From the NCBI GenBank assembly GCA_021734245.1, contig JAIPJH010000003.1, positions 1 through 64,000 of the forward strand: a stretch of 64,000 bases of DNA, written 5' to 3'. Both the position numbers and the translations under genes were made by a program. Under the pieces are notes generated by a model that did not search any database, had not been told where the DNA came from, and was given only the letters and a program-made list of their open reading frames with translations. The DNA is from Candidatus Cloacimonadota bacterium. GTDB taxonomy: Bacteria > Cloacimonadota > Cloacimonadia > Cloacimonadales > TCS61. The number at the start of each line of letters is the position of its first letter. Within the stretch, counting starts at the first letter, position 1. This document shows positions 1-64,000 of this stretch, piece after piece.

Positions 1-2498
1 GGAAAGCCCAGCAGCACAAAAGTTCCGATCGGCTCATTTTTGATAGCACATGCTTCTCCGATATATTGGCTGCCGCCGCTGGCTTCAAAATTATAAATTC
101 CATTTGCCGCATCTGGGAAAATAGCTACATAAGGAAGTGTTCCGCTGAAGGCAGGATTCAATTTATCAGAATCGATCAGAAGTTCAGGATAATCGTCGGA
201 ACTGGCACTTGTAAATTCCCACAATGAAACTAAATAGGTATCATCGATATTCAAGAAATCGGTTTTAAAGAAATCAGGAATTTCATCTGCAGTTTTCCAG
301 CCGGAAATTATAAGGTTTCCACCAGCTGCCAGATAGCAGCCCAGTTTATTGATGTTATTCTCAATGAAATGCTGTGCCAGATCGTCATCGTGCCAGATGA
401 TGGTTGAGTAATCTGCCAGAGTTTCCAGATCTGGAGAGCCGTCATCTTCATAATCCCAACTGGTGTATGAAGAAGGCATTACAGCTTCATAGAAATCATC
501 AACTTCAGCGTCATCAGGATTTCCCACTGTACCGTTTCCGTCTTTTGTTTCATCGATAACCAGAACTCCCTGATTCATTGGAAAATTGATAGGAGTTGCT
601 TCATAAACCTGGGAAAATGGAGTTTCAAAACCATTGTCCTTTGTTGCCTTGAGCTTGTAATAATATGTTGTTCCATTTACCACATCATCATCCACGTAAC
701 TGGTTTCTGTTATCAAATCCTGATTGATCTGGATGAACGGATCATCTGGGTTTTCTGCACGATAAAGATTGTAGCCGTCTATTCCAACTTCCGGCCAGAA
801 TTCTTCCCAGAAAACAATAACTTCTCCATCTGCCGAATAGGCATTGTTAATACTTACTCCACGCAAAGTGCTGGAAGTGGAAAGCACCCAGTTATTGGGA
901 TCAAATTCCACATTATCATAAACCGGAACATTCGTAATGGCGATCGTTTCCAGAGGTACATCTGGAGCAGCCTGAACCAGAACAGAATCCTGTCCTGCAG
1001 CACCGTAAATGTGAACTGGAATATCGATGTAAAAATCGGTATCGCTGTTGGAATAAGTCTGCACATAAGTCATTATTCTGGGAACTGCCAGATAAGGATT
1101 GAAAAAATAAGTATATTCACAGGAAGGCATTCCGCTGCCGTAGATCCACTGATCGAAAAATTGGTCAAAATCTTCGCCTGTAACGTTTTCACAAACTTGC
1201 TGGAAATCTTCTGTTATCACATTGGAATGCATAAAATCATTGAAAAAAGTCTGCATGATCTGCCAGAAAAGATCATCTCCCACTTTCAAGCGGAGCATGT
1301 GCAGTACCGAAGCTGCTTTTTCATAAGTAACCGGCGTGAAATACTGATTGGGAGTTGCCGGATCGTAAATCGTGTAGGGGGTAGTGCCCGCCCAGTTTTT
1401 ATAATAATTCTGAATACTGATCTCAATGTAGTTCACCATTTCATCAAATCCCTGCCATTGTTCCATGTAAACCGCTTCCGAATAAGTTGCGAAACCTTCG
1501 GAAAGCCACACGTCTTTCCAGGTAAGATGGGTAAGACAATCTCCATACCACTGATGTGCCAATTCGTGACAAATCGTCATTTCATGTCCGTGATTTCCTG
1601 TGATATTTGTGCTGCCCAGAGTTGTCATTGTTTGATGCTCCATAGCGCTGTAGGTGGCAAAATTGGTAACCGCATTTCCATATTTTTCAAAAGGATAAGG
1701 ACCGTATTTATCGCTGTAAACCTGCATCATAAACGGCAGGTTGGAAAAATCTTCCGTAGCACTTCCTATCAGGTTGGAAGGCACAAAATTCTGGATCGGA
1801 ATTGTTCCAAAAGTATCAAGCAATTCCAGATAAGACTGGCAAACCAGTGAAACCAGATAAGTTGCCATCGGATAATCGCAATCCCAGTGATGAGTTTTAG
1901 TTCCGTTGCCGTTATCCACGATCGAGGTGCGAATTCCGTTGCTGGCCACCAGCCAGTCGTCGCGGCAGGTAATGTGCAGATCGGTGACAGCTTTATCCCA
2001 GGGATGATCGTAGCAGGGCCACCAGAAACGCGAGGCATTTGGATCGGAAATCGTGAAAATATTGGAATTTCCAAAATACATTCCCAAACCATTCCAGGTG
2101 GGATAACCTTCATAATCTACCTGCGTGGTAAATGTATCTCCGGCATTCATCGTTCCCAGTTGAATTGTTATCAGATCGTTGCTGTAATCATAACTTGCTG
2201 CATTCCCATCCAATAGAACCGCATTTACAGTCATATCCGTCAGCTCATAAGAAATTTCTGTGATCGTTTCTTCTGCGGTTACAGTTGCTATTACACTGCC
2301 CCAGATATAATCATTCGCATCATCGATCTCTATCGTGATATCATAATTGGTGATATCAAAACCATGTGCCGAATCTGCTCGCGTCGTTTCTGTGTAAATT
2401 GTCATGTTCTGATGTCGGTGATTTGGCACATAAGTGGGAGTTGAAAACAATATCGTCGATACAAAAATTAATACAAAACAAAAAACTATTTTTTTCAT
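1..2498 (-). CDS. Secreted M1-family metallo-aminopeptidase with Fn3-like domain (C-terminus cut by window edge)
   Basis: The frame starts at the ATG at 2498 behind a strong TAGGAGGAAT ribosome site and stays open to base 1, so the 3' end is missing. The N-terminus is a signal peptide (MKKIVFCFVLIFVSTILFS). The gluzincin motif HELAHQWYG lies at residues 311-319, followed by the third zinc ligand in WLSEGFATY, the usual HEXXH-x18-E spacing; a SAMEHQT motif about 25 residues earlier matches the M1 exopeptidase GAMEN region. After the peptidase part there is a fibronectin III-like segment (YNLYRAENPDD) and a domain containing GVLVIDETKDG that I do not recognise. The family removes N-terminal residues from peptides; here it is presumably exported to periplasm or surface. 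A C-terminal sorting domain is expected but lies outside the window. Confidence 0.93.
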   Translation of the reverse strand, partial: MKKIVFCFVLIFVSTILFSTPTYVPNHRHQNMTIYTETTRADSAHGFDITNYDITIEIDDANDYIWGSVIATVTAEETITEISYELTDMTVNAVLLDGNAASYDYSNDLITIQLGTMNAGDTFTTQVDYEGYPTWNGLGMYFGNSNIFTISDPNASRFWWPCYDHPWDKAVTDLHITCRDDWLVASNGIRTSIVDNGNGTKTHHWDCDYPMATYLVSLVCQSYLELLDTFGTIPIQNFVPSNLIGSATEDFSNLPFMMQVYSDKYGPYPFEKYGNAVTNFATYSAMEHQTMTTLGSTNITGNHGHEMTICHELAHQWYGDCLTHLTWKDVWLSEGFATYSEAVYMEQWQGFDEMVNYIEISIQNYYKNWAGTTPYTIYDPATPNQYFTPVTYEKAASVLHMLRLKVGDDLFWQIMQTFFNDFMHSNVITEDFQQVCENVTGEDFDQFFDQWIYGSGMPSCEYTYFFNPYLAVPRIMTYVQTYSNSDTDFYIDIPVHIYGAAGQDSVLVQAAPDVPLETIAITNVPVYDNVEFDPNNWVLSTSSTLRGVSINNAYSADGEVIVFWEEFWPEVGIDGYNLYRAENPDDPFIQINQDLITETSYVDDDVVNGTTYYYKLKATKDNGFETPFSQVYEATPINFPMNQGVLVIDETKDGNGTVGNPDDAEVDDFYEAVMPSSYTSWDYEDDGSPDLETLADYSTIIWHDDDLAQHFIENNINKLGCYLAAGGNLIISGWKTADEIPDFFKTDFLNIDDTYLVSLWEFTSASSDDYPELLIDSDKLNPAFSGTLPYVAIFPDAANGIYNFEASGGSQYIGEACAIKNEPIGTFVLLGF

Positions 2499-2540
2499 CA
2501 ATTCCTCCTAGAATACTCTTTTGGGAAATTTAAAAATATG

Positions 2541-2569
2541 ATTAAAAAACGGCAATGAATTTATTTCAA
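2541..2569 (-). promoter_or_regulatory. Putative promoter of the M1 peptidase gene
   Basis: On the minus strand TTGAAA (2569-2564) and TTTAAT (2546-2541) are separated by 17 bp, each one base off the sigma-70 consensus. This predicts a leader of roughly 35 nt ahead of the ATG at 2498. Pattern match only. Confidence 0.45.
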
Positions 2570-2656
2570 AAATTTTATTGAACTTCTCTGGAAGTATATA
2601 TTTTGTGGTATTCAAATTAATGAGATCAAAATAAATAATAGTGGGATGTTGTATAT

Positions 2657-3061
2657 CTAACTATAAACCTTATCCAGAAATTCGATTGCCCTTTGTTTGA
2701 GCCAGTTATGTTCGAATTCATACCAATTTTTCTCTTCCTCAGGATATCGATACAGCACATCTTTGAATCTTCTGAATGTACCTTTTCCATTTAGTGCGAC
2801 ATCCAGAATTTCTCGCAATCTATCATTTTGCCTTGCAGTAAAATCTTGCATAAGATTATATTTTTCATAAGATTTAATGCCTTCGATCTCTATCCAATCA
2901 CTAAAATCAATTCGCCCTTCTTCGTTATCCTGCTCTTCAATAATGTATTCCACAGAATAATCAACTTCTCGGGTTTCTTTGTTAAAATAATATCTTACTT
3001 CATAATTAGCATTATTCAGTGCTACTATTATTTCTTCGATCAAACTATCAGAATATTTCAT
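2657..3061 (-). CDS. UPF0158 family protein
   Basis: A 134-residue cytoplasmic protein without signal peptide or membrane segment. The arrangement of a central YEKYNLMQDF motif, then the GKGTFRRFKDVLYRYP stretch and the WYEFEHNWLKQRAIEFL C-terminus, is the signature of UPF0158, a family of unknown function found as small acidic proteins in many bacteria. Length is close to the family norm. Its ATG overlaps the stop of an upstream ORF remnant (ATGA arrangement), suggesting that it was once, or still is, translationally coupled to it. No function is proposed. Confidence 0.75.
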   Translation of the reverse strand: MKYSDSLIEEIIVALNNANYEVRYYFNKETREVDYSVEYIIEEQDNEEGRIDFSDWIEIEGIKSYEKYNLMQDFTARQNDRLREILDVALNGKGTFRRFKDVLYRYPEEEKNWYEFEHNWLKQRAIEFLDKVYS

Positions 3062-3282
3062 TTTATTCCCACCTTTTGTAATTCATCTTTCAGAACCCGA
3101 TGCATCTTATATTTCTGCAACAGTTCCTGAAAATATTTTTTCATTTCTTGTCTTATTTCATTAGTAATTTCAACTATCTATCTACTTTTGAATAATATTT
3201 TCTTCTCAAAAAACTGTTTGGAGTTGAAATCTCTTTTAACAAATTTGAAGATATTTTTGGTAAATTCTTGTTTTTCACACAT
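3058..3282 (-). pseudogene. Small ORF interrupted by an in-frame TAG, upstream of the UPF0158 gene
   Basis: On the minus strand an ATG at 3282, with GGAGG directly abutting it, opens a frame that reads MCEKQEFTKNIFKFVKR... for 34 codons, stops at TAG (3180-3178), then continues in the same frame as IVEITNEIRQEMKKYFQE... to a TGA (3060-3058) that overlaps the start of the UPF0158 gene. The two halves together would make a charged protein of about 73 residues. The TAG sits in a short AGATAGATAG tandem repeat. Either this is a decayed gene, or the second half is a separate 28-residue ORF from the ATG at 3144. I do not recognise the protein. Confidence 0.4.
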
Positions 3283-3381
3283 CCTCCAATTTCTAAAAAT
3301 TCAATAATGATTATCAAATCTCATACAATTTTGAGTTAATAGCTTAGAAAGCAAACAAAATTTCTAAAAAAATATTTTTAT

Positions 3382-3410
3382 TTGACAAAAAAATGATTAA
3401 ACTTTCTTTA
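3382..3410 (+). promoter_or_regulatory. Putative groEL promoter
   Basis: A perfect TTGACA (3382-3387) lies just upstream of the CIRCE element. The hexamer 17 bp downstream (TCTTTA, 3405-3410) is a poor -10 match, so the exact promoter boundary is uncertain; the -10 would overlap the operator, as expected for HrcA repression. Confidence 0.45.
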
Positions 3411-3434
3411 GCACTCGTGATGAGTGATTGCTAA
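3408..3434 (+). promoter_or_regulatory. CIRCE operator (HrcA-binding inverted repeat)
   Basis: TTAGCACTC, a 9-nt spacer and GATTGCTAA match the CIRCE consensus TTAGCACTC-N9-GAGTGCTAA with a single mismatch in the right arm. It lies 72 nt upstream of groEL. In many bacteria the HrcA repressor binds this element and releases it under heat stress; hrcA itself is not in the window. Confidence 0.88.
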
Positions 3435-3476
3435 AAACTAAAAAGTCAATCACTCAAGTGCTTAAAAAATAGATAA

Positions 3477-5144
<1,668 letters not shown>

Positions 5145-5164
5145 TAAAAGAACTAAAAAAATAA

Positions 5165-5197
5165 AAAAGAGCAGGCTGATGTCTGCTCTTTTTTTTA
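5165..5197 (+). terminator. Rho-independent terminator after groEL
   Basis: The arms AAAAGAGCAG and CTGCTCTTTT flank an 8-nt loop and run into an uninterrupted T tract, about 20 nt after the groEL stop. A classic intrinsic terminator. Confidence 0.9.
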
Positions 5198-5371
5198 CTC
5201 TATAGTTATGAATGTACGCTCTCTTTTTTGTTCTATAAAGTAGAAGCAATTCATTCTAATTTAGATTTCGAAATGCATATTTCAATCATTTTTTGATTTA
5301 ATGGTACAAATGTTGCAATAACATGATTTTGATAGGTGTGAATGGTGCTGTGAAAATGTGTGTAAAAATTC

Positions 5372-5400
5372 TTGACACCAGATACTACCATTTTTTTGAT
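5372..5400 (+). promoter_or_regulatory. Promoter of tRNA-Leu
   Basis: TTGACA (5372-5377), a 17-bp spacer and TTTGAT (5395-5400, four of six consensus positions) place the transcription start within a few bases of the tRNA 5' end at 5412. Confidence 0.6.
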
Positions 5401-5411
5401 ACGTGCCGAGT

Positions 5412-5498
5412 GCCGAAGTGGTGAAATTGGTAGACGCAGTGGACTCAAAATCCTCCGAGCATTTGCTCGTGCCGGTTCGAGTCCGGCCTTCGGCACCA
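5412..5498 (+). tRNA. tRNA-Leu (anticodon CAA)
   Basis: An 87-nt class II tRNA including an encoded CCA. The acceptor arms GCCGAAG and CTTCGGC pair perfectly, the D-loop has GGTAGACGCAG, the anticodon loop is CTCAAAA (CAA, reads UUG), a long variable arm (CCGAGCATTTGCTCG) marks it as leucine type, and the T arm is GCCGG-TTCGAGT-CCGGC. One U-U opposition is predicted in the anticodon stem. It closely resembles bacterial tRNA-Leu(CAA) genes. Confidence 0.97.
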
Positions 5499-5599
5499 TT
5501 TATGAAGAAATATTTGGAGGGTCTTATAAATCTTTGCTAGGGCAACATTCTGATTGCAAAATTTCTGTAAGTATTAAATTGTATTTCTGGAGGATTTAA

Positions 5600-6814
5600 A
5601 TGAAAACTAAAATAATTTTATTCGCCCTTGTCTCACTGATTCTGATACCGGTAACGGTAGGTGCGATTTCTGAAGCTGCGGTTATATATTTATTGATCGA
5701 ACCGGGCTCAAGATCGGCTGGAATGGGACAGGCTTATGTTGCACAAGCAGACGATGGTTTTGCCGGATATTGGAATCCTGGTGCAATGGCCTTTAATAGA
5801 AAAAATCAATTCGCTTCCATGTACTCCAACTGGCTGGGAGAAGTTTTCCCGGATATTTACTATTTCCATGCAGCCTGGAACAACTACTATGAAGATATTG
5901 GAAATCTTGGAGTAAATGCGACTTATATGTCATACGGTGAACAGGAAAGAACCGATTTGAATGGTAACTCTGACGGTACATTTAGAAGTTATGATATCAG
6001 CGGTGCGATATCTTATGGATATCAAACCAGTCCTAAAACAGGAATCGGGATCACATTCAAATTCATCTTCAGTGATCTGGCTCCCAAAGGAACAGGTTCT
6101 ACCGAGCAGGATGAAAACGGACAGGGAATTTCTTATGCCTTTGATTTTGGAGTAAAGCATATCGGTGTCGATTTTGGCCAGGTCCTCGTTTCTCCTTATA
6201 ATGGTGCGATTGCTGCCTACAATGGAATTGGATCTCTGGTTGGTTTTAAACCTGCAAGTTACAGCGATTACAGCATTCCTGTAGATAAACTGGATTTTGG
6301 TTTGAACCTGCAGAATGTAGGACCGAACATTACTTATATCAATGAATCTCAGGCAGATCCGCTGCCAATGAACTGGCGCATGGGTTTTTCTTATAGAGTA
6401 ATCGAAAGCAAATATAATAAACTTCGAATTAATGCTGATATGAACAAAATGCTGGCAAATGATGATCCGGTATACCAGAGACTTTTCACAGCCTGGACTG
6501 ATGACTTTAACAACCGAACCAACGACAGTGGAGAAACGATCGATGATTTTGCTTCATTGAATAATTTCGTTAATTCGATCGAGATGAAAGAGATAATCTG
6601 GTGTTTTGGTGCAGAATATGAATATCTCGATCTGCTTTCTCTACGTGGCGGATATTACCTGGACCGTGCCGGATCGGTTGAAGGTTTAGCGTTTGGATTT
6701 GGAGTTCATTATCTACTGAATAAATCTTATCTTATCGGCATCGATTACGCTTTCCAACCTGGTGGTGAACTACAGGATTATAACCAGACTCTTTCCGTTA
6801 AAGTAGAATTCTAA
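5600..6814 (+). CDS. PorV/PorQ-family outer-membrane barrel protein
   Basis: A 404-residue protein with a signal peptide (about residues 1-22) and the family hallmark SRSAGMGQAYVAQADDG...YWNPGAMAF just after it. Alternating beta-strand patterns and a C-terminal aromatic-rich strand ending SVKVEF fit an outer-membrane beta-barrel of the FadL-like PorV/PorQ group. In Bacteroidota PorV works in the type IX system, where it shuttles cargo to the attachment complex; family membership is what I see, the exact role is inferred. The start follows TGGAGGA at 5588-5594. It lies 13 nt upstream of an M6 peptidase carrying a C-terminal sorting-type domain, which supports an export link. Two other family members occur at 21663-22688 and 37595-38569. 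Confidence 0.8.
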   Translation: MKTKIILFALVSLILIPVTVGAISEAAVIYLLIEPGSRSAGMGQAYVAQADDGFAGYWNPGAMAFNRKNQFASMYSNWLGEVFPDIYYFHAAWNNYYEDIGNLGVNATYMSYGEQERTDLNGNSDGTFRSYDISGAISYGYQTSPKTGIGITFKFIFSDLAPKGTGSTEQDENGQGISYAFDFGVKHIGVDFGQVLVSPYNGAIAAYNGIGSLVGFKPASYSDYSIPVDKLDFGLNLQNVGPNITYINESQADPLPMNWRMGFSYRVIESKYNKLRINADMNKMLANDDPVYQRLFTAWTDDFNNRTNDSGETIDDFASLNNFVNSIEMKEIIWCFGAEYEYLDLLSLRGGYYLDRAGSVEGLAFGFGVHYLLNKSYLIGIDYAFQPGGELQDYNQTLSVKVEF

Positions 6815-6827
6815 ACATAGATCTCAT

Positions 6828-9800
6828 ATGAAAAAGCTACTACTATCAATTTTGATAGTATTTGGGATTTTATTTCCAAATCTATCTTTTGCCAGAAAAA
6901 CGTTTCTGCCGAAAACTAAGCTGAATAAAAAGGTAGAACTGCGTTCACATCCTGTAGAAAAATATTTCAATAAACCTCGAAAGATTGAAAGGAATTCCAG
7001 AAACTTCAATAAACTTCTGGTTCTGCTTATCGATTTTCAGGAAGATACAGACACGCAATCTACCGGAAATGGAAAGTTCGTTCAAGATCCTGCTGATTAT
7101 CCAATAGACATCGGAAGTCCACCCCACGATCATGAATATTTTAGCCAGATGATGGAAGCTTTGCGTTACTATTATCTGGCGGTTAGCTATGGTTCTTTCG
7201 ATGTGGATTATGATGTTTATCCACAATCCGATCCGGGAAATTTCAGTGCATACACACTGCCAAACGAAATGCGTTATTACAATCCTCCAGGCGCAGATTT
7301 CGATTTGATGATTTCCAGGTTCGAAGAATACTTTACAGATATTTTTGCAGAAGCAGATCAGGACGAAGATATCGATTTCAGCCAATACGAGCACTTTTTA
7401 GTAATTCATGCCGGCTCCGACTATCAACATGATATAAATGGAGATACTCCAGCGGATATTCCCTCCTTCTTTATCCAAATAGGAACAGGAAAAGAATACA
7501 CGACCAGTGATGGCACAGTTATCGACCACGCTTGTAATGTTCCCGAAACAATCATTCAGGATGTGGAAGAACAGACCGAGGGTAATGATCATTACTTTTT
7601 CAATTACGGAGTTATCAATTCTGTCCTGGTCCACGAATTTGGTCATTCAATCGGATTTGTCGATCTTTATAATACCATGAACAACACTCCTCAAGTCGGT
7701 TATTATGGAATTATGGATAGCGGCGGCGCAGCATCGATTGGTTATCCCTGGGCAGCAGACAGTACTTTCTTTTTAGAAGGTGTTTTTCCTGCACTTCCCA
7801 GTCCCTGGTCTCGTTTGCAGGCTTTTGAAGATGATTTCAGAGCACGCGGAATTCTGAAGGATATTTCCGATTTTGATCTTGCCAAATCAATCAATGTTTT
7901 ACCTTCCAGCCTTATTTTCGATCCTTCAGCAATTACAGATTCAACAGCATATTTTGTAAAAGTACCACTCAACGATGATGAATATCTCATTATCGAAAAT
8001 AGACAGCTCGATCCTGATGGCGACGGTGGAGCGACTATCATTACGACCGATGACAACAGAATTGTGCTTTGTCCCAGCTTTCGCAACAGCAATACCGGAC
8101 CAAATTATGAATACGATTATCTGCTGCCGGGATTTATCGATGAAGATTATCTTTCTTACGGTGGAGGTCTTCTGGTTTGGCATATCGATAATTCGATATT
8201 GCAGGAAAATGATAATTATGAAAACAATACTGTGAACGTTCTGCATGAACGCAGAGCAGTAAAAATAGTAGAAGCTGATAATATTGATGATATTGGAAAT
8301 CCCTTTTCCATGTATTGGCAGGGAACAGAATACGAACCTTTTTACAAATACATGCCGATCCTCGATTCGGATGGCTGGTTCCTTGGTTGGGACAATGAAA
8401 CAATAGTTAACAACAATGGTCAGTTGGAATTCATTGGAACGATCTTCAGTAACGAATTATCATCAACTTCTGAACCTGCACTTATCACAAACACCGGTGA
8501 TCCATCAATTTTTTCGATCACAGATATCAGCAGTTATTCGCTGGAACTTGATGTTACCAGATTGATGAGTTTCAAGTTTGGAATTAAATCTTTTGATGTA
8601 ACAGAAAAAATAGCTGAATTCGATTCTATCCAGGTCATTGGAAAAGCAGGAAATTCCATGGGATTTCCCACCTTTCCTATTTTAGCGGATCAGGAGATTT
8701 CATTTTACTCTTTGATGCAGCAGAACTGGGCAGATAATTACGGGATTTCTCTGCCTTTTACAGGAACTTCTGATTTTGATGTTTTACCGATCGATACTGA
8801 TGAAAATGGTGATGATGAATTCATCTTTGTAGAGAATAATGTAATAAATTCTGTAACTTCTGATGGAATTGAAGAAACTACTTTTTCGGATCAATTGAGT
8901 GATGCTCCGCTACTGATTAACGCTTGGTATTATGAGACGCTTGTAATTCCTGCCGCTGATGGAATTCACCTGTATTATGATGATGATCAGGAATCGACTT
9001 ATGATACTCCAAATGCTAAAATTGCTTTCAACGGGACTCATTTGATAGCAGCTTATGATGGAATGATCAGTTTTTTGCCGGATATTTCTACGAGCGGTGT
9101 TCCGCGTTATAATGTTTCAATTCCAGATTATGACCCAGTTTACACTCCTGTTAGTTTAGCGGATGATAACATTCCAGAAAATAATGCTACCTTTGTTCAA
9201 ACAGAAAACGGTAATATTTATAAAATAAAAAATGGCGAGAAGGAACTGATCTTCCGACTTTCTGCCTACACGAATAAAAAACCTTCTCAATTGGCTTTGG
9301 GTCATATTGGATTTGAAGGCAATATTTGTCTTACTTTTGGAGCAGGAAACAGAGTTTTTGCCATCATGCCGGACGGAACCTTGTTAGAAGGTTTTCCCGC
9401 TTATTTGGAAAATAGAACAATAACTCCTTATAGTTATCCACGTATGATCGATTTTCCAGAAGATACGATGATAATCCTGGAAGAAGATGCAGGTGGCTTT
9501 GTAGCTGTGAATTCTGAGGCAAAGATGGAACTTAAATATTCATTTTTCTGGAGCAAAAACGATGTTCAGGATCAATTCTATTGGGATAGTGTGGATGAAA
9601 AACTCTTCTATATCTATGCAAATAAAGATCACGAACTTTATTCCAGTTATCTACAAAACATAGATAACAATCCAATTATCTGGAATGGTTTCAGAAATAA
9701 TGGTTATTCCATTTTTAATGGAAATTGGGAAGCACCAATTCCTCCAATGGAACTGAAATTCAGTGCTTATGCCTTTCCAAATCCAGCCAAAAAAGGCGAG

Positions 9801-10013
9801 ATCAGATTTCATGTAATGGATGCCGACAGCAAAATCAAAATTAAAATATTTGATGCAGCCGGAAACAAAATACGACAAAAAGAAACAGAAGCTAATGTTA
9901 CTCAAAATACAGACATCCGCATCAAAACCAGCAATCTCGCTTCCGGTGTTTATTTTGCTATAATTCAAGTTGATGGTCAAATTAAAAAAATACCATTTGC
10001 AGTAGAAAATTAG
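6828..10013 (+). CDS. Secreted M6-family metallopeptidase with C-terminal sorting-type domain
   Basis: A 1061-residue exported protein. A signal peptide is followed by a propeptide-like basic region, then the M6 (immune inhibitor A-like) catalytic domain: LLVLLIDFQED near residue 65, YYYLAVSYGSFDVDYDVYP, and the metzincin-type zinc motif HEFGHSIGFVDLYN with the first His at residue 269. Downstream are segments resembling a beta-propeller (repeated gDxDENGDDE-type phrases near residue 660) and a C-terminal beta-sandwich with AYAFPNPAKKGEIRFHV and a final ...GVYFAIIQVDGQIKK, the layout of T9SS sorting domains although the last residues (AVEN) are atypical. The ribosome site is weak. It would act outside the cell on proteins. 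The neighbouring PorV-like gene and the same orientation suggest co-transcription. Confidence 0.9.
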   Translation: MKKLLLSILIVFGILFPNLSFARKTFLPKTKLNKKVELRSHPVEKYFNKPRKIERNSRNFNKLLVLLIDFQEDTDTQSTGNGKFVQDPADYPIDIGSPPHDHEYFSQMMEALRYYYLAVSYGSFDVDYDVYPQSDPGNFSAYTLPNEMRYYNPPGADFDLMISRFEEYFTDIFAEADQDEDIDFSQYEHFLVIHAGSDYQHDINGDTPADIPSFFIQIGTGKEYTTSDGTVIDHACNVPETIIQDVEEQTEGNDHYFFNYGVINSVLVHEFGHSIGFVDLYNTMNNTPQVGYYGIMDSGGAASIGYPWAADSTFFLEGVFPALPSPWSRLQAFEDDFRARGILKDISDFDLAKSINVLPSSLIFDPSAITDSTAYFVKVPLNDDEYLIIENRQLDPDGDGGATIITTDDNRIVLCPSFRNSNTGPNYEYDYLLPGFIDEDYLSYGGGLLVWHIDNSILQENDNYENNTVNVLHERRAVKIVEADNIDDIGNPFSMYWQGTEYEPFYKYMPILDSDGWFLGWDNETIVNNNGQLEFIGTIFSNELSSTSEPALITNTGDPSIFSITDISSYSLELDVTRLMSFKFGIKSFDVTEKIAEFDSIQVIGKAGNSMGFPTFPILADQEISFYSLMQQNWADNYGISLPFTGTSDFDVLPIDTDENGDDEFIFVENNVINSVTSDGIEETTFSDQLSDAPLLINAWYYETLVIPAADGIHLYYDDDQESTYDTPNAKIAFNGTHLIAAYDGMISFLPDISTSGVPRYNVSIPDYDPVYTPVSLADDNIPENNATFVQTENGNIYKIKNGEKELIFRLSAYTNKKPSQLALGHIGFEGNICLTFGAGNRVFAIMPDGTLLEGFPAYLENRTITPYSYPRMIDFPEDTMIILEEDAGGFVAVNSEAKMELKYSFFWSKNDVQDQFYWDSVDEKLFYIYANKDHELYSSYLQNIDNNPIIWNGFRNNGYSIFNGNWEAPIPPMELKFSAYAFPNPAKKGEIRFHVMDADSKIKIKIFDAAGNKIRQKETEANVTQNTDIRIKTSNLASGVYFAIIQVDGQIKKIPFAVEN

Positions 10014-10023
10014 GGAGATGAAA

Positions 10024-10902
10024 ATGAAAACAAGAATCATTTTGATCATGTTGATATTCAGTTTTACTGCCGTAATATTTGCCGATGGAAACCCGGAACT
10101 GAAAACCAGACAGGTTTCTGCCAAAAAAGCAATGCTGCTCTCATCACTTTTCCCCGGAGCAGGACAGTATTATGCCGATAAATCCAGCTTCACGACTTAC
10201 CTTTTTCCGATTTTGGAAATAGGACTTTGGACTGGATACCTGGTTTATTATAATAAAGGACTCGATAAAGAAGAAGAATATGAAGATTATGCAGATGAAC
10301 ATTATAACAGGCAATATCAATACAACGTACAATATGCACTGCAAAATAATCCTGAGGCAAATCCGATAACCTATGCCAATCATTTCCGTTTAGATGGAAT
10401 CGAAGTGGATGAAGACGGAAATCTTATCGACATAACAAATGATAACACGCAACATTTTTATGAAGATATCGGAAAATACAGCAAATATTTCTTCGGCTGG
10501 ATAGATTGGTATGAAGTTTATGCAACTACTGATGGCATCAATTTTGCTGAACCACTCTGGATCTGGGATGAAAACGATATTGCTATCGGAGTGAGCGAAC
10601 CCAACTACCCTGATTCTGATTTTTATGTAGGAGATGAAGCTGTTTTTCATATAGATAACGGGCTCTACAGCAGATTTATTAATGACTATATCGAAATGAG
10701 AAATGAAGCTGAAGATTTTTACGACATGGGCAGATATTTTAGTTATGGAATCCTGGCAAATCATATTGCCAGCGCTTTAGATGCCAATCGGCTGGCAAGA
10801 AAGAAAAATGCTGCACTTGCTAAAAATTGGAATATCAAAGTTTCACCGGTTTTAGTGAACAACCAGGTATCTCCGGCAATTTTTATTTCAGCAAAATTTT
10901 AA
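10024..10902 (+). CDS. DUF5683-like envelope protein, first of three tandem paralogues
   Basis: About 292 residues from the ATG at 10024, chosen because GGGAG at 10013-10017 is too close to the alternative ATG at 10018. A signal peptide is followed by KKAMLLSSLFPGAGQYYADKS, the small-residue/Pro-Gly motif of DUF5683-type proteins, and a hydrophobic segment (LFPILEIGLWTGYLVYYN). The middle is acidic and tyrosine-rich; the C-terminus has KVSPVLVNNQVSPAIFISAKF, beta-strand-like. The family has no firm function. The two following genes share the same plan, so this is a local gene family placed between an M6 peptidase and two ammonia-lyase genes. Confidence 0.65.
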   Translation: MKTRIILIMLIFSFTAVIFADGNPELKTRQVSAKKAMLLSSLFPGAGQYYADKSSFTTYLFPILEIGLWTGYLVYYNKGLDKEEEYEDYADEHYNRQYQYNVQYALQNNPEANPITYANHFRLDGIEVDEDGNLIDITNDNTQHFYEDIGKYSKYFFGWIDWYEVYATTDGINFAEPLWIWDENDIAIGVSEPNYPDSDFYVGDEAVFHIDNGLYSRFINDYIEMRNEAEDFYDMGRYFSYGILANHIASALDANRLARKKNAALAKNWNIKVSPVLVNNQVSPAIFISAKF

Positions 10903-10912
10903 GGTTTTGAAG

Positions 10913-11584
10913 ATGAAAAAAATAATCTTATTTGTTCTGCTCCTGATCATGATTTCACACATAGCAGCAGAAACCAAATCCATACGAAAAGCAATGCTGT
11001 TTTCGGCTATTTTGCCGGGAATGGGAGAAATGTATTCCAAAAATTATAACCGAGCTGCCACTTTTCTGGCAGTAGAAGCCGCAACCTGGTTTGCTTATTT
11101 CCGTTTGAAATCGGAACGCCAGTGGGCACTGAATTCCTACAAAGATTTTGCTTCCAGTATTACGGAAACTCCCAAAGACAGTCCAGACTGGTATTATCAA
11201 CTTCTGCAGGATTATCCTGATAGTGAAACTTACAATGCCGATATTATTCGTGATGCCAGAAATTATTATCTCATTTATCAGAATGATCCGGTGGCTTACG
11301 AAGAATATCTGGAGCAATATCTGGTTCCGGAAGAAAGTGCGTGGGACTGGGAAAATAATCGTAACTGGTACAAATTCCGAGATCTTCGCCGTGATAAACA
11401 AAACATGGAAATTTACATGAAATTCGCTTTTGCGGCTGCAATTGTAAATCGTTTTATAAGTGTAGTTGATTCTGCGATCCTAACCAGAAGATTCAATAAA
11501 GAGCAGAAGAATATCGGCAGCCTGCAAGTTTACCCGGACCTGGCAAATATGGGTTTAAAATTGAAATACGAAATCAAGTTTTAA
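10913..11584 (+). CDS. DUF5683-like envelope protein, second tandem paralogue
   Basis: About 223 residues from ATG 10913 with AAGG at 10901-10904; an in-frame TTG at 10907 is a weaker start. Signal peptide, then SIRKAMLFSAILPGMGEMYSKN and a hydrophobic segment rich in aromatic residues (ATFLAVEAATWFAYFRL), matching the motif of the preceding gene. A central WDWENNRNWYKFRDLRRDKQ stretch is shared in spirit with the third copy (WNWDDTERKHDYAILRKR). The C-terminus ends in a strand-like LKLKYEIKF. Function unknown; an envelope protein is inferred from the signal peptide. Confidence 0.65.
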   Translation: MKKIILFVLLLIMISHIAAETKSIRKAMLFSAILPGMGEMYSKNYNRAATFLAVEAATWFAYFRLKSERQWALNSYKDFASSITETPKDSPDWYYQLLQDYPDSETYNADIIRDARNYYLIYQNDPVAYEEYLEQYLVPEESAWDWENNRNWYKFRDLRRDKQNMEIYMKFAFAAAIVNRFISVVDSAILTRRFNKEQKNIGSLQVYPDLANMGLKLKYEIKF

Positions 11585-11600
11585 AACAAAGGATGTTATT

Positions 11601-12257
11601 TTGAAAAAGCTGATAATTATATTCCTGCTGATGATCCTGGCGATAAATATTTTCTGTGAAGTCAAGCCAAGATCAAAAGCTTTAAAATCTGCTCTGATTC
11701 CCGGCTGGGGAGAATTGAGCATGAAGAAAAGTTCGGGTTATTTTTTTATGGGAACTGAACTTATTTTGTGGGCAGCAACCTTCTATTTTGATAACGAGAT
11801 CGATCTGAAAGAGAAAGCTTCCAAAAATTATGCATACAAATATGCGCACATCAACACCGATATTGAGCTGACCGAAGATTATCTTTATGATGTAAAAAAA
11901 TATATGAGTTCCGGCTATGAGGCAGGTGGATACAATGCGAAAATCGTGGAACAGGCAATGGCAATGTTCCCGGATGATCCAGCCGCTCAAACCGCCTACA
12001 TCGATGAAAATACCTATTCTGATGAATATTACTGGAATTGGGATGATACGGAACGCAAACACGATTATGCCATCCTGCGCAAAAGAATGACGCAATACGA
12101 TGGATATATTAAAGGAATTACCGGTGGTATAATCGCCAATCATCTGTTCAGTGCTATCAATTCTCTCATGATCGCCAATAAGATAAATAATGTGGAATTG
12201 AGCATGGATTTTGATGAACAATTCAATCCCACCTTTCTGGCAACTTACAAATTTTAA
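11601..12257 (+). CDS. DUF5683-like envelope protein, third tandem paralogue (TTG start)
   Basis: 218 residues. The only reasonable start is TTG at 11601 with AAAGGA at 11588-11593; the nearby ATG at 11593 meets a stop after three codons. The signal peptide (KKLIIIFLLMILAINIFC) precedes KALKSALIPGWGELSMKK and a hydrophobic segment, again the DUF5683-like pattern. The acidic middle and the final LATYKF strand match its two upstream neighbours. It ends 32 nt before the first ammonia-lyase gene and is probably in the same transcript. Function unknown. Confidence 0.62.
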   Translation: MKKLIIIFLLMILAINIFCEVKPRSKALKSALIPGWGELSMKKSSGYFFMGTELILWAATFYFDNEIDLKEKASKNYAYKYAHINTDIELTEDYLYDVKKYMSSGYEAGGYNAKIVEQAMAMFPDDPAAQTAYIDENTYSDEYYWNWDDTERKHDYAILRKRMTQYDGYIKGITGGIIANHLFSAINSLMIANKINNVELSMDFDEQFNPTFLATYKF

Positions 12258-12289
12258 GAAAAAAAATTATAAAAAAATCGGAGGAAAAA

Positions 12290-13816
12290 ATGGCTGTTGT
12301 TATTACAGGAAAAGATTTAAAAATTGAAGATGTTTACAATGTAGCGGTTCGAGGAGAAAAAGTAGAGCTTCATCCTGATGCTCTGGAACGGATCGAAGTA
12401 TGCCGAACCTTCATCGAGAAAAAGATCGAAGAAGGCGAGATCATGTATGGAGTAAATACTGGAATCGGTGAATTTTCGGAAGTTATCTTGAATGATGAAC
12501 AGATCAAACAATTTCAAAAATATCTTATTTATAATCATTCTGCCGGAATCGGAAAACCCTGTCCTATCGAACATGTGCGTGCTGCTATGCTGGGCAGGAT
12601 AAATGTTCATGCCAATGGAAATTCCGGTTGTCGTCCGATAATTACGCAGACATTGATTGAACTTTTGAATAAGAATGTAACTCCTGTGGTTTGCGAAAAA
12701 GGCAGTGTGGGAGCTTGTGGAGACCTTTCTCCCATGAGTCAGATCGCTCTTCTGATGATGGGTGAAGGTGAAGCCTTTTACAAAGGCGAAAGAATGCCCA
12801 GCAAAGATGCAATGGACAAAGCCGGAATCGAAGTTCCCGGTTTGAAAGCGCGTGACGGACTTGCTACCATCAACGGCAGCAACCTGCTTACAGCCATTTC
12901 TGCTCTGATAGTTTACGAAACAGAAAGATTTTTTAAGCAGGCGGAAATTGCCGCTGCTATGACTCTGGAAGCTTTGATGGCAAATCTGAAACCTTATGAT
13001 GAACGTTTGCATCAACTGCGTGGATTTCAGGGAGCAGTTACCTCTGCCGGAAATATAAAAAAAGTTATCGAAGATTCCGATCTTTTGAAAGGCATGAAAG
13101 TTCGAGTGCAGGATGCTTACAGTATGCGTTCTACACCACAAGTTCTGGGTGCTGCTCGCGATCAACTGCGCTGGACCAGAAGCCAGATCGAAATTGAATT
13201 GAACGGCGTTGGCGACAATCCTGTATTCCTGCCGGAAGATGGAGTAGTGCTTACCGGAGCAAACTTTCAGGGTTCTCCTGTTGCTGTTCCAGTAGATATG
13301 CTGGGCTCTGTTATCACGATGGTTTGCGTGATTTCTGAACGTAGATTGAATCGTCTTCTAAATCCTGCTCTCAGTGTTGGTCTTCCCGCCTTTCTTACCA
13401 AAGGTGCAGGAATGTATTCCGGCCATATGCTCAGCCAATATACAGCTGATATGATGATCGTGGAACAGCGAATTTTATCAACACCAGCCAGTATGCAATC
13501 CATTCCCGCCGCAGCCGATCAGGAAGATTTCGTAAGTATGGGAATGAATACCGCTCTCAAAACTCGTCAAATTCTGGATAATGCTTACGGCATTTTGGGA
13601 ATTGAATTTATCGCTGCAGCTCAAGCCCTGGATTTTAGAGATTACACTCCAGGAAAAGGTACTCGAGCAGCTCATGCAGCAGTCAGGAAAGTAGTAGATC
13701 ATCTGGATGAAGATCGTCCTCTTTTTGATGATCATAACAACATGATGCAAACAGTTAAAAATCGAGACATTCTGCATGCTGTGGAAGAAGCGATCGGAGA
13801 ACTGAAAATATACTAA
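12290..13816 (+). CDS. Histidine/aromatic amino acid ammonia-lyase, Cys-MIO variant
   Basis: A 508-residue member of the HAL/PAL/TAL lyases, which remove ammonia from histidine or aromatic amino acids using an MIO electrophile cyclised from Ala-Ser-Gly. Here the tripeptide is Ala142-Cys143-Gly144 (GSVGACGDLSPMS); the TGT codon is at 12716-12718. Other active-site positions are kept: Tyr53 (MYGVNTGIG), His83 (YNHSAG), QDAYSMRSTPQV near 274-285, and QED at 411-413, where Glu matches the histidine-specific glutamate of classical HutH. Residues around GANFQGSPVA differ from the usual GGNFHxEPVA. Cys at this position can still form MIO in known HutH mutants, so activity is plausible; the substrate may not be histidine. 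It is followed 19 nt later by a canonical paralogue. No hutU, hutI or ftcD is nearby. Confidence 0.85.
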   Translation: MAVVITGKDLKIEDVYNVAVRGEKVELHPDALERIEVCRTFIEKKIEEGEIMYGVNTGIGEFSEVILNDEQIKQFQKYLIYNHSAGIGKPCPIEHVRAAMLGRINVHANGNSGCRPIITQTLIELLNKNVTPVVCEKGSVGACGDLSPMSQIALLMMGEGEAFYKGERMPSKDAMDKAGIEVPGLKARDGLATINGSNLLTAISALIVYETERFFKQAEIAAAMTLEALMANLKPYDERLHQLRGFQGAVTSAGNIKKVIEDSDLLKGMKVRVQDAYSMRSTPQVLGAARDQLRWTRSQIEIELNGVGDNPVFLPEDGVVLTGANFQGSPVAVPVDMLGSVITMVCVISERRLNRLLNPALSVGLPAFLTKGAGMYSGHMLSQYTADMMIVEQRILSTPASMQSIPAAADQEDFVSMGMNTALKTRQILDNAYGILGIEFIAAAQALDFRDYTPGKGTRAAHAAVRKVVDHLDEDRPLFDDHNNMMQTVKNRDILHAVEEAIGELKIY

Positions 13817-13835
13817 TTTTTTTTGAGGTGAATTA

Positions 13836-15359
13836 ATGCCTGTTAAAATTACAGGAAAAGATCTAACTTTGGCCGACATCTGGAATGTCGCCTATAATTT
13901 CGAAACTATCGAATTGGATGAAATATCGCAGGAAAAGGTGATCAAATGCCGCAATTATGTGGAAAAGATCATCAAAGAAAATCGGGTAGTTTACGGTCTT
14001 ACCACCGGTTTCGGTAAATTCAGCACTGTTCGCATTCCAGCCGATCAAATCGAAGAACTGCAGGAAAACCTGATAATCAGTCATTCTACAGGTGTGGGAA
14101 ATTATCTTTCAATTCCGGAAACACGAGCTGTGATGCTGCTTCGTATAAATGTTCTGGCGCGTGGTCATTCCGGAATTCGTCTTTCCACTTTGCAAACTCT
14201 CATCGATATGCTGAATGCCAGAATCCATCCCTGCATTCCCGAAAAAGGTTCTGTAGGAGCCAGCGGAGATCTAGCTCCGCTTTCTCATCTTGCTCTGGTT
14301 TTGCTGGGAAAAGGAAAAGCAGAATTCAATGGCAGGATCATCAGCGGAAAGCTGGCGATGAAAAAAGCCGGAATTGCACCAGTAAAACTGAAAGCGAAAG
14401 AAGGTCTGGCTCTGAATAATGGAACCCAGGTGATGACAGCAGTTGGGGCACTGAACTTGATTCGTGCGCGAAACCTGGTAAAACAGGCTGATATCATTGC
14501 AGCAGCCAGCATCGATGCAATGTTGGGAACTGCTTCTGCTTTCGATGCACTGGTTCATAAGCAGAGACCGCACAAAGGTCAATTAACTTCTGCCGAAAAC
14601 TTGCGAAAACTTCTGGCAGAAAGTGAACTGAATTGTTCCCACGAAAATTGCGAAAATGTTCAGGATGCCTACAGTATTCGCTGCACTCCGCAGGTAAATG
14701 GAGCTGTACGAGATGCCTTGGATTATGTTCAAAGTGTGATCGAAGTAGAAATAAATTCCGCAACAGATAATCCGCTGATATTCCCGGATGAAGATAAAGT
14801 TATCTCCGGTGGAAATTTTCATGGTGAGCCGGTAGCTTTTGCTCTGGATACCTTGGGAATAGTTGTTTCAGAATTGGGCAATATTGCCGATCGCAGACTG
14901 GAACACATTTTAAATCCAGCCTTGAACAGAGGATTAAATCCCTTCCTGGCATCACGACCCGGACTTGACTCCGGATTTATGATAGCTCAGGTTACTACAG
15001 CATCGTTAGTATCCGAGAATAAAATACACGCTCATCCATCTTCTGTAGATTCTGTGCCAACATCAGCCAACCAGGAAGATCATGTGAGTATGGGCACAAT
15101 TGGAGCTATGAAAGCAAGAACTATCATCGAAAACGTTTCCTTTATTCTGGGAATCGAATTGATGATAGCTATTCAAGCTCTGGATTCCCGGCCACTAATT
15201 TCTTCCCCTCCACTGGAAGCAGTGCGAGGTGAAATTCGAAAAACTGTGAAAACTCTGAAGAAAGATCGTTTACTTAACGTTGATATAAATAATATGAAAA
15301 GAATCATTGACTCCGCAATTCTAATCGATGTAGTGTCCAAATTTGTAGATTTGGATTAG
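13836..15359 (+). CDS. hutH: Histidine ammonia-lyase
   Basis: 507 residues, normal for HutH, which converts L-histidine to urocanate and ammonia in the cytoplasm. The MIO triad is canonical, Ala142-Ser143-Gly144 (GSVGASGDLAPLSH). Tyr53 (VYGLTTGFG), His83 (ISHSTGVG), the SGGNFHGEPVA segment and NQEDHVSMG with Glu414 match the histidine-specific signature and numbering of the Pseudomonas enzyme. The start follows TTGAGGTG. It is a diverged tandem duplicate of the preceding gene and shares its operon. The rest of the histidine-degradation pathway is not adjacent, so urocanate must be handled by genes elsewhere or excreted. Confidence 0.92.
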   Translation: MPVKITGKDLTLADIWNVAYNFETIELDEISQEKVIKCRNYVEKIIKENRVVYGLTTGFGKFSTVRIPADQIEELQENLIISHSTGVGNYLSIPETRAVMLLRINVLARGHSGIRLSTLQTLIDMLNARIHPCIPEKGSVGASGDLAPLSHLALVLLGKGKAEFNGRIISGKLAMKKAGIAPVKLKAKEGLALNNGTQVMTAVGALNLIRARNLVKQADIIAAASIDAMLGTASAFDALVHKQRPHKGQLTSAENLRKLLAESELNCSHENCENVQDAYSIRCTPQVNGAVRDALDYVQSVIEVEINSATDNPLIFPDEDKVISGGNFHGEPVAFALDTLGIVVSELGNIADRRLEHILNPALNRGLNPFLASRPGLDSGFMIAQVTTASLVSENKIHAHPSSVDSVPTSANQEDHVSMGTIGAMKARTIIENVSFILGIELMIAIQALDSRPLISSPPLEAVRGEIRKTVKTLKKDRLLNVDINNMKRIIDSAILIDVVSKFVDLD

Positions 15360-15367
15360 GAGATTTA

Positions 15368-18055
15368 ATGAAAAGAATTGGCTGGATGGTTTTCATTATT
15401 CTGATGCTGGCATCGGGATGCGTGTATTACAACACCTTTTTCAATGCCGAGCAATATTTCAAGCAGGCACAGGAAACAGAATTGAGAGACAATGGAAAAC
15501 CAACCGCCAGCGCAATTCAAAACTACAACAAAACCATCAAAAAATGTGGTATTGTTCTTACTGATTATAAAGACAGCAAATATGCAGATGATGCGCTGTT
15601 TTTGATGGCGCGCTGTTTTTATTATATTGGAAGAAATTATACTCAAGCTATCAAACATTTTGAAGATTTGATCGAGTTCTATCCCAATAGTGAATTCATT
15701 CCTGATGCTAGACTTTACATTGCCAAATGTAATTATCAATTCCGCCGTCAGGAAGAAGCATATGAACTCTTGAAAGAATTTCTGCAGGATCCTGAAATGA
15801 AAAATCACTATCCCAAAGCTTTGAAGATCCTGGCTGACTTTCATCTGGAAAATGAAGATTATGTAAATGCAGATTTTTATTTGAACAGATTAATCGAGAA
15901 CTTCCCAGATTCTGATGAATATGAAGATGCTTTTTTTCTGAAAGGCAAAGCTCAATATGAAGCGGGAAATTATGCCGCTTCCAACGAAGTATTTAACTCT
16001 TTGCTAAAATCCAATGTTCCCAGAACAATGAAGCTTGATGCAAGATATTATATTGCCAGGAATCATGTTCTTCTGGACGAAGCAGAAACAGGATTGAAAA
16101 TTTCCAATAAACTTCTCAAAGATGAATATCGAGAAAATCATATTTCCAAGATCCAGCTTCAGAAAGCTCGCAGTTTGAGTGGAGTAGAAAGAAATGATGA
16201 TGCAATTGCTTTGTTTGAAACAATCGTAGCAGATAATAAAAGAACTGAACTTTCCGCTGAAGCATTATTCTTTCTGGGAGAACTTTATTTCAATAATCTT
16301 CACAACTACGAAAAAGCTATCGAAAATTATAATGAAGTTAAGAAAGAATATAATCAATCGGAATATGTGGAACAGGCTGTTACCAAAAGTGCTGTTGCCA
16401 GTCAGATAATTCAATTCAATAATCCTGATTCAAATATTGCTGTAGAAGATCTGGTTCTGCAACAGTTTAAATTAGCAGAATTCTATATCGAAGTTCTGGA
16501 TATGCCGGATTCTGCACTTTATGTATATGATTACATAATTTCTCAGAAAAATGATCTTATCGCAAGACTCGATTCGATGGAAACCAAACTATTGCAGGAA
16601 AAAGCAGTTTACGATTCTCTCAAAAATATAGCAGCTTCGGAAAATGATTCTATTTTGGTAGATCAAGCTTCGACTGACACCTTGATGATCGTTGAATTGG
16701 CCCAAATCGATTCTCTTTCCCAGCAAGAAGAAATAGCACTCGACAAAACTAAAACTGAAGAGATCTCAAAAGAAGAATCACAGAAAGAAATAGCTCAGAA
16801 AGATTCTCTTTTGAATGAAGAAATTGCATTATCCGATTCTTTACTGAATTCTGTTTCTACAGATTCTACAAGTACCGAAAAGCAGAGTATCCAAGCTCTT
16901 CTGATGCAGCAGGAAGCAAATGTAAATTCAACAGAACTCTATATCGAAAGAGCCAAAGAAGATATTAAAAAATATGATTCAGAATTTATTCCATTCGCAC
17001 AATTCATAAAGATCTGGCTCTACAAAAATGTTTATAATGATTCATTGAAAATCAATGAGGTTTATCAAAAGATGCAGGATGAACATCCTGAAAATAAATA
17101 TACTTATGCTGCAAATCTGATGATCCACGATAAAGATGTGGAAATTATTACAAAAAAAGAAAAAGAAGACCTTGCAGAATATGCAGATGCGATTGAACCA
17201 CTTTCTATTCAACCGGAAATTGCTGAACTCAAATTAGAAAAAATTGCTGCCGATTCCTTGCACACATACAATCTTAAGGCAAAATATAGTTTAGGCTATT
17301 TGAATCATTTTGTATTTCAAGATACTACAAAAGCCAAAGATTTTTACAATTTTGTATTGGAACATGATGCTGAAAATGTTTACAAACCTACAATCAATAA
17401 ATTCTATGTAAATAAAGAATTCCAAACACTGAGCCGTTTACCAAAAGTAGTTGCCCTGGAACAAAAAGAAAATCAGCAAAAAGAAGAAGAAACCAAAACT
17501 GAAGAAGAATTAGATCAAAAATCTGAACAATCCGAGAAAGAAGAAACCGAGAAACTAAAACGAGAAGAAGCAAAGCAGAAGGAACAAAAAGAAAAGACAT
17601 CCGAACCTGAAAAGCTGAAAGATAAAACAGATGATAATAAAAAAGAACTGAACAAACAAGAACCAGATAAGCAAGAAGAACAAACAAATGAAGAAGAACA
17701 GGAAATTCAAAATCCTGCAAAAGAAGAACAGCAAGAAATTCTGCAACCACAGAAAGAAGAACAAACAAATGAACAGCAAAACAAAAACGAAAGCGAAGAA
17801 ACCAAACTTAAAGATGAAGTTCCTGAAACTGAGAATGCAGACGAAAAATCTGGGGACAAAGAAGTGGAAATAAAATCTGAAAATAAAAACAAAGAAAATC
17901 CAAAAATAGATAATGAAGAAGCTGTTTCCGATTCTACTGGAAATAAAATAAAACAGAATTCCACTGACAGTTCAACCGGCAAAAAGAATAATGAAGATCA
18001 AGAAAACGAAGATACCGAAACTGCCGAAGAAACAGCAGACCCAGCAGAAAATTAA
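15368..18055 (+). CDS. TPR lipoprotein with long Lys/Glu-rich tail
   Basis: 895 residues. The N-terminus is a lipoprotein-type signal ending LASGC with Cys18. Residues about 25-400 are tetratricopeptide repeats (YFKQAQ, ADDALFLMARCFYYIG, AIKHFEDLIEFYPNS, DEYEDAFFLKGKAQYEAGNYAAS), a BamD/YbgF-like arrangement for binding partners at the outer membrane. Residues about 430-510 are Ser/Asp/Glu-rich, a second helical repeat block follows, and from about residue 697 the chain is almost entirely K, E, Q, N, D and T. The organisation recalls large TPR lipoproteins of gliding/type IX systems, but I see no specific match, so the role is inferred only as an envelope scaffold. It starts 8 nt after hutH with TAGGAG. 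Confidence 0.75.
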   Translation: MKRIGWMVFIILMLASGCVYYNTFFNAEQYFKQAQETELRDNGKPTASAIQNYNKTIKKCGIVLTDYKDSKYADDALFLMARCFYYIGRNYTQAIKHFEDLIEFYPNSEFIPDARLYIAKCNYQFRRQEEAYELLKEFLQDPEMKNHYPKALKILADFHLENEDYVNADFYLNRLIENFPDSDEYEDAFFLKGKAQYEAGNYAASNEVFNSLLKSNVPRTMKLDARYYIARNHVLLDEAETGLKISNKLLKDEYRENHISKIQLQKARSLSGVERNDDAIALFETIVADNKRTELSAEALFFLGELYFNNLHNYEKAIENYNEVKKEYNQSEYVEQAVTKSAVASQIIQFNNPDSNIAVEDLVLQQFKLAEFYIEVLDMPDSALYVYDYIISQKNDLIARLDSMETKLLQEKAVYDSLKNIAASENDSILVDQASTDTLMIVELAQIDSLSQQEEIALDKTKTEEISKEESQKEIAQKDSLLNEEIALSDSLLNSVSTDSTSTEKQSIQALLMQQEANVNSTELYIERAKEDIKKYDSEFIPFAQFIKIWLYKNVYNDSLKINEVYQKMQDEHPENKYTYAANLMIHDKDVEIITKKEKEDLAEYADAIEPLSIQPEIAELKLEKIAADSLHTYNLKAKYSLGYLNHFVFQDTTKAKDFYNFVLEHDAENVYKPTINKFYVNKEFQTLSRLPKVVALEQKENQQKEEETKTEEELDQKSEQSEKEETEKLKREEAKQKEQKEKTSEPEKLKDKTDDNKKELNKQEPDKQEEQTNEEEQEIQNPAKEEQQEILQPQKEEQTNEQQNKNESEETKLKDEVPETENADEKSGDKEVEIKSENKNKENPKIDNEEAVSDSTGNKIKQNSTDSSTGKKNNEDQENEDTETAEETADPAEN

Positions 18056-18068
18056 ATAATATTTGATA

Positions 18069-18707
18069 ATGAAAAGCCCGATCCTGTTTCGGCAACATGC
18101 ATTGGTCAAACTTCTTTATGTAATCATTCAAACACTCATCATCTCATTTTCGAACATTAATTTCTTTATAATTCTAACCGTTTTCAATCTGTTTTTTTTT
18201 TTAATTCTACAACCATTAATAATAAAAAATTGGATCTTCACAATTATAAAACTGCTGCCATTGTATATTTCCATACTTGTCTTCAGTTTAATATTCACTA
18301 CACCTTTTCTGCAGCAACTCTATCTATTGGGAAGGCTCTCTCTGATCCTGTTATTATCAGTTTTTCTGGTAAATACATCCACTATTTACTCGTTTGTGGC
18401 AGACACGGTTTTTCTAAATAGATTTAGATTCACTTCCGATGTCAGATATTTTTTGGTAGCCGTCATTTTTTTTATTCCGGAAATGGTTGAGCAATTCAAA
18501 CAAGCAGCAGGCAGGAAACTATCTATATCTGGAATTATTGGTATTTTTGAGAAGAGTTTAAACTCCATACAGAAAGTAGAAGAAAAAGCTGAGAAGAGTA
18601 TAGATGATGAAGCCAGAAAATTTGATCTTATCTCAAACCTTACTCTAATCTTAATGATGTTTTTAATTGTATTTTCATATTATAAGGATATTTCATGCGT
18701 TATTTAG
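18069..18707 (+). CDS. Multi-pass membrane protein, possibly EcfT/CbiQ-like
   Basis: About 212 residues from ATG 18069 (an in-frame TTG lies 6 nt upstream). Four to five hydrophobic segments are clear: LYVIIQTLIISFS, FFIILTVFNLFFFLIL, LLPLYISILVFSLIF, LGRLSLILLLSVFLV and a C-terminal LTLILMMFLIVFSYY, with a cytoplasmic amphipathic stretch (about residues 130-190) between. This plan resembles the transmembrane T subunit of energy-coupling factor transporters, but its Ala-Arg-containing coupling motifs are not clear and no ABC ATPase is adjacent. It overlaps truA by 13 nt, so the two are co-translated. Confidence 0.5.
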   Translation: MKSPILFRQHALVKLLYVIIQTLIISFSNINFFIILTVFNLFFFLILQPLIIKNWIFTIIKLLPLYISILVFSLIFTTPFLQQLYLLGRLSLILLLSVFLVNTSTIYSFVADTVFLNRFRFTSDVRYFLVAVIFFIPEMVEQFKQAAGRKLSISGIIGIFEKSLNSIQKVEEKAEKSIDDEARKFDLISNLTLILMMFLIVFSYYKDISCVI

Positions 18708-19444
18708 CAAAAGTAAGTTATGATGGCACCAATTTCGTTGGCTGGCAGATTCAAAAGACAGGTAGAACTGTGCAGGCAGAAATAGAACAGGCATTTTCAC
18801 AAATTGCTAAGAATAATATTCCTGTAGTTGCAGCTGGTAGAACTGACTCGGGAGTTCATGCATTTGGACAATACTTTCATTTTGACTTGCAAAATAAAAT
18901 GACCACAGATCAGATAAGATTAGCTCTTCAAACCAAACTGGATTTTGATATAAAGATTATTTCTATCTGGAAGGTCACAGATGAATTTCATGCCAGATTT
19001 AAGGCCCAAAAAAGAAGCTACAAATATTTTATTGCAAAAGAGAGAACTCCTTTCAATAGATTCTACAAAAGCTATTTTCCAGGAATATCTTTGGATTTTA
19101 ATAAGATCCAAAAATGTTTGTCATATTTTATTGGGGAACATGATTTTACTTCTTTCAGCAAATTCAATCCTGAAATTAAATCAACTATTTGTGAAATACA
19201 GGATTTTAATCTAATTGAAACCGATGAAGATTATGTTTTCATAATTTCTGCAAATCGATTTTTACATAATATGGTAAGGCGCTTGATCGGTACTATAATC
19301 AATGTTTCAAGAACTGATGTTGATCCTGAAATCATTATAGAATTGATAGAAGCCAAAACTACTGAGAATAAACTGATAACCACTGCACCAGCAGAAGGTT
19401 TGTATTTGTTTGATGTAGAATATCCAAAGAAATATTTTTTGTAG
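18695..19444 (+). CDS. truA: tRNA pseudouridine(38-40) synthase TruA
   Basis: 249 residues, standard length. The enzyme isomerises uridines 38-40 in the tRNA anticodon stem-loop. The catalytic Asp51 sits in AAGRTDSGVHAFGQ; other family landmarks are YDGTNFVGWQIQ at the N-terminus, the FHARFKAQKRSYKYFI segment and NRFLHNMVRRLIGTI near the C-terminus. Its start overlaps the 3' end of the membrane-protein gene, with AAGGA 7 nt upstream. It is the last gene of the plus-strand run and is followed by a bidirectional terminator. Confidence 0.97.
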   Translation: MRYLAKVSYDGTNFVGWQIQKTGRTVQAEIEQAFSQIAKNNIPVVAAGRTDSGVHAFGQYFHFDLQNKMTTDQIRLALQTKLDFDIKIISIWKVTDEFHARFKAQKRSYKYFIAKERTPFNRFYKSYFPGISLDFNKIQKCLSYFIGEHDFTSFSKFNPEIKSTICEIQDFNLIETDEDYVFIISANRFLHNMVRRLIGTIINVSRTDVDPEIIIELIEAKTTENKLITTAPAEGLYLFDVEYPKKYFL

Positions 19445-19464
19445 AATTTGTTTTATAAAGCAAA

Positions 19465-19490
19465 AAAGGGGCATTCGAAAATGCCCCTTT
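19465..19490. terminator. Bidirectional intrinsic terminator between convergent truA and a T9SS protein gene
   Basis: A perfect 11-bp stem (AAAGGGGCATT / AATGCCCCTTT) with a CGAA loop, flanked by A and T runs on both sides. It lies between two convergent genes 65 nt apart and can end transcripts in both directions. Confidence 0.9.
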
Positions 19491-19509
19491 AATTATTTCA
19501 CCAGCTGAA

Positions 19510-21618
19510 TTATTTCAGAAGGATCATTTTACGTGTGCTTGTGTAACGTCCACCAGCTTTCATTTTGTAGAAATAAACACCACTGGAAACGTTTCTGTTG
19601 TTGGCATCTTTACCATTCCAAACAACTTCATGATGACCAGCTTCTTTGTATTCATCTACAAGAGTAGTAACTTTTTGTCCTTTCACGTTAAATACTTCGA
19701 TTGTAACATCACCAGCTTGGCTCAGGCTATAATCGATATTAGTAACTGGGTTGAAAGGATTTGGATAGTTTTGAGAAACATTGGCTATCTGTGGAACAAC
19801 TGTGTTGTTATTGCTACCGCTGTTATCACCAAAGAAAATCTTCAGTGCAGCATAAGTCATTGTACCACCAAGATTTTCTCCATGTCCTTGAATAGATGAA
19901 CCATAACTATTGTCATCTAAGAAGAATAAGTGAACCATTCCGTAACCATCACCAAGATCTTCAATTTCATCACCTGCATAAATATAACATGGGATCATTC
20001 CATCAAGTTCTGGTGCATAATTTGTATCATCAGATTTTGCGTTGAAGATAATTGTTTCTTCCCAGGTTTGTCCGTCATTACCAGAAACAGAAATTGCAAC
20101 TTCTGGATATTCTGCCCAGTCTTCGTATCCTGGTTCTGGAACGTTACCAAGACGTGATTTCAGACCTTCTGACCAAACAGCAGCCAGCCAGCCCTGATCT
20201 TGATTTGTTGCCATATGATATGTATTTTCATGGAAAGCTACACCATTATCAAAGTGATAAATTGGCCAGCCGTCAACCCACATAGCATAACCATCTGGAT
20301 CAAATTGATCAACTACACCATCTTCGTCCAAATCCCATGGTACCATTGGATTATTATCATTAGGATCTGCACCTTCAAGGTAAATATCTTGGAAACTGAA
20401 TTCTTCAGTTGTCAGATCGAATGTATACATCTTGGGATACATAAGTGGAAGATCTGGATACCAGGAAGATGGATGAAGCATCATATTCATATTTCCAAGG
20501 AACATCAATTTGTTGTTATTTTCAGCAAATACGATGTTTTGGTGGTTACACAGATATGGTTCGAAATAGATCTCATGTGGCTGACCTGTATCAGGATCTA
20601 CAAACACATAAGTTCCGTCTTGATTTTGAGGATTATCTACGTCAAATTCTGCTTGTCCTTCGTAGAATGTGAAGTCACCTTCACCATAGTTGTCATTATA
20701 GAATACATACATTCTGTCTGGTGTTGTAGAAGTTTCACCATCTGTAATAACATAGCCCATAAAAGCTACTTTACCATCATCGGAAACTACCATACCACCA
20801 TTGGGTCGCATCCATTCAGGATTACCCATGTGCCAGTCATCCATTTGTGGAATTGTAAAGTATGACCAATCCAATTCTGATTGCATATTGAAGTCGTTTA
20901 CATCAAAATCGGCATAAGCAACCAACTGGTTTTCAGATGGACTTCCTGTGGGGCTGTCATCAGAGTTATTTGCTTGCACATAAACTCTTCTTTTTCCAGC
21001 TACAGGAGAAGGTCCGATATGAGTATATGGCCAGATGAATTCATCAGCAGGAGCATTTGGTCCCATTGTATCGTCAATAATTACAAATGGAGTTTTCCAA
21101 AGTCCTGGAGAGCCAAGATGATACATGTCATAAGTACATACAACTTCAAGGTCAGCTGATCCTGTTTCCACGTTTACGTGCCAGGCAACAATAGGATCAC
21201 CTGTTTCAGGATCGATATCCACACCAGAATAACCTTCGTGAATGTCGTCAGTACCGATGGTGGCAACGTTTGTCAGGTTGCCGTTAGCATCGATATAAGC
21301 ATAATACTCTCTACGAGTAGATGCAGCTGTTTCGCGTGCATGGAATGTAATATAGATTCCACCGCCAACAGCTTCTGGCTGAATTCTGATTGGAATACTG
21401 TTATAACTACCTGGTTGATAGTCATAATAGTTTGTCAGAATTCCCACTGGATCACGATAAAATTCCCAATCTGGAACTGGACGTGAATTGTTTTCATACA
21501 CCTTAGGTGCTTTTACTCCATGAAAGGTTTCCTCATTACGTGGAACTTCTTTCATCAGGTCCGCAAACAGCGTACCCATTAATACGACAAGAGCTAATAA
21601 TACAATAGCCTTTTTCAT
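19510..21618 (-). CDS. Secreted protein with T9SS-type C-terminal sorting domain
   Basis: 702 residues. Signal peptide MKKAIVLLALVVLMGTLFA; the large middle part has repeated Asp/Gly-rich strands (GGGIYITFHARE, VDIDPETGDPIVAWHV, DDGKVAFMGYVITDG) like a sialidase-type beta-propeller, without recognisable catalytic residues. After an Asn-rich linker (GDNSGSNNNTVV) comes the sorting domain: NVSQNYPNPFNPVTNIDYSL, VFNVKGQKVTTLVDE, GVYFYKMKAGGRY and a final STRKMILLK. The same tail occurs in the C10 and S8 peptidases of this window. Function unknown; likely exported through the type IX-like route. It is the last gene of the minus-strand operon that begins with the TonB receptor. Confidence 0.82.
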   Translation of the reverse strand: MKKAIVLLALVVLMGTLFADLMKEVPRNEETFHGVKAPKVYENNSRPVPDWEFYRDPVGILTNYYDYQPGSYNSIPIRIQPEAVGGGIYITFHARETAASTRREYYAYIDANGNLTNVATIGTDDIHEGYSGVDIDPETGDPIVAWHVNVETGSADLEVVCTYDMYHLGSPGLWKTPFVIIDDTMGPNAPADEFIWPYTHIGPSPVAGKRRVYVQANNSDDSPTGSPSENQLVAYADFDVNDFNMQSELDWSYFTIPQMDDWHMGNPEWMRPNGGMVVSDDGKVAFMGYVITDGETSTTPDRMYVFYNDNYGEGDFTFYEGQAEFDVDNPQNQDGTYVFVDPDTGQPHEIYFEPYLCNHQNIVFAENNNKLMFLGNMNMMLHPSSWYPDLPLMYPKMYTFDLTTEEFSFQDIYLEGADPNDNNPMVPWDLDEDGVVDQFDPDGYAMWVDGWPIYHFDNGVAFHENTYHMATNQDQGWLAAVWSEGLKSRLGNVPEPGYEDWAEYPEVAISVSGNDGQTWEETIIFNAKSDDTNYAPELDGMIPCYIYAGDEIEDLGDGYGMVHLFFLDDNSYGSSIQGHGENLGGTMTYAALKIFFGDNSGSNNNTVVPQIANVSQNYPNPFNPVTNIDYSLSQAGDVTIEVFNVKGQKVTTLVDEYKEAGHHEVVWNGKDANNRNVSSGVYFYKMKAGGRYTSTRKMILLK

Positions 21619-21662
21619 TTTTCCTCCCTTTTTTTTGTGCTACATAAATTTATTCTTTTCTA

Positions 21663-22688
21663 CTAGAAAAAGAATTTCAATGATAAACGGTGAGGAGTTT
21701 TGATAAAACTCTCTGTTAGATCACCGTAATTTGAATAAGCATAATCCAGATCGATCACAGCAAAGCTGGTAGGAATAGTCCAACCAAATCCAAACGAATA
21801 AGTTGCTGCATCCAATTCAAATTGATAACCGGAACGAATTTTAAATGTGCCAAGTTTATATTCGAGACCGGCATTATACGTTTCTCTTCTGTCTACACAG
21901 TTGTCCAGTTGAACAGAACCAATAAGTGACTGATTGTCAGCACGGAAAAGATCTCCGGAAATTGCCAGAGAGAAGTTCATGGGAATTTTGAAGCCCACTT
22001 CTTCTCTATCTTCATCGATCAGACCATCACCATCGTTATCCAGAAGGTCAAAAGGATCTTCATCCGTCTGACCGTCACCATCGTTATCGATATCATATTT
22101 CAAGTCTGGACCGAAATTTCTTAGAGCCATCCCGATAGTAAGATTTTTCCATCCAGTATTATAAATAGAACCTAAATCTACAGAAACACCATTTACATCG
22201 TATTCATCCAGATTCTCACGCAGATATTTAGCTGTTATTCCAAATGAGAATTTGTCTGTAAAAGCATTCGAGTATGTAAGACCGGCAGAAATATCGCTAC
22301 ATGTAAATGTTTCACCTGTAGGACCAAATACTTCTTCTGTTGTTACATCCATATAATCCATATGAAGAACTGCACCACTAAGGGCAAATGTTCCCCAGTC
22401 TGTCACTTTAGAAGCTGCAACATATTCATAGCGAATACCTGCTACCCATTCTGTATGTGAAACAAAAACTTGATCAGTAGGTTTCAGAGCCAAACCTGCT
22501 GGATTCCAGAAAACAGAAGAGATATCATCGGTAACAGCCACATAAGCTTCACCCATTCCAATAGCTCTGGCATCAACGCCTATCTTAAGGAACTGCAGTC
22601 CAGCTGTTCCTGTTTTTGCAAAAATCTCTGCCGATAAGAGCCCGGGAATTATTATCAATACTAGCAAGAACCAAATGTATTTTTTCAT
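21663..22688 (-). CDS. PorV/PorQ-family outer-membrane protein with calcium-type loop insertion
   Basis: 341 residues. Signal peptide, then FLKIGVDARAIGMGEAYVAV and SSVFWNPAGLAL, the PorV/PorQ hallmark. The rest alternates like a beta-barrel and ends in the aromatic strand RLSLKFFF. Residues 199-230 hold two Asp-rich loops, DIDNDGDGQTDEDP and DNDGDGLIDEDREE, resembling thrombospondin-3/EF-hand-like calcium sites and placed where an external loop would be. The same loop type occurs in the protein encoded just upstream (22702-25722). In Bacteroidota such barrels assist type IX cargo; that role here is inferred. It is flanked by two exported proteins in one operon. Confidence 0.8.
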   Translation of the reverse strand: MKKYIWFLLVLIIIPGLLSAEIFAKTGTAGLQFLKIGVDARAIGMGEAYVAVTDDISSVFWNPAGLALKPTDQVFVSHTEWVAGIRYEYVAASKVTDWGTFALSGAVLHMDYMDVTTEEVFGPTGETFTCSDISAGLTYSNAFTDKFSFGITAKYLRENLDEYDVNGVSVDLGSIYNTGWKNLTIGMALRNFGPDLKYDIDNDGDGQTDEDPFDLLDNDGDGLIDEDREEVGFKIPMNFSLAISGDLFRADNQSLIGSVQLDNCVDRRETYNAGLEYKLGTFKIRSGYQFELDAATYSFGFGWTIPTSFAVIDLDYAYSNYGDLTESFIKTPHRLSLKFFF

Positions 22689-22701
22689 GATTTACCCCTT
22701 C

Positions 22702-25700
22702 TTATTTAATTATGACAAACTTGCCGACTTTAATGTCGCCACTGTCGTTATCTTTAACCGAGAATAAATAAACACCTGGTGCAATGATCTGTTCATGTCT
22801 TGAGAGCAGATCCCAGGTAGCCATTCCACTGGGTGCAATACCCGATGAGGCAGCTTTACTGATAGTGATAATATCTTCTGAATATGCACCATTATGATCG
22901 ATTGTATCTACCAGGTCTCCCGCCAATGTGAAAATCTTGATCTTACAATCTTCTGGAACGTTTACGAACCAGATTCTGCGGCTTCGGTCACCTTTTTCAT
23001 CATTACTTCTTCTTCCATCAAAATCACTCTGACCTACATAAGGATTTGGAACCACATAAATATCGTCCATGTCATCTGCTGCAGATGGGCCAGGGAAGAA
23101 TATCTTCATATTGCCGTCACGGCCAGATTCCAGAGAAAGTAAGTCCACACTAGGAATTCCTCTATCCCAGGCAGTTACAGAAATGTAATATTCAATACCT
23201 TTTGGAGGATTATTTATCGAAGCAGAATAATACCTTCTGGCCAAACGATCTTTTACAGCTTCCGGATCTTCCACACCATTTACCACATTATTTTCACCAA
23301 GGTGTTCTTCCAGAGGTATCAATCTGTCATCATAAATAGCAAGATAAACATCATCTCTCATATCGGGATGTTTGAACCAAAGTGATTGATCGCTAAAACT
23401 CCATGAATATATGTCACTGGGAATATCAGCAAACGATTTTGAGTAATCATAAATAGGGCTTCCATAAATTTTATCGCCAATTTCGTAAGGAACTAAATCA
23501 TATAAGTCATCATAGCGATAGTAATTTGTATCTTCAGCATCAGCCACATTTTCTTCTGGAAGGCCTTTATCTTTGTACCACATGGAACCGCTGCCGCCAA
23601 AGTATTTATATTGATCTTCACCAATATTAGTTTCATAATCTGTTAAATCTTGATTTGTATCTTCTTTATCCCATCTATCCTGCAGCACCCAATATTCTTG
23701 TGAGCCACTTCCAGAGCGACTCCAAACCGCGTAGCCCTGGAAATCATGACGAAGTCTGTATCCCGTCCAAGGATTAATAATGCCATTAGGATTCCAATTT
23801 GTAACTATCGGTGCTCCTGTACTGTCATAAGGTGCAAATTCTTCGGGGAAGTAACCATAAAGTGCTAACTGATCGTCATACTTTCCTACGTAACTATCTA
23901 AATTTGGATAAATATCTTGCCATCCAATATCTTCATTTGGAACAGTTTTTGTATCGATATTTTCCATTTGAGATCTATTATCCCAATAAACTGTTATTGA
24001 ATTTCCAGCCGCATCCATTTCAGCATACATATTTGGAATTGTGGGTGGTTCTGGCGCTTGATAATGAGGAAGTGTGTCAGGAAGAATCACTTCTACCAAG
24101 TTTTGTGGATTTTCGTAAATATCTTTTGCCCAAACAGCCTGAGTTTTCAGTTCTGTAAGGCTTTCGCCCGGGAATATAGCAATAACGATCTTCATTGTTT
24201 TCCCAGGTGACAGGTTCCATGAACCATCTGTAGGATCGTTCAATCCCTGCATATCTCCATAAAAAGCAAACAGATATCTTGTATCGTCAGGAGCATCCAA
24301 TTGGGAACCTGGATCATCACGAAGTGAGATATAGGTTCCAGAAGCCGGATTCTTGTTTGTAAGCAGCCAGTATTTCTGATTTGCAGTTACTCCAGATGGG
24401 GAAACGTTCAGGGGATCTCCATCATCCGGTCCATCTCCACGATTCCAATACCAGCAGGCAAATTCCAGCTGTTCCGGGTCTGGCGTACATACACGCGAAC
24501 CAACCAGACCAGTAGTCAAGCCATTGTCTCCATCAGCATCATAAGTATAAGCGAACTCAAATCCTTCACCAGGAACGTAACTGCTGATGTCGTCAAGAGA
24601 TCTTGTATCGCCATCATAAGCTTGAGGACCAACGTCGGAATCCATATAAATACCCATTGCACAGTCAAAAAGTGTGTCAACAGGATTCATATTGGTAATG
24701 TTGAATTCTACATAAACAAGATTTTTAATATAATCATAACTCCACTGATAACTCATCTGGCGAACTCGAATGTTCAGTTTTTCAGCATCACCATGATTGT
24801 TACTAGAAGAGCTTCCACCCCAGTCTCTTTCTCCAGAAGTTCCAAAAGGACTATAATCATAATAAAATGAAATAAAATCCTGTTCAGAAATGGGATAACC
24901 GTCTTCATCGAAAAGGCCGTCATTATCATCATCATTCACTTCGCAGAAATTAAAATTGTCATTTCCGTTATAAGAAAGATCTACAAATCCCAGAGGATAC
25001 CAGATATCAGAATAAGAATCAATTGCTGCCAAATCCTCTTCTGTGGCATTTGCTATGAAGTTTCCACCCAAATTTCCAAACACTTCCGGAATGCCATTTT
25101 CCAGAGTTCTCAGTGGAAATGCATATCCTACCGGATCTTCATCGATCAGTCCATCACCATCATCATCTACTCCACGACGGTGCTTTCGTATAGATGCCGT
25201 CATAATGGTATCAACAACATTATACTGACTGTAAAGAGTTCCCAGGGTTGATGTTTCCAAGGGATTGTAAGCAGGTAAAAATTCATAAAGGTCGGCATCG
25301 CCGTCGAAACCAACCGTAGTCAGTGTATCGACAACCAGCTGCATATCATCTGTCCAGTCTGGATGGCTGCTAGGAATGCAGTCATCACGATCTGTTGGTT
25401 GATCTTCTATCCAGTAGAGCTTTTCACCAAAAGCATTTCTACGGATTTTTTTAGCTCCAAACCACAAAGCTCCCTGATAAAGATAATCAATAGCGCTTCC
25501 ACCAGGATATTCCAGTGATGGCCATTGCGGCTGGATGTCATCTCCTGAGCCGAAGAAACCATAGTTACTTACGCGCAACCAGATATTACCGACATTATGA
25601 TATTTGATAAGGTCGAATTTTTTACTGGCTCCACCACCGTCTACAGATCTGGCAATGAGAAATCCTCCGCAAAGGATAAGCACAATCAAAATCAAAATTA

Positions 25701-25722
25701 ATTTTGAGTTCAGTAATTTCAT
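22702..25722 (-). CDS. Large secreted protein with calcium-type loops and C-terminal sorting-like domain
   Basis: About 1006 residues from the ATG at 25722, which has GGGGGAA 7 nt upstream; a longer frame exists but lacks a signal peptide at its start. Residues 1-25 are a signal sequence (LILILIVLILCGGFL). Two Asp-rich loops, VDDDGDGLIDEDP (185-197) and NDDDNDGLFDEDG (263-275), resemble calcium-binding repeats. The C-terminus has DDIYVVPNPYVGQSDF, a FlgD-like beta-sandwich and ends ...GVYLFSVKDN...KVGKFVIIK, a variant of the sorting domain. I recognise no enzyme motif. It lies between tonB and a PorV-like gene in the same transcript, which suggests that it is a surface protein handled by these neighbours. 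Confidence 0.78.
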   Translation of the reverse strand: MKLLNSKLILILIVLILCGGFLIARSVDGGGASKKFDLIKYHNVGNIWLRVSNYGFFGSGDDIQPQWPSLEYPGGSAIDYLYQGALWFGAKKIRRNAFGEKLYWIEDQPTDRDDCIPSSHPDWTDDMQLVVDTLTTVGFDGDADLYEFLPAYNPLETSTLGTLYSQYNVVDTIMTASIRKHRRGVDDDGDGLIDEDPVGYAFPLRTLENGIPEVFGNLGGNFIANATEEDLAAIDSYSDIWYPLGFVDLSYNGNDNFNFCEVNDDDNDGLFDEDGYPISEQDFISFYYDYSPFGTSGERDWGGSSSSNNHGDAEKLNIRVRQMSYQWSYDYIKNLVYVEFNITNMNPVDTLFDCAMGIYMDSDVGPQAYDGDTRSLDDISSYVPGEGFEFAYTYDADGDNGLTTGLVGSRVCTPDPEQLEFACWYWNRGDGPDDGDPLNVSPSGVTANQKYWLLTNKNPASGTYISLRDDPGSQLDAPDDTRYLFAFYGDMQGLNDPTDGSWNLSPGKTMKIVIAIFPGESLTELKTQAVWAKDIYENPQNLVEVILPDTLPHYQAPEPPTIPNMYAEMDAAGNSITVYWDNRSQMENIDTKTVPNEDIGWQDIYPNLDSYVGKYDDQLALYGYFPEEFAPYDSTGAPIVTNWNPNGIINPWTGYRLRHDFQGYAVWSRSGSGSQEYWVLQDRWDKEDTNQDLTDYETNIGEDQYKYFGGSGSMWYKDKGLPEENVADAEDTNYYRYDDLYDLVPYEIGDKIYGSPIYDYSKSFADIPSDIYSWSFSDQSLWFKHPDMRDDVYLAIYDDRLIPLEEHLGENNVVNGVEDPEAVKDRLARRYYSASINNPPKGIEYYISVTAWDRGIPSVDLLSLESGRDGNMKIFFPGPSAADDMDDIYVVPNPYVGQSDFDGRRSNDEKGDRSRRIWFVNVPEDCKIKIFTLAGDLVDTIDHNGAYSEDIITISKAASSGIAPSGMATWDLLSRHEQIIAPGVYLFSVKDNDSGDIKVGKFVIIK

Positions 25723-25745
25723 ATATTTCCCCCAATTTATTTTTA

Positions 25746-26381
25746 TTAATCTAAATAAAATCCTACTGGAAACGTAACCCAACAGGCAACAGGTTTTCCA
25801 CCGCTTTTTGCAGGTGAAAATTCCCATTGTTTCACAGCATCTACAGCAGCCTGATCTAAACCGCCAGGACCTGACATGAGCGACTGTTTAACTTCAACAG
25901 CACCAACAGATCCATCAGTGAACACTTCTACTTCCAGCCAAACATCACCCTGAATACCACTCTTTTTGGCAAATTCAGGATAAACTGGTGGAACTTTTCG
26001 AATTGGAAATGGTGCTTCTTCGTAAACTACGAATTTAGAAGTTTTACCTATAATATTTTCTTGAATTTCTTCGTATGGATCCAAAGTTGTTTTTTCAATT
26101 GTATCAATAATTTCTATATCTTCGTCTTCTTCACCTTCCAGATCATCTTCCACCACGATTTGAACTACCGGTTTCACAGTTTCTTCCGGAGGTTTGATCT
26201 TTTCCTTGATCTCTGGTGGAATTTCAATAGTTTCAGTAATTGTAATTTTTCGTTCAAAAGGTTTTACTTCAATTTTTGGTGAAACTATGAAAGCAAAGAG
26301 AACAATTAGAATAGCCAAGCTTACAGCTTTATCGTAATAGCTGTCGGCAATATCTTTCCAATCTATATTCTTGTTGTTCAT
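25746..26381 (-). CDS. tonB: TonB energy transducer
   Basis: 211 residues. A single transmembrane anchor at about residues 14-34 (AVSLAILIVLFAFIVSP) is followed by an acidic Pro/Glu/Val-rich periplasmic spacer (IKPPEETVKPVVQIV) and a C-terminal TonB domain with PVYPEFAKKSGIQGDVWLEV and AVDAVKQWEFSPAKSGGKP. TonB couples the inner-membrane proton gradient, through ExbB/ExbD, to receptors in the outer membrane. The order exbB-exbD-exbD-tonB with 7-11 nt gaps makes a coherent unit. The spacer is short, about 80 residues. Confidence 0.93.
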   Translation of the reverse strand: MNNKNIDWKDIADSYYDKAVSLAILIVLFAFIVSPKIEVKPFERKITITETIEIPPEIKEKIKPPEETVKPVVQIVVEDDLEGEEDEDIEIIDTIEKTTLDPYEEIQENIIGKTSKFVVYEEAPFPIRKVPPVYPEFAKKSGIQGDVWLEVEVFTDGSVGAVEVKQSLMSGPGGLDQAAVDAVKQWEFSPAKSGGKPVACWVTFPVGFYLD

Positions 26382-26388
26382 ACATCAC

Positions 26389-26796
26389 CTACCTTTTTAG
26401 TTTCGCTTCGAAAGAAACCCGTAAAGTTTCAGCTTCCCGAAGTTGATTCATGACGTCCGACATGATACCATAATTAGTATCTTTATCTGTTCTGAAACAG
26501 GCAATCACATTAAAATCTTCCATCAATTTTTTCTGCATTACATATTTCACATCAGGAATCGATACGATCATGTCATCAATTGATATAGTTCCACTCCTGC
26601 TAACGTATATGGTAGCAGAGTGATTTCTGGGTATTTTTTGGATCATTTCTGCTTTGGGCAGCCTTACGTTCAAACCTTTCTCTCTTACAAACACAGTGGA
26701 AACCATGAAGAAAAGAAGAAGCAGGAACGCTATATCCGACATTGAGGCTGTCGGAATCAGTGTTTCAGGCCGCGCTGCTTTTTTAATTTTTGCCAT
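26389..26796 (-). CDS. exbD: ExbD/TolR-family biopolymer transport protein (copy 2)
   Basis: 135 residues: basic cytoplasmic N-terminus, one transmembrane segment (SMSDIAFLLLLFFMVSTVFV) holding the conserved Asp21 that takes part in proton flow, and a periplasmic ExbD domain (GLNVRLPKAEMIQKIP; CFRTDKDTNYGIMSDVMNQL). It forms the motor with ExbB and TonB. It is the second of two adjacent exbD-type genes, only moderately similar to the first, which is usual in Bacteroidota-type TonB clusters. AGGAAGGA precedes the ATG. Confidence 0.92.
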   Translation of the reverse strand: MAKIKKAARPETLIPTASMSDIAFLLLLFFMVSTVFVREKGLNVRLPKAEMIQKIPRNHSATIYVSRSGTISIDDMIVSIPDVKYVMQKKLMEDFNVIACFRTDKDTNYGIMSDVMNQLREAETLRVSFEAKLKR

Positions 26797-26805
26797 AGTT
26801 CCTTC

Positions 26806-27222
26806 CTAATTTGTAGATAGAGAGATTTTTTCAGCTCCGGCTGCTTGTAAGCGATCCAGTGCTTTTACCATATTCTGGTACTTGCTTTTTCTATCTGTTT
26901 TTAATGATACCACCATATCCGGATTATTGAAGACTATTTTTCTTACTTTAGATTCAAGTTGGTTCATCGATACAGTTTCTTCGCTGTCTTTTGTTTTAAG
27001 GGTAATAACTCCATCAGCATCAATCCAAACTTTAGTGATATTTTCTTCTTTAAGTCTTACTTTTTTGTCAGCTTTCTGACTGGCAGCTGGTAGATTTATA
27101 CCCAAACCCTTTTTGATATCGAATTTGGTAGTAGAAAGAAAGAAAACAAGCAGCAGAAAAGCTACATCAGACATTGATGCAGTGGGAATTCCTCCCATAT
27201 CTTTTCTTTTTCTGCGCAGCAT
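26806..27222 (-). CDS. exbD: ExbD/TolR-family biopolymer transport protein (copy 1)
   Basis: 138 residues with the ExbD plan: basic start, transmembrane helix (SMSDVAFLLLVFFLSTTKF) with Asp19, and periplasmic part including GLGINLPAASQKADKKV and SLKTDRKSKYQNMVKALDRL. Starts behind AAAGGGAGG. It lies 11 nt downstream of the exbB-type gene and 9 nt before the second copy, so the motor could be a hetero-oligomer with two ExbD types. Confidence 0.92.
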   Translation of the reverse strand: MLRRKRKDMGGIPTASMSDVAFLLLVFFLSTTKFDIKKGLGINLPAASQKADKKVRLKEENITKVWIDADGVITLKTKDSEETVSMNQLESKVRKIVFNNPDMVVSLKTDRKSKYQNMVKALDRLQAAGAEKISLSTN

Positions 27223-27233
27223 TCTACCTCCCT

Positions 27234-28049
27234 TTATTTATGTTCTACCAATGTTTCAACTAATTTTTCTGATCCTCTCTGCATATCCATTACAAGACCA
27301 TCAACCATTCCCAGAAACATATTATTGAAAAACTGCATAGGAATAGCCACAGCCAAACCGGCAGCAGTTGTGATCAGAGCTATTTGGATACCTGTAGCCA
27401 CGATTGTAGGTTCTACTTCTCCAGCAGCCGCAATATCACGGAAAGCTCGGATCATACCAACGATTGTTCCAAAGAAACCAAACATAGGAGCGAGATTGAT
27501 AGTAGTAGATAGTGGGATAAATCCTTTTTCCAGGAATGCCATTTCGATAACTCCAGCGTTTTCAACAGCTTTTTCAACTGCTTCCACACCTTTGTCCACT
27601 TTTAGAAGACCTGCATGTAGAATGGCTGCAACCGGTCCCTTTGTAGATTCACAGAGTTTCACGGCTTCATCATATTTTTTATTCTGAAGAAGTGGTACTA
27701 ACTTATCCAGAAAATCTTTCAAATTAATCTTTGCATAGCTCAATGAAATAATTTTCCAGATAATTGTAGCTACACCCCAAATTACCAGAAGTAATAAGGG
27801 ATACATTACAAATCCACCCTGAATAAAGAGATCAACTAAACCACTTCCGACAATTTTACGGGCAAACATTTCCAACCCGCTGGTTTGAGGTGATTCTTCA
27901 AATGGCTCCTCTGCTTCTTGTGTTACCTCATCCGTTACTACTTCTTCAGCAGTTTGATCTGCTGTTTCTTCCTGTGCATAGGCAAGTGCTGTAAGCAGAA
28001 AGTTTGCCACTGCCATCAATAATAAGATCGTTAAGAATCTTTTCCTCAT
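27234..28049 (-). CDS. exbB: ExbB/TolQ/MotA-family proton channel protein
   Basis: 271 residues. An N-terminal signal-like helix and an acidic stretch (residues about 25-55, EETADQTAEEVVTDEV) precede the family core: a transmembrane helix near 75-97 (MYPLLLLVIWGVATIIWKI), and the paired helices PLSTTINLAPMFGFFGTIVGMI and IALITTAAGLAVAIPMQFF that line the proton path. It works with ExbD and TonB in the inner membrane. The acidic periplasmic extension is common in FCB-group ExbB. The start has TAGGAGGA upstream, and the gene sits 33 nt after the TonB receptor. Confidence 0.93.
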   Translation of the reverse strand: MRKRFLTILLLMAVANFLLTALAYAQEETADQTAEEVVTDEVTQEAEEPFEESPQTSGLEMFARKIVGSGLVDLFIQGGFVMYPLLLLVIWGVATIIWKIISLSYAKINLKDFLDKLVPLLQNKKYDEAVKLCESTKGPVAAILHAGLLKVDKGVEAVEKAVENAGVIEMAFLEKGFIPLSTTINLAPMFGFFGTIVGMIRAFRDIAAAGEVEPTIVATGIQIALITTAAGLAVAIPMQFFNNMFLGMVDGLVMDMQRGSEKLVETLVEHK

Positions 28050-28082
28050 TATTATATCCTCCTAAATATTTTTTTAATTTAA

Positions 28083-31000
28083 TTAGAAATGGAATGAAAT
28101 TCCAAATGTATATGTACGACCCTGATCAACATTTGCAGGATTTTTTGTTGATAAGTCGTGAACATATTGTACTTCTTCAGATGTGAACCCAGTCGGATCA
28201 CTGATATCTGCACCATCATAATATGGTGAACCTGTGATAGGATATACGTTTCTTACATTTCTGCGATTGAACAGGTTATCGATACCGAAATAAGCTCTAA
28301 GATATAGTTTTTCTGTAGATTGAGATAATTTGATTTTCTTTGTTAATCTTAAATTAGCCTTTTCGTAATGTGGTTTAAGCTTGCTGTTTGTTTCCAGAGC
28401 ATTTCCTTCCACAGTTGTAGGAGTGTAGGGAGTTCCACTAGTTATGTTGTAGTTGAAGTTTGTAGAAAGGTCGTTTGTAATGAATTGTGGAACAGCAAAA
28501 TCTGTGAATGGCACATAAAAATCTTCACCTCTTTGAACTCTGAAAGTAACATTGAAAGTAAAGTTATGTCTCATATCCCAATCCAACGGAAATTCACGCA
28601 GATCAGTTGTTTCAGATTGAACGACATCATCAGAGTTATTTCCAAAAGCCCAGGCAAGAGAATAAGAGGCAGATCCCATGATAAACGAAGACAATCTCTT
28701 TTCCAGGTTGAAGTCAATTCCTCGGGCACTACCATAATCTTGAGAATCCCATTCCAACCAGGTTACATTATCGTCAGTTTCACTTTCCTTTTGAACTAAA
28801 CTTGGATAATTGTAAATATTCTTGAAATATGCATTAACATCCATTACAAAATCGTCACTCAGCTGTTTTTGCAAACCTACTTCATATGTTACAGTAACTT
28901 GAGGTTCCAAGCTTGGTTTACCAACCTGAACCGGCACATTACTTGTAACAGCATCTTGCTCTGTGTAGGTAGTAAAAATATATTGCATCTGTGGTAATTG
29001 GTTTTGATAATTGTAGGCAAAGTGTAATACGGAAGATTCAGAAATTGGATGAGAAACACCAAGCCTCGGGGAAACAAGCATCTGGAATCTTTCATCTTTA
29101 TCAAATTCTTCCCATCGTTCTATTCCACCGTTTTTGATGATCTTATACTTTTCACCAAGATACCAGAAATCTAATCTTACACCTGCATTCACGATCATAC
29201 CTTCCCATTCCATTTTGTCTTGCAGATAATAGGCTGCCTGGTATGGATTTGCTTCGTAACCATCAGTTTGGCCGGAAGCAAAAACAGTTGCATTGTAATA
29301 ATCGTCTAAATCATAAGTATTTATAGTAAAATATTCATCTAATTCTTCACCAGCAGGTTCTTCATACATATTTGAATTGTAATATATATAATCAGAATTT
29401 TCTTTCTGACTCAAATTATATGTTGCGATGTAATCATCAATCTCGTCTTCTGTAAGATCAGAAAAATCATAGAACCAGTAGGCAGGATCTGAACCATTTA
29501 AAAAATCTTGATAACGAGTTTCATCAACCGTCCAAGGGCTGATAACCTGATTTTTCTTTATATCGTGCCTTATAAATTCGAAACCGGTTTTAAAACCATG
29601 AATTTCATTGTATTGATATTCAAAATCTGATCTCAGAGTTAAGATGCTATTCTCATCATCCTGGAAAAATCCATAAATTGCTCCGGGACGGACAAAATTA
29701 GTATAACTGCCCAAAGGTTCTTCAACACCACTCGATGTGAAAATCGTCCAAGGATAAATACTTTCATTTCCCAGTAATCCCTGCTCATCTGTTAAGTAAT
29801 CAATACCGGAACAATCATAAAGTTGATTTTCAGCAAAATAATCAAAATTGGCTTCATCCTGAACAAAAAAATCATCCAGGCTAATTCCTATAGGTTTTCT
29901 TTGAACATCTTTTGAATAGTAACTTGCTTTTATTTTTAAGTTAGTTTGAGAATTGAAAGTATGATCATAAGTTGTTACAAATTGTTGCTGGGAACTTTCG
30001 TAATGCTGATAATGTTCCATAGCATATTTCCAGAAATAATTGAAAACATTATATTCAGCTTTGTCTCCACGAGCAGCGAAAGTAATATTTGATGTAGGAC
30101 TGAATTCATATTTCAGTTTAATATTTGCGTTATAGTCATTATAATTTCTATTTCCAGTATCAAACCCCAGGATATCATCACGAGATGCATATGGATCATT
30201 CTCTTCAAATGATTCAACAGTAAGATATTCTAACTCTTCATTAGGATCATTTTTATAGTGTTTCCAATATCTGGAATCTGACCAACTTCCAACACCATTT
30301 AAGAAGAAGGTAAATTTCTTTTTCAGATCTTCACCAGCAAATGGAATTACAGGCCCGCCAAAGGCAAACTTTGTTTCATCATTATTGGAATGCAAAGTTC
30401 CCGGGATTAGATGGTCGGAAGATGCTTCAATTTTTCCAGAATAAATTTCAGAACCAGATTTGGTTATGATGTTTACGATTCCAGATTGGGCATTTCCATA
30501 TTCGGCAGTAAAACCACCGGTTTTCACATCGGTCACTTCTACTGCATCCATGTCAACAGTAAGAGCAGATCCACCATCGACAGGGTCAGAAACTGACATT
30601 CCGTCTACAGTATAGGCTACTTCGTTGGAACGTCCACCCCTGATATGAAGTTCACCATTTTGTTCGGTTACACCAGCTTGAATAGCAATTACACCTTCCA
30701 AATCATTAACAGCTACATCTTCAATATCATTAGTATTAATGGTTCGACCAGAGTTTGTTTTGGTCTTTTGAACCATTTCGATGGCAGCTTCCGTAACTGT
30801 AAAACCTTCGATCTCAACAATATCTTTAGAAAGCTCAAAGTTAAGAATTGTTGTTAAATCCAGGTTGATCTTCACACCTGTTACACGCTCAGATTGAAAA
30901 CCTTGTCGCATACATACTATGTCATATTCTCCAGGTGGAATGTTTATGATTATATAAGTACCTTTGTCATCTGTTTGTGCACCAATCTCCTTTCCTTCTA

Positions 31001-31136
31001 ATACCACATTGGCAAAAGGCACAGCATTACCGCTTTCATCGGTTACTTTACCTGCAAGTTTACCTGTGGTTCCAGCAAAAAGTGATGTGCTTACAAACAG
31101 TGTTACTAACAGCAAAAAAAGAATTCTTTTTAGCAT
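28083..31136 (-). CDS. TonB-dependent outer-membrane receptor with carboxypeptidase-regulatory-like domain
   Basis: About 1017 residues from ATG 31136 (an in-frame TTG precedes it). Order: signal peptide; a CarboxypepD_reg-like beta-sandwich at about 25-105 (GKLAGKVTDESGNAVPFANVVLEG, IINIPPGEYDIVC); a plug domain at about 140-235 with IRGGRSNEVAYTVDGMSV and GIVNIITKSGSE; then a 22-strand-type barrel rich in aromatic strands, ending ...GRTYTFGISFHF. Receptors of this type bind a ligand outside and import it with energy from TonB; the substrate cannot be read from sequence. It heads the operon that supplies its own exbB, two exbD and tonB, followed by exported proteins. Confidence 0.93.
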   Translation of the reverse strand: MLKRILFLLLVTLFVSTSLFAGTTGKLAGKVTDESGNAVPFANVVLEGKEIGAQTDDKGTYIIINIPPGEYDIVCMRQGFQSERVTGVKINLDLTTILNFELSKDIVEIEGFTVTEAAIEMVQKTKTNSGRTINTNDIEDVAVNDLEGVIAIQAGVTEQNGELHIRGGRSNEVAYTVDGMSVSDPVDGGSALTVDMDAVEVTDVKTGGFTAEYGNAQSGIVNIITKSGSEIYSGKIEASSDHLIPGTLHSNNDETKFAFGGPVIPFAGEDLKKKFTFFLNGVGSWSDSRYWKHYKNDPNEELEYLTVESFEENDPYASRDDILGFDTGNRNYNDYNANIKLKYEFSPTSNITFAARGDKAEYNVFNYFWKYAMEHYQHYESSQQQFVTTYDHTFNSQTNLKIKASYYSKDVQRKPIGISLDDFFVQDEANFDYFAENQLYDCSGIDYLTDEQGLLGNESIYPWTIFTSSGVEEPLGSYTNFVRPGAIYGFFQDDENSILTLRSDFEYQYNEIHGFKTGFEFIRHDIKKNQVISPWTVDETRYQDFLNGSDPAYWFYDFSDLTEDEIDDYIATYNLSQKENSDYIYYNSNMYEEPAGEELDEYFTINTYDLDDYYNATVFASGQTDGYEANPYQAAYYLQDKMEWEGMIVNAGVRLDFWYLGEKYKIIKNGGIERWEEFDKDERFQMLVSPRLGVSHPISESSVLHFAYNYQNQLPQMQYIFTTYTEQDAVTSNVPVQVGKPSLEPQVTVTYEVGLQKQLSDDFVMDVNAYFKNIYNYPSLVQKESETDDNVTWLEWDSQDYGSARGIDFNLEKRLSSFIMGSASYSLAWAFGNNSDDVVQSETTDLREFPLDWDMRHNFTFNVTFRVQRGEDFYVPFTDFAVPQFITNDLSTNFNYNITSGTPYTPTTVEGNALETNSKLKPHYEKANLRLTKKIKLSQSTEKLYLRAYFGIDNLFNRRNVRNVYPITGSPYYDGADISDPTGFTSEEVQYVHDLSTKNPANVDQGRTYTFGISFHF

Positions 31137-31197
31137 CAAATTCTCCCCCTATGATTATAATTTATGCTTCAAACAAAAACATTATCGAGAAAATTCG

Positions 31198-31203
31198 TGT
31201 CAA
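31198..31203 (-). promoter_or_regulatory. Putative -35 box of the TonB-receptor operon
   Basis: TTGACA on the minus strand (31203-31198) ends about 60 nt ahead of the receptor start. A TAATGTTTTTG stretch follows about 20 nt downstream. No good TATAAT at 17 bp. Part of a recurring pattern in this window. Confidence 0.4.
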
Positions 31204-31235
31204 TTTTTTTTTGGACACTTTTTATTTTCTCTATC

Positions 31236-32057
31236 TTATTTTCTTTTATTCCACTCAGCTGTCAAGTATTTAGTCTTAACTAAATTCTCTACAACATTTT
31301 CTTCTTTCGAACTAAGCTTTTCTGAAATAATAAAATTATCATTATTCCAGTGTTTTTCAAATCCTATTGTAAAGCCCAAAACAGCATCCGAAAAGGTTAT
31401 TGGTGTATCTAATATCTGATTTAAAGCTACTGTTTTCTTGGCTAAGTATTTTGCCAGTTTATTTCTTTTGTCAGTATCAATATTAGGCATCAGGAAAGCT
31501 AATTTACTTTGATCATGATCAAGCAGAATTGAGCCATGCTGAAGAAGAACACCTTCTTTTCTTACTTGAGCACTTCCTACGATTTTTCTTCTATTATAAT
31601 TCAGTTCAAACCTGGAACTGCTGGCAAAACAAGGATTTACATCCTGTCGCTGATGAGATGATGATAAACTCCCTTTTTCAAGTTCTACATTTACGCCAAT
31701 TATTCTAAAACCTGTTGCCAGAGCTTTACTTATCTCATAATAACTTTCGCTAACATTGCCGCCGAGCTTCCCTTTACAGCGTGCAATTATCGAATAAGTG
31801 ACTTCATCTTCATGCAAAACCAACCGACCACCTGTCGGTCTTCGCACAAAGCCATATCCCTGTGCTGTCACCAAATCTAAATCTACCTCTTTGGAAATGA
31901 TTTGATTATAACCGCATGAAACTGTTGGAGGTGACCAATCGTAGAAGCGAATAGTTGGCAGTGAAGTTCCACTGATTACTCCTTCCATAACTGCTTCATC
32001 GACAGCCATATTTTCTGCCGATCCCATTTTGCCTGAATATAAAATTCTCCATTTCAT
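31236..32057 (-). CDS. Lipoate/octanoate protein ligase-transferase family protein (LipM-like)
   Basis: 273 residues of the BPL/LplA/LipB fold. Signatures: MGSAENMAVDEAV at the N-terminus, RRPTGGRLVLHEDEVTYS at about 88-105, VNPCFASSSRFEL with a cysteine where LipM/LipL octanoyltransferases carry the acyl-enzyme Cys, and GSAQVRKEGVLLQHGSILL. LipM transfers octanoate from acyl carrier protein to the lipoyl domain of GcvH or 2-oxoacid dehydrogenases as the first step of lipoate synthesis; LplA instead uses free lipoate and ATP. The cysteine favours LipM. GGAG precedes the start. Its stop is followed, in the same direction, by the promoter region of the TonB operon. Confidence 0.8.
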   Translation of the reverse strand: MKWRILYSGKMGSAENMAVDEAVMEGVISGTSLPTIRFYDWSPPTVSCGYNQIISKEVDLDLVTAQGYGFVRRPTGGRLVLHEDEVTYSIIARCKGKLGGNVSESYYEISKALATGFRIIGVNVELEKGSLSSSHQRQDVNPCFASSSRFELNYNRRKIVGSAQVRKEGVLLQHGSILLDHDQSKLAFLMPNIDTDKRNKLAKYLAKKTVALNQILDTPITFSDAVLGFTIGFEKHWNNDNFIISEKLSSKEENVVENLVKTKYLTAEWNKRK

Positions 32058-32324
32058 AGCAACTCCAATTTCACATCGATCATTTCAAAATAATTTCCAA
32101 AATCCTCCACTCTATCATCAAAATAAGATGCAAATTGCATTCCTTAAATTTGAATCGGGGAGTTTGAAACAAAAAGAAAGATCTGAAGTTTTATCAATTC
32201 TTTGCTGCATATAAAGTTAAAATTGTGACACAAAGAAATATTTTACCTTTTATGGGAAACATTAAATTTCATCTTTCTGCTGAATTCTTTCAACAATATG
32301 TGGCATTTTGTTCCGCATAAAACT
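32058..32324. other. Intergenic region with no supported gene
   Basis: A 267-nt AT-rich gap between the PfkB and LipM-like genes. A 28-codon minus-strand ORF (32141-32055) overlaps the LipM-like start, but its ATG abuts the stop-containing TAAGGA and it has no recognisable features. It may contain a terminator or promoter; I see no clear one. Confidence 0.4.
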
Positions 32325-33224
32325 CTATTTGAAAGAAACATATTTTTGCAGTGATCCTGCTCTTGCTTCGATCTTCTTCAGTTCGATTTTTGATAGTTTA
32401 TTCAAACTGAAATCTTCTACACAAAAAGAAGCAGTGATAGTTCCAAGCTGCATTGCCTTTTTGAAACTTTCTTTATCAATCTTTCCTGCTTGAGCCAAAT
32501 ATCCCAGGAAACCCCCAGCAAAAGAATCTCCCGCTCCAGTTGGATCGATAACATCAAATATTGGATAAGCCGGACAATAAAAAAGAAAGTCCTCTCCAAA
32601 TACAAAAGCTCCATATTCTCCGCGTTTACAAACAATTAATTGTGGCCCATATTCCAAGGCTTCTTTGGCAGCTTTCAGAATATTTTTTTCAACCGTTAAC
32701 ATTCTTAATTCATCTTCGTTAATAAAAAGAACATCGATTTTTTTGATAACTTCTAACAATTCACTTCGCTTACCATTTATCCAGAAATTCATTGTATCCA
32801 TTGCTGTTAGATCAGGATTTTCAACTTGCTGCAGAACTTCCAATTGAAGAACAGGATCGATATTTCCCAGAAAGATGTATTTTGTTTTTCTATATTCTTG
32901 AGGAATTATTGGATCAAAATCGGCAAAAACATTCAATTGAGTATCCAGCGTTTCCGCGCAATTCATATTATTATAATTTCCTTTCCAGAAAAAAGTTTTA
33001 CCTTTTCTTGTCTGCAATCCAGAAGTATCTATTTCCTGATCCTTAATCAATTTCAAATATTCGGCTGGAAAATCTTCTCCTACTACTCCCACGATTCCAG
33101 GTCTGCAAAAATACCGGGCTGCCATTGAGGCATAAACAGCAGAACCACCCAGTACGCGATCTACTTGGCCATAAGGAGTTTTAACTGCATCCAGAGCAAC
33201 AGAACCGACAATTACAAGATCCAT
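32325..33224 (-). CDS. PfkB-family sugar/nucleoside kinase
   Basis: 299 residues of the ribokinase fold. The N-terminal PfkB motif is VLGGSAVYASMAARYF (about 24-39) and the second signature DPTGAGDSFAGGFLG (about 227-241) contains the catalytic base Asp233 and the anion hole. NEDELRMLT is the usual NxxE-type magnesium motif. The family phosphorylates sugars, nucleosides or related hydroxyls with ATP; specificity is not readable. Start follows GAGGAGTG. It sits in a minus-strand run with aspartate aminotransferase and a small membrane protein. Confidence 0.88.
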   Translation of the reverse strand: MDLVIVGSVALDAVKTPYGQVDRVLGGSAVYASMAARYFCRPGIVGVVGEDFPAEYLKLIKDQEIDTSGLQTRKGKTFFWKGNYNNMNCAETLDTQLNVFADFDPIIPQEYRKTKYIFLGNIDPVLQLEVLQQVENPDLTAMDTMNFWINGKRSELLEVIKKIDVLFINEDELRMLTVEKNILKAAKEALEYGPQLIVCKRGEYGAFVFGEDFLFYCPAYPIFDVIDPTGAGDSFAGGFLGYLAQAGKIDKESFKKAMQLGTITASFCVEDFSLNKLSKIELKKIEARAGSLQKYVSFK

Positions 33225-33255
33225 AATTATTCACTCCTCAGTTGTACAAGTTCCA

Positions 33256-33507
33256 TTATTCATTCCTTTCATTATGCAATTTCAGATCGGATTGATTGTC
33301 ATCTTCCACCTGAGATTTGTGTTGTTCATATCTTTTTTGCATCATTTCATATTTTTTGGCACGGAGCGATCCGAAATAGCGAATAATCATGACAACAAAA
33401 ACCAGAGCCAGGATACGAATTATAAGATTGAACCAGGAATTAGTTTTCTGTTTTCTGCGTTCGTGTATTCTTCTTTCCAGTTCTTCTTTAAATTTATTGT
33501 AAGACAT
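33256..33507 (-). CDS. Small single-pass membrane protein
   Basis: 83 residues: a charged N-terminus (KEELERRIHERRKQK), one hydrophobic helix at about 25-45 (FNLIIRILALVFVVMIIRYF) and a charged, coiled-coil-like tail. By the positive-inside rule the N-terminus is probably cytoplasmic. It begins 6 nt after the aspartate aminotransferase stop, so it is likely co-transcribed. No family recognised. It could be a real small gene because spacing and composition fit the operon, but the ribosome site is weak. Confidence 0.55.
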   Translation of the reverse strand: MSYNKFKEELERRIHERRKQKTNSWFNLIIRILALVFVVMIIRYFGSLRAKKYEMMQKRYEQHKSQVEDDNQSDLKLHNERNE

Positions 33508-33513
33508 TATTCT

Positions 33514-34722
33514 TTATTTACGATACAACATTTCGTCCAGACCGTTTCTAAACCGTTTCAATCCTTCTTCGATATTTTCCATGCTGTTGGCATATGAGAA
33601 TCTTACTAATTTATTTGCTCCAAAAGCTGATCCTGGTACAATTGCAACTCTATTTTCTTTTAGCATATATTCACAAAAGTCTACCGTGTCTTTGATGCCC
33701 TGCCTGTTATTTTGCAGGTAATATTGAATATTTGGCATTGCATAAAATGCACCTTGCGGCATACGGCATTTTATATTAGGAATATTATTTAATTCTGCTA
33801 CTAAAAAATTTCGTCTTTTTTCAAATTGATCTCTCATTTTTATGATGCTGTCATCACCATTTCTAAGGGCAGCAACTGCTGCTCTCTGCGTCATGGAATT
33901 CACACAGGATGTTGTGTGACTTTGTATTCTGCTGGCACGCCGAATAACTTCTTTCGGCCCAGCAGCATAACCCAATCTCCAACCAGTCATTGCATAAGCT
34001 TTGGAAAGTCCATTTATCAAAATTGTCTGCTCACGAACTTCAGGAGAAATTGTAGCAATCGAAACATGTTCCAATCCGTCATAAATCAATTTTTCATAAA
34101 TCTCATCAGAAATTATCACGATCTCATGTTTCAAACAAACTTCAGCAATCTCTTCAAGTTCTTTCATCGTATACACGGTTCCGGTTGGATTGTTAGGAGA
34201 ATTCAGAATCAAAGCTTTGGGACTGCTGAGGGTTAAAATTGTTTCTTCCAGTTGCTTGGCATTAATCTTGAAATTTTTAGCCATTGTTGTGGGAAGCAAG
34301 ATCGGAAAGGCATCAACCATTTCCACCTGCGCTGTATAACTGACCCAGTATGGAGACGGAATAAGAACTTCATCACGAGGATCGCAGATGGTCATAAGCA
34401 CAAAAACAATGGAAGCTTTTGCACCAGGAGAAACAAGAATATCAGTCGGATCACAATCCAGATTGTTATCACGCTTCAATTTTTCTGAAATCGCTTTTCT
34501 CAGCTCTGGGATTCCTGATGTATCGGTATAGCGTGTAAAATTTTGATGTAAAGCCACATGAGCTTCTTTTTTTATATAATCCGGTGTGTTAAAATCAGGT
34601 TCACCAACTCCAAAGTTTATTACTTCGATTCCTTCTGCTTTCATCTGTTTTGCCAGGGCCGAAACAGTGAGTGTGGGAGAAGGTCTAATTGCTTTTGCCC
34701 GATGAGAAATCTGAATTTTCAT
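33514..34722 (-). CDS. aspB: Aspartate aminotransferase, class I (AspB type)
   Basis: 402 residues, usual size. It transfers the amino group of aspartate to 2-oxoglutarate with pyridoxal phosphate. The cofactor lysine is Lys241 in NGLSKAYAMTGWRLGYAAG; other landmarks are NFGVGEPDFNTPDYI, SPNNPTGTVYT and ISDEIYEKLIYDG, typical of the type Ib enzymes of thermophiles and Bacillus. Some relatives accept prephenate or other acids, so specificity is likely but not certain. AGGAA precedes the ATG. It fits a peptide-fermenting lifestyle. Confidence 0.9.
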   Translation of the reverse strand: MKIQISHRAKAIRPSPTLTVSALAKQMKAEGIEVINFGVGEPDFNTPDYIKKEAHVALHQNFTRYTDTSGIPELRKAISEKLKRDNNLDCDPTDILVSPGAKASIVFVLMTICDPRDEVLIPSPYWVSYTAQVEMVDAFPILLPTTMAKNFKINAKQLEETILTLSSPKALILNSPNNPTGTVYTMKELEEIAEVCLKHEIVIISDEIYEKLIYDGLEHVSIATISPEVREQTILINGLSKAYAMTGWRLGYAAGPKEVIRRASRIQSHTTSCVNSMTQRAAVAALRNGDDSIIKMRDQFEKRRNFLVAELNNIPNIKCRMPQGAFYAMPNIQYYLQNNRQGIKDTVDFCEYMLKENRVAIVPGSAFGANKLVRFSYANSMENIEEGLKRFRNGLDEMLYRK

Positions 34723-34774
34723 ATCATTCCTTCCTATTTAATCTTCATTTTCTATTAAAATTCTAAAAAATATA

Positions 34775-36868
34775 TTATTCGCTTTCTACTACGATCTTGG
34801 AAATATCAGCGATCTCCAGGAAAAGCTGTCTGATTTCATTCAACAAATTATAACGATTCAGGCGAATTTCATCTTCTTCCACATTCACCAGAACATCATC
34901 GAAAAACTTATCGATAAAATATCCAAACTTAACCAGTTCTTCCAAAATTTCTTCGTATTTTTTATTGGAAAGCAGCTTTTCTGCTTTATGTTTCAATTCT
35001 GCTAATTCTGCAAAAAGAACCTTTTCAGATTCTTCTTGAAGCAACTTTTCCTTAATTTCAGAAATATCTTCCTGCTCTGCGATAATATTGGAAACACGTT
35101 TGAAACCGAGAACGAGTTTGATAAAATCATCACGTTTTTTAAAATTCTGCAGAGCTGAAGCTCGTTTCACCAGATCAGGAATTACTGAAAAATCGATGTG
35201 CATTACACTTTCGATAACATCGTATTCAATGTCTTTTTGTTTCAGAAGCCATTCCGCTCTTTGGCGGAAAAAATCCAACACAAAATCAAGATTATTATGT
35301 GATTTCGGAAGTTTATCTTCCAGAATTTGGAAAGTATCTTTTATCAATTCCTGAAGAACTATTTCCAGATCGAAAGCATCGATTATCTGCACGATTCCAT
35401 TGGCGGCACGACGCAAAGCAAAAGGATCTTTGGAACCGGTCGGGATCATGTCAACACCGATAATTCCACAAACCGTATCCAGTTTATCAGCAATCGCTAC
35501 AAGAGCTCCGGCAATTGAAGATGGCAGTGCATCACGCTCACCTCTTGGAAGATAATGTTCATAAATTGCCTCTGCTACAGCATCTGTTTCTCCGCAAGCA
35601 GCTGCATACATTTTTCCCATATAACCCTGTAATTTGGTGAATTCTTTTTCTCCAAGCATTTGCGTAACAAGATCGGCTTTGCAAAGATATGCTGCTCTTT
35701 TTGCAGTAATTTTATCTTTTTCGTTTATTTTTATTTTGGAAAGCAGATTTTCTGTAATTTTTACGATTCTCTCAGTTTTTTCAAATATACTTCCCAATTG
35801 TTCCTGAAAAGTAACTTCCTTTAATTTTGGAACAAACTCTTCCAATTTAATTTTGGTGTCTTCCTGATAAAAGAAATTGGCATCTTCCAATCGGGCAGTT
35901 ATTACTTTTTCATTTCCCAGTTTTATCAGATCGGAATAATTCGGATCGCCATTGGAAATGAATACAAAATTATTGGTGATCTTTCCCGATTGATCTTTCA
36001 CTGCAAAATATTTCTGATGTTGAGAAAGCGTGGAAGTGATCACTTTTTGCGGTAGCTGCAGATATTTTTTGTCAAAATCTGCTATTACTGCTGTAGGAAA
36101 TTCAACCAGATCGGTTACAATTTCCAGTAAATTTTTATCTTCAACGATCTCTTTATCGGAGTTTTCGAAAAGTACTTTCAGTTGATTTTCAATCAAGGCT
36201 TTTCTTTTACTTCGGTCTGGTATTACAAAAACCGCTTTCAATTTATCTTCATATTTATCTATTTTATTTATTTCTATGGGATTATCCAGTTTCTGGAAGC
36301 GATTTCCAAAAGTTTTTTTCCCAGATTTCAAACCATTGATTTCAAAAGTTAAAATCTCATCGTCCCAAAGAGCTAAAATCCAACGAACAGGACGGGCAAA
36401 ATTTAGTTTTGTATCACCCCATTTCATCGATTTCGGAAAGTTGATTTTCGGAACAGTCTCCAGAATAATTTGTGCTAAAATATCTTTGGTTTCTTTGCCT
36501 TTAATTTGTTTTTTTACAGCAATTTTTTCACCTTTCGGTGAATCGACTATGAAGATATCTTCCGCTGAAGCACCAGCTCCTCGCATAAAACCCAAAGCTG
36601 CTTTGGTAAGATTGCCATCTGCGTCATAAGCTACTTTTTTTCCCGGTCCTACTCTTTCAATAATTTCATCTTCCTGCTTTTGCTGTAATTCGGTTATTTT
36701 GATGGCAAAACGTCGAGGAGTGGAGAACGTCTTGATATGTGAAAATGATAATTTTTCTTCTTTTAACCGTGTTTCGAAATGTGATTGTAGTTTTTTTATT
36801 GCAGACCCGATATATCCTGCTGGAATTTCTTCTACGCCAAGCTCAAACAAAAAATCTTTTGTCGGCAT
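34775..36868 (-). CDS. glyS: Glycyl-tRNA synthetase beta subunit
   Basis: About 697 residues from ATG 36868, placed behind GGGGTG; an in-frame GTG lies 6 nt earlier. Diagnostic N-terminus: DFLFELGVEEIPAGYIGSAIKKL, then FSTPRRFAIKI, WILALWDDEI, and the C-terminal anticodon-binding region with DVLVNVEEDEIRLNRYNLL. The beta subunit pairs with GlyQ to charge tRNA-Gly as an alpha2beta2 enzyme. glyQ normally lies directly upstream of glyS in the same operon; here the upstream 700 nt contain only repeats, so the alpha subunit is encoded elsewhere. Confidence 0.96.
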   Translation of the reverse strand: MPTKDFLFELGVEEIPAGYIGSAIKKLQSHFETRLKEEKLSFSHIKTFSTPRRFAIKITELQQKQEDEIIERVGPGKKVAYDADGNLTKAALGFMRGAGASAEDIFIVDSPKGEKIAVKKQIKGKETKDILAQIILETVPKINFPKSMKWGDTKLNFARPVRWILALWDDEILTFEINGLKSGKKTFGNRFQKLDNPIEINKIDKYEDKLKAVFVIPDRSKRKALIENQLKVLFENSDKEIVEDKNLLEIVTDLVEFPTAVIADFDKKYLQLPQKVITSTLSQHQKYFAVKDQSGKITNNFVFISNGDPNYSDLIKLGNEKVITARLEDANFFYQEDTKIKLEEFVPKLKEVTFQEQLGSIFEKTERIVKITENLLSKIKINEKDKITAKRAAYLCKADLVTQMLGEKEFTKLQGYMGKMYAAACGETDAVAEAIYEHYLPRGERDALPSSIAGALVAIADKLDTVCGIIGVDMIPTGSKDPFALRRAANGIVQIIDAFDLEIVLQELIKDTFQILEDKLPKSHNNLDFVLDFFRQRAEWLLKQKDIEYDVIESVMHIDFSVIPDLVKRASALQNFKKRDDFIKLVLGFKRVSNIIAEQEDISEIKEKLLQEESEKVLFAELAELKHKAEKLLSNKKYEEILEELVKFGYFIDKFFDDVLVNVEEDEIRLNRYNLLNEIRQLFLEIADISKIVVESE

Positions 36869-37594
36869 ATTCACCCCAAAAATTAATTTGCTCCAAAAAA
36901 TAAATTACAACTTTTATGTCTAACCTTTTTTGAGATAAATTCTTTGATCTGGAAGATAATTGTAACAAATATATCATTTGCAAAAAACTGAAATTGAAGA
37001 GGTTTTTCTTTCCGAAACCTTCTCTCACATACTTTTATTATCAAGTTCCTGCAGACTTGACTCGTGAACGAAGTACGAAATGGGAAGTTTACTGCAAAAC
37101 AGAAGTTTTGCCTAAATTGCATTCCCAAACGGAATTTGGGAACGAGAAATAGCTGGAGTGTAGGTCGACCTGCCAGGTCGATAAATAAAGAAAATTCTTA
37201 AATTTGACTATCACCGTGGCAGAGCCAAGGTGTATTTCGCTAAATTAATTTCAGCAAGCTGAAAATCGAATTTTCATTATTTACCCCTCTCCGGCAACTG
37301 CCGGATCTCCCCTCAAACAGGGGAGAAAATTTGGAAAACCCCGATGCAGAGCAGCGAGGAATTCTTTCGATTAAAAAGATAAAAAACGCCGTCTTCCTGA
37401 GGTAGCTTTTAGCTTTGCCCACGACTGTGTCCGGCGAAGCTTTGCGAAGACGGAAGGATCTGGTGGGATTTCTTTCAGCTTTACTTCTTGTAAAGGAAAA
37501 TGAGATTCTTCCAGAGAGCAGCGTGAAAGCATCGTCAGAATGACGGAATTTAAAAGATCCTATCCGTGTTCATCAGCGTTAATCGCGGTTTTGT
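36869..37594. other. Gene-free region rich in hairpin repeats
   Basis: 726 nt between glyS and a PorV-like gene. It holds several inverted repeats: TTCCCAAA/TTTGGGAA (37122-37142), CGACCT/AGGTCG (37166-37180), CCGGCA/TGCCGG (37291-37304), CTCCCCT/AGGGGAG (37307-37325), and a longer dispersed element at about 37389-37500. No frame with a ribosome site and plausible protein was found. A 21-nt segment at 37184-37204 recurs exactly at 48109-48129. Confidence 0.7.
37389..37500 (+). repeat. Dispersed intergenic repeat, copy A
   Basis: The stretch 37406-37448 is identical over 43 nt to 51851-51893, with further similarity on both sides (CGTCNTCCTGAG before, ACGGAAGNATCT after). The downstream part 37465-37488 is identical over 24 nt to 47956-47979. 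The form (CGTC.TCCTGAG...GAAGGATCT) is of the type seen as dispersed non-coding repeats in many environmental genomes. Confidence 0.75.
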
Positions 37595-38569
37595 TTAAAA
37601 TAAATATCCCATCGTTATCTGATTTACAAAGCCCAAATCACCGTAGGAAGAAATAGCATAATCCATTTTGAGTTTGTACTGTTGTAAATTCAGGCCAAAA
37701 CCAAATGACATTCCTGCCAGAGCTTCATCATCGCCGCCGGTTTTCCAATCGGAAGCATTGGTTTTATATCCTGCTCTTAAAAACAACATTTCATGGATTT
37801 TATATTCAGCTCCGATCCTGCCCAGATAATCGTAATTCAGCGGTTTATAAATATCTAAAGTTGCATATAATTTTTCATTAGGATGAAGATTAAAACCCAA
37901 AGTTGCAGTGATCGGCATTTTTTCTTCATATTCATTTTCAGTAAAATAAGAAAGCTGTTTACCAATATTTCGCAGCGCAATTCCTACTTTAAGATTTTTA
38001 TTTGTGGTTTGATGCATAATTCCCACATCAAAAGCTGCAGCAGTAGCCGATTGATCATCCAGTGATTCCTGCAGAAATTTTACATTTACACCTAAGTCCA
38101 GAATTGGCAATAAAGTTCTGGCTGCACTAATACCGACCACAAAATCTGAAACTCCAAAAGTTCCATCAGTTCCAGCATATTGCCCATATTCATCGACGAT
38201 AGTTCTATCTTCGCTGGCATTCAAGCCTTTAGCAAAAAATCCAAACGAAGTTTTTTCATCATACTTGTAGCCATAAACTGCAGATCCGCAATTCACACCA
38301 TCCAGATAACTCATATACGTAATTTGAGCTTCATTTTTTGTAAGTTGAACCAAGCCAGACGGATTAAAGAAAACAGCACTTGCATCATTGGAAAGCCCAG
38401 TATAGGCATTTCCCATCGCTGCAGCTCTTGCACTGTAAATAACTTTTAAAAATGTGAAACCGGTTGTTCCTGCATCTTCATCGATCCCAACAAGAAAGAT
38501 CGGGATGAGAAGTAAGATACACAAAACGCTAAATTTTGTGTTTTTTGCCGATGATAAATTATACTTCAT
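37595..38569 (-). CDS. PorV/PorQ-family outer-membrane protein
   Basis: About 324 residues from ATG 38569 (AAAGGA upstream; an in-frame TTG lies 6 nt earlier). Signal peptide, then FLKVIYSARAAAMGNAYTG and ASAVFFNPSGLVQL, the family hallmark; the C-terminus ends in a barrel strand (GYLF). It is the third family member in the window and the most similar in size to the copy at 21663-22688, without the calcium-type loops. The start overlaps the end of the upstream PtsN-type gene by 11 nt, an odd partner. The exact cargo is unknown. Confidence 0.82.
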   Translation of the reverse strand: MKYNLSSAKNTKFSVLCILLLIPIFLVGIDEDAGTTGFTFLKVIYSARAAAMGNAYTGLSNDASAVFFNPSGLVQLTKNEAQITYMSYLDGVNCGSAVYGYKYDEKTSFGFFAKGLNASEDRTIVDEYGQYAGTDGTFGVSDFVVGISAARTLLPILDLGVNVKFLQESLDDQSATAAAFDVGIMHQTTNKNLKVGIALRNIGKQLSYFTENEYEEKMPITATLGFNLHPNEKLYATLDIYKPLNYDYLGRIGAEYKIHEMLFLRAGYKTNASDWKTGGDDEALAGMSFGFGLNLQQYKLKMDYAISSYGDLGFVNQITMGYLF

Positions 38570-39011
38570 TTTCAATTCCTTTCAGGATTTTGCACATTTC
38601 TTCAAGAGAAGTGCAATTCAAAATCTCCTGCCTTTTTTCTTCATTGCGAAAGAAGTTTGAGATCGCACTTAACACCTTCATATATATTTCTTTCATTGAA
38701 TCTGGAACAGCCACCATAAAGATGATCTTTACCGATTCACCGTCAATTGCTCCGTACTCAAGTTCGTTGTCAAGCAGATAAACAGCTATTTTTAATTTCA
38801 GAGCTACTTCTGTTCTGGCATGTGGGATTGCAACTTTTCTGCCGATTCCAGTAGACATCAATTTTTCCCGTTCCATTATCACGTCAAAAAAATCATCTGC
38901 TGATGAAATTATCTGTCTTTTTTCCAGAAGTTCAGCCATCTCGTAAAGGCAGCTTTTTTTATCCAGCGCATAATGACCCATCTCTATCAGATTTTCATCA
39001 AAAATTTTCAT
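38559..39011 (-). CDS. ptsN: PTS EIIA-type (PtsN-like) phosphocarrier protein
   Basis: 150 residues covering one PTS_EIIA_2 domain. The phosphorylated histidine is His64 in GIGRKVAIPHAR; LLDNELEYGAIDGESVKIIFMVAVP is the following core segment. Proteins of this type either feed a sugar transporter or, as PtsN, regulate metabolism and potassium/nitrogen responses. No EIIB or EIIC is nearby, which favours a regulatory role. Its 3' end overlaps the PorV-like gene. The ribosome site (GGGAA, 10 nt away) is weak. Confidence 0.85.
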   Translation of the reverse strand: MKIFDENLIEMGHYALDKKSCLYEMAELLEKRQIISSADDFFDVIMEREKLMSTGIGRKVAIPHARTEVALKLKIAVYLLDNELEYGAIDGESVKIIFMVAVPDSMKEIYMKVLSAISNFFRNEEKRQEILNCTSLEEMCKILKGIENEV

Positions 39012-39099
39012 AAATTATATTCCCAAAACCAAACTCGAAGCTTCTAAAATTATGTCCCAAACACTTACTTCGGCTTTTAAAATTCATCCATTTATTTCC

Positions 39100-39127
39100 T
39101 TGACTTGAAATAGTCAAATAATTTTTG
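39100..39127 (+). promoter_or_regulatory. Putative promoter upstream of the SurA-like gene
   Basis: CTTGACT (TTGACT at 39100-39105) is followed by TAATTTTTG (39119-39127), about 36 nt before the start codon. The layout resembles the TTG/TAnnTTTG promoters of Bacteroidota more than the sigma-70 consensus. Pattern match only. Confidence 0.4.
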
Positions 39128-39162
39128 TGATGCAGATTAATAAATAAGAGAGGTTTATAAAC

Positions 39163-40878
39163 ATGTTAAAGAAAAAAATTATGCACATTTTACTTACTGC
39201 GCTTTTACTTGGATTCGTTTCTGTTATCTCTGCTGCAGGAGTTCCAGCTGAAACAGTTGTCGCAGAATTTGATGGTGGAAATATTACAATGGGGCAACTG
39301 GAAGCAAGAATCGAAAAAATACCTCCCATTTATCAACCCAAATACTCAACTCCTGAAGGAAAAGCAGATCTCTTGGATGATCTTTGCGTGGAAGAACTTT
39401 TTTATAGAGAAGCTCTGGAACAAAATGTGAAACAAGATAAGCGTTATTTTAGTCAGATCGACATTCAGATTAAATCTGTATATTTAGGTGAACTGAAAAA
39501 AGATCTGGTGAATAAAGAGATCAAATTTACAGAAGCAGAAAAGGTGGAATATTTCAATCAACACTCTGAACTTTTTCCTGGTAAAACCTACGAAGAAGCT
39601 TCAGCAGAAGTTGAACAAAGATTACGTCCGCAAAAAGAACAGGAAATTTTTACAAAATACAAGACCAGATTTGAAGAAAAGTATGATGTAACTTATAATG
39701 AAGATGCAATTATGGCATTCAATTTATCGGCTATCGATAGCAATCTTGTTAATGCAGATCAAGTTCTGATAGACAGTAATATTGACGATATAAAATTAAC
39801 CGTGGGAGAATTGGTAGAGAAATGGGATCTCATGCCGGATCAGAACAAAATGGCGATCAAAACAAATGATAACCTGAAAAGATATCTGGAAAACATTACC
39901 GAATTGGAACTCTTCTTCCAGGAAGCTATTGCCAATGGTTATGAAGATAGAGAATTCATTCAGGAAACAATTGAACAAATTCATCGCAATATGATGCTGA
40001 GAACAATTTACAACAGACTCGTTGTAGATTCAATTGAATTAGATACACTCAGTCTTGAAAAGTATTACGATGAAAATATTGAACTGTTCAGCACCAATCC
40101 ATATCGAAAGATCCAGGCATTTGGCTTTGCCACCAAAGATGAAGCCAAAAAGATGCGCAAACAAGTTAAGAAAATGCTTAAAAAAGGAGATCAGGAAGGA
40201 GTCAGCAAACTGATCGAAGAGCATTCCGAATACAAGAAAAAAGATGGAATGTTAGATCATGTTTACAATAACGGAATTATTCCTGGTCTTGGAAAAGACG
40301 AAGTTTACAGCGAATATGTGTGGAAAACAAAACCAAAAAAACTGAGTAAGGTTTTCCAAAATTCCAAAGATGTCTGGACTTTCTTCCATGTAGTAGACAA
40401 CATCGAAGCAGTAGCTACGCCTTTTGATGAGATCGTAACAAAAGTAAAAAAACAGAAACTAAAGAATGAATCTCAGGCAAATTTTGAATCTGTCAGCAAA
40501 GAATTGGAAGAGAAATATAATCTGAAAAAATATCCTGAAAGAATGGTTGTAGTTTTAACTGCCAAGGAATATTTCGAAAAAGCAGAAAGTGCACAAAAAC
40601 GCCGCAGATTCAGCGATGCAATCTTTTATTACGACAAGATTATCGAACATTATCAGAACAATGAAGATGATTATAAAGCCATGTTCATGAAAGGATTCCT
40701 GTATTCCGAAGAAATGGACGACAAAGAAAAAGCTCGTGAATGTTTCGAAAATGTGATCAATGATTATCCGGAAGAAGAACTTCACGAATCTGCTCAATTC
40801 ATGATCGATGAGATCGATGGAAAGCACGATTTTGAAGAGATCTTCGAATCGGAAGGAAATGAAAATACAAATGAATAA
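39163..40878 (+). CDS. SurA/PpiC-like periplasmic foldase with C-terminal TPR
   Basis: 571 residues. Signal peptide (ILLTALLLGFVSVISA), then a SurA N-like helical domain with VVAEFDGGNITMGQLEARIEKIP and DLLDDLCVEELFYREALEQNV. A parvulin-like segment lies at about 300-420 (AKKMRKQVKKMLKKGDQEGVSKLIEEHSE...PGLGKDEVYSEYVWKTKPKKLSKVF), but is diverged. Residues about 465-560 form TPR-like helices (YFEKAESAQKRRRFSDAIFYYDKI). Such proteins help outer-membrane proteins fold in the periplasm; isomerase activity is not assured. It precedes fba and gap by 16 nt, so the operon mixes envelope and glycolysis functions. Confidence 0.75.
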   Translation: MLKKKIMHILLTALLLGFVSVISAAGVPAETVVAEFDGGNITMGQLEARIEKIPPIYQPKYSTPEGKADLLDDLCVEELFYREALEQNVKQDKRYFSQIDIQIKSVYLGELKKDLVNKEIKFTEAEKVEYFNQHSELFPGKTYEEASAEVEQRLRPQKEQEIFTKYKTRFEEKYDVTYNEDAIMAFNLSAIDSNLVNADQVLIDSNIDDIKLTVGELVEKWDLMPDQNKMAIKTNDNLKRYLENITELELFFQEAIANGYEDREFIQETIEQIHRNMMLRTIYNRLVVDSIELDTLSLEKYYDENIELFSTNPYRKIQAFGFATKDEAKKMRKQVKKMLKKGDQEGVSKLIEEHSEYKKKDGMLDHVYNNGIIPGLGKDEVYSEYVWKTKPKKLSKVFQNSKDVWTFFHVVDNIEAVATPFDEIVTKVKKQKLKNESQANFESVSKELEEKYNLKKYPERMVVVLTAKEYFEKAESAQKRRRFSDAIFYYDKIIEHYQNNEDDYKAMFMKGFLYSEEMDDKEKARECFENVINDYPEEELHESAQFMIDEIDGKHDFEEIFESEGNENTNE

Positions 40879-40894
40879 ACCTGGGAGGAATTAG

Positions 40895-42896
<2,002 letters not shown>

Positions 42897-42943
42897 TTTC
42901 TGCATCATTATTTGAAGTTGTAAATAATTGTAAGGTTATTTTA

Positions 42944-45256
42944 ATGAAAAAAATAATTATATTGATTTTAGTGAGCCTGTTTCTGACAGGCTTACTTTTT
43001 AGTAATACGTTGAACATCGTGCAGTATGAACCCGATAGTGTATTTAACGGCTCCAATCGGGATGATACTGTAATTTTTATAGAAGATTTTGAAAACGGAA
43101 TTCCACTGAACTGGAGTTCCGAAGACGTAACCGATCCCGGCTCCTACTGGTTTACAAGTCCTTACAACGCTTTTGGCGAGGAAGGCAGTTCCTGGCGCAT
43201 GGCCGACACCTTTACAGGCAATAACGGCGGTTATCTGGACGGCTGGTATCAAGTTTTAGATACACCGATAATCAGCTTACCAGGTTCGGGAAACATGGTT
43301 CTCAGTTTCGAGCAATATCGCGCGATCGAGGAACCAGGTAATTACGAAAATTTCGATGGCTGGGATGGCTTGAACGTTCGTATCCGTCTTGCAGGTCAGG
43401 ATTATGAAAATGCCGAAATTTTGACCAATTGTAATCCAGCTTACAATTGCAACAGCTTATATGGATTTGGTGAAATTCATGGTGAAGATCCCGACGGAGA
43501 TCCCGGAATTCCCGGCTGGGGCGGATCTACCGCATGGCAAAGCACCGAAGTAGTGATCCCCACAGAATATCATGGTGAAAATGTTATCATCAGTTTTGCA
43601 TTTGCGTCCGACGAAAACACTTCCACTGCCACCAATCCCGATTTTTCCGGTATCTTTATCGATGAAATAGATGTAGCTGGTGTTTTTTATAACGATGGCG
43701 AATCAACTGCCGGTTTCAACGGCTTCACCAATACACCGATCGGCGGCGATCTGTGGCATGCATTTACGCAAAATGGAAATTCTGCCGCTGGATGCTTTGA
43801 TGTTGAAACTAATTTATACAATTCCAACATGAAAAACTATCTGACAACAGGCTCAGTATTTCTTCCTGCCGATTCAGAGATCTATGTAGATTTGCTATTG
43901 CAAACAGCTCTTGATGACTCGCTCTTTCCCGATTGTGATTATTTTTCGGTGGAAGTGAGTTATTATGAAAATGACGAGTGGTCAAATTGGAATTCCATTT
44001 CCAATCCAACTGGTGACCCGAATCTGCTGAATGTGGTTTTTACCGGTTCAGTTGATAATTGGACACTTTTATCGGAAGGTTGGGCTGGTTACAACGACCT
44101 TTCTGCGATCGCCGGACAGTATGCAAAATTCCGATTGGGATTTCATTCCAACGGAAACACGCCTTCAGGTTTCGGTATCAAAATCGATGATTTCAAAATT
44201 ACTGCTTCTTCTTATGCTGGAATGCCGCCAAGTGATTTGGTTGCTATTCTTTTAAATGATTATTATGTACAACTTTATTGGGGAATGGCAGGAACAGCAC
44301 CTCTGGAATTCAACATTTATCGGAAATTAGAAAATAATGAATTTGAATTTATCGCTTCCAGTACAGATGTGAATTTTATCGATAATGATCCATTTGAAAA
44401 TGAAATTAATATCTATGCTGTTACTGCTGTTTTTGCTGAGGGAGAATCTGATTTTTCCAATCTTGAGCGGATCTTCGTTCCCAACCAATCTGCAGAAATT
44501 CTGCAACATGATGACGGTACGGTTGAAACTGGAATACTGCTTTTGAATTTACAAAAAGCTGCTGTTTTATTTGAACCAGATTTTTCATCTGGAAATGTCT
44601 CATTCACTCATTTACAAATTTATCTCGATTCCATTTCAGATGGGCCGCTCGTTATTTCTGCCTGGCAGAATGACAATGACCTTCCCGATACTGAATTGAC
44701 CGGATTTCCGATCAGCATAGATGCTGATGAGCTCCAACTTGGCTGGAATACAATTGAAATTCCGTCAAACGCTGTTCAGGAATTCAGTTCCGGCAGCTTC
44801 TTTGCCGGTTATATTCAATTTGTAAATTCACCTCAGATCGGTCTGGATGAAGATTCTTCCGGTTTCAGCTACGATAATGCAAATGGCTGGAACATGATCT
44901 CTTCGGGTGAATTGATGATAAGAACAATTGTTGATACCGCTCCTGTAAATCCTACAAGTAATGATCCATTAATTCCTGTTGATGATATTCAACTTTCCAA
45001 TTATCCGAATCCCTTCAATCCCACTACAACGATCAGTTTTAATCTGGTTTCAGAAAAATTTGTGGAACTGGATATTTACAATACGAAGGGGCAATTGGTT
45101 CGCAATCTTATTAAGCAAAATTTACCAGCAGGAAATCAGCAGATTATCTGGCAGGGAAAAAATAACTTTGGGCAAGCGGTTGGTAGTGGTGTATATTATT
45201 ATAAGATAAGAATTGAGAATATAGAAAAAAATAAGAAGATGTTGTTGATGAAATAA
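42944..45256 (+). CDS. Secreted multidomain protein with T9SS-type sorting domain
   Basis: 770 residues. Signal peptide, then a MAM/jelly-roll-like domain (IEDFENGIPLNWSSED, MVLSFEQYRAI, GIFIDEIDVAG), a second similar domain around 300-400, a fibronectin III-like domain (PPSDLVAILLNDYYVQLYWGMAG), a further beta domain, and a C-terminal sorting domain with NYPNPFNPTTTISFNL, NTKGQLVRNLIKQ and a final KNKKMLLMK. No catalytic motif is visible, so a binding or structural role on the surface is more likely than hydrolysis. It begins 47 nt after gap and 27 nt before the C10 peptidase gene. Confidence 0.8.
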   Translation: MKKIIILILVSLFLTGLLFSNTLNIVQYEPDSVFNGSNRDDTVIFIEDFENGIPLNWSSEDVTDPGSYWFTSPYNAFGEEGSSWRMADTFTGNNGGYLDGWYQVLDTPIISLPGSGNMVLSFEQYRAIEEPGNYENFDGWDGLNVRIRLAGQDYENAEILTNCNPAYNCNSLYGFGEIHGEDPDGDPGIPGWGGSTAWQSTEVVIPTEYHGENVIISFAFASDENTSTATNPDFSGIFIDEIDVAGVFYNDGESTAGFNGFTNTPIGGDLWHAFTQNGNSAAGCFDVETNLYNSNMKNYLTTGSVFLPADSEIYVDLLLQTALDDSLFPDCDYFSVEVSYYENDEWSNWNSISNPTGDPNLLNVVFTGSVDNWTLLSEGWAGYNDLSAIAGQYAKFRLGFHSNGNTPSGFGIKIDDFKITASSYAGMPPSDLVAILLNDYYVQLYWGMAGTAPLEFNIYRKLENNEFEFIASSTDVNFIDNDPFENEINIYAVTAVFAEGESDFSNLERIFVPNQSAEILQHDDGTVETGILLLNLQKAAVLFEPDFSSGNVSFTHLQIYLDSISDGPLVISAWQNDNDLPDTELTGFPISIDADELQLGWNTIEIPSNAVQEFSSGSFFAGYIQFVNSPQIGLDEDSSGFSYDNANGWNMISSGELMIRTIVDTAPVNPTSNDPLIPVDDIQLSNYPNPFNPTTTISFNLVSEKFVELDIYNTKGQLVRNLIKQNLPAGNQQIIWQGKNNFGQAVGSGVYYYKIRIENIEKNKKMLLMK

Positions 45257-45283
45257 TTTTTTGTCTGCGGCATAGGAGGAAAA

Positions 45284-47734
45284 ATGAAAAAATTTGTTAT
45301 AGCATTCGTTATAACTTTGTTATTAGGTTCAATGTTTGCAGTCAGGATCGATGAAGATTCTGCACTTCAAACAGCAACTCAGCATTTACGAGCCTGGGAT
45401 GAAACTTCACGAAATATTGAAAGTACCCATTATATGCTCGATGATGATGATACAATGCTGGCTTATGTTTACGATCTTGAACCTGAAGGATTTATAATTG
45501 TTTCTACCGATACCGATATAAAACCTGTGGTCGGCTATTCTTTCAGAAACGACTTCACTGTAGAAGACAAAGATAGAAATGTGGGATATCTTTTCGTGGA
45601 AGCAGATATGCGTTCGCGTTTGGCAGCAATTCCTTATACAAATCCCGATATAATTCAGGCTAACAACGACCTCTGGCAGCAATATCAGAACGGCAGCATC
45701 AGTTTTGCCAACAGCCGCGATACAGTTTGGCCTCCGGCTGGTTATTCAGCTACAGAAGGCTGGGTGGAAACTGAGTGGGATCAATCTCCTTCTCCTTACA
45801 ATACAATGTGCCCGATCGATCCGCAAAATGGCGGTCGTAGTGTAACTGGTTGTGTTGCTACAGTTATTGCCCAAATCCTGCATTATCATCGTTATATCGG
45901 ATCGGTAAGCTTCAATGACAATGATGACTATTATTCCAGTTATACCAGTCCGGCAATTCACATCGATGATGATCATGTAGCTCTTAGTTTCCCCTCGTTC
46001 CCGGAATTGAACGACCATCTTACCGATGCCATGATCGCCTATCAACTTGGCTATCCTATCACAAACGATATGATCGCTGCGATCAATTTTGCTTCCGGTA
46101 TTGCAGTTCAAATGGGTTACAGTTCAAACGCTTCAGGTGCCTATTCTTCCGACGTTCATACAGCTTTTTTGAATAAATTTGGTTATGATACCGCTACATA
46201 CGTAGGCTATACAAATGCAGCTTTTTACAACGATCTCAAGATCGACATGATGGAAGCCCGTCCTGTTTATTTTGGCATCCTTTCCAATGGTGGCAGCGGA
46301 CACGCTATTATTTGTGACGGTTGGAACGAAGACACAGATTACTTCCACCTGAACATGGGTTGGGGCGGCTATCAAAACGGCTGGTATGATATTCCATTGA
46401 ACATGCCTTCCGGATATAATCAAATTCACTCAGCAATCCGAAACATCGAAGGCGGAACTGTACCATTTGAAATGACTGGCATGGTGTTTGCCAACAATGC
46501 GCCATTGGATCAAACTTTCCTTACTTTGGAAGGTCCACGCTACTACGAATTCGACATTGATGATCCAAACGGATATTTCGGCACGGATTATATGCATGCC
46601 GGAACTTATGTGGCAACTGCCACAATTGAATTGGATGATGGTGGTTATTACTACAAAACTGAAACTGTTCAAATCGATGAAAATAATAACACTGTAATTA
46701 TTTATCTGGATGATTTTACAACTTTATCGGGATCAGTTACAGCTCCTGTAAGTGCAGAAAATGCTCATGTGAATGTTTATCAGAATGATGTTCTTATTAC
46801 TTCTGGTTTGGCAGATGCTTCAGGTAATTTCTCTATTCCGGGTGTAATGCCGGGAACATATCAGGCCGTAGCAAGTTTGGCAGGCAGCTATTTTGAAGAA
46901 CAGTTCTATGAAGTAACTGCTACAAATCAGAATATTGATTTCAATCTGGAAGAATATCCCAACGATCACGTATTGCATTTTGCTGGCGATCCCACTGATA
47001 AATTCCAATTCCTCAGCGATATGAGTTGTGGTATCAGGCTGGCTGAAGATGACATTGCAGATTATGATGGTGATGCAGTAGCAAAAGTAAGTTTCATTGC
47101 TCCATTCAATCCTGCTGATGGTGAGATCTATGCTCAGATATGGAAAGGTAATCTGCTTGTTTCTGAAAAGCAGGTTACAGATTTTACAGATGGTGAATGG
47201 GCAGATGCTACTTTAGAAGATTTTGCTGTTGTCGATCCTGATGCTGAATATTATGTAGGATATCGAATTCATTCTCTGGGTGGAACCATTCCTGCAGCCT
47301 GGCACGATGCAGGTCCTATGATCACAGGAAAAGGTGGATATGTTCGTACAACAGGTTGGATTCCTCTACCGGGAGCTTTTGATTTTAACCTCTGCATCAA
47401 GGGAACTATCATAACTCAAACTCTAGGTTCAGATAATAACACAGCAAACATATTCGCAAATGATCTTGGAAATAACTATCCAAATCCATTCAACCCGACC
47501 ACAACAATCAATTACAGTCTTGCTGAAGACAGTTTTGTAGAACTTGAAATATACAATGTAAAAGGACAGCTGGTAAAAACTCTGGTGGCAAATGAACAAA
47601 CAGCAGGTCAACATTCAGTAGAATGGAACGGAAAAGATAACCTTGAAAAAGATGTATCTTCCGGAATTTATTTCTACAAAATGCGTGCCGGTGGAAGATA
47701 TACAAGTACAAGAAAAATGATATTACTTAAATAG
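45284..47734 (+). CDS. Secreted C10-family cysteine peptidase (streptopain-like) with sorting domain
   Basis: 816 residues: signal peptide; a SpeB-type propeptide at about 20-140 (LEPEGFIIVSTDTDIKPVVGYS); the C10 catalytic domain with Cys190 in SVTGCVATVIAQILHYH and His340 in GSGHAIICDGWNED, followed by LNMGWGGYQNGWYDIP. After it come a carboxypeptidase-regulatory-like beta domain (LSGSVTAPVSAENAHVNVYQND), another beta domain, and the sorting domain NYPNPFNPTTTINYSLAED ending GGRYTSTRKMILLK. C10 enzymes are secreted endopeptidases activated by loss of the propeptide. TAGGAGG precedes the start and an intrinsic terminator follows. Confidence 0.93.
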   Translation: MKKFVIAFVITLLLGSMFAVRIDEDSALQTATQHLRAWDETSRNIESTHYMLDDDDTMLAYVYDLEPEGFIIVSTDTDIKPVVGYSFRNDFTVEDKDRNVGYLFVEADMRSRLAAIPYTNPDIIQANNDLWQQYQNGSISFANSRDTVWPPAGYSATEGWVETEWDQSPSPYNTMCPIDPQNGGRSVTGCVATVIAQILHYHRYIGSVSFNDNDDYYSSYTSPAIHIDDDHVALSFPSFPELNDHLTDAMIAYQLGYPITNDMIAAINFASGIAVQMGYSSNASGAYSSDVHTAFLNKFGYDTATYVGYTNAAFYNDLKIDMMEARPVYFGILSNGGSGHAIICDGWNEDTDYFHLNMGWGGYQNGWYDIPLNMPSGYNQIHSAIRNIEGGTVPFEMTGMVFANNAPLDQTFLTLEGPRYYEFDIDDPNGYFGTDYMHAGTYVATATIELDDGGYYYKTETVQIDENNNTVIIYLDDFTTLSGSVTAPVSAENAHVNVYQNDVLITSGLADASGNFSIPGVMPGTYQAVASLAGSYFEEQFYEVTATNQNIDFNLEEYPNDHVLHFAGDPTDKFQFLSDMSCGIRLAEDDIADYDGDAVAKVSFIAPFNPADGEIYAQIWKGNLLVSEKQVTDFTDGEWADATLEDFAVVDPDAEYYVGYRIHSLGGTIPAAWHDAGPMITGKGGYVRTTGWIPLPGAFDFNLCIKGTIITQTLGSDNNTANIFANDLGNNYPNPFNPTTTINYSLAEDSFVELEIYNVKGQLVKTLVANEQTAGQHSVEWNGKDNLEKDVSSGIYFYKMRAGGRYTSTRKMILLK

Positions 47735-47760
47735 AAATCCGAATTTAGATTTCAGAATTC

Positions 47761-47790
47761 TCCGGCATCAGAAATGGTGCCGGTTTTTTT
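47761..47790 (+). terminator. Intrinsic terminator after the C10 peptidase gene
   Basis: CCGGCATC and GGTGCCGG pair (one T-G wobble) around the loop AGAAAT, followed by eight T. A near-copy of this hairpin lies after the S8 peptidase gene at 51551-51583. Confidence 0.88.
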
Positions 47791-47796
47791 TCGAAA

Positions 47797-47979
47797 CTTC
47801 GGATTGTAACCTCTGGTTTCATCCGAATGTTTAGAACCAAAAAAAACTGTCATATGAACGGACTCGAGGTATATGACAATTCTTAAATGAATATACCACA
47901 CCATTTCCTTCGTCAAGCTCAGGGTGACTTTAGCTTCACATTCGAAATATCTCGCGGGATTTCTTTCAGCTTTACTTCT
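47797..47979 (+). repeat. Dispersed intergenic repeat segments, copy B
   Basis: Just after the terminator, a TTCGGATTG...CATCCGAATGTT hairpin element (47797-47832) matches the repeat arrays at 51593-51832. At 47956-47979 a 24-nt run is identical to 37465-37488. The rest of the 47735-48247 gap holds no supported gene; a minus-strand frame over 47752-48054 is made of this repeat material. Confidence 0.65.
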
Positions 47980-48177
47980 CGTAGTTGCGAAAGAGAACCT
48001 TCCCGCCTGTGATGGCTTACTGTAACGGAGACACAAGAACGACGTGCGAGACACGTCTGAATGTTGACTCGACTTTAGAATATAATTTTTTTAAATTGGA
48101 GTAAGAATAATAAAGAAAATTCTTAAATTCCGAGAGATAAAACAATCTTCTATTTTCCATTTATATTTTAGTCAAGC

Positions 48178-48204
48178 TTGACAGCATTAAATAAACATAA
48201 TTTT
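48178..48204 (+). promoter_or_regulatory. Putative promoter of the S8 peptidase gene
   Basis: CTTGACA (TTGACA at 48178-48183) followed by a T-rich AATTTTCTTG stretch, 64 nt upstream of the start codon. No good TATAAT at the standard spacing. Same pattern as other starts in the window. Confidence 0.4.
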
Positions 48205-48247
48205 CTTGTATATTCATAAGTGAAAAGATAAATAAAGGAGAAATATT

Positions 48248-51200
48248 ATGAAGAAAATTATTATGTTTTTAACGATTTGTCTGACCTTTTCAATGGTAGC
48301 AGAAGTACCTGCCTATGATGCAGATAAATATTATGAGAAGGTTATTGTAGCCTGTTTTGAATGGGATGCCATCGGTAATCGCGAGTCTGTTTTAGATTAT
48401 GAAATCACCGATGGAATCGTGACTACAGGAATATCAAGTTTTGATGCGCTTGCTCAGGAATTTCGTTTTACTGATGTACAGCAAACCATCGATTTTGTAA
48501 AAGATCTGGATTGGAATGATAATGGAATTTATCCTCGCTGTATTTATCGAATTTACCTGGAGCATAATGATAATATCGAAGAAGCAATAGCAGAATTACA
48601 AAAAGATCCCAATATTATTTTTGCTGAATACGATCCCATATTGCGAATTGCGTACGAACCGAATGATCCATCTTATTCCAATCAATGGCATCATGAATAC
48701 ATAAAGAGTGAACTTGCCTGGGATTATACTACCGGAGATGATGAGATCGTAATTGGAATTGTCGATTCAGGAATAATGTGGAATCATAATGACCTGCAGG
48801 ATAACATCTGGGTAAACGAAGCAGAATTGAATTCAACTTCAGGTGGAAATCCAATGACCATAAACTGGGCCAATGGAACAGTAAGTGGTGGAAATGGATT
48901 GGATGATGATGGCAATGGCAAGATCGATGATTGTATCGGTTGGAATTTTTATGGATCACAGAGCAACCAATCATATCAAAGTTACGCAGATAATGATCAT
49001 GGAACTCACGTAGCAGGTTGTGCAGGTGCAGTTGGAGATAACTTCATCGGAGTGGTTGGCTCTATTATGAATGTAAAACTTATCTCTTCTCGTCATGCTC
49101 CCACAAATACATCATCCAGTAGCATTTACTATGGAAATAACGGGATTTATTATTGTGCCGATTCTGGCGCTGATATTATTAATTGCAGCTGGGGCGGTTC
49201 CGGTGGTGGAGCAGCTTCTAATACGGCGGTTAATTATGCGGTTGCTCAAGGTTCTATGGTAGTCTGTGCAGCTGGAAACGATGCCCTGGATATTGGAATT
49301 TATCCACATTATCCTGGAAATGCTACAAATGCAGTTTGCGTTGCAGCCACAGGTCCAAACAGCGATCAGAAAGCAAACTTCTCAAATTATGGTGATCCCG
49401 TAGATGTTTCCGCTCCTGGAGATAATATCTATTCCACAATTATTGCCAATAATGGCTACGCTTCTTATGGTGGAACTTCCATGGCTTCTCCAGTTGCTGC
49501 CGGAGTTGCTGCTCTCATCAAAACTTTGCATCCCGATCTTGATCCGATGGCTCTGAAGCAACGGTTGGAAGATACCTGCGATAATATCGATGCTGTTAAT
49601 CCTGATTATGTGGGAATGCTGGGCGCTGGCAGAATAAATTCTTTTACTGGTTGCATGTACGATCTTATTCCCGATCTTCATATTACAGATTACAGCTTCT
49701 TTGAACAAACAGGAGATGGTGACGGCCTGCCAAATCCTGGAGAAATTGTAAATTTGATGTTGGAAATCACAAATACTCCCGACTGGTTTGTGGCTTTTGG
49801 AGTTTCTGCAACCATCAGCACAACAAATCCTGATGTAACATTCCTTTCAGATACAATTACATTCCCAGACTTGACTGGTGGCGATACTGTTTGGAATACA
49901 TCTTCCCCATTCAGCTTTGAAACTCCCAGTGATATTTCATCTTATGAACTTCCTTTAACAATTACTTTCAATGCAAATGACACTTTCGATTATCCCTACG
50001 AAGTTGATAGAGAACTTACAATTGAGTTAACTCTTGTTCAAGCTGGTTGGCCTGTTTCTGTGGGTGGAGCCTCAGCGTCTGCTGGTGTTATTGTCGATTT
50101 GGAAGATGATGGAGATAAAGAAATTATCTATGGCGATCAAATGGGAATGCTGCATGTAATGAATGCAGATGGAACAGAAGTTATTGATGCTATCGATACT
50201 GGTGGAATAATAACCGGAGCAGTTGCTATTGGCAAAATCGATGGTGATGAAATTGAAGATATGGTTATTGCCAATGAAGCAGGACACGTGATCGCTTACG
50301 ATTATAATGGTGGAACGATCTTCGATTATGATTGCGGTGGTTCGATAAAAGGAACTCCCATGATTTCTGATGTTGATGGCGATGGCATAAATGAAGTGGT
50401 AGCAGCTACATTCATTGGTGGTCAGGCTCATGTTATCAAAAATGACGGAACATCATTCGCCAATTTCCCGGCAGCTCTTAGTGGTGGAATGCTCAGTTCT
50501 CCTGCAATCGGAGATTTAAATGCAGATGGAAATATGGATATCGTGATAGCAACTTTGACCGGTTCTCTTGATGTGATCGATACAAGTACGGGAGCACAAC
50601 TTGCGGGTTGGCCTTATGCTTTGGGAATGGGTTCCTGGCACGGACCGATCGTGGCAAACGTAGATTCTGATGATGAACCCGAAGTTCTGGTGGGAACTCT
50701 GGGAAGCATGTTCTTCGTGATAAATCATGATGGAACTCTGCTTTCTGAAACAAACATCGGAAACCAGATCAAAACTTCAATTGTTACATCCGATTTTGAT
50801 AACGATGGAATTGATGATGCAGCATTCGTAACTGCGAATGGTAAAGTGTTTGTTGTTGATAATCAGGGAACACCATTCACCAACTTCCCTGTAGATCTTG
50901 GCGTTAGTGTAGAATCCACTCCGCTTCTGGCAGATATGGACGACAATGGAACACAGGATATTGTTTTTGGTGATAACTCCGGTTATCTTCATTCCATCGA
51001 TATTACGGGTAGTGAAACGGTTGGTTTTCCGGTTAATCTGGGCTCTACAATAAAAACCAGTGCCGCAATTGCCGATACAGATAGTGATGGTGATATCGAA
51101 ATTCTGGTTCCAAATCAAACTGCCTACGTTCTGGTAGATTACAAAAATCCAACTGGATATGTTTCCTGGGCAAATTATAAACGCAATCCGCGCAGAACAG

Positions 51201-51532
51201 GAAATGCCTACGATGCTACAACAGGAACCAATCCACATAATATTCCTACATTGGTTGATATGCTTGGCGGAAACTATCCCAATCCTTTCAATCCAACCAC
51301 GAATATAAATTACAGCCTTGCAGAAGATGGCCTGGTTCAAATCGATATTTTTAACGTGAAAGGACAGCTGGTTAAGCACCTTGTTTCCGAACATCAAAGT
51401 TCAGGAAATCATCTGATTACCTGGAACGGAAAAGATGATAATAACAAATCCGTAGGAAGCGGCATTTATTTCTACAAAATGCGTGCAGGCGGACGTTACA
51501 CAAGTACTCGCAAAATGATAATGCTTAAATAA
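48248..51532 (+). CDS. Secreted S8 subtilisin-like serine peptidase with FG-GAP-type propeller and sorting domain
   Basis: 1094 residues. Signal peptide and propeptide (about 20-140) lead into the S8 domain with the full triad: Asp173 (IGIVDSGI), His251 (DNDHGTHVAGCAG) and Ser411 (GGTSMASPVAAGVAAL). A beta-sandwich (DLIPDLHITDYSF) follows, then from about residue 610 an FG-GAP/VCBS-type propeller of repeated units (VDLEDDGDKEIIYGD, SDVDGDGINEVVAAT, DLNADGNMDIVIATL, ADMDDNGTQDIVFGD). The C-terminus is a T9SS-type domain (NYPNPFNPTTNINYSLAED ... GRYTSTRKMIMLK). It probably degrades proteins at or outside the cell surface. AAGGAG sets the start; terminator downstream. Confidence 0.95.
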   Translation: MKKIIMFLTICLTFSMVAEVPAYDADKYYEKVIVACFEWDAIGNRESVLDYEITDGIVTTGISSFDALAQEFRFTDVQQTIDFVKDLDWNDNGIYPRCIYRIYLEHNDNIEEAIAELQKDPNIIFAEYDPILRIAYEPNDPSYSNQWHHEYIKSELAWDYTTGDDEIVIGIVDSGIMWNHNDLQDNIWVNEAELNSTSGGNPMTINWANGTVSGGNGLDDDGNGKIDDCIGWNFYGSQSNQSYQSYADNDHGTHVAGCAGAVGDNFIGVVGSIMNVKLISSRHAPTNTSSSSIYYGNNGIYYCADSGADIINCSWGGSGGGAASNTAVNYAVAQGSMVVCAAGNDALDIGIYPHYPGNATNAVCVAATGPNSDQKANFSNYGDPVDVSAPGDNIYSTIIANNGYASYGGTSMASPVAAGVAALIKTLHPDLDPMALKQRLEDTCDNIDAVNPDYVGMLGAGRINSFTGCMYDLIPDLHITDYSFFEQTGDGDGLPNPGEIVNLMLEITNTPDWFVAFGVSATISTTNPDVTFLSDTITFPDLTGGDTVWNTSSPFSFETPSDISSYELPLTITFNANDTFDYPYEVDRELTIELTLVQAGWPVSVGGASASAGVIVDLEDDGDKEIIYGDQMGMLHVMNADGTEVIDAIDTGGIITGAVAIGKIDGDEIEDMVIANEAGHVIAYDYNGGTIFDYDCGGSIKGTPMISDVDGDGINEVVAATFIGGQAHVIKNDGTSFANFPAALSGGMLSSPAIGDLNADGNMDIVIATLTGSLDVIDTSTGAQLAGWPYALGMGSWHGPIVANVDSDDEPEVLVGTLGSMFFVINHDGTLLSETNIGNQIKTSIVTSDFDNDGIDDAAFVTANGKVFVVDNQGTPFTNFPVDLGVSVESTPLLADMDDNGTQDIVFGDNSGYLHSIDITGSETVGFPVNLGSTIKTSAAIADTDSDGDIEILVPNQTAYVLVDYKNPTGYVSWANYKRNPRRTGNAYDATTGTNPHNIPTLVDMLGGNYPNPFNPTTNINYSLAEDGLVQIDIFNVKGQLVKHLVSEHQSSGNHLITWNGKDDNNKSVGSGIYFYKMRAGGRYTSTRKMIMLK

Positions 51533-51550
51533 ATTTTAGAATTTAGACTT

Positions 51551-51583
51551 CCCGGTATCAGAAATGGTGCCGGGATTTTTTTT
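51551..51583 (+). terminator. Intrinsic terminator after the S8 peptidase gene
   Basis: CCCGGTATC and GGTGCCGGG pair, with wobbles, around AGAAAT and are followed by eight T. Its loop and right arm are the same as in the terminator after the C10 peptidase gene. Confidence 0.85.
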
Positions 51584-51592
51584 ATGCTAAAC

Positions 51593-51832
51593 TTCGGATT
51601 GTATCCTCTGGATTCATCCGAATGTTTATTATTAATGGAGTAAGTTTTACAACACTCGGAAGAACTTCGTACATTCCGAGGTTCAGAAATTTCGGATTGT
51701 ATCCTCTGGATTCATCCGAATGTTTATTATTAATGGAGTAAGTTTTACAACACTCGGAAGAACTTCGTACATTCCGAGGTTCAGAAACTTCGGATTGTGT
51801 CCTCTGGATTCATCCGAATGTTGAAAAAACAA
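51593..51832 (+). repeat. 98-bp tandem repeat, about 2.4 copies
   Basis: Units begin with TTCGGATTG at 51593, 51691 and 51789, an exact 98-nt period; the first two are complete and nearly identical, the third breaks off after the first hairpin. Each full unit contains two inverted repeats: TTCGGAT...ATCCGAA with an inner ATCC/GGAT, and CTCGGAA-N12-TTCCGAG. The copies abut without spacers, so this is not a CRISPR array. Confidence 0.9.
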
Positions 51833-51834
51833 AC

Positions 51835-51930
51835 CGTCATCCTGAGTTAACTTTTAGCTTTGCCCACGACTGTGTCCGGCGAAGCTTTGCGAAAACGGAA
51901 GCATCTCGTGAGATTTCGCTCAACTTTACT
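51835..51930 (+). repeat. Dispersed intergenic repeat, copy C
   Basis: CGTCATCCTGAG is followed by 43 nt (51851-51893) identical to 37406-37448, then ACGGAAGCATCTCGTG. It directly follows the tandem array. The remainder of the 51533-52144 gap holds short inverted repeats such as AACTTCG/CGAAGTT near 51995, and no supported gene. Confidence 0.75.
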
Positions 51931-52085
51931 ACTCATTATTTAAAAAGGAAGTTGGACTACACGTCTCGTGGAGTCTGTATGTTTCTGAACTTCGTCCCGA
52001 AGTTTATATTTAATGATCGAGGACGATTAAATTGAAACTTCTAGTTGTATTCATCCTGAAGTCCAGATGGAACTGAACTCCAGTC

Positions 52086-52123
52086 TGAAAAACCCTCCAG
52101 GTCTGCAAAAACCTGGAAGGTTT
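52086..52123 (-). terminator. Intrinsic terminator of the GLUG-type protein gene
   Basis: On the minus strand AACCTTCCAGGT and ACCTGGAGGGTT form a 12-bp stem with one mismatch around an 8-nt loop (52103-52110), followed by five T. It lies 22 nt past the stop of the minus-strand gene at 52145. Confidence 0.8.
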
Positions 52124-52144
52124 AAAGTTATTCAGTTCTGTTAA

Positions 52145-54454
52145 TTATTTTAGAAGCAGCATTTTCTTTGTGCTTCTGAATTCATCAGTTTCCAATCGAT
52201 ACAAATACAAGCCTGATGAAATGTTGTCTGCATTCCAATTATAACTGTGCTGTCCTGCTTCATAATCTTTCTGCAAGATCATTTGTCCCTTCATATTAAA
52301 GATCGAAAGCGAGCCAGTTTCTCCCTCGGCAATATCAAATGAAATGGATGTCTGTGGATTGAATGGATTCGGATGATTGGCATATAAGCAGGATTTAGCA
52401 GGAATTTCAGGTATTCCATTTTGAGTATAAAATAATGAAACTGGTCCGTAAAGTTCAAGTTCCTGTGAATAACTTACACTTTGCAGCCAATAATAATATG
52501 TTGAGTTTTCTTCTACTGAATACGTATCACTAAACTGATAATCGGTTGGCTGAGTAGTTGTTCCCATGCCGGCGATCAGGTCATTATTTATCTGTAGAAT
52601 ATCATTATTCTGCCAGCCGTTTTCACTTTCGCTGCGATAAATGTTCCAGCCCAGATTCTCAGTTTCAGATTGGGTTGTCCAATTGATAACCGGAGTTGAA
52701 TTTACAATTTCAGCTGAAAAATCGGAAAGAACGACGGGAAGAGTTGCATCATCACCTGATAAGGGTTGCAGTATAGGATCTGCTTCTGTTCCAAAATAAT
52801 CTTCAGACAATTCACCTGCATAGAAAAGTAAACTTGAACTATCAAAAAGTTCTGCATCAATTGAACCTGTAGCATCAGAAGCTACATCACAGGTAAGAAA
52901 GTAATATTTTGTTGAAGTATTAATTGTAAAACCTGATTTTGCAAAACTTACCGATCCACCCGTACCTGGATCGGATGAAACTGTTAATCCATATTGAGTA
53001 CCCGAACCGAAATTTTCATCTGTACTTTCCCATAATTTGAAGTTTGATGCTCCAGTTCTTGTTCCATTCAGTTTTACAGTTACTCGCTCGAGATAACTCG
53101 TCCCAGTAGATCCCAAATTTAAGGCAAACCGCCCAATAGTCTGGTCTGAATTGCCAGGAGAGACAGATGGATTAAATGAATTTCCATTTGTTAATACAAC
53201 ACTATAAATAGTGGGCATAGTACTACTTAATTCAGGATAACCACCAGAAATAGTCCAAATATTATCAAAATCCCAACCGGCATCTGTATAAGTCGATTGA
53301 GTTTGCATTTCTGTTTGATTTTTTAGCGTAACACCTGCAGGTGTATATGCAACCAACCCAACAGGAGCATTCAACAGATTAGGATTAACAATATCTTCGG
53401 TATCAACAGTAACTGGACTTTGGTAGAAGCTATCATAGGCATTACCACCGGCACCGCCAGTTCCGCCTCTGCCGACTAATCCACCAACGTTGGCTACTGA
53501 GCCATTAGTCGTTACCAAACCCGTAGAATAACAACTTTCTACCAAACCCCTGATTAAAATACAACCAATTAATCCACCTATTCTCGAGGGAACGGATCCA
53601 TCATCATTAGATACTGTAACCGCTGGATCATTGTCTACAGTCACAGTACCTCTGGCATAACAGAAGAAGACATTCCCCTTTTGGTTACATCCTGCCAAAC
53701 CTCCAAATTTATCTGCACCACTTCCGGATTTTTGAGACCAAGAAACAGCAATATTTGCCCAGGAATATTGAATCGTAGGGTGTTCATTTCTGTTACTTGG
53801 CGAAGTGCTATGGCTGTTATTTGAACCAACCAAGCCACCGGTTGCACCATCACCAACAACTGTACCACCATTCGCATAACAATATTCAATAAAAGTTGTT
53901 TCATCACCAGTAACTCTACCCACCAGACTTCCGGTACCTCTGGCTCCTTTCACATCGACGGTTTCTAAACCAAGATTTTTTATAACTGCGCCTCGACCAA
54001 TGTGTCCAAAGAGGCCGACATTGGGCGTATCGGGGTGGTTGATGTAGATGTCAGAAATAGTGTAGTTGTTACTACCATCTCCATCAATAGTTCCTGTGAA
54101 TTTATCAGCTGTTCCTCCACCACCGATTGGATTCCAACCTTCAGCTTCTGCCCAATCTTCATGGGGTGGCTCATTTGAAGTTTCTACGGTTGCATAATAA
54201 TAAATTCCATCGTGCAACACTAAATCATTTACATAATATGTTCCTGTTGCCCAAGTATTCTTATAAGTCTTTCCTGGAAATAGTACTGTATAGTAATCTG
54301 AAGTAGATTTACTTAAATTTCCAGTTAAAACATAGTCACCAGTTAAAGTACTTCTGACATCGGACAATTTTTGCCACGTGTCAATCTCCGTCTGTCCCCA
54401 CAAAAATCCTGCTAAAAACATAAAACACGATAAAATTATTAAAATTTTCCTCAT
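52145..54454 (-). CDS. Secreted GLUG-motif protein with carbohydrate-binding-like module and sorting domain
   Basis: 769 residues. Signal peptide (LIILSCFMFLAGFLWG); an N-terminal GLUG-protein start (IDTWQKLSDVRSTLTGDYVLTGNL); an inserted segment, TWATGTYYVNDLVLHDGIYY, that resembles a chitin-binding CBM5/12 module; then GLUG-type repeats (GLFGHIGRGAVIKNLGL, GGLVGSNNS, IGGLIGCILIRGLVESCYS, VGGLVGRGG) expected to form a beta-helix. A beta domain and fibronectin-like region lead to the sorting domain (HPNPFNPQTSISFDIAEG ... STKKMLLLK). Such proteins often act in surface adhesion or polymer binding; no catalytic residues are seen. Divergent from yggS with a 274-nt shared upstream region. Confidence 0.82.
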   Translation of the reverse strand: MRKILIILSCFMFLAGFLWGQTEIDTWQKLSDVRSTLTGDYVLTGNLSKSTSDYYTVLFPGKTYKNTWATGTYYVNDLVLHDGIYYYATVETSNEPPHEDWAEAEGWNPIGGGGTADKFTGTIDGDGSNNYTISDIYINHPDTPNVGLFGHIGRGAVIKNLGLETVDVKGARGTGSLVGRVTGDETTFIEYCYANGGTVVGDGATGGLVGSNNSHSTSPSNRNEHPTIQYSWANIAVSWSQKSGSGADKFGGLAGCNQKGNVFFCYARGTVTVDNDPAVTVSNDDGSVPSRIGGLIGCILIRGLVESCYSTGLVTTNGSVANVGGLVGRGGTGGAGGNAYDSFYQSPVTVDTEDIVNPNLLNAPVGLVAYTPAGVTLKNQTEMQTQSTYTDAGWDFDNIWTISGGYPELSSTMPTIYSVVLTNGNSFNPSVSPGNSDQTIGRFALNLGSTGTSYLERVTVKLNGTRTGASNFKLWESTDENFGSGTQYGLTVSSDPGTGGSVSFAKSGFTINTSTKYYFLTCDVASDATGSIDAELFDSSSLLFYAGELSEDYFGTEADPILQPLSGDDATLPVVLSDFSAEIVNSTPVINWTTQSETENLGWNIYRSESENGWQNNDILQINNDLIAGMGTTTQPTDYQFSDTYSVEENSTYYYWLQSVSYSQELELYGPVSLFYTQNGIPEIPAKSCLYANHPNPFNPQTSISFDIAEGETGSLSIFNMKGQMILQKDYEAGQHSYNWNADNISSGLYLYRLETDEFRSTKKMLLLK

Positions 54455-54540
54455 AATTCCTCCCTGAATTATTTATGATCCAAAATCTCTAATTTTTTTG
54501 TTTTTCTTATAGTTAGATAGGTATTGATTAACTAGGCTCG

Positions 54541-54546
54541 AGTCAA
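54541..54546 (-). promoter_or_regulatory. Putative -35 box of the GLUG-type protein gene
   Basis: CTTGACT on the minus strand (TTGACT, 54546-54541), 86 nt upstream of the start codon at 54454. No convincing -10 at 17 bp (TACCTA). Confidence 0.35.
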
Positions 54547-54661
54547 GCAATAAATTTTGAAACAAAAAAAAATTTTATCACCTTTCATCAACTATTAACA
54601 ACAATAAATAAACGATGCAAATCTATTTGCGCTTTCTATGGCGTCATTTCAAACTCTTTGC

Positions 54662-54667
54662 TTGACA
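54662..54667 (+). promoter_or_regulatory. Putative -35 box of the yggS operon
   Basis: CTTGACA (TTGACA 54662-54667), 61 nt upstream of the yggS start, followed by AT-rich sequence without a clear TATAAT. Same distance class as other CTTGAC boxes in the window. Confidence 0.38.
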
Positions 54668-54728
54668 CAAACACACTTTCAAATTCGTTTAAATGGTTTA
54701 TGAAAAATATTATATACGAGGAAGTTAG

Positions 54729-55424
54729 ATGTCGATAGCGCAGAATATTGCAAAAGTAAAATCCCGTATCGAAGCTGCGGCAAAAAAGTGCGGAAGAAAC
54801 TCCTCTGAGATAAAACTGCTGGCTGTTACCAAAACTCATCCCGTTTCAACCATCGAAGAAGCTCTGGCAAATGGCATAAGATCTATCGGTGAAAACAGAA
54901 TTCAGGAAGCTGAGGAGAAGATTCCGCAACTATCCGGAAAATTCAGCGAATTTCATTTTATCGGTCATCTGCAATCCAATAAAATAAAAAAATTGATGCC
55001 GCTGAATCCTGTGCTTATTCATTCCATCGACAAATTTTCTACAGCTCGTAAATTGAATGATTATCTTACATTGTACAACCGTGAACAAGATCTTCTGGTT
55101 CAAGTGAATACATCAAGTGAAGAAAGCAAATTCGGCATCGAACCAAAAGATACAATTAAGTTTGTAAAACAGATTTCTGAGCTTACAAATTTGCATTTGA
55201 AAGGTTTGATGACGATCGGAAAATTTACAGATAATCAGCATGAAATAAGAGCTTGTTTTAAAATGCTGAGAGAATTATCGGAAATAGTGAAAGATACCAA
55301 AATTCCAAACGTAGAAATGAAATATCTTTCCATGGGAATGACCAGCGATTTTGAATTGGCAATTGAGGAAGGAGCAAACATCGTCCGCATCGGTTCAGCT
55401 ATTTTCGGCAGCAGAAATTATTAA
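54729..55424 (+). CDS. yggS: YggS/PROSC-family pyridoxal-phosphate homeostasis protein
   Basis: 231 residues, the family size. It binds pyridoxal phosphate and helps buffer the cofactor and amino/keto-acid pools; it has no known catalysis. The PLP lysine is Lys35 in LLAVTKTHP; other markers are [28 protein letters not shown], and the C-terminal [34 protein letters not shown] precedes the start. It heads an operon with a PlsY-like gene, two acetyltransferases and a BatA-like protein. Confidence 0.95.
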
Positions 55425-55438
55425 CAAAAGGACAAACC

Positions 55439-56053
55439 ATGTTATCAATCATCAGTTTTATAATCCTGGCACTTCTTTCCTACTGTCTGGGCTGCCTTTC
55501 CATGGCTAAGATCATTACGAAAAATTATAAATCTATCAATATTTATAAAGTCGGAACCGGACATCCCGACACTTTGAACATCTATAACAATATTGGAAAA
55601 CCACTGGGTATTTTTGCCGGCATCATCGATTTTGGAAAAGTCTTCTTCTACCTGGTTCTTATCAATTATATTTTGGGATTGTCGGCAGTTCAAAATTGGA
55701 TCGGAGCAGATATCGGAACGCAAAATCATTTGCTGATTCTCGGTTTCATGATGGTGGTTGGGCACTGTTTGCCTGTTTCTCATCATTTTCGAGGTGGACG
55801 CGGAATTTTTACTTATATTGGCTTCGTTACATTTTTTGCTCCCTGGCCGATGATAATCGTGGCTTTTCTGGCACTATTGATCGTGGGATTTTTCAAGCAA
55901 ATTCGTTTTGCTCAATACATGATCGTTCTGCTGCCGCCATTTCTTACTTTCTTTTTCACTCATTCCATGTCTTTAGTAGGAAAAATGTTTATTGCAGCTA
56001 TTTTGATGGGAATTATAAATTTCATAGTTTCTAAGAAATTAGGAGAGATCTGA
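55439..56053 (+). CDS. PlsY-like glycerol-3-phosphate acyltransferase (divergent)
   Basis: 204 residues with five to six membrane helices. PlsY acylates glycerol 3-phosphate from acyl-phosphate to start phospholipid synthesis in the inner membrane. The three family motifs are present but altered: SYCLGCLSMAKIITK (first), VGTGHPDTLNIYNNIG in place of the usual GSGNxGxTN (second), and HHFRGGRGIFTYIG in place of FxGGKG (third). A role as a true PlsY or as a related enzyme is open. AAAGGA precedes the ATG; its stop overlaps the next start. Confidence 0.7.
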   Translation: MLSIISFIILALLSYCLGCLSMAKIITKNYKSINIYKVGTGHPDTLNIYNNIGKPLGIFAGIIDFGKVFFYLVLINYILGLSAVQNWIGADIGTQNHLLILGFMMVVGHCLPVSHHFRGGRGIFTYIGFVTFFAPWPMIIVAFLALLIVGFFKQIRFAQYMIVLLPPFLTFFFTHSMSLVGKMFIAAILMGIINFIVSKKLGEI

Positions 56054-57231
56054 TGATCGAAAAAAAACAAATCGATGGTTTTGAGCTGGTTAGTTTTGGA
56101 AATGAATCCAAAGCTGAAAAAAAACTGCTGAAAAAATTTGTGGATTTTCATTGGGAATTGTACAAAGATGAACCAAATTACGTGCCACTTCTGGATTATG
56201 AATATCTTGGTTTTAAATTGATTGGAATGACAGGATTCTTTGAATCGAAAAATCTTTTCTTCAAGCATGCAGAGATGCGTTTTTTTATGGTTTATAAAAA
56301 TGAGAAATTAGTGGGCAGATGCAACGCTTTTGTCAATCATCGCCACAACGAACACTGGCAGGATAAGACCGGATTTTTCGGACAATTTGAATGCCTCCAA
56401 GATGAAAAAGCTGCAGCAATTTTATTGGAAGCCTCGGAGAAATTCCTGAAAAAACATGGAATGGACACGATGCGCGGACCGCAGAATCTGCCGGTAAATG
56501 ATGCAACACCCGGCTTCATGACCAAAGGTTTCGATTCACGACCTGTGATGTATTATCATTACAATAAACCATACTATCCCAAACTGGTAGAAAAACTGGG
56601 AATGAAACCTGTGAAACGAGTACTTTCCTGGGAAGTAATTCCGCAAAATCCTATGGAAGAAAAACTGGAAAGAATCTGTCAGAAGATCATCGATCGCTAC
56701 GATGTGAAAATAGAAGCCTGGAATGAAAGACCGCTGGATGTTCGCAAAAAAGAAATGCTGGAAATCTATAATGCAGCCTGGAATGATAATTATGGTTTTG
56801 TTCCATTCACACAGGAAGAATTTGATCAGATAATCGATGATATGCTGATGATAATGGATAAAAAACTTTTTATCTTCTTGTACATAAAAGACGAACCAGC
56901 TGCGTTTTTCGGTGGTGTGCCAAACGTTGCCGAAAAATTGAAAAGAATTGGTAGCTTCCGTCATCTGGAATTGATAAGAGCTATCAAATTGATTTTAGGA
57001 GCCAAAAAAACAAAAGGCTTCCGACTTGGTTATCTGGGAGTGAAACCGAAATTCCGCCGTCTTGGTTTGGATGGCGTGATGATCTGGAAACAGAAGCAAT
57101 ACACCAGAACTCGTTATACTTATTGCGATATGGGTTGGGTTTTGGAAGACAATAAAATGGTGATAAGAATCATCGAGATGATGGGTTCGGAAGACAGCAA
57201 AACCTACACTATTTACGAAAAGAAGATCTAA
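56053..57231 (+). CDS. GNAT-fold acetyltransferase family protein (first of a tandem pair)
   Basis: 392 residues. Two GNAT-like halves are suggested: LVGRCNAFVNHRHNE ... GFFGQFECLQDEKAA near the N-terminus and LGYLGVKPKFRRLGLDGVMIW near residue 330, where an acyl-CoA-binding loop of R-x-x-G-x-G/D type would lie. The protein is clearly paralogous to the next gene (shared DK-GFFG-FEC, LRGP/MRGPQN and NKPYYPKL motifs). Proteins of this type are widespread but uncharacterised; an amino or N-acyl transfer role is inferred. ATG overlaps the plsY-like stop with AGGAGA before it. Confidence 0.68.
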   Translation: MIEKKQIDGFELVSFGNESKAEKKLLKKFVDFHWELYKDEPNYVPLLDYEYLGFKLIGMTGFFESKNLFFKHAEMRFFMVYKNEKLVGRCNAFVNHRHNEHWQDKTGFFGQFECLQDEKAAAILLEASEKFLKKHGMDTMRGPQNLPVNDATPGFMTKGFDSRPVMYYHYNKPYYPKLVEKLGMKPVKRVLSWEVIPQNPMEEKLERICQKIIDRYDVKIEAWNERPLDVRKKEMLEIYNAAWNDNYGFVPFTQEEFDQIIDDMLMIMDKKLFIFLYIKDEPAAFFGGVPNVAEKLKRIGSFRHLELIRAIKLILGAKKTKGFRLGYLGVKPKFRRLGLDGVMIWKQKQYTRTRYTYCDMGWVLEDNKMVIRIIEMMGSEDSKTYTIYEKKI

Positions 57232-57251
57232 CGGAATTTGAGGAGAATTTG

Positions 57252-58379
57252 ATGATAAATGTATTTCCTGTAGAAACTAAAAAAGATTTGAAACAATTCA
57301 TAATGCTGCCGTTTCAACTTTACAAAGATGATCCGTATTGGGTTGCACCTATCATTAGTGAGCAGAAAAAGTTTTTCGATCCGAAAAAGAATCCTTATTA
57401 TGAACATTCGGAAGTCCAGCTTTTCCTGGCAGAAAAAAATGGAGAAATTGTAGGTAGAATTTCGGCTCAAACCAATACTCAACACAATAAATTTCACGAA
57501 GATAAAGTAGGATTTTTCGGTTTCTTTGAATGCATAAATGATCAGGCTGTAGCCAATGAATTGATCGATGAAGCTTATGCCTGGAACAAAGAGCGTGGAA
57601 AAGATACTCTTCGCGGTCCGATGAATTTTTCTACCAACGATGAATGCGGACTTCTGGTGGACGGTTTTGAATCTTCACCTTTCATCATGATGACACACAA
57701 CAAGCCATATTATCCGGATCTTCTCACTAAAGCCGGTTTTGCCAAAAGTATGGATCTGCTGGCTTATCTTATTCCTCGCCGTCCAACACCTGAACGTCTT
57801 CAACGAGTTGTAAATAAATTACAGGAACGCGGCAGATTCACAGTTCGTTCACTTTCTACAAAAAAGAAAGATCTGCGAAAAGATCTGGAAATGGTGTTCA
57901 CAGTTTATACCAAAGCCTGGGAAAGGAATTGGGGATTCGTTCCCATGACGGAAAAAGAATTTTTCCATCTCATCGATTCTGTGATCGATATTGTGATGCC
58001 GGAATTTTTCTATCTGGCGTTCGTGGAAGATGATCCAGTCGGATTTTATGTGGCTCTTCCCGATTACAATCAAGTCATCAAAAAGATGAAAGGGAAACTC
58101 TTTCCTTTTGGAATTTTCCACCTGCTTTTCGGACGCAACAAAATCGATGCCATGCGTGTTGTAACGATGGGTGTCATCAAAGAATATCAAGGTCGCGGTA
58201 TCGACACGGTTTTCTATACAAGAAACTTCCAGATAGCCAACGAACACAAGAAACTCGATATAAAAAATGCCGAAATGAGTTGGATATTAGAAACCAACAC
58301 AATGATGAACCGTATCGCTACAAATCTGGGGGGATATGTTCACAAAACTTACAGAGTTTTGGATAAAAAAATAACATAA
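57252..58379 (+). CDS. GNAT-fold acetyltransferase family protein (second of a tandem pair)
   Basis: About 375 residues from ATG 57252 (AGGAG at 57241-57245). Same architecture as the preceding gene: VGRISAQTNTQHNKFHEDK, GFFGFFECINDQ, TLRGPMNFSTNDE, then VVTMGVIKEYQGRGIDTVFY, which has the Q/R-x-x-G-x-G/A acetyl-CoA loop (YQGRGID) better conserved than in the first copy. Substrate unknown. A duplication is inferred. Confidence 0.7.
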   Translation: MINVFPVETKKDLKQFIMLPFQLYKDDPYWVAPIISEQKKFFDPKKNPYYEHSEVQLFLAEKNGEIVGRISAQTNTQHNKFHEDKVGFFGFFECINDQAVANELIDEAYAWNKERGKDTLRGPMNFSTNDECGLLVDGFESSPFIMMTHNKPYYPDLLTKAGFAKSMDLLAYLIPRRPTPERLQRVVNKLQERGRFTVRSLSTKKKDLRKDLEMVFTVYTKAWERNWGFVPMTEKEFFHLIDSVIDIVMPEFFYLAFVEDDPVGFYVALPDYNQVIKKMKGKLFPFGIFHLLFGRNKIDAMRVVTMGVIKEYQGRGIDTVFYTRNFQIANEHKKLDIKNAEMSWILETNTMMNRIATNLGGYVHKTYRVLDKKIT

Positions 58380-58419
58380 ATTGTTAATTGATAAATAAAA
58401 TTTTTCAGGAAAATAATAC

Positions 58420-60324
58420 ATGATTTCATTTTTAAATTCAGGAATATTATTTCTGGCTTCTGCCATAGTAATTCCGATTCTCATCTATCTTTTCGCCAAG
58501 AAGCGACCGAAAAAAATCGTTTTCAGTACTATTCGTTTCATCAAGGAAAGTCAGCAGCAGCAGAAAAAACGCATCAACCTGAAAAACCTGATCCTGCTTT
58601 TGATCCGAATGCTGATAATCCTGCTGGTAATTCTGGCAATTTCCCGTCCTGCTATTCGCTCGGAAATACTTACCAGCAGCAGCACTCATCCCAAAACAGC
58701 TTTAGCAATTATCATCGATAATTCCTACAGCATGAACTATTTGGTGGATACACAAACTGAAATGGAAAAAGCCAAAGAGATTGCTTTTAAAATTAATGAA
58801 ATGCTGAATGAGGATGATGTGGTAATTTTACTTACAGCAGATGAAAATTGGAATGAACTCCATGGAAATTCTACATTTGGCAAGTTTGATACCGACCTGA
58901 TAAAAGAACTAAAAATTACTTCCAAATCGCTTTCTACAAAAGATGTACTGGAAAATGCAGAAAAGAAATTATCGGAAATTCACCTTCCCAATCGAGAAAT
59001 TATCATGATCTCCGACCTGCAGCAAAGTGAACTGCCCGACCAAATGACAATTCCTACTTTTCTGATCCCAACTTCCGATATTGATGATCGAGTTAATATC
59101 AGTTGTGAAAAAAGTCGATTGCAAAATGAGATCGTAAAAAAAGGTTTGCAGAAAAAGATCAGCTTTGAGCTGGTGAATCATTCCAATTCTGTTCAGCAGG
59201 ATGTAATTTATCGCCTGTTTCTGGATGGAAATACAATTTCCGAAAAAGTAACTGATCTGCAGCCAAAACAACTTAAAACAGAAACATTTGAACTTGAATT
59301 GGAAACCGAAGGCTGGCACAGCGGATATGTGGAAGTAAAAAACGAACGGCTGATCTTTGATAACCGCAGCTTTTTCAGTTTCTTTCATGATGCAAGCCTG
59401 CGCGTGGCAGTTCTTTCCGATCTTCCCCAGCTTCCTCTCACTTTAGATTCGATCCTGGAAATTTATACCGGAGATGACGGAACTTATGACCTGATCTCCA
59501 CTGACGAATTGAATAGCGATTTCTTAAAAACTTACGACAATATTATAGTTTATAAACGTACTTTTTCTCCACGTTTGGAATTCATTTTGGATGATCTGCA
59601 AAGCAAAAATATGGGAATTCTATTCATTGCAGATGAAAATCTCAATGTTGATTCGCAAGATTATCTGGCCAAAAAATTCTCACTCCAATTTTCTGAATTC
59701 AATCATTTTTCGTCACCAGTAAAACTTAGTTATGCAAATCCTTATCATCCTATTTCTCGTGAGATCAAAAATGTTGAATCAATCCAGATAAATGATTTCT
59801 GGAAAACGTCAAAATCGGCTGATGCCCTTTTGAAAAGCGCTGATCTGCCTGTTGCTATTCAAAAAGAAAAATCATGTTTATGGCTGTTTGATGTTGCCAG
59901 TTTGCAGAATCCATTTCTGCTGAATAATGCGTTTCCTGTTTTTGCTTACAATTCGCTTCGTTTTACCTCTCAATCAGACCTTATCATATCATCGAAAAAA
60001 GTTGGAGATCAACTCTCAGGATCACTGATAACACTTCCAAATGGTAATGAAATAACACCGGGAAATAAAAAGGTTATTTCAGAAGTTTCCGGAATTTATA
60101 AAATCGATGATAAATTGATTCCGGTTAATCTGGATTACGCTGAAAGCAGTTATTCGCGACTCTCCAAACCACACACGAAAAACCTGCAGGTTCTGGAAAC
60201 GGATTGGCAGCAGAATATTCTACATTCGCGTTATGGCTTTGAAATCTGGAAATACCTGCTGATCTTTGTTTTGATACTTTTTGCTTTGGAGATGTTCATC
60301 GTAAAAAAAGAAGAAACAAAATAA
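58420..60324 (+). CDS. BatA-like membrane protein with von Willebrand A domain
   Basis: 634 residues. The N-terminal BatA segment (SGILFLASAIVIPILIYLFAKKRPKKIVFSTIRF) is followed by a membrane helix (LLIRMLIILLVILAIS) and a VWA domain with the MIDAS motif AIIIDNSYSMN (D-x-S-x-S) at about residue 105-115 and MISDLQQSE later. The rest is a periplasmic beta domain, and a C-terminal helix (YLLIFVLILFALEMFIV) anchors the end. BatA-type proteins belong to aerotolerance/stress clusters with MoxR ATPases; no MoxR gene is adjacent. GGAAAA precedes the ATG. Confidence 0.85.
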   Translation: MISFLNSGILFLASAIVIPILIYLFAKKRPKKIVFSTIRFIKESQQQQKKRINLKNLILLLIRMLIILLVILAISRPAIRSEILTSSSTHPKTALAIIIDNSYSMNYLVDTQTEMEKAKEIAFKINEMLNEDDVVILLTADENWNELHGNSTFGKFDTDLIKELKITSKSLSTKDVLENAEKKLSEIHLPNREIIMISDLQQSELPDQMTIPTFLIPTSDIDDRVNISCEKSRLQNEIVKKGLQKKISFELVNHSNSVQQDVIYRLFLDGNTISEKVTDLQPKQLKTETFELELETEGWHSGYVEVKNERLIFDNRSFFSFFHDASLRVAVLSDLPQLPLTLDSILEIYTGDDGTYDLISTDELNSDFLKTYDNIIVYKRTFSPRLEFILDDLQSKNMGILFIADENLNVDSQDYLAKKFSLQFSEFNHFSSPVKLSYANPYHPISREIKNVESIQINDFWKTSKSADALLKSADLPVAIQKEKSCLWLFDVASLQNPFLLNNAFPVFAYNSLRFTSQSDLIISSKKVGDQLSGSLITLPNGNEITPGNKKVISEVSGIYKIDDKLIPVNLDYAESSYSRLSKPHTKNLQVLETDWQQNILHSRYGFEIWKYLLIFVLILFALEMFIVKKEETK

Positions 60325-60732
60325 AGAATAGCATATCTCTATATTAAATAAAGAAAATTAGGAAGGAATAAACCTAATTTATTGCAATAAATGATATTGC
60401 TGCTATTTTAACCGTCCAAAACCTTATCCGGCAAAGCCCACAAATTTATTCGGAGGAATCTTGATACGAGAAATATTTCTGACAACGGTTTCAACCGTTT
60501 ACACAAACAAAAAACCATTGAAATGGTTACTAAAAATAGACTTTGCTTGTTTTTCCCATGAATACATTCATGGGCTTGAAAAAATGAAATTATAGTTTCT
60601 CCTTGTTGATTATTGAAAAGGAATATTTTTTCGGAAGATACCTTTATTGTTCATTCTGCTTGACAGCAAAACTGTTACAGAAAAATTTTGTTCGGTCTCG
60701 ATCATAAGTTATAGAAGAATAAAGGAGAAAGC
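60325..60732. other. Intergenic region with four inverted repeats upstream of rplM
   Basis: 408 nt without a supported gene. Successive inverted repeats are AAATTAGG/CCTAATTT (60355-60380, a weak terminator candidate for the BatA-like gene), AACGGTT-TC-AACCGTT (60484-60499), AACCATT-GA-AATGGTT (60513-60528) and CCCATGAAT-AC-ATTCATGGG (60555-60574). They resemble the short palindromic repeats of other environmental genomes. The rplM promoter lies at the right end. Confidence 0.65.
60660..60665 (+). promoter_or_regulatory. Putative -35 box of the rplM operon
   Basis: CTTGACAG (TTGACA 60660-60665), 67 nt upstream of the rplM start, followed by an AAATTTTG stretch; no TATAAT at 17 bp. Confidence 0.4.
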
Positions 60733-61164
60733 ATGAAAACTGATGCACCGAAAGCTAATCAGATTCAGCAAAGCTGGTATCTGGTAGATGCAACCGATAA
60801 GGTGCTGGGAAGGTTAGCCACACAGGTCGCGTCCATCCTGCGTGGAAAAAACAAACCTTATTTCAGCCCACATCTGGATACAGGTGATTTTGTGGTTGTA
60901 GTAAATGCCGAAAAGATTCGTCTTACAGGCAACAAGGAAAATAAAAAAACATACGATAGATATAGTGGTTATCCCGGTGGTAGAAGCGAAGTTACATTCA
61001 AAAGAATGAAAGAAGAAAGACCGGAAGAAATCATTATTCACGCCGTAAAAGGAATGCTTCCCAAAAATATCCTGGGAAGAAAATTAATCCAGAAATTGAA
61101 GGTTTATGCTGGAGCAAATCATCCGCATGCTGGCCAGAAACCTTTAGATTTAGATATTAAATAG
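60733..61164 (+). CDS. rplM: 50S ribosomal protein L13
   Basis: 143 residues, normal length. Signature stretches WYLVDATDKVLGRLATQVASIL, FVVVVNAEKIRLTGNKE and the GMLPKNILGRKLIQKLKVYAG near the C-terminus. It is one of the first proteins to assemble on 23S rRNA. AAAGGAG precedes the ATG; rpsI follows 12 nt later, the usual rplM-rpsI operon. Confidence 0.99.
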   Translation: MKTDAPKANQIQQSWYLVDATDKVLGRLATQVASILRGKNKPYFSPHLDTGDFVVVVNAEKIRLTGNKENKKTYDRYSGYPGGRSEVTFKRMKEERPEEIIIHAVKGMLPKNILGRKLIQKLKVYAGANHPHAGQKPLDLDIK

Positions 61165-61176
61165 GGAGAGAAATAA

Positions 61177-61563
61177 ATGCAATATTTTGATGCAATTGGC
61201 AGAAGAAAGAAATCTGTAGCAAGAGTTCGTCTTACTCCCGGAACCGGTAAAAGAATGGCAAACAACCGCACCGTAAAAAGCTATCTGGGAAGAGAAACTT
61301 TGGAAATGATCATCGAACAGCCACTCAAATTAGTTGAGCTCTCCGACAAGATCGATGTAACTGTAAACGTTGATGGTGGTGGACTTTCCGGTCAGGCAGG
61401 AGCGATTCGTCATGGAATCGCCAGAGCTCTTTGCAAATATGATGAAGATCTTCGCCCAGCTTTGAAAAAGCAAGGCTTCCTTACTCGTGACCCCAGAATG
61501 GTGGAGAGAAAGAAGCCAGGTCAACCCAAAGCAAGAAAGAGATTCCAATTCTCAAAACGTTAG
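61177..61563 (+). CDS. rpsI: 30S ribosomal protein S9
   Basis: 128 residues: [20 protein letters not shown] at the start, [19 protein letters not shown] in the middle and the conserved C-terminal [11 protein letters not shown] whose terminal Lys-Arg contacts P-site tRNA. GGGAGAG precedes the ATG. Confidence 0.99.
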
Positions 61564-61728
61564 AAAATACTTTAGAGTATTTCATAAGTGTAGATTTCCA
61601 ACTAGTGGAAATAATAAAAAAGGAAATAAACTGTTTAAGAATTGCATAACGGTGTTTCGAAATAAATTCGAGATTAATATGCAGATAATTTTAAACAGGA
61701 AATTAACCGTAAAATAAGGAGATAATTA
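61564..61728 (+). promoter_or_regulatory. rpsB leader region
   Basis: 165 nt between rpsI and rpsB. It contains one perfect inverted repeat, ATTTCCA-ACTAG-TGGAAAT (61594-61612), and a TCGAA/TTCGA pair near 61658-61671. S2 operons of other bacteria are autoregulated through leaders, so this is a candidate; no known motif is matched. Confidence 0.35.
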
Positions 61729-62589
61729 ATGTCTGTAGTAACAATGAAAGCTCTTTTGGAGAGCGGTGTTCATTTTGGCCATCAAACTCACAAATGGAAT
61801 CCCAAAATGGACAAATATATTTTCATCAAAAGAAACGGCATCCACATTCTGGACCTTAAACAAACTCTGGACGCAGTAAATGAAGCGTTTATGTTTGTTA
61901 AAGAAATTGCAAGTAAAGGTGAAAATGTACTTTTTGTAGGAACAAAAAAACAAGCAAAAGAAGCGATCGAAGAAGCAGCAAAAAAATGTGGTGCATTTTA
62001 TGTAAGCAACCGCTGGTATGGCGGAATGCTTACAAATATGAAAACAATTCGCAACAGCATCGCAAAACTCGATTATTATGAGCAGATCGTAGAAGATGGC
62101 ACGATTAACAGTTTTACCAAGCTGGAAGCAACTAAAATGAAGAAAAATTACGACAAGATCATAAACGGCCTGGGTGGTATTCGTGAAATGGAAAGACTTC
62201 CAGGTGCTGTTTTCATCGTTGACATTATCAATGAAAAGATCGCAGTGCATGAAGCGCGTAAACTTGGCATTCCAATCGTGGCAATGGTCGATACAAATTC
62301 CGATCCCGATCTGGTAGATTATGTAATTCCTGCCAATGATGATGCTATTCGTGCTATTCATCTCATGTCCAATATCATGGCAGATGCTGTTATCGACGGC
62401 AAACAATCCATGATGGAAGGTGCTGATATTACACCACCGGAAGAAAAAGAAAAAACAGAAGAATCAGCCAAAGAAAAAGTAGAAGAAAATAAAGAGAAAA
62501 AAGCTGAAAAAAAAGAAACTAAAAAGCCTGAAACTAAAAAAACTGAAAAGAAAACAGCTAAAAAAGAAGATAAAAAAGAATCAAAATAA
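61729..62589 (+). CDS. rpsB: 30S ribosomal protein S2 with Lys/Glu-rich C-terminal extension
   Basis: 286 residues. Core markers are LLESGVHFGHQTHKWNPKM, FVGTKKQAKEAIEEAAKKCG, VSNRWYGGMLTNMKTI and VDIINEKIAVHEARKLGIPI. Typical S2 is about 230-260 residues; here residues about 238-286 form a tail of almost only K, E, T, A and D, an extension seen in several bacterial S2 proteins and probably disordered. TAAGGAG precedes the ATG. It starts the usual rpsB-tsf-pyrH cluster. Confidence 0.98.
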   Translation: MSVVTMKALLESGVHFGHQTHKWNPKMDKYIFIKRNGIHILDLKQTLDAVNEAFMFVKEIASKGENVLFVGTKKQAKEAIEEAAKKCGAFYVSNRWYGGMLTNMKTIRNSIAKLDYYEQIVEDGTINSFTKLEATKMKKNYDKIINGLGGIREMERLPGAVFIVDIINEKIAVHEARKLGIPIVAMVDTNSDPDLVDYVIPANDDAIRAIHLMSNIMADAVIDGKQSMMEGADITPPEEKEKTEESAKEKVEENKEKKAEKKETKKPETKKTEKKTAKKEDKKESK

Positions 62590-62614
62590 TTTTGATTCAT
62601 AGCATTATTTCAAG

Positions 62615-62640
62615 CAAGGAGAGACCGCGGTCTCTTCTTG
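62615..62640 (+). other. 26-nt palindrome between rpsB and tsf
   Basis: A near-perfect palindrome centred on CGCG (AGAGACC-GCGG-TCTCT core, 16 nt exact) extends to CAAG/CTTG with one G-T pair. It is followed by TTTCATA and no long T tract, so it may be a weak terminator, an attenuator or an RNase site between the two genes. Confidence 0.5.
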
Positions 62641-62683
62641 TTTCATAAAAGGTTTTAGAAAAGAAAAATAACAGGAGATAGAA

Positions 62684-63559
62684 ATGAGTATTTCTGCAAA
62701 ATTAGTGATGGAATTAAGAGCTAAAACTAATGCAGGTATGATGGACTGTAAAAAAGCTCTGATAGAAAATAATGGAGATATGGAAGCAGCTGTTCTCTGG
62801 CTGCGCGAAAAAGGTATCAGCAAGGCTGCAAAAAAAGCCAGCCGTATCGCTGCTGAAGGCTTGGTCTTTGAAGCTTCTAACGATGAAATCGCTGCTTTGG
62901 TCGAGTTCAATTCTGAAACAGACTTTGTGGCAAAAAATGAAGAATTTATTGCTTTTGGCCAAACAATGGCAAACCTTATTCTGGAAAATGAAATATCAAA
63001 CGTAGAAGAACTGAAAGCACTTAAAATAGAAGATTCGAATGTTGAAACAAAACTCACTGATATGATCGCTAAAATTGGTGAAAACATGAATATTCGCCGT
63101 TTAGCACGTGTTAAAGCAGATGGTTTTATAACTACATATCTGCACATGGGTGGTAAAATCGGCGTTATCTTGAATATGACTGGTGAAGCTACAGAAGAAA
63201 ACAAAGAAAAGGCAAAAGATGTAGCAATGCACGTAGCTGCAATGAGCCCCGATTTTCTGGATAAATCTGAAGTAACAGAAGAAATCCTGGAAAAAGAAAA
63301 GAGCATTATGAAAGCTCAACTTCTGGAAGAAGGCAAACCAGAAAATATCATCGATAAAATTTTGATCGGTAAGATGAATAAATTCTACGAAGAAAATTGC
63401 CTGCTTCAGCAGAAATTCGTAAAAGACGACAAGATCACGATTGCTCAATATCTGGGCAAAGATCTTGGCATTAAAGAAGTTGTTCGCTTTAAACTGGGTG
63501 AAGGTTTAGAAAAAAGAAACGAAGATTTTGCGGCAGAAGTTGCTGCTCAGATGAACTAG
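62684..63559 (+). CDS. tsf: Translation elongation factor Ts
   Basis: 291 residues. EF-Ts exchanges GDP for GTP on EF-Tu. N-terminal UBA-like domain [19 protein letters not shown] with the conserved signature, [15 protein letters not shown], the nucleotide-exchange motif [11 protein letters not shown], and the second signature [19 protein letters not shown] precedes the start. Confidence 0.99.
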
Positions 63560-63584
63560 CTTTTTTTCTAAGAAAGGTGGAATA

Positions 63585-64000
63585 ATGCATACTTACAAAC
63601 CGGAAAAGATACATACTCTGATCTTGAAATTGAGTGGAGAAGTTTTAGCAGGAAATAAAGGTTTCGGATTTGATATGGATAGGATCAATGAACTCATCGA
63701 TGAAGTAATCACTATCCGTAAAATGGGATATAGAATAGGCATCGTGCTGGGAGGAGGAAACTTCTTTCGGGGAGCTTCTGAAATGGGCGGTAAACTGAAC
63801 AGAGTTACTGCCGATAACGTAGGAATGCTGGCTACAGTTCAAAATGCCCTGGTTTTTTCTAATATGATGAAAAACAGAAATTATCAAACCGAAGTTTATT
63901 CTGCCTTCCAGGTAGAAAGAATAGCTAAATTCTACACTCCAAATAGAGCTATTACATCTTTGAATGAAGGCAAGATATGTTTTTTCTGCGGTGGTATTGC
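63585..64000 (+). CDS. pyrH: Uridylate kinase, N-terminal part (cut by window edge)
   Basis: The frame from ATG 63585 (GAAAGGTGG upstream) stays open to the last base, giving 138 residues. LILKLSGEVLAG, IGIVLGGGNFFRG and VGMLATVQNALVF are the phosphate-binding and UMP-site motifs of bacterial PyrH, which makes UDP from UMP. Position after tsf is the standard order. Confidence 0.97.
   Translation, partial: MHTYKPEKIHTLILKLSGEVLAGNKGFGFDMDRINELIDEVITIRKMGYRIGIVLGGGNFFRGASEMGGKLNRVTADNVGMLATVQNALVFSNMMKNRNYQTEVYSAFQVERIAKFYTPNRAITSLNEGKICFFCGGI

Follow-up and report, generated by a model that had tools for sequence, protein, structure and literature searches.

The window analysed here, the whole stretch of 64,000 nucleotides from a Candidatus Cloacimonadota bacterium, contains a short array of repeated hairpins behind a subtilase-like gene, and the question raised by this locus is what kind of element is repeated there. 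The original prediction, made from the letters of the window, had offered a small RNA, a mobile palindromic element or a DNA-binding array. The array is very probably a REP/REPIN array of the BIME type, built from an atypical element of a RAYT-associated family and amplified locally. The family most likely represents a branch of the REP elements that has received little study, and not a new small RNA. In its workings it resembles a REP system, and it lies outside the strict GTAG class.

The 98-bp tandem repeat described in the prediction was recovered by Tandem Repeats Finder at 51589-51822, with a period of 98 bp, 2.4 copies and 97% matches; the end previously given, 51832, overshoots this by 10 bases. 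The starts said to be in exact register are located at 51590, 51688 and 51786, with a spacing of exactly 98. The array comprises five palindromes in the orientation + - + - +, separated by gaps that alternate between 24 and 4 nt. Two different hairpins had been assigned to each unit, and both are present, but they are not different modules: one 98-bp unit is a doublet in which the same bulged palindrome occurs twice, in opposite orientations. On its own strand, the element reads 5'-AAC, a 7-nt arm, TGT, a variable tip, TC, the complementary arm, T and GTT. The features of the window that bear on the question are the following:

47795-47831, plus strand: lone dispersed element A, 3' of the terminator of a C10-peptidase-like gene, with a compensatory change in the tip stem (sequence, model match, DNA folding)
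51550-51575, plus strand: intrinsic terminator of the upstream subtilase-like gene, directly before the array and outside the element (terminator scan)
51589-51822, no strand: tandem array with a 98-bp period and the orientation given above (Tandem Repeats Finder, model matches)
51590-51626, plus strand: element A, copy 1, stem TTCGGAT/ATCCGAA, tip ATCC-TCT-GGAT (sequence, model match, DNA folding)
51627-51650, no strand: AT-rich spacer of 24 nt within the doublet (sequence)
51651-51683, minus strand: element B, copy 1, the form of A on the minus strand, stem CTCGGAA/TTCCGAG, tip AC-GAA-GT (model match, DNA folding)
51684-51687, no strand: junction of 4 nt between doublets; other arrays also have junctions of 4-6 nt (sequence)
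51688-51724, plus strand: element A, copy 2, foot AAC changed to AAT (sequence, model match)
51749-51781, minus strand: element B, copy 2 (model match)
51786-51822, plus strand: element A, copy 3, with a G-T pair in the tip (model match)

When folded as DNA, element A (z = -4.0) and the copy at 47795 (z = -3.9) were each equalled by none of 200 shuffles, element B (z = -2.5) by 6 of 200 and the entire 98-bp unit (z = -3.5) by 2 of 200. The half-unit noticed earlier behind the terminator of the C10-peptidase gene does exist, as the copy at 47795-47831, but it is a dispersed single copy and not a truncated unit. Compensatory stem changes between copies, whose search had been proposed, are present: the tip stem ATCC/GGAT at 51590 corresponds to AACC/GGTT at 47795, with both sides changed and pairing kept. 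Among the three array copies no compensatory change was found, the only differences being the C-to-T change that turns the foot of copy 2 into AAT, and an A-to-G change that creates the G-T pair of copy 3.

Both the array and the copy at 47795 lie directly 3' of a terminator-like hairpin with a T run, after a large secreted-protein-like gene, the terminator scan having been run on the array only. The array starts 57 nt past the stop codon of the upstream gene and does not belong to the stop-abutting copies described below. The reading of the array itself as an intrinsic terminator was rejected, since the scan gave only the one upstream.

Two further observations concern the surroundings of the array. 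The large neighbouring genes at 42944-45256, 45284-47734 and 48248-51532 share an NYPNPFNPTT-type C-terminal domain at their ends and include the C10-peptidase-like and subtilase-like ones, names that were taken from reading the translations. Directly 3' of the array, the segment 51830-52060 is another dispersed repeat, with 37 matches in the same genome at E <= 1 (itself included), the best other copy being 86% identical over about 206 nt; pieces of it also flank, left and right, a Y1 transposase gene of this genome (contig C59), and it may be the REP-like repeat of a different RAYT.

Copies, covariation and arrangement of the element

A covariance model was built from 18 elements, which came partly from the genomes then searched and were chosen for their perfect stems. 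The search for further copies that had been suggested returned at least 69 model matches in the window's own genome (among the best 150 candidates per genome), which corresponds to about 70 copies. With these copies and the compensatory change between 51590 and 47795, the refuting condition set in the prediction does not hold. With the same limit of 150 candidates, matches at E <= 0.1 occurred in 18 of 40 genomes, the own one included, that is in 17 of 39 relatives, and three of these 18 (G006, G011 and G038) had one weak match each. As the rows of alignment A1 were preselected for a perfect stem, a covariation count on it is biased, and selection by a pattern of the 5' half was relied on instead as the fair test of covariation. 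This pattern, AACNTCNGANTGT, matched 49 times in the own genome, and twice when reversed. Of the 49 copies, 40 carry a 3' arm of perfect complementarity, with nine stem sequences, and among these 40 copies TC was kept in 37 and TGTT likewise in 37. Some of the remaining nine resemble slightly decayed copies, others chance matches. Three of the seven arm positions and the tip stem exchange by compensation. The view that structure rather than coding is kept was thereby borne out, whereas the free exchange of stem sequences contradicts a DNA-binding array that would rely on a fixed duplex sequence.

Short tips mostly take the form C(GNA)G, which is very stable in single-stranded DNA. Among 47 tips of seven nucleotides, G and A occupied loop positions 1 and 3 in 43, a C-G pair closed the loop in 44, and eight were exactly GCGAAGC. 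In a slightly larger set, 40 of 51 tips combined a complete stem of 2 bp with a GNA loop, and 8 of 11 eight-nucleotide tips had a GNNA loop; neither loop occurred in any of 84 longer tips. As the copies are related, these counts do not represent independent events. In DNA, GNA and GNNA loops are reported to have extraordinary stability, with a melting temperature of 78 C for GCGAAGC (PMC4686876). The GNA tip loop was found only on the AAC...TGTT strand, which fits the strand-specific recognition reported for TnpA-REP (PMC8266576).

A looser pattern scan of a named collection of 84,980 species genomes yielded 50 stretches, each chosen for at least one strict copy, and nearly all labelled Candidatus Cloacimonadota (Tenebribacter included). 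The closest named relative is E21_maxbin.083, of the same genus. The bins labelled 'Armatimonadota' that carry the element probably belong to the same family as the window's genome, with a wrong label. Model matches were also obtained in one Omnitrophota contig (L220) and one Spirochaetales contig (L188), which were kept in the counts and may be misbinned. The former, assigned to Omnitrophota M55B134, carries five alternating elements at 5414-5633, either by horizontal transfer or as a misbinned contig. A pattern match on a Prevotella contig (L203) was dropped because the covariance model did not confirm it. The element pattern occurs, furthermore, in two IMG/VR contigs classed as viral (L300-L303).

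The model recognised 105 elements in the 50 named contigs, 85 of which have a neighbour within 150 nt. The orientation is inverted in 48 of 49 neighbouring pairs, namely 40 (+-) and 8 (-+) pairs, with a single (--) pair. Gaps are mostly 8-28 nt in the (+-) pairs and 4-6 nt in six of the eight (-+) pairs, and a second tandem array of doublets, with a period of 95 bp, is present in L234. The layout is that of REPINs and BIMEs.

Transposase genes beside the element

Y1_Tnp matches were found in 30 of the 40 genomes, and the window's own genome has nine of them. In two relatives, such a gene is flanked by the element. At L116 (G022:C293), elements lie at 641 (+) and 703 (-) to one side of a Y1 gene of 178 aa, and at 1299 (+), 1343 (+, weak) and 1415 (-) to its other side; at L197 (JAQICU010000254.1), four alternating elements lie on each side of the Y1 gene. 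The two RAYT proteins are 72% identical over 177 aa, and their gene neighbourhoods differ, with a hydrogenase region at L197 and other genes at L116 (names from reading translations). No other member of their tight clade was found in 106 genomes of the order, where the next closest proteins reach at most about 50% identity. Both are above the Pfam cut-off for Y1_Tnp, and both match the NCBIfam model of the REP-associated tyrosine transposase (E of 8e-8 and 2e-9), under its 80-bit cut-off. Their HUH motif is NHYH and their tyrosine motif YIHNNP, and an IS200/IS605 transposase (class 1), for which the printed motifs are DH[VI]H and Y[IV]ENQ (PMC6006769), was rejected. A search of solved structures with the L116 RAYT gave no match up to E = 1. 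The left and right 300-nt flanks share a word of at least 16 nt at 54 of 65 distinct RAYT-like ORFs versus 30 of 400 control ORFs at the same loci, which indicates that each RAYT tends to own its repeats. Near L239, elements of the related form ACC ... GGT were seen by eye. The early guess of a mobile palindromic element agrees with the scattered copies, the inverted doublets and the transposase gene flanked in two relatives.

Judged from sequence, the element may be recognised, cleaved and mobilised by a RAYT. The doublet would be a non-autonomous element, whose folded single strand a RAYT of the Y1/HUH family would recognise and whose copies it would disseminate. A RAYT of the L116/L197 type, or a relative of it, would nick and move the element on single-stranded DNA, and would read the invariant feet and the internal loop (AAC/TGTT, TGT/TC) rather than the letters of the stem. 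The local 98-bp copies could have arisen by slippage or recombination after the insertion of one doublet. A more detailed version of this model is put forward tentatively, as possible rather than probable: a RAYT lineage that reads unpaired marks (the AAC/TGTT feet with the bulged T, and the TGT/TC loop) together with strand-specific d(GNA)/(GNNA) tips, while the letters of the stems change in compensating pairs; a single enzyme family could then serve a large number of stem variants with no GTAG guide, and the lineage would insert the element strand-specifically at stop codons.

In the window's own genome the family is possibly passive or mobilised in trans. No element was found there at eight of the nine Y1 loci, flanks up to 1.5 kb included (the ninth, a weak match, was left out), and the three nearest own homologues of the L116/L197 RAYTs, with 46, 39 and 34% identity, are flanked by other palindromes. 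The genome G030 has 38 copies (among the best 150 candidates), yet no Y1_Tnp match at E <= 0.001. This missing linkage, along with the near-identity of the array copies, which slippage explains, would suit a decayed passive repeat, that is, the remains of an old REP-like burst that is now amplified only by local slippage, in a lineage with no living transposase. That 40 of 49 copies, chosen blind to the 3' arm, have perfect arms points however to upkeep or recent spread, and the absence of a linked RAYT is weak evidence because nearly all assemblies are drafts that break at repeats, so that a RAYT gene may be missed. Decay into a passive repeat is considered rather unlikely. The own RAYT paralogues L162, L180 and L056 (contigs C73, C7 and C10) are each ringed by distinct repeated palindromes. 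In the nearest relative, the matching contig begins inside the next gene, and no pair of occupied and empty sites was seen.

Position relative to genes and further rival explanations

Among 42 elements of the own genome, at loci with an ORF cover of 85%, 34 lie between ORFs, 3 overlap an ORF in part and 5 are contained in one, according to a simple heuristic ORF caller. The distance to the stop codon was determined for the 36 of these elements that have a flanking ORF on each side. An element in sense direction behind the 3' end of a gene began no more than 5 nt from the stop codon in 11 of 24 cases, an antisense element in 0 of 20 (Fisher p = 0.0003); for a limit of 15 nt, the counts were 13 of 24 and 0 of 20. 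This asymmetry arises partly because doublets pair a sense element with an antisense one further off, and it may stem either from a preferred site of insertion or from selection acting on mRNA 3' ends. Translation is reported to be affected, and lowered, by E. coli REPs that lie within 15 nt of a stop codon (PMC12306157). That precedent, the intergenic position and the proximity of sense copies to stop codons all speak for a 3'-UTR RNA element or small RNA, whose hairpins would act in the transcript on the mRNA end, on translation of the upstream gene or on termination. The elements, however, are not terminators by the scan, the sole terminator preceding the array; they occur in both orientations relative to genes, in inverted doublets and in linkage with transposase genes; their tip loops are of the DNA type; and an Rfam scan of the window returned one tRNA only, with no match to the element. 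The small-RNA guess is thus weak and an RNA element improbable; a secondary role of the elements in mRNA is conceivable.

The ends of integron attC sites follow the consensus RYYYAAC ... GTTRRRY and pair with each other. Recombination sites of this kind, which are folded single strands with AAC/GTT ends, would account for the AAC and GTT feet, the conserved unpaired bases and the variable stems, and the own genome has a strong integron-integrase match (contig C128, L304, 5.9 kb, positions 529-1530, minus strand, with the match at 535-1479; 442.7 bits against a cut-off of 265). This explanation is nevertheless hardly credible: RYYY-AAC together with GTT-RRRY occurs in 1 of 145 elements; pairing past the feet ends after one or two bases (first base 87 of 145 versus 41.5 in shuffles, second weakly, 55 versus 40.5, then none); the integrase contig has no match to the element model; and inverted doublets and multiples around RAYTs are unlike cassette arrays. 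A simple pattern also gave no recognisable attC sites on the 5.9-kb integrase contig.

Comparison with known systems

REP/RAYT systems have been studied mostly in Proteobacteria, with GTAG as the supposed guide tetranucleotide. The REP/REPIN reading of the array extends such a system to a largely uncultured phylum, by a family without this tetranucleotide. With many covarying stems and unpaired bases that stay constant, the copies represent a natural mutagenesis set for RAYT recognition, and the stop-codon asymmetry a testable rule of insertion or of 3' ends. Among the matches listed from the open-licence literature, no paper was found that links Cloacimonadota to REP or RAYT.

In Pseudomonas fluorescens, 93% of REP doublets are reported to be inverted, and ordered clusters to be tandem repeats of near-identical REPINs (PMC3116915). 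The Cloacimonadota element resembles the REPINs/RAYTs of strain SBW25, as they are described there, in its short palindromes, inverted doublets with short spacers, tandem clusters of near-identical doublets and clusters beside RAYT genes; it differs in the absence of a GTAG foot, in the two-part bulged stem and in belonging to another phylum (PMC3116915). With the REP/BIME elements and TnpA-REP of E. coli it shares the imperfect bulged palindrome, the alternating orientation, the tandem mosaics and the associated Y1/HUH transposase gene (PMC8266576, PMC6006769). Those REPs are described as requiring GTAG and sharing conserved stem positions, whereas here AAC/TGTT feet and compensating stems are found (PMC8266576, PMC6006769). 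No GTAG or GTGG word was present 5' of the palindrome in 142 elements, positions -1 to -4 being mostly A or T, and a classical GTAG REP was rejected on this ground. The CGTC-tagged palindromes (PMC3733652) are likewise short, mostly inverted dimers without GTAG, but no CGTC tag was seen here, and the CGTC group is reported without transposase association.

The nearest described class is TnpA-Y1 subclass 2.6 (RAYT group 5), described mostly from Bacteroidetes, whose members are flanked by 'atypical secondary structures' (PMC6006769); the L116 and L197 proteins are at most possible members. Their HUH motif NHYH departs from the printed NH[LIV]H (PMC6006769). The tyrosine motif YIHNNP, in contrast, fits the printed YIH[QN]NP, the proteins are of similar length, and in both cases atypical palindromes surround the gene and recur at other places in the genome (PMC6006769).
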